Shown one piece after another: positions 1 through 64,000 of a DNA stretch of 64,000 nucleotides; the stretch's first letter is position 1, and each line of letters starts with the position of its first letter. Position numbers and translations under genes: made by a program. A model generated the notes under the pieces. It saw only the letters and a list, made by a program, of their open reading frames with translations. It did no database searches and was not told where the DNA came from. Source of the DNA: a bacterium (GTDB lineage Bacteria > JAGOBX01); contig JAKPEO010000129.1 in assembly GCA_029551925.1 (NCBI GenBank), positions 1 to 64,000 on the forward strand, written 5' to 3'.

Positions 1-5
1 CTATA

Positions 6-863
6 TTGCATTATAAAATATTAAAAAAAGCTGATTATTATTTTGGTTTGCAAGTACAAAGTTCATTATATCCTCTATATTGTTCGTTTTTTTTTAAAAA
101 TAAAAAAGTAGTAGTGTTTTGGAATTTTAATTGGGCATGCAAAATAAGGTTAAAAGAAAAAAATTTTTTATATAAAATTTTTGTAAAAATTTGGACTTGG
201 GTTATATTAAAATTCATTGATAATTATATTGCTATTAATAAAATAGAAAAAGAATTTATTTTAAATTACAATCCTAATGCCAAAATTGAGGTATTGCCAA
301 CGCCGATAAATTTAGAATATTATAGAAATTTAAAATTAGAACGAAAAATAAATAGTTTATTATTTATAGGTAGATTAGAACCGGAAAAAAATTTATTTAA
401 TTTATTAAAAGCAATGAATGGTTTGGATAATTGTGAATTGCATTTAGTTGGCGATGGTTCGTTAAAAGATGAATTAATTGAATATAAAAATAAATTTGGA
501 ATAAATGCAATATTCTATGGAAAATTAGATTCAGATGAAGTAATAAAAATGTTAAATATACATTCTGTTTTTATTTTACCATCATATTATGAAGGTATAT
601 CAAATGCGCTTGTTGAAGCAATGGCTTGTAAAATACCGGTAATTGCAAGCGCTATACCGACGAATCTTGAAATAATCAAAGATAAAGAAAATGGTCTTTT
701 ATGTTCAACAGACGCAGAAAGTATAAGAGCAGCGATTTTATATGCTTTGAATAATCCAAAAAAAATGATTGAATTTTCAGAAAATGCCTATAAAATGATT
801 GAAGAAAAATTTGATTTGAATAAATATTGCGAAAAAGTAGCAGAATTTGTGAAAAATTTATAA
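6..863 (+). CDS. Glycosyltransferase family 1/4 (GT-B), 5' end probably outside window
   Basis: Motifs GRLEPEKN and PSYYEGISNALVEAMACKIPVIAS typical of GT4 C-terminal Rossmann domain; ORF opens at the window edge. Confidence 0.85.
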   Translation: MHYKILKKADYYFGLQVQSSLYPLYCSFFFKNKKVVVFWNFNWACKIRLKEKNFLYKIFVKIWTWVILKFIDNYIAINKIEKEFILNYNPNAKIEVLPTPINLEYYRNLKLERKINSLLFIGRLEPEKNLFNLLKAMNGLDNCELHLVGDGSLKDELIEYKNKFGINAIFYGKLDSDEVIKMLNIHSVFILPSYYEGISNALVEAMACKIPVIASAIPTNLEIIKDKENGLLCSTDAESIRAAILYALNNPKKMIEFSENAYKMIEEKFDLNKYCEKVAEFVKNL

Positions 864-894
864 ATTAAATTTTAAAAAGTTATTAATTTTTTGT

Positions 895-2616
895 ATGACA
901 AAATCAAAAAAAATAGCGATTATAATTTTTTTGTTTATTATTTGTATATATAAATTTTCTGGATTGAAGTGGGGACTGCCGTATAAAACTTTAAGTTTGC
1001 GGACATATCACCCGGATGAATCATCTATGCTTTTTGTTATGCAAAATTTCCAACCGTCTCGATTAAATTTTGACCCGGGCAGAATCGGTAATGGTGATTT
1101 ATTTATATATATGACTGGCGCAGCGATAAAATTTGCGCAAATGCTGAATTTAGTAACAGTGACAAATGACAGAAATTTTTATGAAAATAATTTAATAGAA
1201 ACTTCAAAATTGTATCTAATCGGTAGAATATTAGCGAATATTTTTTTTATTTTTACTGTGACAGTTTTATTTTTCACAGTGGAAAAAATTTTTAGTTTTA
1301 ATACCGCATTATTTTGCGTTTTTATTTTTTTAATAATTCCGGTGTATGTTTTAGAATCGCATTTTTATTATACGCATATTCCTATACTTTTACCGTATTT
1401 GATAAGCATATATTTTTCATATAATCTTTTAATTACTAAAAACAAAAAATATTATATATTCAGCGCAATCTTTGCAGGATTAGCAGGCGCATTGCAATAT
1501 GACGGTATTTTTGCATTTGTTTATTTATTTGCCGCGCATTTAATAATCAGCGAAAAAAAATTTTTTTCAAATATTTTTGATAAAAAAATAATATCTTCAT
1601 TTTTTATTGCAATTTTTGCATTTATTGCAGGCACGCCATATTTTTTAAAATATTTTCCGCGGATACTTGTAATAATGAAGACAATGTTTTTTAATCATTC
1701 GAAATTACCTACTATTGCAAATATTCATTATATTCAAAGATTTTATTATTTATTTCGCGGACCTATAATTGGCTTGGGACTGGGCTTATATATTTTATTT
1801 ACGGGGTCAATTATATATATCATCTTAAAGATTTGCCGCGATAAAAAAAATCAAAGTCCAGAAAAAAATAAATTTTATTTTTTATTTATTGGTTTTTGGT
1901 TTCATTATTTTGTCTTTATAATTTCTAAATATCATTTTTTTCATTATCTAACTCCAATGTATATGCTGATGTCTGTATTTATCGGATATTTTATTGGCGA
2001 TATATTTAAAATATTAAAACTTAAAATTTTTAAATTTGCATTTGCAGTTATATTGTTAATTATATTTTATTCAACTATTAATTATTCATATAATATTTGG
2101 CGGCATTTTAATGAAGAAGATATAAGAGAAAAAGCGTCAAATTATATAATTGATAATATTCCAGAAGGCGCGATTATTGGCGTGATAAATTTTTATTATT
2201 ATACGCCGCCGATAATCCAATATAAAAACCAAAATAAATTTCAAATAGCGCGGCTGGATTATTCTGAAAAATCAGTAAGCGAAAGAGAAATTCATAAAGA
2301 AATTACTAAAGTTATAGCAGAATACCAAATAAATCCAAAAGAAATATTAAAAAAACGAATAGAAAAATTTGAAGAAATAAAGCCGGATTATTTTGTTATA
2401 TCGAGTTCTGAATATTTAAAAGATTTTCCGCAAAATACGGAATTTTATAATTATTTATTGAATAATAAAGAATACAAACTAATATGTAAATTATCAAAGA
2501 ATTTGGATATTGGAATAAACGGTTATATTTTTAAAAATTGGAAAATAGAAGGCAGATATAAAATAATAAATCCGAATATTGAAATTTTTGAAAGGATAAA
2601 AAAGAATAATTTATGA
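895..2616 (+). CDS. Multi-TM GT-C type glycosyltransferase (GT39/ArnT-like)
   Basis: Many hydrophobic helices; early acidic loop motif TYHPDESSM typical of GT-C enzymes. Confidence 0.7.
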   Translation: MTKSKKIAIIIFLFIICIYKFSGLKWGLPYKTLSLRTYHPDESSMLFVMQNFQPSRLNFDPGRIGNGDLFIYMTGAAIKFAQMLNLVTVTNDRNFYENNLIETSKLYLIGRILANIFFIFTVTVLFFTVEKIFSFNTALFCVFIFLIIPVYVLESHFYYTHIPILLPYLISIYFSYNLLITKNKKYYIFSAIFAGLAGALQYDGIFAFVYLFAAHLIISEKKFFSNIFDKKIISSFFIAIFAFIAGTPYFLKYFPRILVIMKTMFFNHSKLPTIANIHYIQRFYYLFRGPIIGLGLGLYILFTGSIIYIILKICRDKKNQSPEKNKFYFLFIGFWFHYFVFIISKYHFFHYLTPMYMLMSVFIGYFIGDIFKILKLKIFKFAFAVILLIIFYSTINYSYNIWRHFNEEDIREKASNYIIDNIPEGAIIGVINFYYYTPPIIQYKNQNKFQIARLDYSEKSVSEREIHKEITKVIAEYQINPKEILKKRIEKFEEIKPDYFVISSSEYLKDFPQNTEFYNYLLNNKEYKLICKLSKNLDIGINGYIFKNWKIEGRYKIINPNIEIFERIKKNNL

Positions 2617-3704
2617 AGAAGATTGCGATAATAGTAGGCGCGCGTCCAAATTTTGTGAAAGCATCGCCGTTAGTGAAGCAGCTCAAAAAAATAAAAATAT
2701 TTGATATACTATTAATACATACAGGTCAACATTATGACAGCAATATGTCAAAAATATTTTTTAAAGATTTAGGGCTGCCTGCGCCAGATGTATTTTTAGG
2801 AATAGGCGGTGGCACGCATACAGAACAGACCGCTAAAATAATGATAGAATTAGAAAAAAAATTAACAAACTATTCGCCGGATTTAGTAGTAGTGGTGGGC
2901 GATGTGAATTCTACATTAGCTGGGGCTATAGTGTCTAAAAAGTTAAATATTAAACTTGCGCATATTGAAGCCGGCTTGCGCAGTCGCGATATGACAATGC
3001 CGGAAGAGGTTAATAGAATTGTGACAGATGCTATAAGCGATTATTTATTTACTACTTGCAAAGACGCAGATGATAATTTGCTACAAGAAGGGCATTCTAG
3101 AAAAAAAATATTTTTTGTTGGCAATTTGATGATTGATTCGTTAATTGAAAATATATCTAAAAATAAAAGCGATATTCTAAAAAAATTGAAATTGAAATCT
3201 AATGAATACTGTATTATTACGCTGCACAGACCATCAAATGTCGATGATAGTAATAATTTAAAAAAATATTTGGAATTAGTAAATAGTATCCAAAAAAAAA
3301 TAACTGTTGTTTTTCCGATACATCCTCGAACCTTGAAAATGTTAAAAACTTATCAATTAGATGAATATATAAAAACTTTTAAAAATTTTGTTTTAACAGA
3401 GCCGTTAGGATATATTGATTTTATAAAATTATTATTAGAATGTAAATTTATATTAACTGATTCTGGCGGGATACAGGAAGAAGCGAGTTATTTAAAAATT
3501 CCGTGTTTGACATTAAGAAAAAATACAGAGCGGCCAATTACGATAACAGAAGGCACAAATACATTAGTAGGTGATAATTTCAAATTAATAAATTCTATAA
3601 TAAAACAGATATTGAACAATAATTATAAAAAATCTAAAAATATAAAATATTGGGACGGCAAAGCGGCATTAAGAATATCAAATATTTTAAAAAAATTATT
3701 ATGA
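2613..3704 (+). CDS. wecB: UDP-N-acetylglucosamine 2-epimerase (non-hydrolysing)
   Basis: VGARPNFVKASPL, HTGQHYD, HIEAGLRS, TDSGGIQEEA motifs. Confidence 0.93.
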   Translation: MKKIAIIVGARPNFVKASPLVKQLKKIKIFDILLIHTGQHYDSNMSKIFFKDLGLPAPDVFLGIGGGTHTEQTAKIMIELEKKLTNYSPDLVVVVGDVNSTLAGAIVSKKLNIKLAHIEAGLRSRDMTMPEEVNRIVTDAISDYLFTTCKDADDNLLQEGHSRKKIFFVGNLMIDSLIENISKNKSDILKKLKLKSNEYCIITLHRPSNVDDSNNLKKYLELVNSIQKKITVVFPIHPRTLKMLKTYQLDEYIKTFKNFVLTEPLGYIDFIKLLLECKFILTDSGGIQEEASYLKIPCLTLRKNTERPITITEGTNTLVGDNFKLINSIIKQILNNNYKKSKNIKYWDGKAALRISNILKKLL

Positions 3705-4561
3705 CTAATAAAATACAATTAGTTTCGCCAATTATTCATAAGCCATTAAAATTATATGGAAATAAATATATTAATGATTTAGAAGAATTTGAAATAATTG
3801 ACGATATTCCCAATTTTTATTGTCAAGATAAATTGATTAAACAGCAACCGCCTTATCCGCAGAATGATTATGATTTAGATAAATGGTTTTCTGAAATATA
3901 TAGCGAAGCGTATAATACGATAGATAATCGTTCAATTTTTTTTAAATACGGTCACGATTTTGGATATTTATTGATTAGAAAATGGCTTAAAGAAAAATCG
4001 AAAATTAGTATTGCTGACGCTGGCTGCGGAGTAGGCAGATTATTAGATGAACTAAATTTAGATATTTTTGAAAATTATTATGGTTTTGATGTCAATCAAA
4101 AATCATTGACATTAGCAAAACAAAAATATCCCGAATTAAATTTTATAAGAGCGTCAATAGATGCGCTGCCGCTGCCGAATTCGTGTTTAGATTATTTTGT
4201 TTCTATTTATACATTAGAGCTTATTTTAAATCTGTCGTTTGCCTGTTATGAAATAATAAGAGTTTTAAAAAATAATGGCGAATTATGGGCATCAATTCCG
4301 ATTGAAGAAAGTAAATTAATGGGAATTATAAGAAAATTAACATCCTGCAGAACACTCAAAAAAAAATACAATATTGATTTTGCTAAAATAATGTTTTTTG
4401 ATCATTTGAATTACGCTAATCAGATAATCAGGACATTATCGTATTTTTTTGATATCACATATATAAATTATTTTCCATTTCAGATACCAGTTTATTCAAT
4501 TAATTTAGTAATTACAATAAAAGCAAAAATAAAACCTTATTTAAAAAAATCAGGAGAATAA
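3701..4561 (+). CDS. SAM-dependent methyltransferase
   Basis: ISIADAGCGVGRLLDEL motif I; start refined to ATG 3701 overlapping wecB stop (ATGA). Confidence 0.8.
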   Translation: MTNKIQLVSPIIHKPLKLYGNKYINDLEEFEIIDDIPNFYCQDKLIKQQPPYPQNDYDLDKWFSEIYSEAYNTIDNRSIFFKYGHDFGYLLIRKWLKEKSKISIADAGCGVGRLLDELNLDIFENYYGFDVNQKSLTLAKQKYPELNFIRASIDALPLPNSCLDYFVSIYTLELILNLSFACYEIIRVLKNNGELWASIPIEESKLMGIIRKLTSCRTLKKKYNIDFAKIMFFDHLNYANQIIRTLSYFFDITYINYFPFQIPVYSINLVITIKAKIKPYLKKSGE

Positions 4562-4565
4562 AATT

Positions 4566-5536
4566 ATGATGATAACAGTAATATCTCCGATGTATAATGA
4601 AGAATTAATTATTGAGAAATCAGTAAAGAATATGCTGAAAAAATTATCAGAATTAAAAGAAGAATGGGAATATATTGTTGTTAATGACGGCAGCACAGAT
4701 AAGTCATTAGAAATCGTAAGTAAAATAGCCGCTGAGCATCAGAAATTAAAAATTGTAAGTTATGAAATAAATCGCGGTCGCGGCTATGCATTAAGACAGG
4801 GTTTTAAAGCCGCAAAAGGAGATATAATAATCACCACAGAAGCGGATTCATCTTGGGGCGAAAATATAGTATTGGAATTTTTAGAACACTTTAAAAAAAA
4901 TCCGACCTTAGATATGATTATTGCCTCGCCTCATTTAGAAGGCGGCGGCTATCGCAATGTGCCGCTTTACAGAGTGTTATTAAGCAAATGGGGCAATATA
5001 ATATTAAAATGGTCTGTATTTGGAAAACTAACAATGCTTTCTGGTATGTGCCGAGCATATAAAAGATATGTTATAGATTCGCTTGTATTAGAACAAGATA
5101 AAAAAGAAATACATTTAGAAATCATATCCAAAGCGTTTGCGCTCGGTTATAATATTGGCGAGATTCCTGCTGTTTTAGAGTGGCAAAATTTAGACCTTAA
5201 AAAAATGAAAAACGCAAATCAAAATTTAATGCTAAAAAATTAATATTAAGTCATTTATTATTTAGTTTTAATGAAGCGCCTATTTTGTTATTAGGCACAA
5301 CTTCATTATTATTTATTTTAGCAGGTATTGCAATAGGTATATTTATTTTTTATCAATTTTTAGAAAAAGCATTAAATCCCACTCGCCCTCTAATAACATT
5401 AATGGTAATTTTATTAACTGTCGGCGTGCAAATTTTAGTATTTTGTTTTTTAGCATATCAAAATAAAAAGATGCAAAATGAATTATATAAAATACAAAGT
5501 TCATTAAAATTGTTGAAAGATAAATTTGATTTATAA
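4566..5536 (+). CDS. Family 2 glycosyltransferase (dolichyl-P-mannose-synthase-like) with C-terminal TM region, interrupted by a -1 frameshift at A7 (5199-5205)
   Basis: Frame 0 ORF 4566-5243 (YIVVNDGSTDKSLEI) continues in the other frame as NEKRKSKFNAKKLILSHLLFSFNEAPILLLGTTSLLF... (ORF 5285-5536). Confidence 0.8.
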
Positions 5537-5546
5537 AATAATAATT

Positions 5547-7421
5547 ATGTGCGGAATAGCAGGAATATATACAAAAAATCAAGTGGATAATGAAGTCATC
5601 AAAAACGTCGAAAAAATGGGCGATGTAATAAAGCATCGCGGCCCTGATGACAGCGGTTTTTATCAGGATGATAAAATAGCGTTAATTCATAAAAGATTAT
5701 CTATTATTGATTTATGCACAGGCCGCCAGCCGATTTATAATGAGAATAAATCATTAGTTTTGATATTCAACGGCGAGATATATAATTATTTAGAGATAAA
5801 AGAAAAACTTATAAAATTAAATCATCAATTTGTTAGTAAAACTGATGCGGAAGTTATAATTCATTCGTATGAAGAATACGGGTATGATTGCGTAAATATA
5901 TTTAATGGTATGTTTTCTTTTGCAATTTGGGACAATAAAAATAAACAATTATTTTTTGCTCGCGATAAAATAGGGATAAAACCATTTTATTATTTTGGGG
6001 ATAATAATCATTTTATTTTTGCTTCGGAGATAAAAGCGATTGTTTCTACTAATTATGTAAAATCAACTCTAAACGAAGAGACGCTAATTGATTTTTTGAC
6101 ATTCCAAAATATTCTCGACAACAAAACATTTTTCAAAAATATTTTTAAATTATTGCCCGGGCATTTAGGCATTTTAAAAAATAATGATTTAACAATTAAA
6201 AAATATTGGGATTTAGATTTTAACAAAAAAATATCTGTAACAATAGATGAAGCCAAAAAAATATTTTTAGAAAAAATATCCGAGACAGTGCAAAGACAGA
6301 TGATTAGCGATGTGCCGTTAGGCGCATATTTAAGCGGCGGCTTTGATTCTACAACAGTAGCATATTTTACAAGAAAACACTCAAAAGAAAAATTAAATAC
6401 ATTTACCGGCTATTTTGACGAGGGACTGCCGTATGACGAACGCTGTTTTTCGAAACTAGTGGCAAAATCAATAAACGCGAATATTTATGAAATTGAGATA
6501 AAGCCTGATGATTTCAAAAATTTATTGAAAAAAGTGGTGTGGCATTTAGATGAACCTTCAGTCGGGTCCGGCGCTTTGCCGCAATATATAGTTTCTGGAT
6601 TAGTAAGTAAATATGTGAAAGTAGTATTAACAGGCCACGGCGGCGATGAATTATTTTCCGGCTATCAAGTTTTCAAAGCGCATTATTTAAAACGAAAAAC
6701 CAAAGAAAATCCTTTTTATTTATTCAGTAATTTACATAAAATAAAATTTTCTGAAATTTGGCATTTATTATATTTTACATTTTATCCATTATTAATTGAT
6801 GAAAATGTTAAATATGGTTTATTTGTAATGTTCAATAATAAAAATCAAAAAAAATTATTTACTCATAATTTTTATAAAAAATATTCGCATTATAATTCAT
6901 TTGATGTGCTGTCATCAAATATTTTAAAAAATAAAAATTTTGAAGACGAAGATTTGCTGACATTTCTTTATTTAAAGACCTATTTGCCCACGCTGTTATT
7001 ACAAGAAGACAAAGTAGGAATGGCGCATTCAATAGAAGCGCGGATACCATTCTGTGATGATGAAATGATAAAATTTGGGTGCTTATTAAACTCAGATATA
7101 AAACTTTATAATTTAGAATTGAAATCATTAACTAAAAATGCGATGCGTGGAATTTTGCCGGAAGAGTTATATTATACTTCTAAAAAAGGTTTCCCCACTC
7201 CTATTGCTAAATGGTTTAGGACGCATCTTAAAAGTTTTATTTATGAAACACTGCTGAATAAAAACGCGTTGATTTTGAATTATATTGATTTTGATTATTT
7301 AAAAAAATATATAGATAATTTTATGAAATACCAAACCGTCGCGCTTTATGATTATGCGCAAGCAAATAAAATATATTCGCTTTTGACTATTGAATATTGG
7401 CTGCAAAATTTTTTAATATAA
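5547..7421 (+). CDS. asnB: Asparagine synthetase B-type glutamine amidotransferase
   Basis: N-terminal MCGIAGIY (Cys2 nucleophile; start refined to ATG 5547), LSGGFDSTTVA PP-loop. Confidence 0.9.
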   Translation: MCGIAGIYTKNQVDNEVIKNVEKMGDVIKHRGPDDSGFYQDDKIALIHKRLSIIDLCTGRQPIYNENKSLVLIFNGEIYNYLEIKEKLIKLNHQFVSKTDAEVIIHSYEEYGYDCVNIFNGMFSFAIWDNKNKQLFFARDKIGIKPFYYFGDNNHFIFASEIKAIVSTNYVKSTLNEETLIDFLTFQNILDNKTFFKNIFKLLPGHLGILKNNDLTIKKYWDLDFNKKISVTIDEAKKIFLEKISETVQRQMISDVPLGAYLSGGFDSTTVAYFTRKHSKEKLNTFTGYFDEGLPYDERCFSKLVAKSINANIYEIEIKPDDFKNLLKKVVWHLDEPSVGSGALPQYIVSGLVSKYVKVVLTGHGGDELFSGYQVFKAHYLKRKTKENPFYLFSNLHKIKFSEIWHLLYFTFYPLLIDENVKYGLFVMFNNKNQKKLFTHNFYKKYSHYNSFDVLSSNILKNKNFEDEDLLTFLYLKTYLPTLLLQEDKVGMAHSIEARIPFCDDEMIKFGCLLNSDIKLYNLELKSLTKNAMRGILPEELYYTSKKGFPTPIAKWFRTHLKSFIYETLLNKNALILNYIDFDYLKKYIDNFMKYQTVALYDYAQANKIYSLLTIEYWLQNFLI

Positions 7422-7519
7422 TTTTTAAATTTGTTTATATTTTTCCAAAAAATCATTGAAATAAATCAAAAAGTAAAATAAAATTATTATTTTTAAATTT
7501 TTGTCGGAGATGAAAATAT

Positions 7520-8503
7520 ATGAGCGAAAAAATATTGATAACAGGTGGCGCGGGATTTATTGGTTCGTATATTTGTAGAAAATTAATAGAATTGAATCAT
7601 ATGCCGATTGTTTATGATTCATTTGTGCAATACATCTCGCCGTTTGATAGTTTGTATCAGACATATTTAACAGAGCGTTTTTTAGGCATTAAAGATAAAA
7701 TAATTTTTGAGCGCGGCGATACTCGCGATAAAAGCAATGTGCGCAGAGTGATTTCTAAGCACAAGCCGGATAGAATAATACATTTAGCGGCGCTGCCGAT
7801 TGCGGATTTATCTAATACTCATTCAGAAGAAGCGCTGAGCAGTATTTTACAGGGTGCGGTGAATGTATTAGAAATAGCGCGTGATGTGGATTTTATAAAA
7901 AGAGTAGTATATACCTCGTCAAGTATGATTTACGGGGATTTTCAATATACACCGGCAGATGAAGAGCATCCGAAAAAACCGAAAGATATTTACGGCGGCA
8001 CAAAATATGCCGGCGAAATATTAGTAGAGACATTCGGCAGAAGATACGGAATAAAATATACTATTATTAGACCTTCCGCTGTTTATGGCCCGACAGATGT
8101 TAATCGCCGCGTAAGTCAGATATTCGTAGAAAATGCGATTTTAGGAAAAACTCTGACATTGCATCGCGGCGGAGACAATGTATTGGATTTTACTTTTGTT
8201 GAAGATACCGCAGACGGTTTTGTTAAAGCGACATTTTCTGATAATGCGGTAAATCAGATTTTTAATATTACTCGCGGCGAAGGCAGAACATTAAAAGAAT
8301 TTGTCGATATTTTAAAAACAATAATTCCGAATATAAAAACAATCGAAACAGAAGGCGATTTATTCAGACCGAAACGCGGAGCTTTGGATATAAGCAAAGC
8401 GCGAAAATTATTGGGATATGAACCTAAATATTCATTAGAACAGGGCTTAAAAAAATATGTAGAATTTGTTTTAAAAAAATTTGAAGAAGGAAAATTAAAA
8501 TAA
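7520..8503 (+). CDS. NAD-dependent epimerase/dehydratase (extended SDR)
   Basis: TGGAGFIGSYICRKL; Y-x3-K in DIYGGTKYAGE. Confidence 0.9.
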   Translation: MSEKILITGGAGFIGSYICRKLIELNHMPIVYDSFVQYISPFDSLYQTYLTERFLGIKDKIIFERGDTRDKSNVRRVISKHKPDRIIHLAALPIADLSNTHSEEALSSILQGAVNVLEIARDVDFIKRVVYTSSSMIYGDFQYTPADEEHPKKPKDIYGGTKYAGEILVETFGRRYGIKYTIIRPSAVYGPTDVNRRVSQIFVENAILGKTLTLHRGGDNVLDFTFVEDTADGFVKATFSDNAVNQIFNITRGEGRTLKEFVDILKTIIPNIKTIETEGDLFRPKRGALDISKARKLLGYEPKYSLEQGLKKYVEFVLKKFEEGKLK

Positions 8504-8520
8504 ATAAGGAGAACATAAAA

Positions 8521-9633
8521 ATGAAGGTGCCACTATGTATTCCGTTTATTGAAGAAGCAGAAAAAAAAGCGGTAATAGAAGTATTAGCATCCGGCTGGTT
8601 AGCGCACGGACCATACAACAAAAAATTTGAAAAAGCATTTGCCGAATATGTCGGAGTAAAACACGCTATTACGATGAATTCCTGCACATCAGCGCTGCAA
8701 TTAGCAATTGAAGCAAATGAAATAAAAGGCGAAGTAATATTGCCGTCGTTTACATTTGTCGCGTCAGCAAATGCTATTATAAAAGCTGGCGCAATACCAG
8801 TATTTGCAGATATTGATGAAAAAACTTTTAATATAGATCCGGCAGATATTCGCAAAAAAATTACAAAAAACACAAATGCGATTATGTGCGTGCATTATGC
8901 CGGACAGGTTTGTAATATGACGGAAATAATGAAAATTGCAGAAGAATATAATATGATAGTGATAGAAGATTCAGCTGAGACAATTGGCGGATTATGGCAG
9001 AATAAACAAGCTGGGGCATTTGGCATCGGCTGTTTTTCATTTTTTCCGACAAAAAATCTAACTACTGGCGAAGGCGGAATATTAACTACTAACGACGATA
9101 AATTAGCGGAACGAGTGAGGGCATTAGTCGGGCACGGTATCACCACCACCACATACGATAGATTAGAAAAAGAATTATCGTGGTTTCGTTCTGCAACTTA
9201 TGCCGGCTATAATTTTAGAATGAGCAATATATTAGCCGCGCTCGGCTATTATCAGTTGCAAAAATTAGATAAGATGAACGAAAACCGCAGAAAAATCGCT
9301 GAAAGATACAATAAAGGATTTTCGCAAATAGCGGATATAACAATACCATATCAAGATGTCAATGCTTATCATGTATATCAAATGTATGTAATATGCGTGA
9401 AAGATAAAAATAAAAGAAATAATTTTGTAAAGATTTTGAATGAAAAAGGCGTAGGCGCATCAGTGCATTTTTATCCGCCTGTTCATTTGCAATATTTTTA
9501 TAAAGATAAATATAAATGCTCTTTGCCGATTACAGAAGATATTTGTAGCCGCTGTGTGACTTTACCTATTTATCCGCAGATGACAGATGCTGAAATTGAA
9601 TATGTGATTAAAATAGTAAAAGAAAGTATTTGA
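8521..9633 (+). CDS. DegT/DnrJ/EryC1/StrS PLP-dependent sugar aminotransferase
   Basis: ALQLAIEA, ILPSFTFVASANAI, FFPTKNLTTGEGG (PLP lysine). Confidence 0.92.
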   Translation: MKVPLCIPFIEEAEKKAVIEVLASGWLAHGPYNKKFEKAFAEYVGVKHAITMNSCTSALQLAIEANEIKGEVILPSFTFVASANAIIKAGAIPVFADIDEKTFNIDPADIRKKITKNTNAIMCVHYAGQVCNMTEIMKIAEEYNMIVIEDSAETIGGLWQNKQAGAFGIGCFSFFPTKNLTTGEGGILTTNDDKLAERVRALVGHGITTTTYDRLEKELSWFRSATYAGYNFRMSNILAALGYYQLQKLDKMNENRRKIAERYNKGFSQIADITIPYQDVNAYHVYQMYVICVKDKNKRNNFVKILNEKGVGASVHFYPPVHLQYFYKDKYKCSLPITEDICSRCVTLPIYPQMTDAEIEYVIKIVKESI

Positions 9634-9644
9634 AGAGAAAAATT

Positions 9645-10602
9645 ATGGATATAAAAATTATTGAAGATTTAGTTTGTCCGCTATGTCAAGGAAAATTAAA
9701 AATATCTGATAATTTGGCTAATAATAAAGATTTGATTGACAGCGGAAATATAATATGCGGGCAATGCAATCAAAAATATGATATAATAGATGGCGTTCCA
9801 AAATTTGTTGTGAAAAATATAATGCAAGACGAAGAAACCGTTGACGGTTGGGGACAGCAGTGGCAAATTTTGAGTCCGGAAATAAACGAATATTTTTATA
9901 AAAACGCCTATACTCGTTTTGAAGAATATTCTTTAACATCAGAATTTTTTCAAAACAAAAAAGTGTTAGGTGTCGGCTGCGGCTCTGGCAGATGGTCAAA
10001 AATAGCGGCTGAACGAAATCCGAAATTAATTTTTGCGTTAGATTTATCAGCTGCGATTTTTACAGCTAAAAAAAATTTATCGGATTATAAATTTATTCAT
10101 TTTTTTTTAGGCGATATGGCGAAGACGCCTTTTCAAACTGAATATTTTGATTTCATTAATGCGGTAGAAGTTTTACAACATACAGATGAGCCGTTAAAAA
10201 CATTAAAGCATTTGGTTTCTTTATTAAAAAAAGGTGGATATTTAACATTTTCATTATATAATGCATCCGCCGACATTATTTGGAAAAATAAAAATTAGAA
10301 TAATGAATATAATGAGATTTATTGTAAATATTTTTGGTAAAGAAGCGATGTATAAATTTACAAAATTATCGCCGGTTATGTTTAAGCATAAACTAACATA
10401 TCCGATAGCGAGAATAATTTTTTTAAAACCAGATAGCGATGACGATCATATAATTTGGCATGTTAATCATGATAATTATATTAGCGGCAATCAAAAAACA
10501 TATTCTCGCGAAGAAACATTATCAATGATAAACGAAGCCGGACTCGAAATTATTAAAGAAAGCAACATATTAATCAATCATTTTTTATTAAGAAAAAAAT
10601 AG
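9645..10602 (+). CDS. Class I SAM methyltransferase with N-terminal Trm112-like zinc domain, interrupted by a frameshift at A-runs 10284-10294
   Basis: LVCPLCQGKL...CGQCNQKYDIIDGVPKF; VLGVGCGSGRWSKIA; ORFs 9630-10298 and 10261-10602 join as ...SADIIWKNK/IRIMNIMRFIVNIFG... Confidence 0.75.
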
Positions 10603-10623
10603 ATAAAAGGAAAGACCGATAAA

Positions 10624-11508
10624 ATGAATATAGTATGTTTTGGTATAAATAAACGCGGTGTAGAAATTTTAAAGCATTTAATAGAAAACGGCTATAATGT
10701 AACAGCCGTTGTTTCAGAAGCAAAAAAATCCTGCGAAGAATTTATAAATACATCAAAGCGGTATTCAATACCTGTATTAACTTTTGAAAATATAAATTCA
10801 GATGAAAGTTATAATACTTTAAAAAATCTTAATGCTGATATTTTTTTGATAATAAGTTATAATCAAATATTGAAAGATCTAATTATTAAAATTCCGAAAT
10901 TAGGCGTATTCAATTGTCACGGCGGCAAATTGCCTGAATATCGCGGGTCATCTGTATTAAATTGGCAAATAATCAAGGGCGAGAAAAAGATAGGAATATC
11001 GATAATTAAAGTAGATTGCGGTATAGACAGCGGCGCAATAGCAAAAGAAGCGCAATTTAGAATAAATCTAAATGATGATATTAATTATGTCACAGATAAA
11101 AGTATAGAATTATTTAAAGATTTAGTTATTGATTTATTAAAAGATATAGAAAGTAATAGATTAAAATTAAAAAAGCAAGATGAAAAAAAAGCGCAATATT
11201 ATTGTAAAAGATTACTGGACGAAGGGAAAATAAATTGGCAAAATATGACGGATTTAGAAATACATAATTTAGTGCGAGCATTGACCAAACCTGCTTGCGG
11301 CGGTGCATTTTGTTTTTATAATAACGAAAAAATATTTATTTGGCGCACGGAATTATTAAAAGAAACGATAATATCAACACCCGGCAAAGTTTGTTTAATG
11401 AAAGACTGTAAGCCGATAATAATGGCAAAAAATCGCGGAATTTTAATAGCGGATTATGAATTTAGCGATAGCCAGCAAAAATTACAGAAAAATTTTTTTG
11501 TTTATTAA
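10624..11508 (+). CDS. Formyltransferase family protein, likely sugar N-formyltransferase
   Basis: NCHGGKLPEYRG (catalytic N/H) and CGIDSGAI (D) motifs of the Fmt/ArnA fold; located in glycan locus beside an aminotransferase. Confidence 0.82.
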   Translation: MNIVCFGINKRGVEILKHLIENGYNVTAVVSEAKKSCEEFINTSKRYSIPVLTFENINSDESYNTLKNLNADIFLIISYNQILKDLIIKIPKLGVFNCHGGKLPEYRGSSVLNWQIIKGEKKIGISIIKVDCGIDSGAIAKEAQFRINLNDDINYVTDKSIELFKDLVIDLLKDIESNRLKLKKQDEKKAQYYCKRLLDEGKINWQNMTDLEIHNLVRALTKPACGGAFCFYNNEKIFIWRTELLKETIISTPGKVCLMKDCKPIIMAKNRGILIADYEFSDSQQKLQKNFFVY

Positions 11509-11520
11509 GTAAAATTTTAT

Positions 11521-13419
11521 ATGTGCGGAATATGCGGATTTGCTTTTGATAAATACGATATAGAAAGTAAAAAAAAGATAATCAATAAAATGACCGCAAT
11601 ATGTTCGTATCGCGGTCCTGACGAAGAAAACACCTATATTTCAGACAATATTGCGTTAGGTCATAATAGATTATCGATTATTGATTTATCTGGCGGCAGT
11701 CAGCCGATGGTCGATGCAACTGACAGATTTGTGATTGTTTATAATGGCGAGATATATAATTTTTTAGAGCATCGCGAAAATTTAATCAAAAAGGGCTATA
11801 CATTTAAAACGCGCAGCGATACGGAAGTAATTTTAAATCTTTATAGAGAACACGGAACAGATTGTTTACAATATTTGCGCGGAATGTTTGCATTTGCAAT
11901 TTGGGATAAAGCGGAATGTTCGTTATTTTTAGCGCGTGATAGATTAGGCGTAAAGCCGTTAGTTTATGCTCAAATCAACAATACAATTTATTTTGCTTCG
12001 GAAATAAAGCAATTACTGGAAATTCCAGAATTTAATGAAGAGATAAATTATTCTGCGATAAATTATTATTTGACATTGCAGTATATTCCGTCAAGCATTT
12101 CAATTTTTAAAAATGTGAAGAAATTAAAACCTGGTCATTATTTATATTTCAAAAACAATAACTTAAAAATTGAGCGATACTGGAATTTGAATTTTCAAAA
12201 AAACCATTCTTTAAGTTTTGAAGATTGGTGTCAAAAATTTTTTGATACATTTTCAGAAGCCGCGCATTTGCGATTAATAAGCGATGTACCAGTCGGCGTA
12301 TTTTTATCCGGCGGTATTGATTCAACCTCTACTGTCGCGATATTAAGCAAAGTTTCAACTAAAAAATTAAAAACTTACACAATGGGCTTTGCAAATAAAG
12401 AATTTGATGAAATACAATATGCTCGGCAAATAGCGAAAATGTATGACACAGAACATACGGAAGTTAATATTGAATTAAATGATTATGATTTTATTCCGAA
12501 ACTAATTTGGCATTTAAATGAGCCGCTCGCTGATTCCGCGATATTGCCGAAATATTTTATTTCTCGCGCAGCGCGAGAATATGTGAAAGTCGTAATTTCA
12601 GGAGACGGCGGCGATGAAAGCGCTGTCGGCTATCATAGATATTCTTGGATAAAATTCGCAGAATATTATGATGCGCTTCCAAAATTTTTAAGAAAAAATA
12701 TTATTCAAAATATTAATAATTTATTGCCGTTAGATGAAAATAATATAAATAAAATCTCAAAATTAAAAAAATTCATTAATACATTAAATTTAGAAAAATT
12801 AGATAGATATTTAAGATGGGTCGCATATTTTCCAAATCAAGACAAAGAAAAATTAATTCTAAAAAATTCTATAATTAAAAATGATTATAATGAAATTTAC
12901 GAATATTTTTTTAAAATTTATTCATCGGCAAATGCCGATAATGAAGTGGATAAAATTTTGTATCTTGATACGCATACATATTTGCCTGATGATATATTGA
13001 CTATTACAGATATTGCGAGTATGGCTGTATCATTAGAGATTCGTTCGCCGTATTTGGATTATCAAATGTATGAATTATTTGCGCAGATGCCGATAAAATA
13101 CAAATTCTCAAATTTTACAAAAAAATATTTTTTGAAAAAAGTATTAAAAGATTTGCTGCCGACTGATATATTGACAAAAAAGAAAACAGGTTTTAGTATT
13201 CCGATTTCGCAGTTATTGCGGACAGATTTGAAATATTTAATCAATGACTATTTACTATCAGAAAAATTTTTGAAAAGAAAATTGTTTGATGTAAATTTTG
13301 TAAAATATTTAATAGACGCACATTTATCAAATCGCGCAGATTTCGGTTTTAGATTATGGGCGCTGATAACATTAGAAATTTGGTTTAGAATTTTTGTAGA
13401 TAAAGAGATAAAATTTTAG
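11521..13419 (+). CDS. asnB: Second asparagine synthetase B-type amidotransferase
   Basis: MCGICGFAFD N-terminus; LSGGIDSTSTVAIL PP-loop; VISGDGGDE. Confidence 0.9.
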   Translation: MCGICGFAFDKYDIESKKKIINKMTAICSYRGPDEENTYISDNIALGHNRLSIIDLSGGSQPMVDATDRFVIVYNGEIYNFLEHRENLIKKGYTFKTRSDTEVILNLYREHGTDCLQYLRGMFAFAIWDKAECSLFLARDRLGVKPLVYAQINNTIYFASEIKQLLEIPEFNEEINYSAINYYLTLQYIPSSISIFKNVKKLKPGHYLYFKNNNLKIERYWNLNFQKNHSLSFEDWCQKFFDTFSEAAHLRLISDVPVGVFLSGGIDSTSTVAILSKVSTKKLKTYTMGFANKEFDEIQYARQIAKMYDTEHTEVNIELNDYDFIPKLIWHLNEPLADSAILPKYFISRAAREYVKVVISGDGGDESAVGYHRYSWIKFAEYYDALPKFLRKNIIQNINNLLPLDENNINKISKLKKFINTLNLEKLDRYLRWVAYFPNQDKEKLILKNSIIKNDYNEIYEYFFKIYSSANADNEVDKILYLDTHTYLPDDILTITDIASMAVSLEIRSPYLDYQMYELFAQMPIKYKFSNFTKKYFLKKVLKDLLPTDILTKKKTGFSIPISQLLRTDLKYLINDYLLSEKFLKRKLFDVNFVKYLIDAHLSNRADFGFRLWALITLEIWFRIFVDKEIKF

Positions 13420-13422
13420 ATT

Positions 13423-14238
13423 ATGAAAAAAGAACCATTAGTATCAATTGTAATGACTGCATATAATGTAGCTGATAAAATTACAGAAACGCTTGATGCG
13501 ATATTAATGCAAGATTACAAAAATTTTGAGTTATTAATTTCAGACGACGGATCAACTGATGCCACTGCAAAAATTATTCAGGACTATCAAAAAAAAGACG
13601 AGCGCATAAAAATATTTTTATGCGAGCATCAAGGCCGCGCAAAAATTTTAAATTTTACTATTAAGCAAGCGCGCGGCGAATATATCGCGATAAACGATGC
13701 TGATGATTTGCCGGCAAAAGATAAATTTGTCAAGCAGATAAATTTTTTAGAGCAAAATAAAGATTACGGTATGATTGGCTCGCAGGGCTATTTGCTGTAT
13801 GTAGAAACAGGCAATATAAGAAATTTTGATAAGCCGTTGAGTTATGAAGAAATTTATGAATATTTGATAATTGAAAATCCGTTTATACACAGCGCTGTAA
13901 TTTTTAGAAAAGAAGTATTTGATAAAATAGGATATTATAATGAGTATTTTACAAAATTAGGAATTGAATATGAATTGTGGAGCAGAGTATTAAAGCATTA
14001 TAAAGTTTGTAATTTAGAAGACAGGTTATTATATTATAAAGTGCATAATAATAATGTTTACCGCAAACGCAATTGTTTTATTATATTCAAGCATCAATTT
14101 TTGATGCGAATATTGATATTTAAAAGATTGCAATATCCGCTGTATAAAGCATTTTATATTCTGTATATTCCGCTGAAATATTTTTTGTTGGATTTTATAA
14201 AAAAATACATTTTTTTGAATAAGATACGGACAAAATGA
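13423..14238 (+). CDS. Family 2 glycosyltransferase (GT-A)
   Basis: VSIVMTAYNVADKI, ISDDGSTDAT, INDADD. Confidence 0.9.
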   Translation: MKKEPLVSIVMTAYNVADKITETLDAILMQDYKNFELLISDDGSTDATAKIIQDYQKKDERIKIFLCEHQGRAKILNFTIKQARGEYIAINDADDLPAKDKFVKQINFLEQNKDYGMIGSQGYLLYVETGNIRNFDKPLSYEEIYEYLIIENPFIHSAVIFRKEVFDKIGYYNEYFTKLGIEYELWSRVLKHYKVCNLEDRLLYYKVHNNNVYRKRNCFIIFKHQFLMRILIFKRLQYPLYKAFYILYIPLKYFLLDFIKKYIFLNKIRTK

Positions 14239-15341
14239 ACGATATATTTTTTTTAGATGAATCTTCCATAAAAACAAAATTAAAAAATGTATGCGATAGC
14301 GATATAATAAAAATATTAAAAAAAACCGCAAATTTTACAATAGATGATTTTATTGCGTTAATTTCAGAACCAGCGGAAAAATATTTAGAAGAATTAGCGC
14401 AGAAAGCATTATCAATAAAAATCCAAAGATTCGGTAAGACAATAAAATTTTATTGTCCGCTATATGTGTCAAACAAATGTATAAATAATTGTTTGTATTG
14501 CGGATTTAAAGCGACAAATTTTGCGCGCCGTAAAACATTAAATTTTGCTGAAATCGAAAGCGAAGCATTAAAAATAAAAGAATTTGGTTTTGACAATATA
14601 TTGATAGTTTCAGGCGAGCAACCAGATGAAATCACAATGGATTATTTATTAAAAACCATAGAGATTTTAATAAAATATTTTTCGTATATTGGCATTGAGA
14701 TATATCCATTAAGCGAAAGCGAATATAAGGCACTTTCTAATGCTGGCGTAGATGGTCTGACATTGTATCAAGAAACATATAATTTAGAGATTTATAAGGA
14801 GATGCATAAATACAGTCAAAAGCAAAATTTTAATTATAGATTAGCGGCGATAGAAAATGGCGCAAAAGCTGGAATAAAGGAATTAACGCTCGGAATATTA
14901 TTGGGTTTATACGATTGGCGTATAGATTCGGTATTTTTAGCGCAGCATGCGAAATATTTAATAAAAAAATATTGGCGCAGCCATATAAATATTTCGTTTC
15001 CGCGCATAAGACCGTCAGTTTCTGATTTTCAGCCGCGTTATCCTGTGAGCGATAAAAATTTGGCGCAATTAATTATTGCACTGCGCATTGTATTTCAAGA
15101 TGCAGGACTGAATTTATCGACGCGTGAGCCGGCTGCGCTTCGCGATAATTTAGTTAATTTAGGAATTACACATTTAAGCGCCGGCTCAAAAACTAATCCA
15201 GGTGGCTATAATATAAATGACCGGACCGAAGAACAATTTAAAATTTCCGATGAACGCAGCCCATATGAAATTGCAGATACTTTAAAATCCAAAAATATAG
15301 ATGTTGTTTGGAAAGATTGGGATAAATATTTAAAAATTTGA
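14235..15341 (+). CDS. thiH: 2-iminoacetate synthase ThiH (radical SAM)
   Basis: CINNCLYCGF (CX3CX2C), LSTREPAALRDNLVNLGITHLSAGSKTNPGGY; ATGA overlap with preceding GT2. Confidence 0.87.
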   Translation: MNDIFFLDESSIKTKLKNVCDSDIIKILKKTANFTIDDFIALISEPAEKYLEELAQKALSIKIQRFGKTIKFYCPLYVSNKCINNCLYCGFKATNFARRKTLNFAEIESEALKIKEFGFDNILIVSGEQPDEITMDYLLKTIEILIKYFSYIGIEIYPLSESEYKALSNAGVDGLTLYQETYNLEIYKEMHKYSQKQNFNYRLAAIENGAKAGIKELTLGILLGLYDWRIDSVFLAQHAKYLIKKYWRSHINISFPRIRPSVSDFQPRYPVSDKNLAQLIIALRIVFQDAGLNLSTREPAALRDNLVNLGITHLSAGSKTNPGGYNINDRTEEQFKISDERSPYEIADTLKSKNIDVVWKDWDKYLKI

Positions 15342-15430
15342 AATTTTATTTTATTTTTTATTTTGTTGTTATATAATAAAAGAGTTGTGCGCATCATTGC
15401 TGCTTTTATTAATAAATTTTTGGAGGCGTT

Positions 15431-16336
15431 ATGATGTTTCCAGCCAAGCCATTTATTTTTTTGTTTGTATTTTTATTTTCAATTACAAATTTATTTGCCG
15501 CTGATGAAGGCGGGTTATCAGCAGCTTTTTTGAATTATTGCAATTCAGTAAGAAATTATTCATTAGGCAGAACCGGTATTACACAATATGCGGATCCATC
15601 ATCTTCATTAGAAAATTCAGCGCTTTTGACTAAATCCAAAAGATCAGTGTATTTAATGTATACTCAGCCATTTAGTAATTTCGATGATTTGAAATATCAA
15701 ACAGCATATTTCAACGCTAAAATATCTGAACAAGTAGGACTGGGCTTAGGGTTCAGTATGTTGAATGCTGACAATATAGAATATCGCAATTCATCAGGCG
15801 TTTTATTGGGCTACTACAACAGCAGCAGTTCGTATTATTCATTAGGCGCAGGATTAAATTTGAATGATGCATTGAATTTCGGCGCGAGTATGCGATATAT
15901 CAAAGAAAAAATACAGAGCAGAGATAGAACGGCAATGACATTAACAGCAGGGCTGAATTATGAAATTATAGAAGAATTAAGCGCAGCGTTAATTATTGAT
16001 AATATCATAAAAATCAAAAATGATTATAAATTTGACCAAGAGCGCGAGAATATTCCTTTAAAAATAACAGGCGAAGCCGGCTATAAAATATTAGATAATT
16101 TTTTAGTTAATGCGCAGCTGGAATTTAAAGAATATCAAGATTCAATAAAATTCGCTGTCGGAACGGAATACGGCATTACAAAAAATTTTTTAATACGCAG
16201 CGGCTATAATACTCGATTTAAAGAATGGTCTGCTGGATTAGGAATAAATATTGATATTGGCAATTTTGATTACGGCTTCGGCAAAATTTCAGAATTGGGT
16301 AATACCCATAGATTTTCATTGACATTTATCTTTTAA
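15431..16336 (+). CDS. PorV/UPF0164-like outer-membrane beta-barrel
   Basis: Signal peptide; NYSLGRTGITQYADPSSSLENSALL; barrel-like strands ending in aromatic FSLTFIF; GGAGG RBS. Confidence 0.65.
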   Translation: MMFPAKPFIFLFVFLFSITNLFAADEGGLSAAFLNYCNSVRNYSLGRTGITQYADPSSSLENSALLTKSKRSVYLMYTQPFSNFDDLKYQTAYFNAKISEQVGLGLGFSMLNADNIEYRNSSGVLLGYYNSSSSYYSLGAGLNLNDALNFGASMRYIKEKIQSRDRTAMTLTAGLNYEIIEELSAALIIDNIIKIKNDYKFDQERENIPLKITGEAGYKILDNFLVNAQLEFKEYQDSIKFAVGTEYGITKNFLIRSGYNTRFKEWSAGLGINIDIGNFDYGFGKISELGNTHRFSLTFIF

Positions 16337-16354
16337 TAAAAATAAGGTGATATT

Positions 16355-18376
16355 ATGAAAAAAATAAGTTTTATATTATTTTTGATTTTTTTAACAAGTT
16401 TGCAATTACTGGCGAACGGCAAAATAGTTGAAATCGATGGCAATGTATCTATTCAGCGTGCAAATACAAATGAATGGCTGCCGGCAAAAATAAATATGGA
16501 AGTTAATAATACAGATAGAATACGGACATTATTCGCGTCATCTGCTATTATAAAATTGTCAGACGGCAGCAATATAACAGTAGCGGAAAATACAGTTTTA
16601 GATTTATCGTCAATTGCAGATAAAAAAAATATAAATGTTAAAGTAGTATTTGGCGGATTAAAAGCGAATGTTATGAAAAAAGATTTAAAAGAGCGTGCAG
16701 AATTCAGAGTTAGCACGCCTACGGCAGTAGCGGGCGTGCGCGGCACAGAATTTGATGTTTTAGAAAATGCGCGGGGCGGTGCAAAATTTTTAGTTGTTGA
16801 CGGTGCGATTGAAGTTCAATCTAAAAAAGGGAAGATAGAATTAAGCAAAGGCGAAAAAATAGAAATTTCAGCGGACGGTGATTTGGGAAAAATCGAAAAA
16901 GCTGAAGAAAAAGAATCGCTTGTTGTATTAACTGATATGATAAAAGAAAAAGTAATTGAACTTAAAGAAACGCTAATACAAGAAGAAAAGAAATTAATTG
17001 AAGAAGGAAAAAAAGAAGAACCGGAAAAAGATGTGAAAGATGATACTGCTGTCGAAGAAAAGAAAGCGCCGATTGAAAAACAAGAGCCGAGCGATACTCA
17101 AATATCTCAGCCGCGCGGCGAGTTGCCAGCGTCAGCTGCTGATACGGCAGTTGCCGCTACCGGCAAAGAAAAAGCCGATACAGACGCGGCGAAACCAAAA
17201 GCGCAGGACCAGCAAAAAAAAGAAGATATTAAAGCAGTTTTAACGCCTATAATAACAGAGCCGATAGATAAAACTACGATATATACTAATAGAATAAATA
17301 TCAGAGTCAGCGCAGAACCTAATTATACGATTGTTTTAAAAGTTAATAATTCCGAAGTAGGGCGACAGAACAGCAGAGCGAAGGAAGTAGTATTTTCTAA
17401 TATACAATTGCGCGACGGACAAAATAGAATATCAGTAGTAGGTATTGACCCAAAAGGCGCGACATCATCTGAAGCGGCGATAAATATTAATGTAATAACC
17501 GCAGTATCAGCTCCGCAGATAATATCTCCTGCTGCCGGACAAAATTTTGATAGAGGCCCTGCGCCGACAATAACATTAGCGAGCAGCGAATTTTCCGAAT
17601 GGACAAAAAGAAATCCGATGAATATTACAGGCAGAATTTCATATAAACGCCAAATTACTCTTCCTGAAATAAAAGGGCGCTGGCTGACTGCGCAAGGGCA
17701 GGGCATAGAAGGCGAAATCAGCGCAACGGTTTCAGTTGACGGCGAAGAAGCAGAATATCAAAGCCGAAGCGATGCCAGCGGTAATTTTTCTATTTCCGGC
17801 ATTATGATAAATTTATCCGATGATAAATTTATTACAAAAGTTAATAATGACGATGTTCAAGCGATTGGCGGAAATTTCCAATATTTATGGATAATGGAAC
17901 AAGGCAGAAATAGATTGACAATTGATGCGCAAGAAAAGACGATTAATATTTTAATAAAATTGCGCGGTAAAACTATGTCTGGACTTGAAAGTCCGATAGC
18001 GACTTTTAATTATACATCGACAGGCAAATCAAATTCGTTAGTTAGAGAACAGAATTTAGATTCGCTTGCGCCGGTGATTCAAGTTAATCCGATAGTATCA
18101 GATAATAAGGTTAGAATAACAGTTCGCGAACCAGAACCGACCAGCGGCGTGTATAAAGTAACAGTTGACGGTTTTAACTGCAAGCGCATAGAAGGCGCGG
18201 AAAAAGATTCAGAGCAAGTGTGGGAAGCGAATATACAATTAACAAAACCTAATTTGCCGCCGCCTCCGCCGAATTCGCCGGGCTATCGCAGAACATTAAG
18301 TTTAAAGATAAGAGCAACAGACAGAGCGGAAAATACAACTGAAAAAAATGAAACTATTACAATTTTTTATGAATGA
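16355..18376 (+). CDS. FecR-domain secreted/periplasmic protein with K/E-rich linker and Ig-like C-terminal region
   Basis: Signal peptide; STPTAVAGVRGTEFDV FecR motif; charged linker; later Ig-like repeats. Confidence 0.78.
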   Translation: MKKISFILFLIFLTSLQLLANGKIVEIDGNVSIQRANTNEWLPAKINMEVNNTDRIRTLFASSAIIKLSDGSNITVAENTVLDLSSIADKKNINVKVVFGGLKANVMKKDLKERAEFRVSTPTAVAGVRGTEFDVLENARGGAKFLVVDGAIEVQSKKGKIELSKGEKIEISADGDLGKIEKAEEKESLVVLTDMIKEKVIELKETLIQEEKKLIEEGKKEEPEKDVKDDTAVEEKKAPIEKQEPSDTQISQPRGELPASAADTAVAATGKEKADTDAAKPKAQDQQKKEDIKAVLTPIITEPIDKTTIYTNRINIRVSAEPNYTIVLKVNNSEVGRQNSRAKEVVFSNIQLRDGQNRISVVGIDPKGATSSEAAININVITAVSAPQIISPAAGQNFDRGPAPTITLASSEFSEWTKRNPMNITGRISYKRQITLPEIKGRWLTAQGQGIEGEISATVSVDGEEAEYQSRSDASGNFSISGIMINLSDDKFITKVNNDDVQAIGGNFQYLWIMEQGRNRLTIDAQEKTINILIKLRGKTMSGLESPIATFNYTSTGKSNSLVREQNLDSLAPVIQVNPIVSDNKVRITVREPEPTSGVYKVTVDGFNCKRIEGAEKDSEQVWEANIQLTKPNLPPPPPNSPGYRRTLSLKIRATDRAENTTEKNETITIFYE

Positions 18377-18403
18377 AATTAAAAATATATAAAAGGAAAA
18401 TTT

Positions 18404-19963
18404 ATGGAAAGAAAAATTAAATGTAGTTTTCAAATAATTATTTTTTTAATAATTTTATTTTTTGCAGATAAAAGTCTTCAATCTTTGAATTTGACTGGCA
18501 GTAATGAATTCGGCATAACTTATATAGATATTGACAAGCCGCTGAATAATACTGCTTATAATCGCGGACCTGCATATAATTATAGATTTATGATGACTGG
18601 CAAAATATCAGATTATGATTTTAGCGGTATAGGCAATTTGTTATACACTCAAAAAAAAGATTACAAAAAATTTGAATTTGAAACATTGAGATTAGAATTT
18701 ATCAAGCCGACGCATTCAATGATTTTCGGGCAGGTTTATCCGCAGTTTTCAGAACTAACATTAAACAATCAAAAAATCGAAGGCGCAAATTTAAAAATAT
18801 TTCGCAATAAATGGAATATAGAATTTTTCGGCGGATTATCAAATCAATACGAAAAACTTTCGACTTTAAATCAAACAGCAGAATACACGCAGTATTTGAA
18901 CGGATTGAAAACTGATTATATAGCGAATAGCGATTTGAAAATATCAGCAACAGTATTTTATGCTGAAGACGATAAATCTTCAATAGACACTGGCACGCCA
19001 ATATTAGGTCCTATAAAAAATCGCGTATATGCTATTACTACCGCGATAAATTCAACTGATAAAAAAGGGAATTTAATTATTGACCTTGCCAGATCTGAAT
19101 ACGATAAAGATAAAAAAGATGCAAGCGTATTATTGAAAAAAGACAAAAGCATTTTGACAGTTTTTAAATATGATTTTTTAGAAAATTTGCGGACATCGCT
19201 GCAATATAAAAGAATCGGAAAAGATTATTATACAGCGGGCAATCCGTCATTAAATTCAAGCGAAACAGGATATAAAGGATTTTTTGGGCAATATGAATAC
19301 GCTTTAACTAATACATTATTTTCAGGATATGCCGAAGTATATTCAGAAGATTCATTTGACACATCAGGCATTAAAACAGACTATTGGATTTGGGATAATA
19401 ATATCAAACAGACAATAGACGATAATAATGAAGTGGCATTAGGCACATATTTAAAAAGCAGCGAAAAAGAAGATAATTCGATTGATTCATTGAAAGGAAC
19501 GGTAAAATTGATTTATACAAAAAAAATAAATAAAGCGCGGTTGTCAACTAATATAAATTATTCAAAAACAGACGATAAAACTTTGTCAAATTCAGACAGT
19601 AAAGTAAAAGGAATTTCTACAACTTATTCAAATAGATTTTTAAATAATAATTTGTTTTTATCCGCTTTTGTATTAGCAAATAAAACAGAAATGACAACAG
19701 GCGATTTAAAATTTTTTATGGCAAACCTGAATCTTAATCATAAATTAATGCCAAATAAATTATTAGCGACTGCTAATTTTGGTTTTCAGTTGAACAGCGC
19801 GGCAACTGAATTAACAAGAACATACACAAATAATATTAATTTCAAATATTACTTTTCGTATGAAAAGACAATGGATTTAGAATTAAAAAATGACAGAAAA
19901 TTCGGCGGCGAAACTACTTATAATGTATGGTGCAGCAATATTAGATATACTTTTATTTTTTAA
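18404..19963 (+). CDS. Predicted outer-membrane beta-barrel protein
   Basis: Signal peptide, alternating strand pattern, C-terminal NIRYTFIF. Confidence 0.6.
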   Translation: MERKIKCSFQIIIFLIILFFADKSLQSLNLTGSNEFGITYIDIDKPLNNTAYNRGPAYNYRFMMTGKISDYDFSGIGNLLYTQKKDYKKFEFETLRLEFIKPTHSMIFGQVYPQFSELTLNNQKIEGANLKIFRNKWNIEFFGGLSNQYEKLSTLNQTAEYTQYLNGLKTDYIANSDLKISATVFYAEDDKSSIDTGTPILGPIKNRVYAITTAINSTDKKGNLIIDLARSEYDKDKKDASVLLKKDKSILTVFKYDFLENLRTSLQYKRIGKDYYTAGNPSLNSSETGYKGFFGQYEYALTNTLFSGYAEVYSEDSFDTSGIKTDYWIWDNNIKQTIDDNNEVALGTYLKSSEKEDNSIDSLKGTVKLIYTKKINKARLSTNINYSKTDDKTLSNSDSKVKGISTTYSNRFLNNNLFLSAFVLANKTEMTTGDLKFFMANLNLNHKLMPNKLLATANFGFQLNSAATELTRTYTNNINFKYYFSYEKTMDLELKNDRKFGGETTYNVWCSNIRYTFIF

Positions 19964-20029
19964 TTGACAAATCTTAATAAATCAATTAAATAAATTCTAT
20001 TAATTATTTTTTTTGAAGGTGATTTAATT

Positions 20030-21694
20030 ATGCGAAGTGAAAACACAAAAAAAGGCGTAGAGCGTATGCCTGCGCGCTCTTTGTATTATGCTACCGGCGT
20101 GACTAAAAAAGATTGGGATAAACCTTTTATAGGAATAGTATCAAGTTTTACTGATTTGATACCCGGACATATAAGTATGCGCGATTTAGAACGCGCGATA
20201 GAAAAAGGCGTGCACAGCGCTGGTGGTTATTCTTTTATTTTGTCAGTGCCCGGAATATGCGACGGCATAGCGATGGGACACAGCGGAATGTATTATTCTC
20301 TGCCTTCGCGCGAAGCGATAGCGGATGCAATTGAATGCGTAGTGCAAGGACATCAACTTGACGGATTAGTATTATTGACAAATTGCGATAAAATAAATCC
20401 GGGAATGATGATAGCTGCAGGTAGATTAAATATTCCTGCAATTGTAGTGACTGCTGGTCCGATGCATTCAGGCAATTATAAAAATGTGCGGCGGTCATTA
20501 GTGCGCGATACATTTGAAGCAGTAGGCAATTATCAAAAGGGCTTGATTAATGATATAGAATTTGAAGAACTTTGCGAAGCAGCGTGTCCTGGTCCGGGCG
20601 CTTGTCAAGGTATGTATACTGCGAATACAACAGCGTGCGTAATAGAAAGTTTGGGGATGTCGCTTCCCGGATGCGCTACGGCATTAGCTGGTTTTAGCAA
20701 AAAACGCAGAATTGCGTATTTATCTGGTATGCAGATAGTAGAACTTGTCAAACAAAATATTACTCCGCGCAAAATTATTACAGAAGCGAGCATTGAAAAT
20801 GCGATACGCGTAGATTTAGCGCTCGGCGGCTCAACTAATACTTGTTTGCATATACCGGCAATTGCAAATGCTGCTGGTATAAAAATTACATTAGATTGGT
20901 TTGATAGATTAGGGAAAGATACTCCGCATATTGCAAATATCAGACCGGGCGGCGAACATTTTATGGAGGATTTAGAATACGCAGGCGGAATACCGGCGGT
21001 ATTAAATAGATTAAAAACAAAGTTAAAATCCGCTAATACTGTTGCTTTGAAAAATATTTTAGAAATTGCGGAATCTGCGAAAGTAATAAATCCAGAAGTT
21101 ATTCGCAGTATTGACAATCCATATCATAAAGAAGGCGGCATAGCGGTATTGAAAGGAAATATCGCGCCGGACGGTTGCGTAGTCAAGCAATCAGCAGTAT
21201 CAGAGAAAATGAAAAAATTTACAGGCAAAGCGAGAGTATTTAATTGCGAAGAAGACGCAATGAAAGAAGTAATGGCAGGAAAAATAAAAGAAAATACAGT
21301 GATTGTAATTCGTTATGAAGGGCCAAAAGGCGGACCAGGAATGCGTGAAATGCTTTCTGTTACAGCCGCAGTATGCGGTATGGGACTCGCTGAAAGCGTA
21401 GCGTTAATTACAGACGGAAGATTTTCAGGCGGCACGCGCGGCCCGTGCATCGGGCATATTTCGCCAGAAGCATTAGAAGGCGGAATCATAGCGGCGATAA
21501 AAGACGGTGATGAAATAATTATTGATATACCAGCTCGAAAATTAGAATTGAATGTATCTGACGAAGAACTAAAAAATAGAATGAATAATATTAAACATCC
21601 TCAAAAGAAATTAACCGGTTATCTAAGACGCTATGCAAATATGGTGACATCTGCCGCGACTGGCGCGGTGTTTAAAGATGATTTGCTTGAATAA
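20030..21694 (+). CDS. ilvD: Dihydroxy-acid dehydratase
   Basis: [44 protein letters not shown]. Confidence 0.95.
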
Positions 21695-21776
21695 AAATTT
21701 TTGTACGCGTAGCTAATGAATATTGGAAAATGCAGAAATGCAGTTCTAATTTGCAATAAGTAAATATAAAGATTAA

Positions 21777-21832
21777 AAAAATATTTTGAATTTGTTTTGA
21801 CAAACTTACCAAAGCAAATTCAAAATATTTTT
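21777..21832 (+). terminator. 18-bp perfect inverted repeat followed by T-run; probable intrinsic terminator after ilvD
   Basis: AAAAATATTTTGAATTTG (21777-21794) / CAAATTCAAAATATTTTT (21815-21832). Confidence 0.6.
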
Positions 21833-21851
21833 TAATTAGCAAAAGTGTGAA

Positions 21852-22604
21852 ATGTTTAATATAGTAATAGAAGATTTGCATAAGACACTAAATAATAAAG
21901 TAGTGCTTGATGGAGTTAATTTAACAATCAACGAAGGCGAAGCGGTTGTGATTATCGGACAAAGCGGCTGCGGAAAGAGTGTACTTTTAAAACATATAAT
22001 CGGTTTAATGAAACCTGATAAAGGCGCAATTTATATAAATGGCAAAGATATTACGAATATTCCTGAAAGCGAATTATACGAATTGCGCAAAGAAATAGCG
22101 ATGGTATTTCAAAATGCCGCGTTATTTGATTCTATGACAGTTTATAAAAATGTCTCGTTTGCATTATACGAGCACACTAATTATAAAGAAGAAGAAATTC
22201 AGAAAATAGCGAAAGAAAAATTAGCGTTAGTGAATTTAAAAAATACAGAGAATATGAATCCTGCGGAATTAAGCGGCGGTATGCGAAAGCGCGTAGGGAT
22301 TGCGCGCGCAATAGCAATGAATCCTAAATTGTTATTGTATGACGAACCGACTACTGGATTAGATCCGATTACATCTGATGTGATAAATGAATTGATTATT
22401 AGAACGAACAAAGAATTAAAAATGACATCAATTGTAGTAACGCACGATATGACGAGCGCTTATAAAATCGCTGATAGAATCGCAATGCTGTATAAAGGGA
22501 AGATAATTGGAATTGATATTCCGCAAAATATTAAAAATACGGATAATCCTATAATTCATCAATTTGTCAATGGTCTAGCTAATGGTCCGATAAAAGAAAA
22601 TTAA
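21852..22604 (+). CDS. mlaF: ABC transporter ATPase, MlaF/Ttg2A-like
   Basis: IGQSGCGKSVLLKHIIGLMKPDKG Walker A, LSGGMRKRVGIARA signature, LLLYDEPTTGLDP Walker B. Confidence 0.8.
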   Translation: MFNIVIEDLHKTLNNKVVLDGVNLTINEGEAVVIIGQSGCGKSVLLKHIIGLMKPDKGAIYINGKDITNIPESELYELRKEIAMVFQNAALFDSMTVYKNVSFALYEHTNYKEEEIQKIAKEKLALVNLKNTENMNPAELSGGMRKRVGIARAIAMNPKLLLYDEPTTGLDPITSDVINELIIRTNKELKMTSIVVTHDMTSAYKIADRIAMLYKGKIIGIDIPQNIKNTDNPIIHQFVNGLANGPIKEN

Positions 22605-22635
22605 AATAATAGATTATTTTAAGGGGCGAAATTTT

Positions 22636-23343
22636 ATGAAAAAATTAGTGACCATTTTTTTATTTTTAGTTTTTAGCATAAAAAATATTTATTCCGCAGA
22701 TTATCCTAAAATTTTTTTAGATGTAGAATACGGCGAGCGCTATGAAGAAACCGAAGACGAATATACGAATTATGATTATGATATTGAACGCGGCTATAAT
22801 TACAGAATTTTAAAATTCGGTTATAGACAATCGCTAAATAAAACGGATTATTTATCTTTCATTGTAAAAAATAATGAAAAAAATTATATTTTTTCAAGCG
22901 ACAAAAAATTTGATAATTATGCTAATTCAATAAATGGTTATTATAAAAAAAAAATCAATAAATTATTAGAATTAAAATTAGAAAATAATTATTTAGTTCG
23001 CAGATTTGACGAACAAATATCAGACGATAAGGAAAATTATTGGAATAACACAGGTTTATCGTTTAAAATCACGCCGCAATCCGCCACAAATTTTTTCACA
23101 GAAAAAGCGAATATTTATAATTTGACATTTACATATAAAAAACAAAATTATTTTTACGCTTCGGAAAAAAACACATATGCAAATGGTGTGGCTGCGGAAT
23201 GGGAACGAAAAATATCAGACGCTTTCAGAATCGAAACGCGCGGCAGATATTATATTCACAGATATAAAACCGAAACTGCGCAGCGTCAAAATTCCGATAA
23301 ATACAGTATCGCAGTGAGATTTGAATATGACTTCAATAAATAA
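22636..23343 (+). CDS. Predicted outer-membrane beta-barrel/hypothetical exported protein
   Basis: Signal peptide MKKLVTIFLFLVFSIKNIYS; Tyr-rich alternating pattern. Confidence 0.5.
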   Translation: MKKLVTIFLFLVFSIKNIYSADYPKIFLDVEYGERYEETEDEYTNYDYDIERGYNYRILKFGYRQSLNKTDYLSFIVKNNEKNYIFSSDKKFDNYANSINGYYKKKINKLLELKLENNYLVRRFDEQISDDKENYWNNTGLSFKITPQSATNFFTEKANIYNLTFTYKKQNYFYASEKNTYANGVAAEWERKISDAFRIETRGRYYIHRYKTETAQRQNSDKYSIAVRFEYDFNK

Positions 23344-23956
23344 TAAATCACAATACAATGAATCAAAATACATATATCAAAACAAACCTGTTTATGAATT
23401 TATCAAAACATCAATAGATTTTGTTTTAGCATTAGTATTACTTATCATTTTTTCGCCGATTTTTATTTTTGTAATTTTAATAATGTATTTATTTTACGGC
23501 GGTAAACCATTTTATTTACAAGAGCGAGTAGGCAGAAACAAAAAAAATTTTTGGATTATAAAATTTCGGACAATGAGATTAGATGCAGAACTTGATAAGC
23601 CGGTATGGGCTGTGCCGAACGACAGTAGATGCACGAGTTTCGGTAAAATATTAAGAAAAACAAGTATTGATGAATTGCCGCAATTGATAAATATTTTAAA
23701 ATGCGAGATGAGTTTTGTCGGGCCGCGTCCTGAACGCCCGTATTTTTTAAATGACCATATCGGGTTAACTGGAAAAAGATTATTAGTAAAGCCGGGATTA
23801 ACAGGGCTTGCGCAAGTTAACGGCAGATATAGCTTGACAATAGAAGAAAAACTAAAATTTGATTTAGAATATATACATAATCGTTCTCTGTGGTTAGATT
23901 TCAAAATATTAATAAAAACAATACCGGTAGTTTTAAGTTGCAAAAATTCCTGGTGA
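23327..23956 (+). CDS. Bacterial sugar transferase (polyprenyl-phosphate phosphoglycosyltransferase)
   Basis: FYLQERVGRNKKNFWIIKFRTMR; TSIDELPQLINIL; GPRPERP; KPGLTGLAQVNGR. Confidence 0.92.
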   Translation: MTSINNKSQYNESKYIYQNKPVYEFIKTSIDFVLALVLLIIFSPIFIFVILIMYLFYGGKPFYLQERVGRNKKNFWIIKFRTMRLDAELDKPVWAVPNDSRCTSFGKILRKTSIDELPQLINILKCEMSFVGPRPERPYFLNDHIGLTGKRLLVKPGLTGLAQVNGRYSLTIEEKLKFDLEYIHNRSLWLDFKILIKTIPVVLSCKNSW

Positions 23957-23979
23957 AATATTAAAAAAAAATTTTATTA

Positions 23980-25524
23980 TTATAATTCCGAAATAGACGC
24001 GAGTAAATTTTTTATGCTTGATTGATAATGTTCATCGCTATCGCAAAATTCTTTAATTAATTTTCCTAATTTATATTTTGCATCGAAGATAAAAGCAGAA
24101 TGAAATAAAGATTGCTGCGATAGTGAATTATTAATTGTCTGCCGCATTTTTTCCGAGCAGCTTAATAATATCTTGCTGCTAATAGTATTATTAGAATGCT
24201 GAATTATTGCTAATAATTCATTATAAGCCAATTTATTTAAAATTGTTTGCACTAAATCTGCCGGATATTTTAATAAATGTTTATATGTGGTGATATTTTC
24301 AAACACTTTATTTTTTAGTTCGATATTTATTTGTCCTAATTTAAAAAATATAAAGTTTTGGATATAGAAATCAAGTTCGTCGCATAGAGAAGTTAAAAAT
24401 TTTGTTTTGTAATTCAATTGCGAGATAGTTTTTTTGTCTGTTTGACATTCTGATAACATAATATGATAATAATTCATAATTTTTTGAAAAATATCTTTTG
24501 TCACCATAATTTTATGTTCCATTATTAAAGGATTATCGATATTTATTCCTTCAATAGAAAAATTTATCGTTTTGCATTTTATCTGTATTTTATTAGCAGA
24601 AACTAAATCAACTTTTAGAAATTCGGCGATTTCGTTGAAATCATTAATAACAGTATCATTAGAATGTTTTATCATTCCGAAATTTATTTCGCCGATATTT
24701 GTTTGCAATTTCAATAAATAAGTGTCGTCCTCTTTTTCTGATAGTATTATATTTTGGCGGTTAAAAAAATATGCCGGCATACATTCTAAATTTATATTAT
24801 GTAATTTTTGGCAATTTACAGATATTTGTTTATTGAATGTATTTGTTAAAATAGACAATTCAAAAAAAATTTTTGTTAAAGATTGATTATTAACAATCAT
24901 TCCGTTTTTAAGAATATTTAGTTCATACATTTTTTTCAGCAAAGTTTGAGCAGTAGTCAAATCAAAATTAAAAACAAGCGAGCCGTTTAAATCGCCAAAT
25001 ATATAAGAAGAAATTGCTAATGAATTTTTTAATTGCAATTTTTTTGTTTGATGCATTGAATGATTGGTAATTTCTATTTTTAGAGTTTGCAAGATTTCTG
25101 TTATTGATTTTATAAAAATATCAAATACATCTTTTGTCAAAACATTTTTAGCGATATATTTATTTTGCCAATGATGTGAAGATAATTTTGTGACTGCTTT
25201 TTTTAAGATTAATTTTATTTTTTCGTCTTTTTCGCTTAATTTCATAAGCGTAGAAATCGCTTCTAATTGAATATAGTATTTTTCATTTTCGTTGTTAATC
25301 ACCGCCGACAAATTTGTTGTTAAATTATAATCCTTTACTCTGCCAATAAATTTTATAAAATTATAGCGGATTTCTGGCGATTTGTGAAATAACAGTTTTG
25401 ACGCAATTTGCAATTCGTTTTCTGAAAAACAAGTATTGCGATTATTCAAATATTCAATAATTGCTTTTTCTGAATTATTATTCGCTAAAAACAAAATTAT
25501 ATTTTCAGTATTATTGTAAAACAT
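23980..25524 (-). CDS. HEAT-repeat-like + CheX-like + FliG C-terminal-like protein
   Basis: FGDLNGSLVFNFDLTTAQTLLKKM (CheX-like); VFENITTYKHLLKYPADLVQTILNKLAYNELLAIIQHSN...ISSKILLSCSEKMRQTINNSL...DAKYKLGKLIKEF (FliG-C-like). Confidence 0.45.
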   Translation of the reverse strand: MFYNNTENIILFLANNNSEKAIIEYLNNRNTCFSENELQIASKLLFHKSPEIRYNFIKFIGRVKDYNLTTNLSAVINNENEKYYIQLEAISTLMKLSEKDEKIKLILKKAVTKLSSHHWQNKYIAKNVLTKDVFDIFIKSITEILQTLKIEITNHSMHQTKKLQLKNSLAISSYIFGDLNGSLVFNFDLTTAQTLLKKMYELNILKNGMIVNNQSLTKIFFELSILTNTFNKQISVNCQKLHNINLECMPAYFFNRQNIILSEKEDDTYLLKLQTNIGEINFGMIKHSNDTVINDFNEIAEFLKVDLVSANKIQIKCKTINFSIEGINIDNPLIMEHKIMVTKDIFQKIMNYYHIMLSECQTDKKTISQLNYKTKFLTSLCDELDFYIQNFIFFKLGQINIELKNKVFENITTYKHLLKYPADLVQTILNKLAYNELLAIIQHSNNTISSKILLSCSEKMRQTINNSLSQQSLFHSAFIFDAKYKLGKLIKEFCDSDEHYQSSIKNLLASISEL

Positions 25525-25572
25525 TTGGCAAAAAATTATATTAATAAAAAAAATAATTTCAAGTTTTTTTTA

Positions 25573-25600
25573 TTGACAATTTAGTTTTGATATTTATAAT
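25573..25600 (+). promoter_or_regulatory. Consensus sigma70-type promoter for ispF
   Basis: TTGACA (25573-25578), 16-nt spacer, TATAAT (25595-25600); ATG at 25612. Confidence 0.65.
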
Positions 25601-25611
25601 TTTGCGCTGTT

Positions 25612-26088
25612 ATGTTTAGAATAGGATTAGGTATTGATGTTCATAGTTTTGCCAATGATAGAAAACTTATATTAGGCGGCGTAGAGATACCGCATACTCG
25701 TGGATTATTAGGTCATTCAGATGCAGATGTACTAACGCATTCCATTATGGATGCATTATTAGGCGCTGTAGCAGCAGGAGATATTGGAAAACATTTTCCA
25801 GATACAGATAATACATATAAAAATATTTCAAGTTTAATTTTATTAGAAAAAGTGCGAAAAATAATTAAAAATTTACAGTTCAAGATTGTAAATATTGATT
25901 CTGTGATAATTGTCCAAAAACCTAAACTATTGCCTTATATAGAAACAATGCAAAAAAAAATTGCAGATGTATTATTAATAGAAAAAGATAGTATTAGCAT
26001 AAAAGCAACTACATCTGAATATTTGGGATTTACAGGTAGGGAAGAAGGGATCATCTGTTATACAAACGCCTTATTGCAAAAACTATAA
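25612..26088 (+). CDS. ispF: 2-C-methyl-D-erythritol 2,4-cyclodiphosphate synthase
   Basis: RIGLGIDVHSF; LGHSDADVLTHSIMDALLGA; TTSEYLGFTGREEGI. Confidence 0.95.
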   Translation: MFRIGLGIDVHSFANDRKLILGGVEIPHTRGLLGHSDADVLTHSIMDALLGAVAAGDIGKHFPDTDNTYKNISSLILLEKVRKIIKNLQFKIVNIDSVIIVQKPKLLPYIETMQKKIADVLLIEKDSISIKATTSEYLGFTGREEGIICYTNALLQKL

Positions 26089-26141
26089 CATAAATTTTTC
26101 ATTTTTATTTTAATTCAAAATTGGTATAGGAGCAATTGAAA

Positions 26142-27794
26142 ATGTTTAAACCAAAATTATTTATAATTTTAAAATATTATACAAAAGAGATGTTCATTAA
26201 TGATTTGATTGCTGGGGTGATTGTCGGTATTGTTGCGCTGCCGCTGGCTATTGCTTTCGGTATTGCGTCCGGCGTAACGCCGGAGCAGGGCATAATCACT
26301 GCTATAATTGCCGGTTTTATAATTTCATTTTTGGGCGGCAGTCGCGTGCAAATCGGCGGGCCTACAGGCGCTTTTATTGTTATTGTAGTAGGCGTAATTA
26401 GAGAATACGGAATAGGAGGCTTGACTATTGCTACGATTATAGCCGGTATTTTATTGATAATGATGGCTTGTTTGAAATTAGGCGATGTTATAAAATTTAT
26501 ACCATATCCAGTAACTGTAGGATTTACGAGCGGTATAGCAGTAGTAATTTTTTCGACGCAGATAAAAGATTTTTTTGGTTTTCCAATTAAAGAAGTGCCC
26601 GCGCATTTTATTGAACAAATATTTTTTTATTTTCATATATTCAATAGAGTGAATCATTATGCTTTATTTTTAGCGCTTTTGACAATTTTGATAATTGTAT
26701 ATTTTCCAAAGATTACAACGAAAATTCCCGGGTCATTAATTGCAATTATTATTACGACTTTAATAGTTTATTATTTTAAATTTCCAGTTGAAACAATAGG
26801 CACAAAATTCGGCGAAATAAAAAGCGTTATACCAAAACCAATAGTGCCGCTGATTGATTATAAAACGCTAACAAAATTACTGCCAGCCGCATTTACAATA
26901 GCAATGTTAGGAGCAATAGAGTCATTGTTATCTGCGACGGTTGCCGATGGTATGATTGGCGGTAATCATAATTCAAATACAGAATTATTTGCGCAAGGCG
27001 TAGCTAATGTAATCACACCTATTTTTGGCGGGATACCAGCAACTGGCGCAATTGCGCGAACAGCGACAAATATTAAAAACGGCGCAAAATCGCCAATTGC
27101 TGGTATTATTCACGCCATCATATTACTTTTAATATTTTTATTTTTTGGTAAATTAGCAGCATTAATACCGATGCCATGTCTTGCTGGAATATTAGTTATC
27201 GTATCTTATAATATGAGCGAATGGCGGTCGTTCAAGGCATTATTAAAAGGGCCGAAAAGCGATACTGCTGTTTTACTTATTACTTTTTTATTAACTGTAA
27301 TTTTTGATTTAATTATCGCTATTGAAATAGGATTATTAGTATCAATGGTTATAATTATTAGACGAATAATATTGGCTTCTGATATTAAACTTATCAGTGG
27401 TAGCGATGAAGAAGATATGCAGAGGCAACAGTTGAAATTGCCAAAAGGCGTAGATGTCTATGAAATTAATGGACCGTTCTTTTTCGGAATTGCCCATAAA
27501 TTTAACGAAACAATTAGGACCATAAAAGGCAAAACAAAAGTAAGAATTTTACGAATGAGACGCGTGCCGTTTATTGATGCGACAGCGCTCAATAATCTTA
27601 AAAATTTATATTATAAATCTTTAAAATCTGGCGAGCATCTGATTTTATCAGGAGTAGGCGAGCAACCGTTGAAAGTATTGAAAACTTCTGGATTATATGA
27701 TTTATTAGGTGCTGAAAATGTCTGCGTTGATATATATACTGCTGTCAAACAAGCGGAAACATATTTAGCGCGGCATCAGCATTTAGAAAAATAA
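26142..27794 (+). CDS. SulP-family anion transporter with C-terminal STAS domain
   Basis: GIVALPLAIAFGIASGVTPEQG; IGGPTGAFIVIV; STAS region VRILRMRRVPFIDATALNNL; start refined to ATG 26142. Confidence 0.92.
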   Translation: MFKPKLFIILKYYTKEMFINDLIAGVIVGIVALPLAIAFGIASGVTPEQGIITAIIAGFIISFLGGSRVQIGGPTGAFIVIVVGVIREYGIGGLTIATIIAGILLIMMACLKLGDVIKFIPYPVTVGFTSGIAVVIFSTQIKDFFGFPIKEVPAHFIEQIFFYFHIFNRVNHYALFLALLTILIIVYFPKITTKIPGSLIAIIITTLIVYYFKFPVETIGTKFGEIKSVIPKPIVPLIDYKTLTKLLPAAFTIAMLGAIESLLSATVADGMIGGNHNSNTELFAQGVANVITPIFGGIPATGAIARTATNIKNGAKSPIAGIIHAIILLLIFLFFGKLAALIPMPCLAGILVIVSYNMSEWRSFKALLKGPKSDTAVLLITFLLTVIFDLIIAIEIGLLVSMVIIIRRIILASDIKLISGSDEEDMQRQQLKLPKGVDVYEINGPFFFGIAHKFNETIRTIKGKTKVRILRMRRVPFIDATALNNLKNLYYKSLKSGEHLILSGVGEQPLKVLKTSGLYDLLGAENVCVDIYTAVKQAETYLARHQHLEK

Positions 27795-27805
27795 TAAAAA
27801 AATTA

Positions 27806-28627
27806 TTAAATTATTTTTTGATAAGTAGCTGGCGCTAAATATTTCAAGTTTTGAATTTTTACGCGCATTAATGATTCTGAATGGCCTATTAATAAATAAC
27901 CGTTTGGTTTGAGATGATTGTAAAGTTGAGTTACAACTTTTGCCTGTGTGGGCGCGTCAAAATAGATCATTACATTTCTACAAAATATAATATCAAATTG
28001 AGTGATGAAAGGAAACGGCTTGACTAAATTCAATTGTTTGAATTTAATCATATTTTTTATTTTGTCACAAACAATTTTTTTATTTTTATCCGATGATTCA
28101 ACAAAATATTTTTTTACATAATTTTCATCAAGATTTTCAAGAGAAGCATTATCATATTCGCCTTGTTGCGCTTTTTTTAAAACATTAGTATCAATATCAG
28201 TGGCAAGTATTAAAATTTCTTTGGTAATTATATCATTAAAAAAATTTGATATAGTCATAGCAATGGAATACGGCTCTTCGCCAGTAGATGAAGCTGCGGA
28301 CCAAATGCTTATTTTATGTTGTTTTGAATATTGCCCAGCTAATACTTGCTTTAAAAATTCAAAGTGTTTTGGCTCTCGAAAAAATTCAGTTTTGTTTGTT
28401 GAAATTACATTTATTAATTCAGTAAATTCTTTTTGCGATTTATCTTTCATCAGATAATTATAATATTCAGAAAAAGAATTAAGATTTAAAACTTTTAATC
28501 TTTTCAGCAATCGAGATTTTAATAGCGCTTTTTTTAACGGCTGCAGATAAATACCGCACTGCTCATAAATTAATTTACTAAATTTCTCAAAATCTTCATC
28601 ACTTAATTCAGGCATAAATACATTCAT
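27806..28627 (-). CDS. cheR: CheR-type protein-glutamate methyltransferase
   Basis: NKTEFFREPKHFEFL; IWSAASSTGEEPYSIAM; FDIIFCRNVMIYFD; HSESL. Confidence 0.92.
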   Translation of the reverse strand: MNVFMPELSDEDFEKFSKLIYEQCGIYLQPLKKALLKSRLLKRLKVLNLNSFSEYYNYLMKDKSQKEFTELINVISTNKTEFFREPKHFEFLKQVLAGQYSKQHKISIWSAASSTGEEPYSIAMTISNFFNDIITKEILILATDIDTNVLKKAQQGEYDNASLENLDENYVKKYFVESSDKNKKIVCDKIKNMIKFKQLNLVKPFPFITQFDIIFCRNVMIYFDAPTQAKVVTQLYNHLKPNGYLLIGHSESLMRVKIQNLKYLAPATYQKII

Positions 28628-28789
28628 AATTTTTGATTATTTAATTTAAAGATTTTTTCATATTTTGCCATATATCAAAAAAAAATCAAGCAATTACTTT
28701 TTAAAATTCAATTGTATATGTGCTCTTTTGAGTATTATATTTCAAAAATTGATTTTTTAAATAATTGCGTTAATATATTAATATTAAAT

Positions 28790-31700
28790 TTACAAATATT
28801 TTTTAGGGATGCTTGTGATTATTTCCTTTATTTTTTTTAAATTTTGTTCGATGCGTATTTCATTTGGAATTTCATTTTTTAGTTCTTTATCAATATCAGT
28901 TAAAATATCGCAGATTGATTGAATACCAACGCTGCCCGTTGAGCCCTTATGCGAATGGACGAGCGCTTTTAACTCTTTAAAATTGCGATTGTTAAATGCT
29001 GTTTGAAGACTTTGAAAGATAATCGGAAGTTCTTTAACCACAGCGAGCGTAATGGCTTCAAGTTCTGCGTCGCCTTCCATTGTTTTAAGCCATTCTTCGA
29101 CTATCGTTTCATTTTCAAGATCTGTGTTGTTAGTTTGTGGATTTTTTTGTTCGTTATTTTCATTAATTTTGAGCCACTGCTCTATTAGTTGATTGAAAAG
29201 TTTTTTATCTATTGGTTTGCTTAAATAATCGTCAAATCCGAGTTCTAAATATTTATCTTTTTTGCCGAGCATCGCATCAGCAGTAAGCGCAATTATTGGA
29301 GTATCTACGCCTAATTTGCGTATTTCTTTAAGCGCATCAATGCCATTCATTACTGGCATTTGCAAATCCATAAGTATAATATCAAACTCTGCGTTTTTAA
29401 CACAATGCACTGCTTCTTCGCCATTATTTGCAGTTACAATTTGCGAAAAGCCTAATTTTTGCAGAAGCGTAACAATAATTTTTATATTCATTTCATTATC
29501 GTCAACTACTAAAATTTTACTAAACTTATTATCAACTTCTAATTCTTTCATATTTGAAGAATAATTAGCCGATGTTTTTTCTTTCTTATTTTGCTCTTGT
29601 TTGTAAAGAACAAATTTTATAGTATTAAAAAGCATTCTTTTAACAACTGGCTTTAATAAATATGCTGAAAAAAACGATTTTGTATCGGGATGTTTTAGAA
29701 TGGTCGAAGAAACAGCAATCAATGGAATAGAATTGTTTGATATTTTAATTAATTTTTGCGCAAAAGTATTTCCGTCCATTTCTGGCATCATCATATCAAT
29801 AAGTCCAATGCGCGGTTTTATAGGTAGCGAGTTCCATTTTGTTAATGCTTGTGTCGCAGAAGTAAAACAAATTGGCTGCATATTAAATTTTTCGCAAATT
29901 TTAGATAAAATATCGCAATTTAATTGTATATCGTCAACTATTAACACTGGAATTTTTTCATCGAATTTTTCAATTTCTGTTACGTCTACTATCTGTGAAG
30001 TATCTTTTGGCAGAGTCAGATTTAAAGTAAAGGACGATCCTTCATTTTCTTTACTTTTAACTGAAATAGCGCCATGCATTTGTTCAATTAATTTTTTTGT
30101 AATAGCTAAGCCGAGTCCTGTACCGCCGTATTTTCTTGTCATTGATCCATCTACTTGCAGAAACGGCTGAAAAATCACATCGAGTTTATCAGACGGAATA
30201 CCGATACCAGTATCTTGCACTTTTATTTCAATGCAATAATCATCAGAATGCTCGCACAATATTTTAATGCTGAAAAGCACCTGCCCTTTTTCAGTGAATT
30301 TAACAGCATTACTCAATAAATTAATAAAAATTTGCCGTAGACGTGTAGGGTCGCCGATAACATAATATTTAAAATCATCCATTTGCAGAATCACATCTAT
30401 ATGTTTTTCCTGCGCGCGCGCTCGGATAAGCGGAATAATGTCATATATAAGTTTTTCCATAGAAAAAGAAATGCTTTCAAAAGTTAGACGATTCGCTTCA
30501 ATTTTAGAAATGTCGAGCAAATCATTGATTAATTCTAATAAATTTTCGCCGCTTTGATAAATTGCATTAGCATATTCTCGCTGATGTTCGGTTAATGGTT
30601 CGTTTAATAAAAAATCAGAAAAATTTAATATTGCATTCATCGGCGTGCGTATTTCATGAGATACATTTGCTAAAAATTGCGATTTTAGCATATTAGATTC
30701 GTCGGATAATTGCTTTGCTCGTAAAATTTCTTGTTCTGCTTTTTTAAAATGCGAAATATTATGGCCATTAACTAAAACGCCTATAGATTCCTGATTAGTA
30801 TCTTTTAGCGGCGTGAAAGTGAAGATATAATATTGAGTTTCATCATTTATTAAAAATGAAACTTCTTGTTCGATAGTTTTATTTTCTTGCACAACTGATT
30901 GTTCGTATTTTTCAAAGTCGGTAAGTTTAATAGCGGTGTGAATTTCAACTGCGGTCTTATACAAAATATCATTTTGATTTAATTTGATGAATTTCAAAAA
31001 AGCATCGTTGCAGCCCATAAATTGAAAGGATGAATTTTTGTAATATAATAAATCATTAGTTGATTGTATAACTCCGTTTAATATTGAAGATTGTTCTTGT
31101 AATTTTTTATAATTATCGCTCAATTTTTTTCTGCTGTAAAAAGCCGAAAAGAAAGCGATAAGCACAAATATAAAAATAAAAATTAATGAATAAAATAATA
31201 GATAAAATTCTTTGTATGCAATTGTATATGGAATAGCCGCAATGAAATTGAAATGATCTGAAATTTTAGAAAATACTCCAAGTTTTGTTTGACCGTGTTC
31301 GACAAGTTCAAAATAATAACAATCATTTAATCGTATAAGATTAGAAGGCGGCACGCTTTTTTTTAAAATTTGAATGGTTTCTTGTATTTGTGCTGTATCA
31401 GCATTTTTATCGCTTTGCGCAATAATATTAAAGTTATTATCGATAACAAAAAAATATGAGAGTTTAAAATTTTCTGTTGTTTTTCGAATAATATTATTAA
31501 GTTTTTCTAATGTTACATCAATACCAGCCACGCCAAGTAATATTGAATCGCTGTAAATAGGCGCTGAATAGGTAATCATTTCTTGTTTTATATAAGGATC
31601 AATATATACATTACTCCATACGCCTTTACCTTCTTTAATAGGAAGAAAATAATACGGGTCTTCAATCGGATTAAGTTCGCGCGGAGCATTAAGTTGTTTT

Positions 31701-32110
31701 ACTATTTGAGTATCTTGCCACAGATACCAACTGCAAAACATATTTGAGCGTTCAGCCAAATCCGGATTAATTTGAAACCAAACACCTTGCGCCCAGAGTG
31801 TTTTTTCTAAAAAAAATTGCGTATAAAAATCAATCGTATCAATAACAGCATCGTAATTTTTTTTTGAAAACTGCAATGTTTGCGGGTGAAAATGATGCAC
31901 AATGATTTTCTGATAAATAGTTACATTCTTAATAATATCTTCTAATATTTCGTCGATTGAATTTAGTGCAGAGCCCTTCCCCGCACCTAATGACAGATTA
32001 GATTTAATCGAAGCAATAGTTTTATCTGAATTTTGTTTGATTAAAAAAAAAATCAGAGCAGCGGCAATAAGTAATAAAATTAATAAAAGATAGGTAAATT
32101 TAATTTTCAT
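28790..32110 (-). CDS. Hybrid sensor histidine kinase: Cache-like sensor, PAS, HisKA, HATPase, two REC domains, Hpt
   Basis: FLANVSHEIRTPMNAIL; GTGLGLAITKKLIEQM; two receiver cores (LIDMMMPEMDG, ILMDLQMPVMNG); HSHKGSTGSVG Hpt motif. Confidence 0.92.
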   Translation of the reverse strand: MKIKFTYLLLILLLIAAALIFFLIKQNSDKTIASIKSNLSLGAGKGSALNSIDEILEDIIKNVTIYQKIIVHHFHPQTLQFSKKNYDAVIDTIDFYTQFFLEKTLWAQGVWFQINPDLAERSNMFCSWYLWQDTQIVKQLNAPRELNPIEDPYYFLPIKEGKGVWSNVYIDPYIKQEMITYSAPIYSDSILLGVAGIDVTLEKLNNIIRKTTENFKLSYFFVIDNNFNIIAQSDKNADTAQIQETIQILKKSVPPSNLIRLNDCYYFELVEHGQTKLGVFSKISDHFNFIAAIPYTIAYKEFYLLFYSLIFIFIFVLIAFFSAFYSRKKLSDNYKKLQEQSSILNGVIQSTNDLLYYKNSSFQFMGCNDAFLKFIKLNQNDILYKTAVEIHTAIKLTDFEKYEQSVVQENKTIEQEVSFLINDETQYYIFTFTPLKDTNQESIGVLVNGHNISHFKKAEQEILRAKQLSDESNMLKSQFLANVSHEIRTPMNAILNFSDFLLNEPLTEHQREYANAIYQSGENLLELINDLLDISKIEANRLTFESISFSMEKLIYDIIPLIRARAQEKHIDVILQMDDFKYYVIGDPTRLRQIFINLLSNAVKFTEKGQVLFSIKILCEHSDDYCIEIKVQDTGIGIPSDKLDVIFQPFLQVDGSMTRKYGGTGLGLAITKKLIEQMHGAISVKSKENEGSSFTLNLTLPKDTSQIVDVTEIEKFDEKIPVLIVDDIQLNCDILSKICEKFNMQPICFTSATQALTKWNSLPIKPRIGLIDMMMPEMDGNTFAQKLIKISNNSIPLIAVSSTILKHPDTKSFFSAYLLKPVVKRMLFNTIKFVLYKQEQNKKEKTSANYSSNMKELEVDNKFSKILVVDDNEMNIKIIVTLLQKLGFSQIVTANNGEEAVHCVKNAEFDIILMDLQMPVMNGIDALKEIRKLGVDTPIIALTADAMLGKKDKYLELGFDDYLSKPIDKKLFNQLIEQWLKINENNEQKNPQTNNTDLENETIVEEWLKTMEGDAELEAITLAVVKELPIIFQSLQTAFNNRNFKELKALVHSHKGSTGSVGIQSICDILTDIDKELKNEIPNEIRIEQNLKKIKEIITSIPKKYL

Positions 32111-32238
32111 AATATATATTTTTAGTTTTGTTTTAAGCGCCGCTTTAAAACATTAAAATTTAATATTATTGTTAGCACTATAATATTAAACTATATTTTG
32201 TCAAATGTAATTTTAAAAATAAAAAAAATAAAAAAAAC

Positions 32239-32266
32239 TTGACTTATTTTTTTTTATAAATATTAT
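32239..32266 (+). promoter_or_regulatory. Candidate promoter upstream of tRNA/zinc-ribbon gene
   Basis: TTGACT, 16-nt spacer, TATTAT. Confidence 0.4.
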
Positions 32267-32333
32267 TGTTGAGAATTAATTTTGAAAATTAATTAATGCC
32301 TTTGCATTAAAGAAGTATAAAATAAAAGTAAAG

Positions 32334-32409
32334 GGGCCAATAGCTCATCCGGTAGAGCAGCCGGCTCATAACCGGCAGGTGCGGGGTTCGAGTCCCTGTT
32401 GGCCCACCA
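32334..32409 (+). tRNA. tRNA with CAU anticodon (elongator Met or Ile2), CCA encoded
   Basis: Acceptor GGGCCAA/TTGGCCC, anticodon stem-loop GCCGG-CTCATAA-CCGGC, T-loop TTCGAGT, ACCA 3' end; G1-C72 pair and no GGG/CCC anticodon stem, so not the initiator type. Confidence 0.95.
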
Positions 32410-32444
32410 CTGAAATTTTAGCGAAATTGGGGATACGAAATTTT

Positions 32445-33155
32445 ATGATTGGAATAAATAATGATATTGCCATATTAAAAGAAATTCAAAAAATAGATTG
32501 TGAACTAAGTTCTTTAGAACAAGAAAAACAAAAGAAAAATAATGATTATCTGAAATTAAAAGAATCTTTTGATTCAATAAAAATAGAATACGATAAACTT
32601 CAAGAAGATCAAAAACTTACTGAATTAGAAATAAAAAAATTTGAACAATCAAATGACGAATTAAAAAAGCGCATAGAAAATTCCAGAGCGCGAATGTTTG
32701 GCGTTAAATCGCAAAAAGAATTTGACGCATTAAAAGCAGAAATAAAAACCAACCAAAATACAATTTCCGAAAATGAAAATAAAGAATTAGAATTAATGGA
32801 AAAATTAGAGAAAATAAAAGAAAAGATTCCAGCGCTTATGCAAAAATTTGAAGAAATGAACAGCGTTCTTGAAAAACAATTGTCAGAAGTAGATACTTAT
32901 ATGGATTCTATTGCTCCAAAAATTAATGAACTTACATCTAAAAAAAATGAATTATTAATGCAATTACAGCCGCGCACAAAACAAATATATACAAAAATTT
33001 TATCAGTCAAAACGCCGGCTCTCGCTGCAATAATTGGCACTACTTGTTCTGCTTGCAATGTTTATATTCCGCCGCAGACAGTTAATGAAGTGCGTAAGGA
33101 AACGCGCATTTATACTTGCGACAGCTGCAAGCGTATTTTATATTGGCAAGAGTAA
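32445..33155 (+). CDS. Coiled-coil protein with C-terminal C4 zinc ribbon (zf-RING_7-like)
   Basis: Long coiled coil then CSACNVYIPPQTVNEVRKETRIYTCDSCKRILYW; start refined to ATG 32445 (ORF track start lies inside the tRNA). Confidence 0.82.
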   Translation: MIGINNDIAILKEIQKIDCELSSLEQEKQKKNNDYLKLKESFDSIKIEYDKLQEDQKLTELEIKKFEQSNDELKKRIENSRARMFGVKSQKEFDALKAEIKTNQNTISENENKELELMEKLEKIKEKIPALMQKFEEMNSVLEKQLSEVDTYMDSIAPKINELTSKKNELLMQLQPRTKQIYTKILSVKTPALAAIIGTTCSACNVYIPPQTVNEVRKETRIYTCDSCKRILYWQE

Positions 33156-33189
33156 TATTTAATATTTATTTTTGTATATTTTCTCACTA

Positions 33190-34131
33190 TTATTTTTTTA
33201 TATTAAAATCTTCAGTGTCAAATAAAGCATCGATAAAAGTATTGATGTCGAATACTCTTAAATCATCGAGTTTTTCGCCCACGCCGATAAATTTAATTGG
33301 AACTTTCAAATCTTTGAGCATCGCAAATACTAATCCGCCTTTTGCAGTGCCGTCCATTTTAGTAAGAATTATGCCTGTAAGTCCTAAATATTTATTAAAT
33401 TCCTGAATTTGATTAATTGCGTTTTGTCCAGTAGTAGCATCTACGACAAGCAAGACTTCATCAGGCGCGTCAGGCAATTGCTGATTAATTACTTTTTTGA
33501 TTTTTTTTAATTCGTCCATTAAATTTGTTTTCGTATGCAAACGTCCGGCAGTATCAATTATCAAAATATCTATGTTTCTTGATACTGCCGCTGTTATTGC
33601 GTCAAAAGCCACTGCGCCGCTGTCTGCGCCGTGTTGGTGTTTTATACATTCTGTACCCGCGCGTTTTGCCCAAATGTCTAATTGTTCAATTGCTGCGGCG
33701 CGAAATGTGTCGCAAGCCGCTAACATTACAGATTTTCCGGAATTTTTAAAATAAGTCGTGAGTTTTCCAATAGATGTGGTTTTGCCTACGCCGTTTACGC
33801 CACAAACCATAATTATCGCCGGCTTTTTATTTTCAATATTCAATACAGGATTAGAAAAATCTTTTATTATTTCAGTCAATTCTTTTTTTATAAGTTTAAC
33901 TATCTCTTCAAGCGAGGCGGTAGTAGAAACTTTAACATCTTTACGCATTTTTTCAATTATATCTAATGCGATATTTACTCCTACATCAGCGGAAATTAAA
34001 ATTTCTTCAAGTGCCTCAAGAAAATCTTCGTCTATATTTTTTTTGCCAGTCAGCGCCGCACTGATATTATTAAAAATATTATTTCGCGTTTTTGCCAAGC
34101 CCTCTTTTAGTTTGTCAAATAATCCTAACAT
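33190..34131 (-). CDS. ftsY: Signal recognition particle receptor FtsY
   Basis: GVNGVGKTTSIGKL, DTFRAAAIEQL, DTAGRLHTKTNLMDEL, TKMDGTAKGG. Confidence 0.95.
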   Translation of the reverse strand: MLGLFDKLKEGLAKTRNNIFNNISAALTGKKNIDEDFLEALEEILISADVGVNIALDIIEKMRKDVKVSTTASLEEIVKLIKKELTEIIKDFSNPVLNIENKKPAIIMVCGVNGVGKTTSIGKLTTYFKNSGKSVMLAACDTFRAAAIEQLDIWAKRAGTECIKHQHGADSGAVAFDAITAAVSRNIDILIIDTAGRLHTKTNLMDELKKIKKVINQQLPDAPDEVLLVVDATTGQNAINQIQEFNKYLGLTGIILTKMDGTAKGGLVFAMLKDLKVPIKFIGVGEKLDDLRVFDINTFIDALFDTEDFNIKK

Positions 34132-34159
34132 TAAAAAAATCTCCTTACAAAATTAAATT

Positions 34160-34996
34160 CTAAATTTGTGAAAAAATTACTATATTATTCAAGACAATAG
34201 AATTTTTTATAGTTTCTATTGGTATTGAATTTATAAAAATCGATTTGCATTTTTTGAAAATTTGCAATTCGTTATTTTGCGGATTTATAAAAAAATTATT
34301 TTGTAATTCTTGCGAACTCGCAATTTTTTCGACTAATTTCCAATAACTATATACAGTGCCAATATCTGTCCAATAAACATTTTTAAAAATCAAGCCCTGT
34401 ATTTTTTTAGCGTCTTTACTTTTGATGATTTTATTATACAAATCGATAATATTATAAAAATTATTTTCTGGCAACTGGCAATATATTTGTTTTGATACTA
34501 TTGATATTCCTGTAAAAGTATAGCCGTTTTTTTTTGCGTCATTAAATTCAATTATGCAATTATTTTCGTCAATAAGCACACCGTCAGTTTGAGCATTATT
34601 TTTTATTAATGCCAATGTCGCAAAATTTTCGTGTTTTTGATGATAATCTATCAAAATTTTTAAGTCTATATCTGAAATGACATCTGCATTATAAATCAAG
34701 ACATCGTCTCCGGCAAAATAATTTTTTAATTTTCCTAAGCCGCCGCCTGTCCCTAATATTTCCGGTAATTCAATAGATAGATTGCATTTTATATTTTTTA
34801 ATTCAATATATTTTTTAATTTTTTCGCTTAAATGATGAAGATTTATTGTTATATCGCTGATTCTGTTTTTTAGAATAGTATTATAACAAATTTCTAATGA
34901 GGTTGTTGATAATATTGGGACAATGGGTTTTGGCAAATATTCAGTAATCGGTCTCAACCGCGTGCCTAAACCGGCTGCTAAAATAAATCCTTTCAT
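34160..34996 (-). CDS. Sugar-1-phosphate nucleotidyltransferase, MurU/GMP-like
   Basis: MKGFILAAGLGTRLRPITEYLPKPIVPI; ILGTGGGLGKL; YNADVISDID; TFTGISIVS; VYWTDIGT. Confidence 0.8.
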   Translation of the reverse strand: MKGFILAAGLGTRLRPITEYLPKPIVPILSTTSLEICYNTILKNRISDITINLHHLSEKIKKYIELKNIKCNLSIELPEILGTGGGLGKLKNYFAGDDVLIYNADVISDIDLKILIDYHQKHENFATLALIKNNAQTDGVLIDENNCIIEFNDAKKNGYTFTGISIVSKQIYCQLPENNFYNIIDLYNKIIKSKDAKKIQGLIFKNVYWTDIGTVYSYWKLVEKIASSQELQNNFFINPQNNELQIFKKCKSIFINSIPIETIKNSIVLNNIVIFSQI

Positions 34997-34997
34997 T

Positions 34998-36167
34998 TTA
35001 ATATAACCACCATTTTTGAAAAATTTCAGACCATTTTTTTTCTGCTTCTGCCATTTCGTCAAATATAATATTTATATCGCCGCCATTATCAATAATTTTT
35101 CGTAATTTCGTTGAACCGTATAAAATATCTATCGCTAAATGTTTTTTACAATATTCATATTTCCCTTGAAACCAATCAAATTGGTTGGGATAAAGTTTTT
35201 TTAAAGCGTATAATAAAGCGATTGCAACGCGGCACGGCTTGAAATTCCTGCGATCTATGATATGCAAAAATACGCCGCCGCATATTTCATTTTTAAATTT
35301 GTCGAATGTGGGTTTGAAATATATTGTTCTAAAATATACAGAATTAAATTTATATAGATTTAGTTCATCGACTAATTTTTTAGGATTAACAAAAGGCGCG
35401 CCGATAATTTCAAATGGTCTTGTAGTTCCGCGCCCTTCTGAAATATTCGTGCCTTCAAACAAACAAAAGCCCGGATAAACTACTGCGCTGTCTATTGTCG
35501 GAATATTCGGTGAAGCTGGTATCCAATGATTAGAATAATCATCAAAATATTTATTTCTTGACCAATTGGTCAATTTATAAATTTCTAAATCGATATTTTT
35601 GAATTTTGTCATTTTTAAAAATTTCGCAAATTCTCCGATTGTTAAACCGTATCTCATTAAAATGGGATAAAGTCCGACAAATGAAGTATAGTCATTTTCA
35701 ATTGTGTAGCCCTCAATGATGTTGCCTGTTATTATATTTGGTCTGTCTAAAATTATTAACTTTTTATTGTGTTTTTCACACGCTTCCATACAATAATATA
35801 ATGTCCATAAATATGTATAATAGCGCGCTCCTACATCTTGCAAATCAAAAATCAATACATCTATTTTTTTTAGATATTTTGCATTTATTTTACGAGTATT
35901 AGAATAAAGACTGACAACCGGCAATCCGGTAAGTTCATCTTTACAATCAGGGCTTTCTATCATATTCGCTTGTTCTGTTGAATAGAAGCCGTGCTGCGGT
36001 GAAAATAAATATTTTATATTTAATAATTTTGATAATTCAATATGCGTATATTTTAAATCAGAAGTTACAGAAGCTTGATTGCAGATTAATCCCGCATAAT
36101 ATTTTGGCGATTTATCTTTTGCTTTTTCAATAAAATTATCTATTCCGTAAATTATTTTTTTTTTCAT
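34998..36167 (-). CDS. namZ: DUF1343 family exo-beta-N-acetylmuramidase (NamZ-like)
   Basis: GLICNQASVTSDLKYTH; FSPQHGFYSTEQANM; VLIFDLQDVGARYYTYLWTL; LDRPN; EGTNISEGRGTTRPFEIIGAPF. Confidence 0.87.
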   Translation of the reverse strand: MKKKIIYGIDNFIEKAKDKSPKYYAGLICNQASVTSDLKYTHIELSKLLNIKYLFSPQHGFYSTEQANMIESPDCKDELTGLPVVSLYSNTRKINAKYLKKIDVLIFDLQDVGARYYTYLWTLYYCMEACEKHNKKLIILDRPNIITGNIIEGYTIENDYTSFVGLYPILMRYGLTIGEFAKFLKMTKFKNIDLEIYKLTNWSRNKYFDDYSNHWIPASPNIPTIDSAVVYPGFCLFEGTNISEGRGTTRPFEIIGAPFVNPKKLVDELNLYKFNSVYFRTIYFKPTFDKFKNEICGGVFLHIIDRRNFKPCRVAIALLYALKKLYPNQFDWFQGKYEYCKKHLAIDILYGSTKLRKIIDNGGDINIIFDEMAEAEKKWSEIFQKWWLY

Positions 36168-36282
36168 AAAAAATAGTTTTTCCCCTCCAAAAAAAATATT
36201 TAACTTCTTTAATTTTCTTTGAGATTACTTCAAAAAAAATTTCTGACAAAACCTGTCTTGTTTATTATCTCTTTAAATGACT

Positions 36283-36534
36283 TTATTCTAAAACACAATC
36301 GCTGAATAATTTTTTAAATTTATATTTATGACGAATAGCATAATAATAATTCATCATTACGCCACACAAACTCTTGCCAAATTTGTGCGGCTTTAAAAAT
36401 CCTGGATACCGAGCATCCAAATTTTCTAATAATTCTATATATTTTGTCTTATCAACATAATAATTATTGTCCATTATTAAGGTTTCAAAATTTTGCAAAC
36501 CATAAGATATTTTTTTCTTTTTCATAGTTTTCAT
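36283..36534 (-). pseudogene. Truncated remnant of an AAA-ATPase-like (PF09820/DUF1703 type) gene
   Basis: ISYGLQNFETLIMDNNYYVDKTKYIELLENLDARYPGFLKPHKFGKSL matches the family N-terminus then stops at 83 aa. Confidence 0.7.
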
Positions 36535-36595
36535 TATATTTATAGTAAAAATTTATTCAAGGTATTTTTTGAAGAGAAATTAAATAATCAAATCT

Positions 36596-37855
36596 CTATT
36601 TTTTCTCATTCCCGCGCAAGCACAGCGCGCAGGAAAATGCAAAATAAATCATAGTCGCTAAAACATTAAAATCTATACTAAAAACTAAATTAATCAAAAA
36701 ATACAAGACTAATAATTTTAAAAAAAGATTTTGATTGTTTCTAAAAATAAAATTTTTAAGGAAAACAATTAAAGTTGCTAAAAATAATAAAATACCGATT
36801 ATCCCTAATTCGCATAAAATTTGAAGATAATAATTATGAGTATATCTAACCGCATTGCCAAATTTTAAAATATAATCCGGATAATATTTTCCAAAATTAC
36901 CATAGCCGATGCCTATCAATAAATTATTTGATTTCCAAATATTCAAAGCCGAAATATAATTAGCGATATGATATTTAATTGATGAATGATAAAAATATTC
37001 GAGCCCGCGTAAATAAATCATCACTATTAAAATAAAAAATAAAAGAAGCAACGAAAACAATAAAATTTTAAAATTTCTATTTTTTGATGTAAAAAAATGA
37101 AATGCCGCGCAAATTAAAATAGCACCAATCATACTTACAATAACAGATACTGTTTTAGTATAATATATTCCTAATATGCAAACAGCCGTGAAAAAAAACA
37201 GAAGATTTTTTTTAAAATTGTCAAATTGCATTTTTTTTAATTCTTCCGGCATAACCGCCAAAATAATTAAAATTGTTATAACAAGATAAGACGCTAATGT
37301 ATTTGGCAATACAAACACAGAATAAATTCTGCCGCTTTTTAATCTTGCTATTGCTTCTGGTTTTAAAATATCAGAATAATTAGCGAGTATAAAATCAAAT
37401 CCGTAAAATTTTTGATAAAAGCCCCAACATAAAATTATAATTGTAAAAATAATAATAACACGCATTATATATTTTAATTCAAACGGCAGACAGCAGCAAT
37501 ACACAAAAAAAATCAAAGCGCTCAATAATTTATATATCTCAAAATAATTACAGGTATTAATAAAAATATTAATTAGTAAATAAGACACATTAGCAAAAAT
37601 CAAAATTAACAAAATAATGACATTTTTTTCTAATTTTATTTTTTTGTATTTTTCAGACAATAAGATAAAGATAACAAATAAAACAATTTGCAGATAAAAA
37701 AAATATTTTAAAATTACAAATCTCGTAGGATTATACGCAGCTTCTTCAAAATTAAAAAATAATGCTAATCCTAATAAAAAATAGATACTTAACGAATAAG
37801 ATAAATCGATTATTTTTTTTTTATCAAAATTATCATTTTTTTTTGTGGTTGTCAT
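36596..37855 (-). CDS. O-antigen ligase/polymerase family (WaaL/Wzy_C-like) membrane protein
   Basis: Multi-TM; RYTHNYYLQILCELGIIGILLFL loop typical of Wzy_C. Confidence 0.82.
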   Translation of the reverse strand: MTTTKKNDNFDKKKIIDLSYSLSIYFLLGLALFFNFEEAAYNPTRFVILKYFFYLQIVLFVIFILLSEKYKKIKLEKNVIILLILIFANVSYLLINIFINTCNYFEIYKLLSALIFFVYCCCLPFELKYIMRVIIIFTIIILCWGFYQKFYGFDFILANYSDILKPEAIARLKSGRIYSVFVLPNTLASYLVITILIILAVMPEELKKMQFDNFKKNLLFFFTAVCILGIYYTKTVSVIVSMIGAILICAAFHFFTSKNRNFKILLFSLLLLFFILIVMIYLRGLEYFYHSSIKYHIANYISALNIWKSNNLLIGIGYGNFGKYYPDYILKFGNAVRYTHNYYLQILCELGIIGILLFLATLIVFLKNFIFRNNQNLFLKLLVLYFLINLVFSIDFNVLATMIYFAFSCALCLRGNEKK

Positions 37856-37871
37856 TATAATTGGTAAAATT

Positions 37872-39146
37872 TTATTTCATTAATTGTTCGGCGATTTTCT
37901 GAACTTGCTCATAATATTTAACTGCATTAGTAAAATCTTTTTTAGCATAATATGCGTCGCCGAGCAATTTCAAGTATTCGATGTTTTCCGGCTGCGCTTT
38001 AATGAGCAGTTCGAAGATTTTAATAGCTAAATTAGTATTGTTTTCTTTTAGCGCTAATTTCCCTTGATTTTCGAGCGCGTTAATATCAAGTATTTCAAAT
38101 TCCGGCAAAGTAGTCGGCTGAATGATAGTATCTGCTTTAATATCAGTTGCCTTTTCTTTTTTAGTTTCATCATCTGCAATTTTTTTTGCAGGTTCACGCT
38201 TCGGCACATCAAACATTAGCGGCTTAAATGCAAAACTTAAAGTAATATAATGTAATGCGCCCAATTCCGAAAATGCATCATAAGCGTATTGTATTCCGTA
38301 ATTATCGCGCATATAAGCCAAACCTAAACTAATAGAATGGTCAATAGTTTTAATGCCGTTATAACCGAACATAAAATGCAGATTATCGTCGAATCTAAAA
38401 TTGAAGCCCATATTTAGTTTTGGTGCAACTGTCCCGATTTTTTTCAAATCTGCAAGAAAATCAAATCTGAATATTTGATATTTCAAACCCACAGAATAGA
38501 CATCAGATATTTTTTCACTTTCATTAGTAAATTTTAGTGAACCGCCTAAATTTAATGCGCTGACTCCAACATCAAGAAAATCAATAAAAAAATTTTTTAT
38601 TAAAATTCCAGCGTCAAACAAAAAAGTTGAAGATTTATAATCTGCAATATTTTCAGAATAATTTTTCAAATTAAAACCGTATAGAAAATTTTTATTTTTA
38701 AAAGATGACGATAGCCCGAATTGTAGAGCTGAATATTTTTTAGTATTATTAGTAAGTATATAATCGCGGCCATCTATTAATGTTTGATTGATTTTTCCAG
38801 CGTCTAATCCCGCTAAAAACAACGATAACCGCGCTTGCTGATTAATATTAAAATTTTTGAATTCATTAGAATATACGAGCAGATAAGAATTAACATCTTC
38901 CGGCAATTTATTATATGCAGACAAAAAATTTCTCTCGTGCTCTTCGGCTATAACAGCGGCAGGATTATATAAGACCGCGTTAATACCTGATGCCTGCGCA
39001 GTTACAGCGGAAAGCGCAATATGTTCAGCAGTATATCCGATAGTAAGCGGCACGCCCGCGCGAAATGCTAATACGGCAGTTTGCAAAAAAATCAATGCAA
39101 ACAATATAAAACAAATTAATTTACAATTTGTAATTTTTTGATACAT
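37872..39146 (-). CDS. PorV/UPF0164-like barrel with C-terminal TPR
   Basis: AVTAQASGINAVLYNPAAV; C-terminal TPR LALKENNTNLAIKIFELLIKAQPENIEYLKLLGDAYYAKKDF. Confidence 0.7.
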   Translation of the reverse strand: MYQKITNCKLICFILFALIFLQTAVLAFRAGVPLTIGYTAEHIALSAVTAQASGINAVLYNPAAVIAEEHERNFLSAYNKLPEDVNSYLLVYSNEFKNFNINQQARLSLFLAGLDAGKINQTLIDGRDYILTNNTKKYSALQFGLSSSFKNKNFLYGFNLKNYSENIADYKSSTFLFDAGILIKNFFIDFLDVGVSALNLGGSLKFTNESEKISDVYSVGLKYQIFRFDFLADLKKIGTVAPKLNMGFNFRFDDNLHFMFGYNGIKTIDHSISLGLAYMRDNYGIQYAYDAFSELGALHYITLSFAFKPLMFDVPKREPAKKIADDETKKEKATDIKADTIIQPTTLPEFEILDINALENQGKLALKENNTNLAIKIFELLIKAQPENIEYLKLLGDAYYAKKDFTNAVKYYEQVQKIAEQLMK

Positions 39147-41179
39147 TTATAATCATCCGCTTCAATAATAACATAATAAAATCCAGATGCCGCGCGATTG
39201 CCTTTTTTATCGCTGACATTCCATTGAAAATAATTTTTGTTTGTATTACGCTGTTCAAATACTACAAAACCTGCAAGATTAACAATAGTGATTTTAGCAT
39301 TAGCCATTTTTTTACCGCTAAAATAAATACCGCTGCCGTCGTCAGCGCCAGTATAATGTCTGCCTGTCTTGATATTGCCGTCATTAGGAATAAACGGATT
39401 AGGATATACAAAAATATCGTCATTATCAAAATATGGAATGCTGAATAGCGCATAAATCGAAAAATGTTGAAGATCAGTAGAAATATTAGCAATGCCATTA
39501 TCAATAGAATATAGATAATCTCCGCCGATTTTAGACCAGTTGCGATAATTATCGTCTAACTTGAATATCGCAAAACTGCGATTTTTAAAATTATCAATAT
39601 TTGGCGCAAGCGCATAATTAATTCGTAAATTATCAAATGCAAAGGTTTGACGATTCAAATTATTTTTGGTTTTCAAATCAAACAATTCAAAATCTAATAT
39701 CGTATAACTCAAGTCTTCGTATAGCGAAATATTTGGTCTGATAACAGGTAAAAATTGCGATTGCGCGCGATTAATAAAAAGAATATACGGCGTTTCAGCG
39801 TAGTCCACGCGGTTAATAGTAATAGTCAAATCGTTAAAATCATTGCGCAATCTTAAAGATACATCGAATAAATTATTATTATTAAATTTAAGCGCCGCGC
39901 TATTTCTGAAAGTTACAAAAGTATCATTACTTACTAAATTTATAAAAGTGTCAATCACGCAAATTTTAGTAAATGTCTCGCTGTAATTTCCGCGATAATC
40001 ATCAACCGCTAATTTTACAAAATATACGCCGCTTGTATCAGCTGAAAATACAGCGGTCATTTTATCAGCGTCTGTTATTTGCGCATTTTCCGTGTTATTT
40101 AATTTAGTCCAGCGATAACGCAAAAAATTTTTGTTGCGCGCTATTGTGCGTTCGGCTGACAACGCGACAGTTTCGTCGATAGTCGTAAAATATGGGCCGC
40201 CAGCATCAGAAATAATAAATCTGCTCAACTGTTGGTCAGATTGAGTATAATCGAATGTCCGCATAAAATAATAGCCGTTATCGCCAAAAATAAAAATAGT
40301 ATCTTGATTTTCATACATAAAAATTTTGTTGAAATCAAAAGTATGCGGATAATTCGGAATATCTAATTTTTGCCAATTTGCAGGATTAGGCGCAGTAAAA
40401 TATATATTGCCATTATCGCCTACAGCCCAGCCGTTATTATAAGAAGAAAAATATAATGAATTAACATTAAAATTAAAAGCATATAAAAACGCCCAGCGCG
40501 TTGGACCTTCGATAGTTTGATATAATTTATTATCATCAGTCACAGCAAACCATAAATAATTATTATAACAATATACCTTTTTAAAATTATATGGTGTATT
40601 AGTCAACGTCCAATCAGCGCCAGCATTACTTGTCATTAAAATATGTCTATCGCCAATCACTAATCCATTATTATCATTAAAAAAATAAATAAAATTAGAT
40701 GTTAAAATTCCTTCATATTGTTTTATCCAAGTTTGACCATTATTTGTAGATTTTAAAATTATATTATTTGTTCCGACAGCATAGATAGCATTTGAGGTAA
40801 CCGCAATATCTTTTAAAATAATATTAGATGATATGTGCGCTGTCGGCGAACGATTAATCCAAGTCACGCCGCCATCCAATGAAATAATAATCGTCTGCGT
40901 GTCGCATAATACTGAGACAATAGAAGCGTTATTATTTACGGCGATTTTTTTTATATTCAGATTAATGCCTGTATTTTGATTAGTCCAAGTAATGCCCGAA
41001 TCATTAGTAGTTTTTATAACTCCGTTATCAGCGCAGAACCAGCCGCGCTGTCCTAAAAATACGGCGTCGTTAATATTTAACGCCGTGTTATCAATAAAAC
41101 GCGTCCACAAAAAATTAGCGTTTACTGATAATTTCAAAATCAAAATTAAAAATATCAAAACTAAAAATTTTCGTTTCAT
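39116..41179 (-). CDS. Secreted YCF48-like beta-propeller/PKD-type protein with C-terminal sorting-like (FlgD/T9SS-type) domain
   Basis: Repeats like GWFCADNGVIKTTNDSGITWTNQNTG; C-terminal VYPNPFIPNDGN...GFYYVIIEADD. Confidence 0.72.
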   Translation of the reverse strand: MKRKFLVLIFLILILKLSVNANFLWTRFIDNTALNINDAVFLGQRGWFCADNGVIKTTNDSGITWTNQNTGINLNIKKIAVNNNASIVSVLCDTQTIIISLDGGVTWINRSPTAHISSNIILKDIAVTSNAIYAVGTNNIILKSTNNGQTWIKQYEGILTSNFIYFFNDNNGLVIGDRHILMTSNAGADWTLTNTPYNFKKVYCYNNYLWFAVTDDNKLYQTIEGPTRWAFLYAFNFNVNSLYFSSYNNGWAVGDNGNIYFTAPNPANWQKLDIPNYPHTFDFNKIFMYENQDTIFIFGDNGYYFMRTFDYTQSDQQLSRFIISDAGGPYFTTIDETVALSAERTIARNKNFLRYRWTKLNNTENAQITDADKMTAVFSADTSGVYFVKLAVDDYRGNYSETFTKICVIDTFINLVSNDTFVTFRNSAALKFNNNNLFDVSLRLRNDFNDLTITINRVDYAETPYILFINRAQSQFLPVIRPNISLYEDLSYTILDFELFDLKTKNNLNRQTFAFDNLRINYALAPNIDNFKNRSFAIFKLDDNYRNWSKIGGDYLYSIDNGIANISTDLQHFSIYALFSIPYFDNDDIFVYPNPFIPNDGNIKTGRHYTGADDGSGIYFSGKKMANAKITIVNLAGFVVFEQRNTNKNYFQWNVSDKKGNRAASGFYYVIIEADDYKCIKKLQIVN

Positions 41180-41184
41180 AAATT

Positions 41185-43563
41185 TTATTGTAAATTTCCC
41201 GCTTTTGATAATGTAATATTATTAGTTTTATAAATAAAATTCAATTGATTTGTTGAATAATAAAAATTTTCTAAAATTTCAGTGGTATTAGCAGTATTAT
41301 TTTTAAAAATAATATTATTATTTGCTACTTCAAATGTGCCCTGCTCTTCTTGCATAGTTGATAAATTAACAATTTTCATAGATAAATCCGAATAAAAATA
41401 AAATGCATATTGCATATTTTGCCATATACCGATTAATTTGCCGTCTACTAATGAAATGTTAAATGTCTGTATATCTGTGCCGCCAGTTTGTAAATTTACA
41501 ACTTTTATTTGTACTTGTGTGCTGTCATTTTGAGCATTTACAGTATTTGGTATTTGCCAGATAATATAGCCATTATGCGGATTAATGCGCATATTATTCG
41601 GTGCTTTGATAAGCGAATACATTAATTTTCCGCTGTTCGGCACAGACAGCGCTGATGCAGAATACCGATAAGTATAATTTGTAAAAGCAGTGTATTTTGG
41701 AGTTGATACAAATCGCGTAGTATCAGAATAAATATAAAATTTAATAGCATTAGACCAATCGCTTAATTCTGTATGATACGGGGCTTCTGAATAATATGCC
41801 GCAATCCGATAATAATAATAACTATTAGGAAAATATGTGGTATCTACTTTAATTTCATTTGTATTATAAACAATTGTATCCCAATGAATAGTGTCAAAAC
41901 TTTGATTATCCGAAATTTGAATTTGATAATATTGATTATAGTCATTTAGATTAAAAACAAAAAATACATTTTCTGCGTTCATACCTGCATTATTAGTCGG
42001 AAAAGAAATATCAGTATTTTTAATAACAGCGCGTAGAGTTTTGAAATTATTGCCGTCAAAGCCAAATGAATAAATTCCGTTTCTTTCATAAAATGAAATA
42101 TTAAATTTTTGTTTGTAATTAGAAATCTGAAACGGCATATTTATTTCAATATTAAGGCGGCGCAGCGCTTTATAATTAAAGAAATAACCATTTTCATAAG
42201 AAGTAATTTTTGTGATATATTGATATTGATTATATTTAGTAATATAATTTTTTTTATATTCAAAGACTTTTGGAAAAAGAAGAACAGGTATCGGAAATTC
42301 AAAAGATTGTCCTTTTTCTACAATTTTTTCAATATACAGTCCGTCTGATTTTAAGCGAAATCTAATATAATTAGTAGAATTAGCAAAATATAAAAATGTA
42401 TCGCAGTCAGTTAATTTTGTATATTCACGCACTCTATAAGTTGCGGAATATTGATAAAATGGGAAAAACTCATAGTTCTCAAAATACACAAATTTCATAT
42501 CTTCAAACAAATAAAAATAATCGCTTAACGGAAACACAATTTTGTCAGAAGTTTTAAAGCGCCAAGTGAACGATTGAACAGCAGAACCATTAGCATTCAA
42601 TAAATTCGAATCAACTGTCACTGTAATGTATGTGTCAGCCGGAAAAGAATCATTATTATTTATGATAAAAACAAATTTATCAGCATTAGCGTTCCATCTA
42701 AAAATCGGAGTATTTTTAAAAAAAATTGACGGCTGAAATTTCAGCCATTGAGACCAATGTATAGAAGTATCCATTTTATCTGAAAAGCATATTGTTATAA
42801 TCGGCTGAACGCCGTTTATTGCTCCGTCAGAATTAGGAGCTGGCTGCACCCAAGTAATATAATTATTTGTTTTAGACGAATACACGCGCGCAAAGGCTGC
42901 AGCGTTATTTTGGCTATTATAATTTTGATAATCTGTAATAAATGCCAAAGTATCAGCGCATAAATTTTTATAAAATTCTGAAGTTAAAATTGCGGTGTCA
43001 TTAAACCCGTCAATATACCAATCGTTTAAAACATAGCGATTTTTCAATAATCGCCTGTAATTTGAAATGAAAGTTGTAATATTATCAACTTTAACATTTA
43101 CGATTTTTTGACAGGGCGTATCAGAAAAAATTGTAAATTCATTTTCTAATCTATAATTATTTTTTTGTGCGATTATTCTAATATTATTTTTAGTGTTAGT
43201 AATAAGCGGCGCTGTTAAACTAAATTTTCCGTTTCTGTCTGTTTCAACTATATAATGCAAATTATTAATAAAAACTTCGACATTTGTAAAATCAAATTTT
43301 ATTGAATTACGGCTAATATTTATATTATCTTGTTTTGGCGAATAATAAGGCAAAAGATTATTAACAGAATTAAGATATTCGTCTAAATCATTCGGCGAAT
43401 ATTCAACAACAGCGTTAATAACAATTTCATCTGGCGTAATCACGCGAGTGAAATTATAATCATTTCCACAATGCAAAAAAAATAGCAAACTGCAAACTAT
43501 TAAAAAAAAATTATAAAAAAAATTGATTTTTTTCAAGTGTCGGATTTTAAGTATTTCCATCAT
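41185..43563 (-). CDS. Putative lipoprotein with Big_5/FN3-type Ig domains
   Basis: N-terminal hydrophobic segment FFLHCGND (loose lipobox); PIITICFSDKMDTSIHWSQW...SFTWRFKTSD; PHNGYIIWQIPN. Confidence 0.55.
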   Translation of the reverse strand: MMEILKIRHLKKINFFYNFFLIVCSLLFFLHCGNDYNFTRVITPDEIVINAVVEYSPNDLDEYLNSVNNLLPYYSPKQDNINISRNSIKFDFTNVEVFINNLHYIVETDRNGKFSLTAPLITNTKNNIRIIAQKNNYRLENEFTIFSDTPCQKIVNVKVDNITTFISNYRRLLKNRYVLNDWYIDGFNDTAILTSEFYKNLCADTLAFITDYQNYNSQNNAAAFARVYSSKTNNYITWVQPAPNSDGAINGVQPIITICFSDKMDTSIHWSQWLKFQPSIFFKNTPIFRWNANADKFVFIINNNDSFPADTYITVTVDSNLLNANGSAVQSFTWRFKTSDKIVFPLSDYFYLFEDMKFVYFENYEFFPFYQYSATYRVREYTKLTDCDTFLYFANSTNYIRFRLKSDGLYIEKIVEKGQSFEFPIPVLLFPKVFEYKKNYITKYNQYQYITKITSYENGYFFNYKALRRLNIEINMPFQISNYKQKFNISFYERNGIYSFGFDGNNFKTLRAVIKNTDISFPTNNAGMNAENVFFVFNLNDYNQYYQIQISDNQSFDTIHWDTIVYNTNEIKVDTTYFPNSYYYYRIAAYYSEAPYHTELSDWSNAIKFYIYSDTTRFVSTPKYTAFTNYTYRYSASALSVPNSGKLMYSLIKAPNNMRINPHNGYIIWQIPNTVNAQNDSTQVQIKVVNLQTGGTDIQTFNISLVDGKLIGIWQNMQYAFYFYSDLSMKIVNLSTMQEEQGTFEVANNNIIFKNNTANTTEILENFYYSTNQLNFIYKTNNITLSKAGNLQ

Positions 43564-43573
43564 CTAAAATTCT

Positions 43574-44839
43574 TCAATCTCCCAAAATCTTTAATGCCTG
43601 ACGAGCATTTATATTTGATGGGTCTAATATTAATACCTTTTTATATTCTTGTATTGCTCTTATACGGTCGCCTAATTTTACAAAACTATAAGCGAGCCAT
43701 AAACGAGCATTAATATTATTTTCATCTAATTGCACAGCTTCTTTAAAACTTAACATAGCATTGAGATATTTCCCTTCTTGAAAATTACGATATCCATCTT
43801 TAATATAATCTTCGACAGCTTCTTGTATTGTTTCTTTTGATTTTTTATCGGTAAATAATTTAAGTTTTAACAATGACTCTTTGCCTTTGACTTTTTTATC
43901 AACTCCGAATTTAAAATTCATAGACATTTTATGGGCACTACTGAAATCGCCGTAATCTTCATAAGCATAATCAACAGCAAAATTATCAGCATTAAAACCT
44001 ACGCCAAAAGTCAAACCAGAACCGGCATCATTAACTGTATTAAACGCTCCGCGCAGCGCAAAATTTTTTAATATTTTATATTCTGCCGCTGCGACCATAT
44101 CCAACTCTTCGTCTTTACTATAAATTAATTCGCCGTTCAATAATAAATCATCAATAAATTTAAGAGTTAATCCGCCGCGTATCTGCATTGGCAATTCTTC
44201 GTCTGTCTTTGTATATTTAAAACGCGTGCCTATATTTTTTATAACAGCGGCGATATCTGCAAAACTAAAAATTTTATAAATTACGCCCGCGTCAAGCGCT
44301 AAAGCATTAGCATTATAATTATAAATACTCTGCGATATATATTTAAAATTAAAACCGAACCGCACATCATCGACATTAAGAAACGCATAAGTCAACATAA
44401 GCATTAAATCAGACCCGTCAAAATTTTCATTTGTTTTAGCGCTGCCATTATTATATTCAGGATAAACAGTTACAGGTTCATCGCCGTATTTTCCAATTAT
44501 AATTGAAGCAGCATAATAATGTTTTTTCTTTTTAGAAGGAAAACCAAAAGTAATATTACTATGCGAAATACTCTGCGCTAATCTGTTATACATAAACGCT
44601 ATATTTGATTCTTTCAAATCAGCAGCGCCAGCTGGATTATAATAAACGCTAAAAATATCGCCAGTCACAGCGGTATAAGCGCCGCCGAGCGCTAATGGGC
44701 GAGCGCCAGCTCCTAATGTTACAAATTCTGCAACTTTCGAGCCGCCCTTACCAGCTGCATAAATAGCAGCTCCGTTAAATATAAAAGTATAGATGGCAAT
44801 AATAATAATTACAAATTTTTCTTTCGCTTTTAACTTCAT
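43574..44839 (-). CDS. PorV/UPF0164-like barrel with C-terminal TPR
   Basis: AEFVTLGAGARPLALGGAYTAVTGDIFSVYYNPAGAADL; C-terminal TPR GDRIRAIQEYKKVLILDPSNINARQAL. Confidence 0.82.
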   Translation of the reverse strand: MKLKAKEKFVIIIIAIYTFIFNGAAIYAAGKGGSKVAEFVTLGAGARPLALGGAYTAVTGDIFSVYYNPAGAADLKESNIAFMYNRLAQSISHSNITFGFPSKKKKHYYAASIIIGKYGDEPVTVYPEYNNGSAKTNENFDGSDLMLMLTYAFLNVDDVRFGFNFKYISQSIYNYNANALALDAGVIYKIFSFADIAAVIKNIGTRFKYTKTDEELPMQIRGGLTLKFIDDLLLNGELIYSKDEELDMVAAAEYKILKNFALRGAFNTVNDAGSGLTFGVGFNADNFAVDYAYEDYGDFSSAHKMSMNFKFGVDKKVKGKESLLKLKLFTDKKSKETIQEAVEDYIKDGYRNFQEGKYLNAMLSFKEAVQLDENNINARLWLAYSFVKLGDRIRAIQEYKKVLILDPSNINARQALKILGD

Positions 44840-44844
44840 ATTTT

Positions 44845-47800
44845 TTATCTAATAATTGCTAATTTTCCTGTAAATTTATTTCCATTTTTATTTACTAAAT
44901 ATAAATACCAGCCGGATGCCACTTCTGTGCCGCTATTATTACGAGTATCCCATTGCCATTCAAATTTTTCAGGATTAGTATTTATAAATTTTTTGACAAG
45001 TTGTCCTTTCAATGTATAAATTTCTATTTTTGTTCCGTAATTTATACCTTCAAATATAATGCCCGATCGTCTGTCTCCCGGACTATACGGCACTCCGTGT
45101 TTATCATTTTTTGACGGTATAAACGGATTAGGATATACTATAAAGTCGTCAAATGAATTGTCAAGATTGCGCGGGTCTGTATTCGGCGCTAACATAAACA
45201 TAGTAAAATGCCGCGTTTTAAATTCTATATAATTTTTATCTGTACTTCTATTTATAATAGCGCTATTGTCAAGTTTGCGCCACGGCTCTGTAATATTTTC
45301 GCGATACCAGACAGTTTGCCAATTTTCATTTATTTTCGGACGAACTGCATTATCAATCCAGCCGTCATTATCTTCATCTTGGTAATACAAGCGCAATATC
45401 ACATCAGTATCTAAATCTGTTTGCTCGCCGGTTGTCAAAATATTTTGTATTGTCGGCGGATTTGTAATTTGCGCAATTGTATCAATAATAACAACAAAAT
45501 TTGGATTACGCAGACCATAAGGATCAACAGTTAAAGCAGAATTAAAATTCGCTAATTTATCGGGAGGTAAAATAGTAAGAGTAATCGGCGCGAAATTATT
45601 AGCGTTCGCAGAAAATGCAGTGTTCGGAATAAACGCTTCAATTTGAGTTTTTATAGCCGAACTGTCAATACTATTAATACCTTGCGCAGACGCTATTACT
45701 TTATTTGTTCCATTAATATCAGTAAAAATTTTTTGATAAACAACTACTGCCTGCGTTTCTGTCCGCGTATAATAATCAGCATTTTGTAAATCATTAATAA
45801 TATACGCCATAATAGATATTGGATTCGGCTCGCTGATATTTGTTCTATCAGTTGCTACGCTTCTAATCAAATATGCTGTGTTTTTTTGAAGATTAGCAAT
45901 ATTCCATTCAACAGATAATTTATTATCAGGTATTGTGCGATTGGTATTGATAGGATTACTGCTATTATTCAATATCATTGTATCCCAATTTACATTACCC
46001 AATTTACGATATTGTAATAACACTTTCGATAAATCAGTATATTGTCCTTTTTCAATATTGACATTAAATAAAATTTTATCGCCATACACTTTAAAGCCAT
46101 TAACTAAATTAATTTTTGTTTCTACTAATGCTCCGTTATTTTGGCGCGGATCAACTACCACATAACCAGATTGCGCTGTGTCAGCATAAACATTATTTTT
46201 ATTTAATGATAATACAGTTATCAAATATTCGTTATTTGGCGCTAAATTATTAAGCGTAACATTATTCGTCTGCGAATCAACTGTCGTATAAGGATTATCT
46301 AAATTAATAGCATTCAAACCTGACGCATAATTTACAATAAACACAGAATAATTTGTAATAGTTGTATCATTCAATAATGTCCAATTTAATGAGATATTAA
46401 GATTATTAACTTGCGCTGTTAGATTGTATACTGGTTTTGGACGATATGTTACATCGACCACAAAAGTCTGTAAAACAAAAGCATTGTTGTTATCGCGCAC
46501 ACGCACAGTAATTGTATTTGCGCCGACCTGCGATTCAGCAGGAGTCCAATCTATACGCGCTGTTGTATTTGTTAATTTTGTAATTGTCATATTAGCCGGC
46601 GCTGTAAGTAATGTATAGGTCAATGTATCGCCTACATAATTAATATCGCTGTCCGAAGCGATGACAAGATACGAATATTGTCTATTAACCACTGCATTTA
46701 ATACAGGTGTTGAAATAATCGACGGAGTATCATTTATATTTCTGACATTAACAGTAATTAATTTTGTATCGGTAAATATTTTATTTTGGTTATTTTCATA
46801 AATTAATGTAAGCAGCAATGTATCATTTCCAGTAAAATCAGCGCGCGGCGTGATAATAAGATAAGTGTCATTATTATTTTTGTAAAATGTTGTTTGCAAA
46901 TTTTGTCCTGCGCTTGCAGACCAAATAATATTAGTTTCGTTGATTGTTGATGTCAATAATGTATAGGTTTGAGAATCTTCCCAGATAGATAAATAATCGG
47001 TTTCGCCGCCTGTCAAAATTTTAAAATAATTTATCGTGATAGTATCTGCTGCTTGCTGATTAAATTTGTCAATCGCTACCACTTTTAGTTCGTCGCCTGG
47101 CATACCGATAGTCAAATTATACTGCCAATTGAATTTTAAAGCAGTGTCAGGATTAGCGTATATTGCTGTTTTTAATTCATTATTCAAATAAATAAATATG
47201 CTGTCGCCTGTAAATAAATTTTCACAAGTGCCTGTTACCAATATTGTCTGAGCAGAAGTATTAATATTATCTTGCGGCGCTGTAATTTCTACGATCGGCG
47301 TTTTATATTTAGGCATAAAACTCCAATTTTGCCAGATGCCATTATTATTAATATCTCTCACATAGAATTCAATATTTACAGTTTCGCCGTGCGCAAAATC
47401 ACCCGCGCTGTAAACCAACATATAATCATCAATGATTTCAAGTTCGTCAATAATTCTTACGCCATTAACATAAAATAATATTGAATTTACATCTATACCA
47501 TAAGCATCATCAAATTTCACTGATATAATCGGATTAGCAGAAGGGACCACCGAGCCATTAGCAGGTATAATATCATATACATTCGGCGCAGTCATATCAA
47601 ATCTTAATCTAAATCTATAATCTTCTGTTTGATAAACATTACCAACATTATCAATATTTGATACCTTCCAATAAATCCAATCGCCTTCGCGTAATAAACT
47701 TGTATCTATCACTTGACTTAATCTCGCCATTGTATCGGTTGTTTCTAAATAAAAATTATTTGAAAATGTAGCAAGAGTATCAGCATAAATAATATATTTT

Positions 47801-50800
47801 TTCAAACCGCTCAAACTATCATAAGCGGCAGACCAACGCAATAATTCATTGTATTCTGCATTTGCATAATTATAACCCGGATAAAGTAAAGTTGCTGGCG
47901 TCGGCGAAAATACTGTGTCTTCTTTTATCTGTATATAAAAAGTATCTTTTAATCCTGCTTTATCTGTTGCAATAATTGTAATAATAGTATCACCGCGCAG
48001 AACGCCGATATTTACATAATTATATGTATAATTTGATGTATAAGAAGTATAGCCGTTTGAATTGTATGCCGCCGCATAATAAATAGAATAAAAATTATTA
48101 TCGCTGACTTTGACTTTTATTGATAAATTCATCGAGTGATTGCCGTTTATATAAATCGTATCAATATAGGTTGTGTCTAAATTAATATTAGTCAATGGCT
48201 GATTATTCCAATATGCGCTGTATGACGGCTCAGTGGAAGTAATGGTTACTTCTTGTATTATCGGCGCTGTAAAATCAAAATTTATTGCGTTGGTATTTGT
48301 ATAATAAAATGGATTGAGATTTGAAATATTGTCTTCCGCCGCTATTGTCCAATAATATTTATTTTCAGACACAGATAAATCGGCAGTAATCGTATTAGTA
48401 TCAGCAGATATTTCTGTTATAAAAAATATAGTTGAAAAATCTGGCGAGCTGCTGATTAATAAATAATATTTTTTTATGTTGACTGTATCAGTAATATTAT
48501 TAAATTCAAATCTAACTCGCGTATCAGATAAATATATATCATTAGCAGGACTGGTTAAATTTACAAGTTGTACAAATGTATCCTGCACAAAATAAATCGT
48601 ATAATAATCTGAATCTCCGTCATTTGAATCATAAACAATTATAGATACTTCAACTCGCGAATATGTATTGCGCGGAATGCGATAAATAATAGTATCAGTG
48701 CGGTCGTGCTCTACCGCAGAATAGGTAAATGTTCCTGCATTAGTAGCAAATGCCGCGCTATACGCTAATGTATCGCCTGTCGGATTATCGCCGTTTGACC
48801 ATTTTATAGAAAGCGGTATTTCTAAATACCACTGCCCGCCCACTGAATCGCCTGCTAAATTTGAATTATTATAATAAATTGTATCGCTCTTACTCGGTTT
48901 TAATGAAAATACATAATCGCCAATACTATTGCCGGCTATTGTATAATATGGTTTTGCGTTGCCGTAAGTAAAATCACCATCATTAGCCTCAGCGCTTATT
49001 CTCAATATTTTCGGCAATTTATTCGCTAAAATAAAAGTATTATATGTAATGTCAGTATCATAATTGAGAACATTATCATACGCTACTACTCGCCAAAAAT
49101 AAGTGTCTGGATATAAATCGCTGTAAGGCATCGGAATAGTGGTATTCGCTGTTATTTCCGAATAAATTAAATTGCCTTCGTTAAATAGAATATCGCTGTA
49201 TATTTCAATTTTATAGTATCTTACGCCAGCTAATGCATCAGTTGAAATCGACCAAATAAAATAAGTATCATCTGTTATATTCGCATTATTTACTGGCTGT
49301 AATAATGATACAACAGCAGGCGCTGTCTTGTCTTCTTTAATATTTATTTTATAACTCGTCTGATTATTGTTTTTATCAATAGCATACAAATAAATTACTG
49401 TGTCGCCTGAATTAGCGGAAATATTATATTGTAAAATCCACGAATCTGCGCCGTTTGTATCTTCTGGAGACATACCATAATTATTCGAACCGCTTACTTT
49501 ACTCTGCCCAATGTTATCAGACCAGATTATATCAAATATCAAACTCAAATTTTTGTTGCCATTAATAATTATTGTATCTTCGTTATTAGCCAATATGCCT
49601 AATTTATCAACATATAACGAATCATTAGTATTTGTTTTAACATACACGCTATTTATTTGCGGAGCAGTATAATCTACTCTAAATGCGCGAGTTTCAGAGT
49701 TTGTCGCGCTGCTGATATTATCTACATTATCTACTAACCGCGCGCGCCAGTAATATTCGCCTTGGTTAACAAGAACAGTTGTCGTATTCGCAGTATTAGA
49801 AATTATCAATTGCGTGTCAATCTCACTAAAATTAGCTTGCCGTGAAATTTCCAATAAATAATGTTTTATTCCTGATTTATCGTCTGATGCTGACGACCAT
49901 TGAAATTCTATTAAATTATTTAATATCGCAGAATCATTGTTCGGCTGTTGTAATGCTATGGTCGGCGCAAAAGTATCGCTAATCATATATATTAACGCTG
50001 TATCCGTTTTGCTTTGATAATTTTCAACTGTTATTGTGATTTGCGTATCAGCAGCGCCTGAAACATTATTATAAGTCAACCGCCACGGCGCTGAAGTAGT
50101 AGAGACATTTGTATTACCAAAATTATTTGAGCCCAAAATTAATTTCTTTTGCGAGAGCGAAGACCAATCTATTTCAAATGTTAATGATTGACTGTAATTG
50201 CCATTAAAATAAGTTGTGCCCGCTGCTATAGTCGAATCTGCAATAATTAGCGGAGTGTCATTAGTCCAATAATAATTCGGCATTGAACCGCTGTATATTG
50301 AAATAGTATTAATATACGGAGTATCAATCGCATAATTAACATTTACAATATAAAAACCTTGCGGGTCAGAATAATAATTTTGCGAATCTTTTGCTGAAAT
50401 TGTATACATATAATTTGCCGGAGTTAAACCTGTATCTGTATAAGCCGAAGCGCCACCGGATAATTCCGCAAATGAAATTTTATCATCATAACTTATTATT
50501 TTAATATCATCTACAAAAAAGCCCTCGCCGTCAAACTGTAAATTTTCATTTAAACCATAACTGAATCGTAAATATACGCTCTGTCCAGCAGAATCTGATA
50601 AATCGATTGTTTCATATTCTTCGGATATTTCACGATCATAATAACTTTTTAATTCTAACCAGTTATTAGCGTCAGCGCTAATAGCGATTGTTGCGCTGTC
50701 GCCGTTAAGTATGTCTGCATAATACCAATATGTTAATAATATTTTTTTACCGGCAGGCAAATTTATCGGAGCGCTTGTCCGCATTGTCTTTGTAGTATTA

Positions 50801-53800
50801 AATCCCTCGCCAGATGCAAAAGAATATTGTCCTGATTTTTTATATTTTGTTGTTAATGAAAAACCATTTAGTATCCAATTAGCGCCGCCTTGTTCTGCAT
50901 TATCTGAAAATAGTAAATTAACATTATTATATCTTTCTAATAAATACGCGCTTATGCCGTCAATATCTTTTACGCCAGACCAATTTATTATCAAAGTAGA
51001 GTCCGGTATAGTAGAAGATAATTCTGCCATTTGAAGATTATATGGACCTTGATCTTTGCTTGTCCAGAAATATCTCAAAAATTCTGACCATTTATTATTT
51101 TTACCCAAAGTCGAAACTTTGGAATATACTGGATTATAATATTCAAACGGAAAATAAATTGAAACAAATCTGCAATTCACATAATCTTCGCTGGTTGCGT
51201 TCGGATTAGACCTACGGTTAATTACAAAAGCATCTATTGCGCTTTTTACATTATTCGCTAATAAATTTGCCGCTGCGCTTAATGATTGACTGCTAAATTC
51301 ATTCATATAAAAATATAAATCTACGCTGCCTGGCTCATCGCCCGGGCCATCTTCGTCCTCTATTTCTTGCGGATTACTTACTATATCCGCTCTGATATTT
51401 GCTGCAACAGCCATATCGTTTTGCGATTTTACTAATTCATCAGCAAAAGTATTAATTCTGTCAAATAAATTTTGGACAGCGCTTAAATTATACGCAGCGT
51501 GAACAAATTCTTCATTCTCATATGCTTCGCTGTATTTATAAAAATGTCGTTCAACTATTTGAGATGCTAAATTTGCAGCGGTGTAAGTATTAATATTATT
51601 CTTCAAAGAAGTTAATATAGTATTATAAGGCCAGCCGCCGGCAGGAATATTTTTTGACGATGCAGTCATATAATATGCTAAATCTTTTAAATCATATGCG
51701 GCTTCTATTGTGCCTGCTATCGGAGCATCAAATCCAATCACATCAAATTTTATTCCGCTTTGTTCAAGCGCCGCTTTAAAATCAGCCATTCGCATAGTTA
51801 CTGGTCCATTGCCGTCGTATGTCCAATCTGTTACAATCGAACGCTTAACCGATGTTTTTTGTTGATTATTACGCCACACTGCCTTTGATATTAATCTATT
51901 CCATATAACCAACATATAACTATCAGCAGGATAATTATTTTTTGTCCAATTAATAAAATCTAATAACACATTAGAATCAGCCATATTCACTTCGCGTCCG
52001 CCAGTCCCGTCGCCCCAATTGCTTATTGCATTAGTTTCTGTCGGCGTCATATTTTGCGTAATATAAAATCTGTGCGTTTTTTCCCAATCGCCGTAATCAG
52101 TTGAATTTCCGGGCGTCCTGTCTAATTGCGCTACTATATTCATATCATTATTAGAGCCAACTTCTGCTATTTCTAAAAAATCAACGAGCGCATCAGCTTC
52201 GGTCACATTATCAGCATTAATATAAACAAGCACAGTCCATTTTTTTCCTGAACGCAATGTGAATTTCCCGCTATTTAGTAAATCAGTATCAGGTCCAGTG
52301 CCGATTATCTGTGCTGTGCAGGAATTTATTTGCACTAACGCTTGAAAATCTCTGTTAAATGTCGCATTTGAATTTATGTCTATTGTAATGAGAATATTTG
52401 CTACGCCTGATAATAATCTAATATTCGCAGAATTAGTGTCCCATTGCGACTGCGCAGCGTTCCAATTTAAAATTCCAATATATGTGTCATTTGCTGACCA
52501 GCGTAAATCGCCATCAGCGTCAAACCATAATTTGACATTGTCTAAATCACTGTTTGTCATTACACCATTATTTTTGACAACAAAATTTGTAATCGTATCA
52601 GACGGAATATTGCCAATAACTTTTAACGCCATTACTGTTACATTAGTATCGCCGCGTAAAACATCGGCAGATTGCAATTCGCTAATTTTTGTGATTTTTA
52701 AATATGTTTCCTGTATTGTTTTTATTGCGCTTTCATTTTTATTCGTCGCCGGTCCGACAGGCGCGCGAACAGACGCTATCGTATTCTGCGGAACGCTCGC
52801 AACAAAAGTATCATTAACATTTGCATTGCTGTTTATATCTATTGTCACTATAATACGCGCAGCGCCGGAAACTAATGGCAGTAAATTCGCAGCAGAAGTA
52901 TCCCACTGCGCCTGCCCGGCATTCCATTCAAGATTACTTATGAAAATTTCATCACCCACAAATTGCGCGCGATTACGATTCGGCGCTAACCATAATTTTA
53001 CTTTACTAATATCCGCGTTATTTGCATTTCCTAAATTTTTTATTGCAAAATTTGTAATTGTATCATAATCAAGATATGTTGTAATATCAGCAATTAATAC
53101 GGGACTATTTTGTTCGCCTTTTATTACATTTTCTGTTTGAACTGCGCTGTCGATAATTACTACATCGCAGCGCGGCACTGATATTGATTTAAAACCGTAT
53201 ACTCCTCCCCAATTATTTTGATTATCCTGTCCTTCAATTGTATATAAATATCTGCCGGCTGCTTTGTCGCTAATCTGATAAGAATCGGCGCTCGGAGAAA
53301 TTGTCTGGCTTATAAAACTCGCGCCAGAATAAGCCCAAATTTTTATATCATCAATAAAATAGCCGTCGCCGTCAAAACCTAATTCATTATTAAATGTATT
53401 ATAAAATTCTAAATTTACGCGCTGTCCGGCAAATTGCGTTAAATCTACTACTCGATATTCTTCTGATATGCTTTTATCTGAAATGCTGTCAATATTAATC
53501 CCATTTACTTTTAAACCGCCGTTATCGCCAGCATTGTCAGAATAACACCAATAAGTCATTAATATGCTTTTGGTTGATGGTAATTCTATTGCGCCGCTTG
53601 TTATTTGCTTTGTTTGATTATAACCGCTACCAGATGAAAAAGAATATGACCCCTGTTTTTTGTGCAGCGCATTTAATGAAAAACCGCTGTTTGTCCAATT
53701 ATTGAAATTTTCGGCATTGTCAGAAAAAATTAATTCTGCATTGCGATATTCTGTCAATCGATAATATTTTAAACTATCAGCATCTTTGCCAGCAGTCCAC

Positions 53801-55098
53801 GAGATAGTATAATTCCCACTCGCCGATGAATCTGATAAATCCGCCATTGTAATGCCAAAAGGCCCTTGACCCGTATTATAAGACCAATATCTCCTTAAAA
53901 AATCAGCCCATTTGGAATCGTTACCAAATTGTATAGCATTTGTATAAACTGGATTGTAAATATTTTCAGGAAAAAATATTGCTACGCCATAAAAATTAGG
54001 TCCGGCTTTTGCCGTCCGTCGCTCGATTATAAAATCATCTATTGCCGCTTTTACTGCGGAAGCAGCTCCTGATAATGAAGGAATATTCGCGCTTATTAAA
54101 TTCGCAAAATGATATAAATCTATACCTGTATTATTTGGATAATCATCTTGGTCGTCCATTTCTTGAACATTTTGACGAGCTTGCTTAATTTTTAGCCATT
54201 CATTTGAATTTATTAGAGCATCGCTAAAATTGTCTATCGCTGTTTTTAACGCTGATATTTTATCAACTTTAAATGCCGCTTGCGTTACACCTTCACTATA
54301 GTTTGAATCATATTCGATTACTACATTAGCAGCAAATGAATCTGCTTTGATATTCGCCGCGCCGCTAATATAATTTAATACAGGAGTATAAGGCCAGCCG
54401 CCGCCAGGTTCAGTAATTTGCGAGGCAATTACTACATTTACAAATTCCTTAACTTCATAAACTACTTCTACCATTCCAGCAAGACATATATCAAAACCAA
54501 TAACATCAAATTTTATTCCTTCGCTGTTTAATTGCTGCAATGCTTGGCGGAATTCAGGCATTTTCATACCAGGATGTCCGGGCGTGCCGTCATCCCAAAT
54601 TAATGCTTTGGTTAGTTTTGGTAAATCAGCAACTTGATTGTTTTGTCTTCTCCGCCAGCCGCCGCCATGATTCCACATTACTAATATATAACTATCAGCA
54701 GGATAATTTGTAATAGCCCAGCGAACAAATTTCACTAATTCTTGCGTATCAGCCATATTTACTTCACGGCCTCCACCTTGACCATCACCCCAATCGCTTA
54801 TCGCGTTCGCTTCAGTGGGCTGCATATCTTTTGTTATAAAAAATCTGTGAGTTTTAGTCCAATTGTCATATAAATCTGATTCGCCTACTGTTCTGTCAAA
54901 TTGAACGACTATATTGATAGTATCATTCGAGCCAATCTCAGCCATTTCCATAAAATCTGTGATACCATCGCCTTCTAAATTATTATCCCCGTCTAAATAG
55001 ACCATAAATGTCCATTTTTTTTGAGCATATAAATTTAGCGGAAATATCACTAAAAAGATTAGAAAAAAGAATAATACTTTTATTTTTTTATTTTGCAT
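44845..55098 (-). CDS. Giant (3417 aa) secreted protein: two clostripain (C11) domains, jelly-roll and Ig/FN3-type repeats, C-terminal sorting-like domain
   Basis: Signal peptide; C11 motifs LVMWNHGGGW and GFDICLAG in copy 1; parallel degenerate motifs in copy 2; C-terminal VYPNPFIPSKNDKHG...ASGWYLYLVNKNG. Confidence 0.88.
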   Translation of the reverse strand: MQNKKIKVLFFFLIFLVIFPLNLYAQKKWTFMVYLDGDNNLEGDGITDFMEMAEIGSNDTINIVVQFDRTVGESDLYDNWTKTHRFFITKDMQPTEANAISDWGDGQGGGREVNMADTQELVKFVRWAITNYPADSYILVMWNHGGGWRRRQNNQVADLPKLTKALIWDDGTPGHPGMKMPEFRQALQQLNSEGIKFDVIGFDICLAGMVEVVYEVKEFVNVVIASQITEPGGGWPYTPVLNYISGAANIKADSFAANVVIEYDSNYSEGVTQAAFKVDKISALKTAIDNFSDALINSNEWLKIKQARQNVQEMDDQDDYPNNTGIDLYHFANLISANIPSLSGAASAVKAAIDDFIIERRTAKAGPNFYGVAIFFPENIYNPVYTNAIQFGNDSKWADFLRRYWSYNTGQGPFGITMADLSDSSASGNYTISWTAGKDADSLKYYRLTEYRNAELIFSDNAENFNNWTNSGFSLNALHKKQGSYSFSSGSGYNQTKQITSGAIELPSTKSILMTYWCYSDNAGDNGGLKVNGINIDSISDKSISEEYRVVDLTQFAGQRVNLEFYNTFNNELGFDGDGYFIDDIKIWAYSGASFISQTISPSADSYQISDKAAGRYLYTIEGQDNQNNWGGVYGFKSISVPRCDVVIIDSAVQTENVIKGEQNSPVLIADITTYLDYDTITNFAIKNLGNANNADISKVKLWLAPNRNRAQFVGDEIFISNLEWNAGQAQWDTSAANLLPLVSGAARIIVTIDINSNANVNDTFVASVPQNTIASVRAPVGPATNKNESAIKTIQETYLKITKISELQSADVLRGDTNVTVMALKVIGNIPSDTITNFVVKNNGVMTNSDLDNVKLWFDADGDLRWSANDTYIGILNWNAAQSQWDTNSANIRLLSGVANILITIDINSNATFNRDFQALVQINSCTAQIIGTGPDTDLLNSGKFTLRSGKKWTVLVYINADNVTEADALVDFLEIAEVGSNNDMNIVAQLDRTPGNSTDYGDWEKTHRFYITQNMTPTETNAISNWGDGTGGREVNMADSNVLLDFINWTKNNYPADSYMLVIWNRLISKAVWRNNQQKTSVKRSIVTDWTYDGNGPVTMRMADFKAALEQSGIKFDVIGFDAPIAGTIEAAYDLKDLAYYMTASSKNIPAGGWPYNTILTSLKNNINTYTAANLASQIVERHFYKYSEAYENEEFVHAAYNLSAVQNLFDRINTFADELVKSQNDMAVAANIRADIVSNPQEIEDEDGPGDEPGSVDLYFYMNEFSSQSLSAAANLLANNVKSAIDAFVINRRSNPNATSEDYVNCRFVSIYFPFEYYNPVYSKVSTLGKNNKWSEFLRYFWTSKDQGPYNLQMAELSSTIPDSTLIINWSGVKDIDGISAYLLERYNNVNLLFSDNAEQGGANWILNGFSLTTKYKKSGQYSFASGEGFNTTKTMRTSAPINLPAGKKILLTYWYYADILNGDSATIAISADANNWLELKSYYDREISEEYETIDLSDSAGQSVYLRFSYGLNENLQFDGEGFFVDDIKIISYDDKISFAELSGGASAYTDTGLTPANYMYTISAKDSQNYYSDPQGFYIVNVNYAIDTPYINTISIYSGSMPNYYWTNDTPLIIADSTIAAGTTYFNGNYSQSLTFEIDWSSLSQKKLILGSNNFGNTNVSTTSAPWRLTYNNVSGAADTQITITVENYQSKTDTALIYMISDTFAPTIALQQPNNDSAILNNLIEFQWSSASDDKSGIKHYLLEISRQANFSEIDTQLIISNTANTTTVLVNQGEYYWRARLVDNVDNISSATNSETRAFRVDYTAPQINSVYVKTNTNDSLYVDKLGILANNEDTIIINGNKNLSLIFDIIWSDNIGQSKVSGSNNYGMSPEDTNGADSWILQYNISANSGDTVIYLYAIDKNNNQTSYKINIKEDKTAPAVVSLLQPVNNANITDDTYFIWSISTDALAGVRYYKIEIYSDILFNEGNLIYSEITANTTIPMPYSDLYPDTYFWRVVAYDNVLNYDTDITYNTFILANKLPKILRISAEANDGDFTYGNAKPYYTIAGNSIGDYVFSLKPSKSDTIYYNNSNLAGDSVGGQWYLEIPLSIKWSNGDNPTGDTLAYSAAFATNAGTFTYSAVEHDRTDTIIYRIPRNTYSRVEVSIIVYDSNDGDSDYYTIYFVQDTFVQLVNLTSPANDIYLSDTRVRFEFNNITDTVNIKKYYLLISSSPDFSTIFFITEISADTNTITADLSVSENKYYWTIAAEDNISNLNPFYYTNTNAINFDFTAPIIQEVTITSTEPSYSAYWNNQPLTNINLDTTYIDTIYINGNHSMNLSIKVKVSDNNFYSIYYAAAYNSNGYTSYTSNYTYNYVNIGVLRGDTIITIIATDKAGLKDTFYIQIKEDTVFSPTPATLLYPGYNYANAEYNELLRWSAAYDSLSGLKKYIIYADTLATFSNNFYLETTDTMARLSQVIDTSLLREGDWIYWKVSNIDNVGNVYQTEDYRFRLRFDMTAPNVYDIIPANGSVVPSANPIISVKFDDAYGIDVNSILFYVNGVRIIDELEIIDDYMLVYSAGDFAHGETVNIEFYVRDINNNGIWQNWSFMPKYKTPIVEITAPQDNINTSAQTILVTGTCENLFTGDSIFIYLNNELKTAIYANPDTALKFNWQYNLTIGMPGDELKVVAIDKFNQQAADTITINYFKILTGGETDYLSIWEDSQTYTLLTSTINETNIIWSASAGQNLQTTFYKNNNDTYLIITPRADFTGNDTLLLTLIYENNQNKIFTDTKLITVNVRNINDTPSIISTPVLNAVVNRQYSYLVIASDSDINYVGDTLTYTLLTAPANMTITKLTNTTARIDWTPAESQVGANTITVRVRDNNNAFVLQTFVVDVTYRPKPVYNLTAQVNNLNISLNWTLLNDTTITNYSVFIVNYASGLNAINLDNPYTTVDSQTNNVTLNNLAPNNEYLITVLSLNKNNVYADTAQSGYVVVDPRQNNGALVETKINLVNGFKVYGDKILFNVNIEKGQYTDLSKVLLQYRKLGNVNWDTMILNNSSNPINTNRTIPDNKLSVEWNIANLQKNTAYLIRSVATDRTNISEPNPISIMAYIINDLQNADYYTRTETQAVVVYQKIFTDINGTNKVIASAQGINSIDSSAIKTQIEAFIPNTAFSANANNFAPITLTILPPDKLANFNSALTVDPYGLRNPNFVVIIDTIAQITNPPTIQNILTTGEQTDLDTDVILRLYYQDEDNDGWIDNAVRPKINENWQTVWYRENITEPWRKLDNSAIINRSTDKNYIEFKTRHFTMFMLAPNTDPRNLDNSFDDFIVYPNPFIPSKNDKHGVPYSPGDRRSGIIFEGINYGTKIEIYTLKGQLVKKFINTNPEKFEWQWDTRNNSGTEVASGWYLYLVNKNGNKFTGKLAIIR

Positions 55099-55172
55099 AT
55101 TTTATTTTTGTATTTGCAAACAAATATATTTTTTAATTATATTGTATTTTCTGTTTTTATTCAAGATTTTTT

Positions 55173-55760
55173 TTATTTAATTTTTTTTTCTTCGCCTTTT
55201 ATTAACCTTTCGATATTTTTTTTATGCTTCACTATAATTAATAATGCCAAGATTATAGAAAATATTTGCAATTTCATTGGATGCTTGAAAAAAAATATTA
55301 TTATTGGATAACTTATAGCCGCTATAATAGAGCCTAATGAAACTATATGTGTAATAGCAAATACTGCGATAAATACAATTAATGTAAAAATAGTTTCTAT
55401 CGGAGTAAATGCTAATAAAAAACCAGCAGCGCTCGCTACGCCTTTGCCGCCGCTAAATTTTAAAAATATCGTGAATATATGACCTATTACTACAAAAGCG
55501 CCGCTGATTAACTGCTCATTAAAACTATCATTAAATATTTTTTTGACAATATATACAGGAATAAAGCCCTTCAACATATCTAATATTAAAGTAATAATGC
55601 CCCACCGCGCGCCGAGCACACGAAAGACATTTGTGGCGCCTACATTACCGCTTCCGAAATTACGAATATCTATTTTTTTGACTAAATTTCCGATAATATA
55701 AGCAGTAGGAATGCTGCCTATTAAATACGAACAAATTGCTACAATAAAATTATTAATCAT
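55173..55760 (-). CDS. plsY: Glycerol-3-phosphate acyltransferase PlsY
   Basis: YLIGSIPTAYIIG; GSGNVGATNVFRVLG; FSGGKGVASAAGFLL. Confidence 0.95.
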   Translation of the reverse strand: MINNFIVAICSYLIGSIPTAYIIGNLVKKIDIRNFGSGNVGATNVFRVLGARWGIITLILDMLKGFIPVYIVKKIFNDSFNEQLISGAFVVIGHIFTIFLKFSGGKGVASAAGFLLAFTPIETIFTLIVFIAVFAITHIVSLGSIIAAISYPIIIFFFKHPMKLQIFSIILALLIIVKHKKNIERLIKGEEKKIK

Positions 55761-55841
55761 ATAAAAAAGTGTAAAAATATTTTTTTATCAATTTTAGTTA
55801 AAACTTTAATTTTTTTCAAGATTTTTTTAAAAAAAAATTAT

Positions 55842-55870
55842 TTGCTTTATTTTATAGATATTAGTATAAT
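55842..55870 (+). promoter_or_regulatory. Candidate promoter for rsmB
   Basis: TTGCTT (55842-55847), 17-nt spacer, TATAAT (55865-55870); ATG at 55881. Confidence 0.5.
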
Positions 55871-55880
55871 ATTAATTTAT

Positions 55881-57326
55881 ATGCAAAAAGCAAAAAAAAA
55901 AATAAAAAAAAAATGTATAAAAATTGAATTTTCTAACCGTAAACCAAATAACTTTCGCGAGAGCGTTTTTGATATTCTGCATTTTATTTTTGAAAATAAT
56001 TATTTTGAAATAAAAAATTGTGCTTATCATTATTTTCAAAAATATAATATTCAAGATTTTCAATATAAAGCAGCAGTTCGTAATATAATTGCCGGAGTAT
56101 TTAGAAACTATATATTTGTTGAATATATAGCTAATAACTATTGTGCGCTTCCACCAAAAGAATATACTTCTAACAAAAAAGCAGTGTTATTTGCTGGAAT
56201 ATATGAAATTTTATTCGGCAAAGAACCAGCATACGCGGTAGTTAATGAAAATGTTAATATTGCCAAATCTCGCATATCGCCAAAATTTGCTGGATTTATT
56301 AATGCCGTATTAAAAAAAATCTCTGATGCTAAACATAAAATTTTTATAGCGCGTACTAATCTCAATATTTCAATAAAATATTCAATTCCGGACATAATAT
56401 TAAAAAATATCGCGCAAAATGATTTTTGTAAAAAAAATATAAATGATATTCTCTTGGCGTATAATCATTCACCGCATTATTATATCAATATTAACAGAAT
56501 TAAAGAAAAAAATATTGACTTTAAAAAATCGCTTACACAAGATAATATTGAATTTTTAGAAATAAGTAAATCTATTGGCTTTCCAATAAAAATTACGAAA
56601 TTATCAAAAAATATAAATGCCATAGAACTAATAAAAAATAATCAGGCATATATTCAAGATTTATCATCTTTCATCTGCTCGCAAATTATTGCTGATGAAT
56701 TAGAAAAATTAGAAGTAATGATTGATTTTTGTGCTGCGCCCGGCTTAAAAACTATTTCTATTATAAATCTACTTAAAAACAAAAATAAAAAAATTGTTCT
56801 TTGCGATATTGATGCTACTCGTTTAAAAATAACAAAAGAAAATATTACTAACTTGATATCAGATAAAAAAATATTGAATAATATACAAATAATACAATCA
56901 GATGCGCTTACTCATATTTTTGATTTAAAACATTCAAAAAAAAAATATTTGTTTTATGTTGACGCGCCTTGCACTGGCACAGGTATAATCAGCAGATATC
57001 CAGAAATGCTGATGTTTAAAAACCAAAATGATATAGATGAACTTTCAAAAACGCAATATATGTTGCTGTCCAAACAAATAAAACTATCCCCACCCAATAC
57101 GATTTTTGTATATTCAGTATGCTCAATTACCTATAAAGAAACCTTTGAAATAATAGAAAAATTAAAACAAAATCATAAAAATATTGAATTATTACCTATT
57201 TCTATTGATTTAAAAAATAATTTTAATTTGCCGATAAAATATCAATTGACTGACAACGGTTTATTATTCATTCCGCAGAAAGATATAATTGATGGGTTCT
57301 TTATTTCAAAATTTTTAGTTAAATAA
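55881..57326 (+). CDS. rsmB: 16S rRNA m5C methyltransferase RsmB (NusB + methyltransferase)
   Basis: NusB-like N-terminus; DFCAAPGLKTISI; VDAPCTGTGIISRYPE; YSVCSITYKE; start refined to ATG 55881. Confidence 0.88.
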   Translation: MQKAKKKIKKKCIKIEFSNRKPNNFRESVFDILHFIFENNYFEIKNCAYHYFQKYNIQDFQYKAAVRNIIAGVFRNYIFVEYIANNYCALPPKEYTSNKKAVLFAGIYEILFGKEPAYAVVNENVNIAKSRISPKFAGFINAVLKKISDAKHKIFIARTNLNISIKYSIPDIILKNIAQNDFCKKNINDILLAYNHSPHYYININRIKEKNIDFKKSLTQDNIEFLEISKSIGFPIKITKLSKNINAIELIKNNQAYIQDLSSFICSQIIADELEKLEVMIDFCAAPGLKTISIINLLKNKNKKIVLCDIDATRLKITKENITNLISDKKILNNIQIIQSDALTHIFDLKHSKKKYLFYVDAPCTGTGIISRYPEMLMFKNQNDIDELSKTQYMLLSKQIKLSPPNTIFVYSVCSITYKETFEIIEKLKQNHKNIELLPISIDLKNNFNLPIKYQLTDNGLLFIPQKDIIDGFFISKFLVK

Positions 57327-57334
57327 TTTTTACG

Positions 57335-58708
57335 CTAAAATTTACCAAATACGAAATTTAATATTTTTTTTATTTTTAAAAGCAATTTGAAAACTATACG
57401 CGATTTTATTCTTGTCAAATCTGCATTTAAAAAATTAATTTCTGTTTCTTTTTGTTTTATTAATTCGTCTCGCAATTTTAGTTCTTCTTGATATTTTGAT
57501 TTTTCGATTTCTGCTTTTTTTTGAAATTTTAAAATTATTTCTGATTGATTGTAAATTGTATCAGCAGAAAAAATAAAATAATTTTTTGTCTTTTTAGTTT
57601 TAAAGGGATTATTACAATATACAGATAAACTTTGCGTCGCTATTTTATTATTTAATTTTTCTAAAATTATATTTTGCGCATTTTTGCCTTTTATCGCGCA
57701 AATTTGAGGATTAGCATTAATTTCTTCAAGCACGCGCAAAAGCGCATTTTTATTTTTTGAATCTATCACCCACCCAGCGTCATAGTCTTTGATAATAGCG
57801 GCAAAATACATTTGTTCTGTATATATTACAGGTAAAGCATTTGCAAAATACGCGGCTGTTCGAGTAGTAGTTGCTAACAATCTTTCAGTATTAAGTATAT
57901 ATAATTCTACTGCTACTGATGCGGTTTGGTAATGTTTCATTAATTCATCGTATGCAATTAATCCATATTGTCTAACAGATTTATATTTATCTAAATATTC
58001 CAATTTTTTATTTTCATTAGAATAAATAAATGAATCGCAAAATATTTTTAAGATACCGCCTTGACTGTCGAGATATTCTGCGATAATTTTTAAATTTTCA
58101 CCGTAATCTTGCCAATGCCATAACACTCCGCCAAATATATATTCAGGAATTTGCGGATATGTTCTTTTTGAATTATCAGCTAAATTACAACTCGGAGGAC
58201 AAATGATAATCATATCTTTTTCTAACGACTGTCCGCTTAAAAATAACCACGACATAACATAATATTTTTGTCTGTCGTTAGAACAAAGAAAAAAATCTGC
58301 TTTATTTAATGCCGCTATCTTTTTAGAAGTAAATGGCAAATCATCGATTTCTTTAGAAAATGTGTTTTCTAAAAGTAATGACCCGTTTAAATCAGCGCCA
58401 ATAAAATATTTATTTATTATATATTCATTTTTCAAACCAAGCAATAAAGTCCACGGCGAGAAAATTATTATATCTGGTTTTACTTTTTCGATTATATCGT
58501 CATAATAATAATTATGTAAATATTCTATTAAATTCTGCGGCGGCTTGTTTTTTAATTTGTGATAATTATCAACTAAAAACGAAAAAACTACGCTGTGCCC
58601 GTGTTCAGTCAAACCTTGTGCTAAATTTTCAATACGCACGCCGCGACCGCCAGTCGGACTCCCTTCAAAACTTATAAATTCTGTTGTTATTATTAATATT
58701 TTACTCAT
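57335..58708 (-). CDS. Glycosyltransferase (GT4-like) with C-terminal coiled coil
   Basis: FEGSPTGGRGVRIENLAQGLTEHGHSVVFSF; YDAGWVIDSKNKNALLRVLEEI. Confidence 0.7.
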   Translation of the reverse strand: MSKILIITTEFISFEGSPTGGRGVRIENLAQGLTEHGHSVVFSFLVDNYHKLKNKPPQNLIEYLHNYYYDDIIEKVKPDIIIFSPWTLLLGLKNEYIINKYFIGADLNGSLLLENTFSKEIDDLPFTSKKIAALNKADFFLCSNDRQKYYVMSWLFLSGQSLEKDMIIICPPSCNLADNSKRTYPQIPEYIFGGVLWHWQDYGENLKIIAEYLDSQGGILKIFCDSFIYSNENKKLEYLDKYKSVRQYGLIAYDELMKHYQTASVAVELYILNTERLLATTTRTAAYFANALPVIYTEQMYFAAIIKDYDAGWVIDSKNKNALLRVLEEINANPQICAIKGKNAQNIILEKLNNKIATQSLSVYCNNPFKTKKTKNYFIFSADTIYNQSEIILKFQKKAEIEKSKYQEELKLRDELIKQKETEINFLNADLTRIKSRIVFKLLLKIKKILNFVFGKF

Positions 58709-58763
58709 ATTTTAAATAACAATTTTATATAATAATTTTTAAAAAATCAATTTTTAAATGTAT

Positions 58764-58903
58764 TTATTTTTCTATTATTCCGCCAAAAATCAAAAGATCA
58801 TCAATATACCAACTACTATTTGACCAGGAGTAATAGATTTTTGCTGAGTATAAAATTTTATTTGTATATTGTCATTATCTATTATTATGACTTTATTGAC
58901 GAC
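58764..58903 (-). pseudogene. Fragment of a secreted jelly-roll/choice-of-anchor-like domain
   Basis: Minus-strand reading YSAKIYYSWSNSSWYIDDLLIFGGIIEK*, with NKVIIIDNDNIQIKFY in the adjacent frame; compare GYFIDDIKIW in the 3417-aa protein. Confidence 0.4.
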
Positions 58904-59004
58904 GCTGTAAATAAAACAGAATAAAAAATTATTTTCGTTTTATTCACAAGCGTCTTTAATAATGCTGACAAGTTATTAAGAATCAATTGAATGACTCGTT
59001 TTAG

Positions 59005-59307
59005 TTGTTCACATTTTTTTGTATAATTATAATCATTAGTTATATATTTTTATTATTTATGCGAAATATGGGTATTTGTGCTATCTATCTTAAAAAAAGA
59101 AAAACAATCTATAATAAAAGTAATAAAATTTATCCGTATCTTTGGCGCGGTTTGAAAATAATAAGGCAAAATCAAGTTTGGGTGGCAGATATCACATATA
59201 TAATACTAACTCAAGGTTTTTGTTATTTAGTTGTTATTATAGATATTTTCAGCAGAAAAATTTTAAGTTATAAAATTTTAAATTCGTTTGATTTTTTTTT
59301 GTATTGA
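59005..59307 (+). pseudogene. IS3-family transposase (OrfB) remnant
   Basis: KIYPYLWRGLKIIRQNQVWVADITYIILTQGFCYLVVIIDIFSRKILSYKILNSFD matches the start of the IS3 DDE domain, then stops. Confidence 0.85.
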
Positions 59308-59449
59308 CTTTTCAGTCCACTATTTTTTTATTATTCTCCCAAGCCATTATTTTTTTAAATCTTTATATTTTGGGGATTTATTACCCGCAATTTTATTTTC
59401 CGTAAATAGTATATTCTGTCCGGGATATTTTTTGCAAAAAAAATAAATC

Positions 59450-59478
59450 TTGACAAAATCCAAATATTTAAGTATATT
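59450..59478 (+). promoter_or_regulatory. Promoter of fur-family gene
   Basis: TTGACA (59450-59455), 17-nt spacer, TATATT (59473-59478). Confidence 0.65.
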
Positions 59479-59481
59479 ACT

Positions 59482-59502
59482 AATTGAAAATGATTTTCAA
59501 TT
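59482..59502 (+). promoter_or_regulatory. Fur-family operator (perfect 9-3-9 inverted repeat)
   Basis: AATTGAAAA-TGA-TTTTCAATT immediately downstream of the -10 and upstream of the SD AAGGAGG (59508-59514). Confidence 0.75.
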
Positions 59503-59518
59503 TCTTTAAGGAGGTATT

Positions 59519-59995
59519 ATGGGGTGCAAAAAACATTTAGGCTGGCGGGGAATGCTTAAAAAATGCGGCTGTAAAATGACAAAACCGCGCGAAATAATTT
59601 TAGAACATCTTTCAAAAAATTGTAAGCATTTAACCGTAGAAGATATTTATTTTGCATTAAAAAACAAATCACATGATATTGGATTAACTACAGTTTATAG
59701 AACTCTTGAACTTATGGTTCAAAACGGTATTCTAAATAAATTTGATATTGGCGACGGCAAATCAAGATATGAATTAGCTTTTGAAACAAACAGTAAAGAT
59801 CATCATCATCATTTGGTTTGTTGTAAGTGCGGTTTAATAATCAATTATAATGATTTTATAGACGAAGAAATACAGTTGCTTAAAAAAGTTGAAAAGGAAT
59901 TATCAGAAAAACATAACTTTAAAATATTAAATCATATAATTCAATTTCAGGGAGTTTGTTCCAACTGTGCAAAAAAAAATGAAGAAACGAATTAA
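59519..59995 (+). CDS. fur: Fur-family metalloregulator
   Basis: DIGLTTVYRTLELMVQNGIL; HHHHLVCCKCG; VCSNCAKK. Confidence 0.92.
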   Translation: MGCKKHLGWRGMLKKCGCKMTKPREIILEHLSKNCKHLTVEDIYFALKNKSHDIGLTTVYRTLELMVQNGILNKFDIGDGKSRYELAFETNSKDHHHHLVCCKCGLIINYNDFIDEEIQLLKKVEKELSEKHNFKILNHIIQFQGVCSNCAKKNEETN

Positions 59996-60078
59996 AATGA
60001 ATGAAAAAAATGTAAGGAAATTTTTATATACTATAAATTTGTTATTAAAAATATCTTTTAAAAAAGGAGGTGAAAAAA

Positions 60079-60342
60079 ATGCCATATGGTGATGGAACAG
60101 GACCTGTTGGAATAGGTCAAATGATGGGAGGAGGTGCAGGTTTTGGATGCGGATTCAGACATTTTAATGGTGTAGGCCGGCAAAGATTTGCAATGATGCC
60201 AAATTTTGACAACCCAGCGCCTTCTTGGAATGTTGATGCTGAAAAAAATTATCTGAAAAAGAAAGCGGAGTTTTTAAAACAGTCTTTAGAATCAATTAAT
60301 AAGCGGCTGGAAAATCTTGAAACTGAAAAAGCAGTAAATTAA
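60079..60342 (+). CDS. DUF5320-like Gly-rich N-terminus/coiled-coil C-terminus protein
   Basis: MPYGDGTGPVGIGQMMGGGAGFGCG; AGGAGG upstream of ATG 60079. Confidence 0.72.
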   Translation: MPYGDGTGPVGIGQMMGGGAGFGCGFRHFNGVGRQRFAMMPNFDNPAPSWNVDAEKNYLKKKAEFLKQSLESINKRLENLETEKAVN

Positions 60343-60382
60343 ATTCTTTTGAATTTAAAGTTTTTTTATTTAGTTTTTTAAA

Positions 60383-60456
60383 GGCGGTTAGTCCCAAAGG
60401 GAAAACGGCAATTGAATATTTTTTATATTCAATTATTTTCTCCGGGTCTAATCGCC
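60383..60456. other. Long imperfect hairpin, candidate structured RNA or DNA element
   Basis: GGCGGTTAGTCCC (60383-60395) / GGGTCTAATCGCC (60444-60456) plus inner AATTGAATAT/ATATTCAATT. Confidence 0.6.
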
Positions 60457-60543
60457 CCATTAAATTGTATATTATTAAAATATATAAAAAAAGTCAATCG
60501 CTTACATTTTTTTATTATTTATTACTAATAAGGATAATATAAA

Positions 60544-60729
60544 ATGAAAACTGAAACGCATATTATAGTTGGGAATGCAGAAACAGACAGAATGGATGTT
60601 GCTCATCATTTAAATGACACTATAAAGAAAAGAACTGAAATTAGTCAAATATTAAAAAACCGTAATGTATTGACTAATAATCGCAAAAATAAAGACAGGT
60701 GTTTAGATTGTTTGAAGAAAAAATATTAG
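60544..60729 (+). CDS. Small conserved-looking hypothetical protein (61 aa)
   Basis: AAGGA upstream; soluble charged protein; overlaps start of next ORF. Confidence 0.45.
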   Translation: MKTETHIIVGNAETDRMDVAHHLNDTIKKRTEISQILKNRNVLTNNRKNKDRCLDCLKKKY

Positions 60730-61313
60730 AAAACCATAAATTATATACTGAGCGCATTAATTTATTTAAAAATTATGGTTGGAATTTTATACAGGAGCGC
60801 AAAAGTATAATAAAAGTCGCGGAACCAATAATTGGAAAAATATTAGAAATTGGCGCAGGAAAAGGATATTTTACATTAGAACTTGCAAAATACAATTTCA
60901 ATTTTATCAGTATTGACTGTTCTTCTGAAGAACTTGAATATGCATTGTTGAATTTACAATATTACGGTTTACAGGATCAAGTTTTATTTAAAAAAATGGA
61001 TTCTGAAAATTTGGATTTTGATGATAATTCATTTGATACAGTGTTCAGTGTAAATATGCTGCATCATTTAGAAAAACCGTATAAATGTATTGATGAAATG
61101 CTCCGTGTTTTAAACAAAGGCGGAAAACTTATAATAAGTGATTTTACTAAAAAAGGATTTGAAGTTATTGATAGAATTCATAAATCTGAAGGGAAAACAC
61201 ATTCAGTTAATTCTGTTTATATTGAAGATATAAAAAAATATTTATCTGAAAAGTATAAGGAAATATCAAGAAAAAAAACAATTTTTCAAGATACAATAGT
61301 AGTGATAAAATGA
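60699..61313 (+). CDS. Class I SAM-dependent methyltransferase (start codon uncertain)
   Basis: ILEIGAGKGYFTLELAKY; VFSVNMLHHLEKP. Confidence 0.85.
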   Translation: MFRLFEEKILENHKLYTERINLFKNYGWNFIQERKSIIKVAEPIIGKILEIGAGKGYFTLELAKYNFNFISIDCSSEELEYALLNLQYYGLQDQVLFKKMDSENLDFDDNSFDTVFSVNMLHHLEKPYKCIDEMLRVLNKGGKLIISDFTKKGFEVIDRIHKSEGKTHSVNSVYIEDIKKYLSEKYKEISRKKTIFQDTIVVIK

Positions 61314-62167
61314 AGATAACTATAGCAAGCGGTAAGGGCGGCACAGGTAAAACTACAGTTGCAGTTAATCTTGCTTTACTTGCCGCAGAAAAAAAAATAG
61401 ATAAAGTCAGCTTATACGACTGCGATGTTGAAGCGCCGAACGATGAATTATTTATTAAAACAGAAATCAAATCTGTTGCGGATATAACAGTAATGCTGCC
61501 GGATATAAATGAAACTAATTGCATAAAATGCGGGAAATGCGCGGAAATTTGTAATTTTCACGCATTAGTATATTTTAAAAAGTTGAAGAAAATATTATTT
61601 TTTCCTAATATGTGCCATAGCTGCGGCGCGTGTGTAGAACTTTGTCCGCAAAAATGTATAAATGAAAAGTCAAAAAAAATAGGAGAGATAAGCATAGGTA
61701 AAAATATAAGCGCTGGCGAACTGAATAATTTGAATTTAGTATCCGGCAGACTGCTGACTGGTGAGATTCTTTCGCCGGTTATTATAAAAAAAATATTCAA
61801 TGATATGCCGAACAATGAATTATCAATAATTGACGCGCCGCCCGGGACTTCCTGCCCGGTTGTGCAAAGCGTTATAAACGCTGATAAATGCGTTCTTGTA
61901 ACAGAACCTACGCCATTTGGGTTATATGACTTGAAATTAGCAGTTGAACTATTGCGAAAATTAAAAAAAGAATTTTTCATAGTTATAAATAAATATGATA
62001 ATCAAAATAATATTATTGATGAATACTGTAAAAATGAAAATATGGATATTATAGCTAGAATTCCGTATGATGAAAATATTGCGCGAATGTATTCAAATGG
62101 CGAGATACTGGTTAACAATTTTAAATACCGAAGAATATTTTGCGAATTATTAGACAATTTATTATGA
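61310..62167 (+). CDS. MinD/Mrp-superfamily ATPase with inserted 2[4Fe-4S] ferredoxin domain
   Basis: ASGKGGTGKTTVAVNLA; CIKCGKCAEIC and CHSCGACVELCP; DAPPGTSCPV. Confidence 0.9.
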   Translation: MKITIASGKGGTGKTTVAVNLALLAAEKKIDKVSLYDCDVEAPNDELFIKTEIKSVADITVMLPDINETNCIKCGKCAEICNFHALVYFKKLKKILFFPNMCHSCGACVELCPQKCINEKSKKIGEISIGKNISAGELNNLNLVSGRLLTGEILSPVIIKKIFNDMPNNELSIIDAPPGTSCPVVQSVINADKCVLVTEPTPFGLYDLKLAVELLRKLKKEFFIVINKYDNQNNIIDEYCKNENMDIIARIPYDENIARMYSNGEILVNNFKYRRIFCELLDNLL

Positions 62168-63039
62168 AAAAGATAACTATTATAAACGGTAAAGGCGGCA
62201 CTGGTAAAACATCGTTGACCGCAGCGTTTGCGGTTTTAAATAAAAGTAGCGTGATTGCAGACTGCGATGTAGACGCGCCTGATTTGCATTTATTATTAAA
62301 ACCCGAAATCATTCAAACCGAAGATTTTATTATGGGGCTTAATTATAGAATTGACTTGGATAAATGCGTTAGATGTTTTCAATGTAAGCATTTATGCAGA
62401 TTTGACGCTATAAAAACAGAAGATACCAGAATTTACGTTGATGATTTAAATTGTGAAAAGTGTGGATTCTGCGCAAGTATCTGCGTTGTCAAAGCGGTTT
62501 ATACTATTAAAGAAAAAAGCGGAGAATCGTATATTGCAAATACAGAATACGGAAAAATGGTTTATGCGCGCTTAAACCCCGGCGCTGAAAATTCAGGTAA
62601 ATTAGTTACTATTGTGCGTAATAAAGCCGAAGAAATTGCAAAAAAAGAAAATCAGGAATTAATTATAATCGACGGTCCGCCAGGCAAAGGATGTCCTGTA
62701 ATTGCATCAATATCTAATGTTGACGCTGTGACTATTGTAACAGAGCCAACAGTTTCAGGCGTTTCTGATTTCAATGGAGTGGCTGAATTAACTAAACAGT
62801 TTAAAATAAAAACTTTCGTCATAGTCAACAAAGCTGATATAAACAAAGAGAAAACTAATGAAATTATCAAATATTGTTTTGAAAATAATTTTGAATATCT
62901 CGGCAGTATAAATTTTGATAAATCATTTGTCAACGCTATAAACAATGCGATGCCAATAGTTAAATTTGCAGATAACGAAGTAACGAATCAGATAAAAGAT
63001 ATTTGGAAAAAAGTATCAAATGAATTTTTTGCGCAATAA
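62164..63039 (+). CDS. Second MinD/Mrp-superfamily ATPase with inserted 2[4Fe-4S] ferredoxin domain
   Basis: INGKGGTGKTSLTAAFA; CVRCFQCKHLC and CEKCGFCASIC; DGPPGKGCPV; ATGA overlap with upstream paralog. Confidence 0.9.
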   Translation: MKKITIINGKGGTGKTSLTAAFAVLNKSSVIADCDVDAPDLHLLLKPEIIQTEDFIMGLNYRIDLDKCVRCFQCKHLCRFDAIKTEDTRIYVDDLNCEKCGFCASICVVKAVYTIKEKSGESYIANTEYGKMVYARLNPGAENSGKLVTIVRNKAEEIAKKENQELIIIDGPPGKGCPVIASISNVDAVTIVTEPTVSGVSDFNGVAELTKQFKIKTFVIVNKADINKEKTNEIIKYCFENNFEYLGSINFDKSFVNAINNAMPIVKFADNEVTNQIKDIWKKVSNEFFAQ

Positions 63040-63073
63040 CACCGCAAATAAGTTATCGGTTATAAGTAGCCGC

Positions 63074-63115
63074 TTATCGGTTTTGAAATATTTAATAATC
63101 AACCGATTTTATTTT
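63074..63115 (+). terminator. Candidate intrinsic terminator downstream of ATPase pair
   Basis: ATCGGTT (from 63076) / AACCGAT (63101-63107) followed by TTTATTTTAG. Confidence 0.35.
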
Positions 63116-63152
63116 AGTTTTATTATTTTAATAAAAGATTTTTAGGAAAAAA

Positions 63153-63221
63153 ATGAACAATAATCCTTATAAAAAATTTGAAAATTGTAAATATGTAAAA
63201 GATGGGGGAATATTTAAATAA
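63153..63221 (+). CDS. Possible 22-aa upstream ORF (leader peptide) overlapping the next start as TAATG
   Basis: MNNNPYKKFENCKYVKDGGIFK*; AGG upstream; stop shares its last base with ATG 63221. Confidence 0.3.
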   Translation: MNNNPYKKFENCKYVKDGGIFK

Positions 63222-64000
63222 TGAACAAAATACTTGAATTATTAAAGAGTGAAACCGTTGAAGTAATCGGCTGCACTGAACCGGCGGCAATAGCTTATTC
63301 ATTTGCATTAGTAAAAAAATTTTTTCCTGAAACTAAGATTTCAATAAAGAATGTAAAAGCGCGATTGACTGCAAGCAAAGAAATTTTGCGTAATGCAGAT
63401 ACTGCCGGAATACCGCGATTAAATGCTAGAGGGTTGAAAGCTGTTTCAGCAATGGGCATATTCAGCGAAAATCCGCAATTCAATATTTTTTCAAAAATCA
63501 CTAAAATGCAATTGGCGAATGTCAAAGAAATATTAGCTAGAAGAAATTGGTTTGAATTTAAAGTTCTGAACAAAAATTCGTTTTATATCAAAAGTGAATT
63601 GATGATTGGCGATACTATTTTTGAGAGTATAATTCAGGATAAACATAATAATCTAATATCATTCAAGAAAAATGGCAAAATAATATTTCAGGAAAAACCA
63701 TTTAAGCAAATAACATTGAAAGGCATTCAGGAAATATATGACATTTCAGAAATGAGAGATAATGAAATTGAAAAATTTGCTGAATCAATCTTGAATACTA
63801 ATGGTAGTTTATATGATAAATTAAAAATTTTTGATGTGAGCGAGGCAGTAGCTCAACTAATAGAGCAGCGTATGTCTGGCGCTTTTCTTTCAATATGCAC
63901 ATTTACCGGTTCTGGTAATCAAGGTATTTTCTTAAGTTTGCCCTTTTATAAATTATATAAGCAATTCGGCAGAAATGTCCTGCCGGCGTTTGTTTTTACT
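63221..64000 (+). CDS. L-cysteine desulfidase / UPF0597 family protein, 3' end outside window
   Basis: My translation from ATG 63221: MNKILELLKSETVEVIGCTEPAAIAYSFALVKKF...; ends in CTFTGSGNQGIFLSLPF; absent from ORF track because it runs off the end. Confidence 0.82.
   Translation, partial: MNKILELLKSETVEVIGCTEPAAIAYSFALVKKFFPETKISIKNVKARLTASKEILRNADTAGIPRLNARGLKAVSAMGIFSENPQFNIFSKITKMQLANVKEILARRNWFEFKVLNKNSFYIKSELMIGDTIFESIIQDKHNNLISFKKNGKIIFQEKPFKQITLKGIQEIYDISEMRDNEIEKFAESILNTNGSLYDKLKIFDVSEAVAQLIEQRMSGAFLSICTFTGSGNQGIFLSLPFYKLYKQFGRNVLPAFVFT

Follow-up and report, generated by a model that had tools for sequence, protein, structure and literature searches.

The closest described relatives of the locus treated here are the C11 proteases clostripain and PmC11. 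The activity of PmC11 involves His133, Cys179 and the S1 residue Asp177, with cleavage at Lys147, for which the clostripain counterpart is Arg190; self-processing at Arg or Lys, together with an S1 Asp, is established for both enzymes (PMC4850288). A precedent for proteases paired with catalytically lost relatives comes from Clostridioides difficile, where the pseudoproteases CspA and CspC act upstream of the protease CspB (PMC6636752; PMC12880746) and the pseudoprotease state of CspBA is limited to one family (PMC6636752). A keyword search of open-access papers turned up no description of an active C11 protease with a fused C11 pseudoprotease.

In the window, by which we mean the whole 64,000-nucleotide stretch of contig JAKPEO010000129.1 that was analysed, a single open frame encodes a giant exported protein, P0001, whose modules run in the order signal peptide, C11, jelly roll, two small beta modules, C11, jelly roll, Ig/fn3 stalk and tail:

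44845..55098, minus strand: giant exported protein P0001, open frame with an ATG start, 3417 aa, signal-peptide-like N-terminus MQNKKIKVLFFFLIFLVIFPLNLYAQ
53860..55020, minus strand: C11 copy 1, aa 27-413; Peptidase_C11 match at 53896-55002 in the genome-level search
53137..53871, minus strand: jelly-roll (InhA-like MAM) module 1, about aa 410-654; PF20773 match under the cut-off
52246..53070, minus strand: two related beta modules of ~130 aa each, separating the C11 copies, about aa 677-951
51040..52245, minus strand: C11 copy 2, aa 952-1353; Peptidase_C11 match at 51070-52227 in the genome-level search
50305..51054, minus strand: jelly-roll module 2, about aa 1349-1598
45170..50304, minus strand: Ig-like/fn3 repeat stalk with fn3, He_PIG and Big_9 matches
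44848..45160, minus strand: C-terminal T9SS-type sorting-like domain (YPNPFIP...SGWYLY...KLAIIR); FlgD_ig 0.0027, 18.1 bits, below the cut-off of 27

The initial annotation of this DNA proposed two C11-type domains in the protein, and profile and structure searches agree. Pfam finds Peptidase_C11 in two stretches of P0001 (1.9e-87), with copy 1 scoring 172.9 bits over profile positions 1-356 of 359 and copy 2 scoring 137.6 bits over positions 1-358; the two copies are about 42% identical, far above chance, and NYPADSY, IKFDVIGFD and GGWPY are present in both. The AlphaFold2 models of both copies have clostripain as their best PDB match (9cip for copy 1, pLDDT 91.6; Foldseek E 6.8e-23 for copy 2, pLDDT 87.8, pTM 0.91), and the prediction thus shows a C11 fold retained in copy 2. 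A low-confidence loop in the copy 2 model (model residues 122-135) gives no sign of a mutation effect, since the copy 1 model has low confidence in that loop too. Duplication of the jelly-roll modules, which had been supposed, is confirmed, with 41% identity across 239 aa, and the two beta modules between the C11 copies share 42% identity with one another.

Copy 1 matches PmC11 at each of its functional residues. Its dyad consists of His144 (codon 54667-54669, in NHGGGW) and Cys205 (codon 54484-54486, in GFDICLAG), its S1 residue is Asp203, and a basic residue precedes ALIWDD to give a possible self-processing site at Lys164-Ala165 (LTK-ALIWDD). We infer that copy 1 is most likely a self-activating protease that cleaves after Arg or Lys at the cell surface.

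Copy 2 differs at both dyad positions. The catalytic His144 aligns with Arg1068 (LVIWNR, codon 51895-51897), as the initial annotation had it; that annotation also placed every motif correctly, but it read the nucleophile as replaced by Ala. In the ungapped alignment of GFDICLAG with GFDAPIAG, Cys205 stands opposite Pro1126 (codon 51721-51723), and Ala1125 (codon 51724-51726) faces the Ile of copy 1. The pairing of an intact with a catalytically dead domain in one exported protein is borne out, with His/Cys at the dyad sites of one copy and Arg/Pro at those of the other, and copy 2 is, as judged from its sequence, a C11 homologue and not a C11 peptidase. The alteration extends to all four active-site loops (the His, Cys, WDD and TEPG loops), while the S1 residue (Asp1124) and a basic, P1-like Arg1086 at the self-processing position are retained. 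A pair of frameshifts behind the altered His loop was rejected as an explanation: NHGGGW does not reappear in either of the alternative frames, and these are interrupted by stops. The stop-free state of copy 2 is itself weak evidence, because a frameshift there would cost the protein its stalk and tail as well. The initial annotation's proposal that copy 2 is retained for binding, autoinhibition or scaffolding may hold, but the constraint seen in the missense pattern concerns the fold alone.

We surveyed the two sites in 77 loci that had been picked out by scanning genomes of bacteria and archaea and whose frames were then searched with a profile. Among the 82 C11 domains with both sites readable, 72 have His and Cys, 7 have His and Ser, and 3, copy 2 included, have lost both; a further double loss (L081, Tyr/Ser) was split by the aligner and falls outside this count. 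Among the surveyed loci, only P0001 and its orthologue (L007/L010) have a single frame with two complete C11 domains. It is highly improbable that copy 2 is catalytic through another nucleophile or dyad: some other C11 domains do carry Ser for Cys with the His kept, but in copy 2 Arg and Pro occupy the two sites, there is no Ser at or beside the Cys site (GFDAPIAG), and the sole Cys, residue 1309, lies in the C-terminal part, distant in sequence from the catalytic site.

Several other C11 proteins came to light in the survey. In Armatimonadota (L026, L035, L043, L049, L050 and L062), the catalytic His is kept and Ser stands at the site of the Cys nucleophile; at least two groups show this pattern, possibly as a change of nucleophile or as a shared inactivation. 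Adjacent C11 genes in Thiotrichaceae and Thiomargarita combine an intact with a degenerate member (L075:7045-11770, His/Ser; L081:8091-13186, Tyr/Ser), suggesting stepwise loss. A 2049-aa acidobacterial protein (L085:9899-16048) has a C11-like domain in which the dyad residues are replaced by Phe and Pro and the Pfam match is slightly below the cut-off, and the third C11 protein encoded by the window's genome (L009:4213-6120, minus strand) ends in a C-terminal helix-hairpin-helix (HHH_3, 1.6e-18), which is odd for an exported protease.

The orthologue decides whether a dead copy 2 belongs to the architecture. It is a protein of 4290 aa (JAGOBX010000041.1) from the same GTDB family, with ~41% identity to P0001 across a 2839-aa match that takes in most of its length, and both of its C11 copies contain NHGGGW and GFDVCLAG, leaving the His/Cys dyad intact twice. 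It follows that the window's lineage alone lost the copy 2 dyad, assuming loss and not independent gain. The initial annotation, which asked whether homologues share the loss in copy 2, had itself listed homologues that keep the catalytic residues there as refuting its idea; such a homologue is what we found, and a conserved design is not supported. Its alternative, a strain-specific mutation, holds insofar as the loss is lineage-specific; the changes in copy 2 span several active-site loops, and so they do not represent one strain-level mutation. Searches for relatives from genus to phylum level never returned more than a single additional genome, which was always this one; the phylum is represented in the collection by just these two genomes, and only two such giant proteins are known. 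The database record of L010 is labelled Ca. Dependentiae, yet its 3.8 Mb genome shares the GTDB family of the window's T9SS-bearing genome, and the label may be wrong.

The orthologue has two extra small beta modules ahead of its copy 1, and the duplicated unit was therefore probably two modules, a C11 domain and a jelly roll. The tree rejects neither the grouping of the two second copies (p-AU 0.37) nor that of copies 1 and 2 of the window's genome (p-AU 0.24); the same position of the units in both proteins favours a duplication older than the split of the two genomes.

An orthologue with both dyads bears on the possibility that copy 2 is a regulatory pseudoprotease, one that would control copy 1 by autoinhibition, allostery or substrate capture after binding either that copy or the substrates of copy 1. 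Such a role would suit the retained Asp1124, Arg1086 and predicted fold, and the CspBA fusion of an active protease with a lineage-specific pseudoprotease is a direct precedent (PMC6636752; PMC12880746). We nevertheless regard it as unlikely, since the orthologue indicates that the architecture needs no dead partner and conservation has been lost in several active-site loops of copy 2, beyond the dyad. The fuller proposal, that copy 2 is a C11 pseudoprotease in one chain with an active C11, recruited in the window's lineage to regulate copy 1 or to capture substrates on the surface, with the orthologue preserving the state before the loss, is a speculative one to which we give still less weight.

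Over 23 columns in the four active-site loops, two of which were picked after inspection, identity is 87-91% among the three intact copies and 39-48% between them and copy 2, while over the remainder of the C11 domain the corresponding values are 48-52% and 41-43%. At the active site, copy 2 matches the orthologue's copy 2 in 9/23 columns versus 20/23 (p 0.002); in fixed windows around the dyad, with the dyad itself left out, the counts are 7/12 versus 11/12 (p 0.15). Taken alone, copy 2 is not significantly worse at its conserved active-site columns than at conserved columns elsewhere (p 0.10 and 0.07), and its active-site signal comes from the comparison with the intact copies. We read these results as release of the active site of copy 2 with the fold largely kept.

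Ongoing decay would have a redundant copy 2 drifting and persisting for one reason only, namely that a broken frame would cost the protein its stalk and export tail. The terminal branch of copy 2 is about twofold longer than those of the other copies (1.0-1.2 versus 0.41-0.52), conserved positions outside the active site are kept somewhat less often than in copy 1 (114/187 versus 133/187, p 0.049), and a conserved fold Gly has become Phe at column 339. Long free drift is opposed by the 42% identity of copy 2 to the orthologue and by its confident C11 model, and the jelly roll attached to copy 2 does not clearly appear accelerated, with modules 1 and 2 having 46% and 45% identity, respectively, to module 1 of the orthologue. 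On balance, decay strikes us as a rather doubtful account, albeit a serious one.

The reading we prefer, and to which we give an even chance, is that of a T9SS-type surface protein built from a duplicated unit, in which copy 2 lost catalysis and became a folded, non-catalytic module. The unit of two small beta modules, C11 protease and jelly roll would have been duplicated to yield this protein. Copy 1 would have kept its dyad, S1 Asp and basic residue before ALIWDD, the set expected of a self-activating Arg/Lys-specific protease, whereas in the window's lineage the catalysis of copy 2 would have been lost via changes across several active-site loops. Copy 2 would now be a folded part of the surface stalk that no longer catalyses and most likely acts as a spacer, either structural or for binding.

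The gene neighbourhood fits such a destination, with the following genes on the same strand:

43574..44839, minus strand: PorV/PorQ-family outer-membrane protein with TPR, 5 bp downstream of P0001; NF033709 126.4 bits, cut-off 90
39116..41179, minus strand: exported Ycf48/BNR and PKD protein with Por_Secre_tail
37872..39146, minus strand: second PorV/PorQ-like protein with TPR; T9SS_PorQ 5.2e-8, below the cut-off

The tail of P0001 aligns with that of its neighbour P0004, which matches Por_Secre_tail with the cut-off reached together with its neighbours, and elsewhere in the genome further large proteins end in tails of this kind. The genome also encodes the SprA translocon (TIGR04189 206.5 bits, cut-off 200). 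The PorU (C25) sortase was not found in the genome, which is 86% complete, and no control genome gave a match either. The architecture, the T9SS-type tail, the adjacent PorV genes and the SprA match point to a surface protein built like the gingipains. P0001 heads a same-strand row at 36596-55098 (minus strand) that continues with a PorV-family protein, an unmatched lipoprotein-like protein, the Ycf48/BNR protein with the T9SS-type tail, the second PorV-like protein and an O-antigen ligase. Promoter and terminator scans of the locus gave nothing informative.

P0001 and its orthologue form a before-and-after pair, in which the second protease domain is apparently intact in one protein and disabled in the other within the same architecture, and they allow a direct test of whether a catalytically lost domain becomes a regulator or a mere structural module. 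Set against known systems, the locus compares as follows:

(i) As in clostripain and PmC11 (MEROPS C11, clan CD), both copies of P0001 match the family and the fold, and copy 1 has the dyad, the S1 Asp and the basic self-processing residue. Characterised members have one C11 domain, whereas P0001 has two, one of them without the dyad.

(ii) In the gingipains RgpA and Kgp of Porphyromonas gingivalis (C25, clan CD), too, an exported protease precedes repeated adhesin-type modules and an Ig fold, and the chain ends in a T9SS C-terminal domain (PMC5266723), to which the T9SS-type tail of P0001 would correspond. P0001 differs in that its protease belongs to C11 and not C25, in a second domain of protease origin, in the length of its Ig/fn3 stalk and in having no long propeptide; C25 was not found in its genome, which is 86% complete. 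With P0001, a surface architecture resembling that of the gingipains would reach family C11, in a barely sampled phylum (two genomes here).

(iii) CspBA of C. difficile shares the fusion of an active protease to a pseudoprotease, with the inactive state confined to one lineage (PMC6636752). Its domains differ in being subtilisin-like serine proteases of spores that are separated by YabG and have a known role.

(iv) The Thiotrichaceae pairs also place an intact C11 beside a paralogue that lacks the Cys (L075) or both residues (L081), but as separate genes and in an unrelated lineage. Together with P0001, they suggest that C11 proteases gained dead paralogues beside intact ones more than once.
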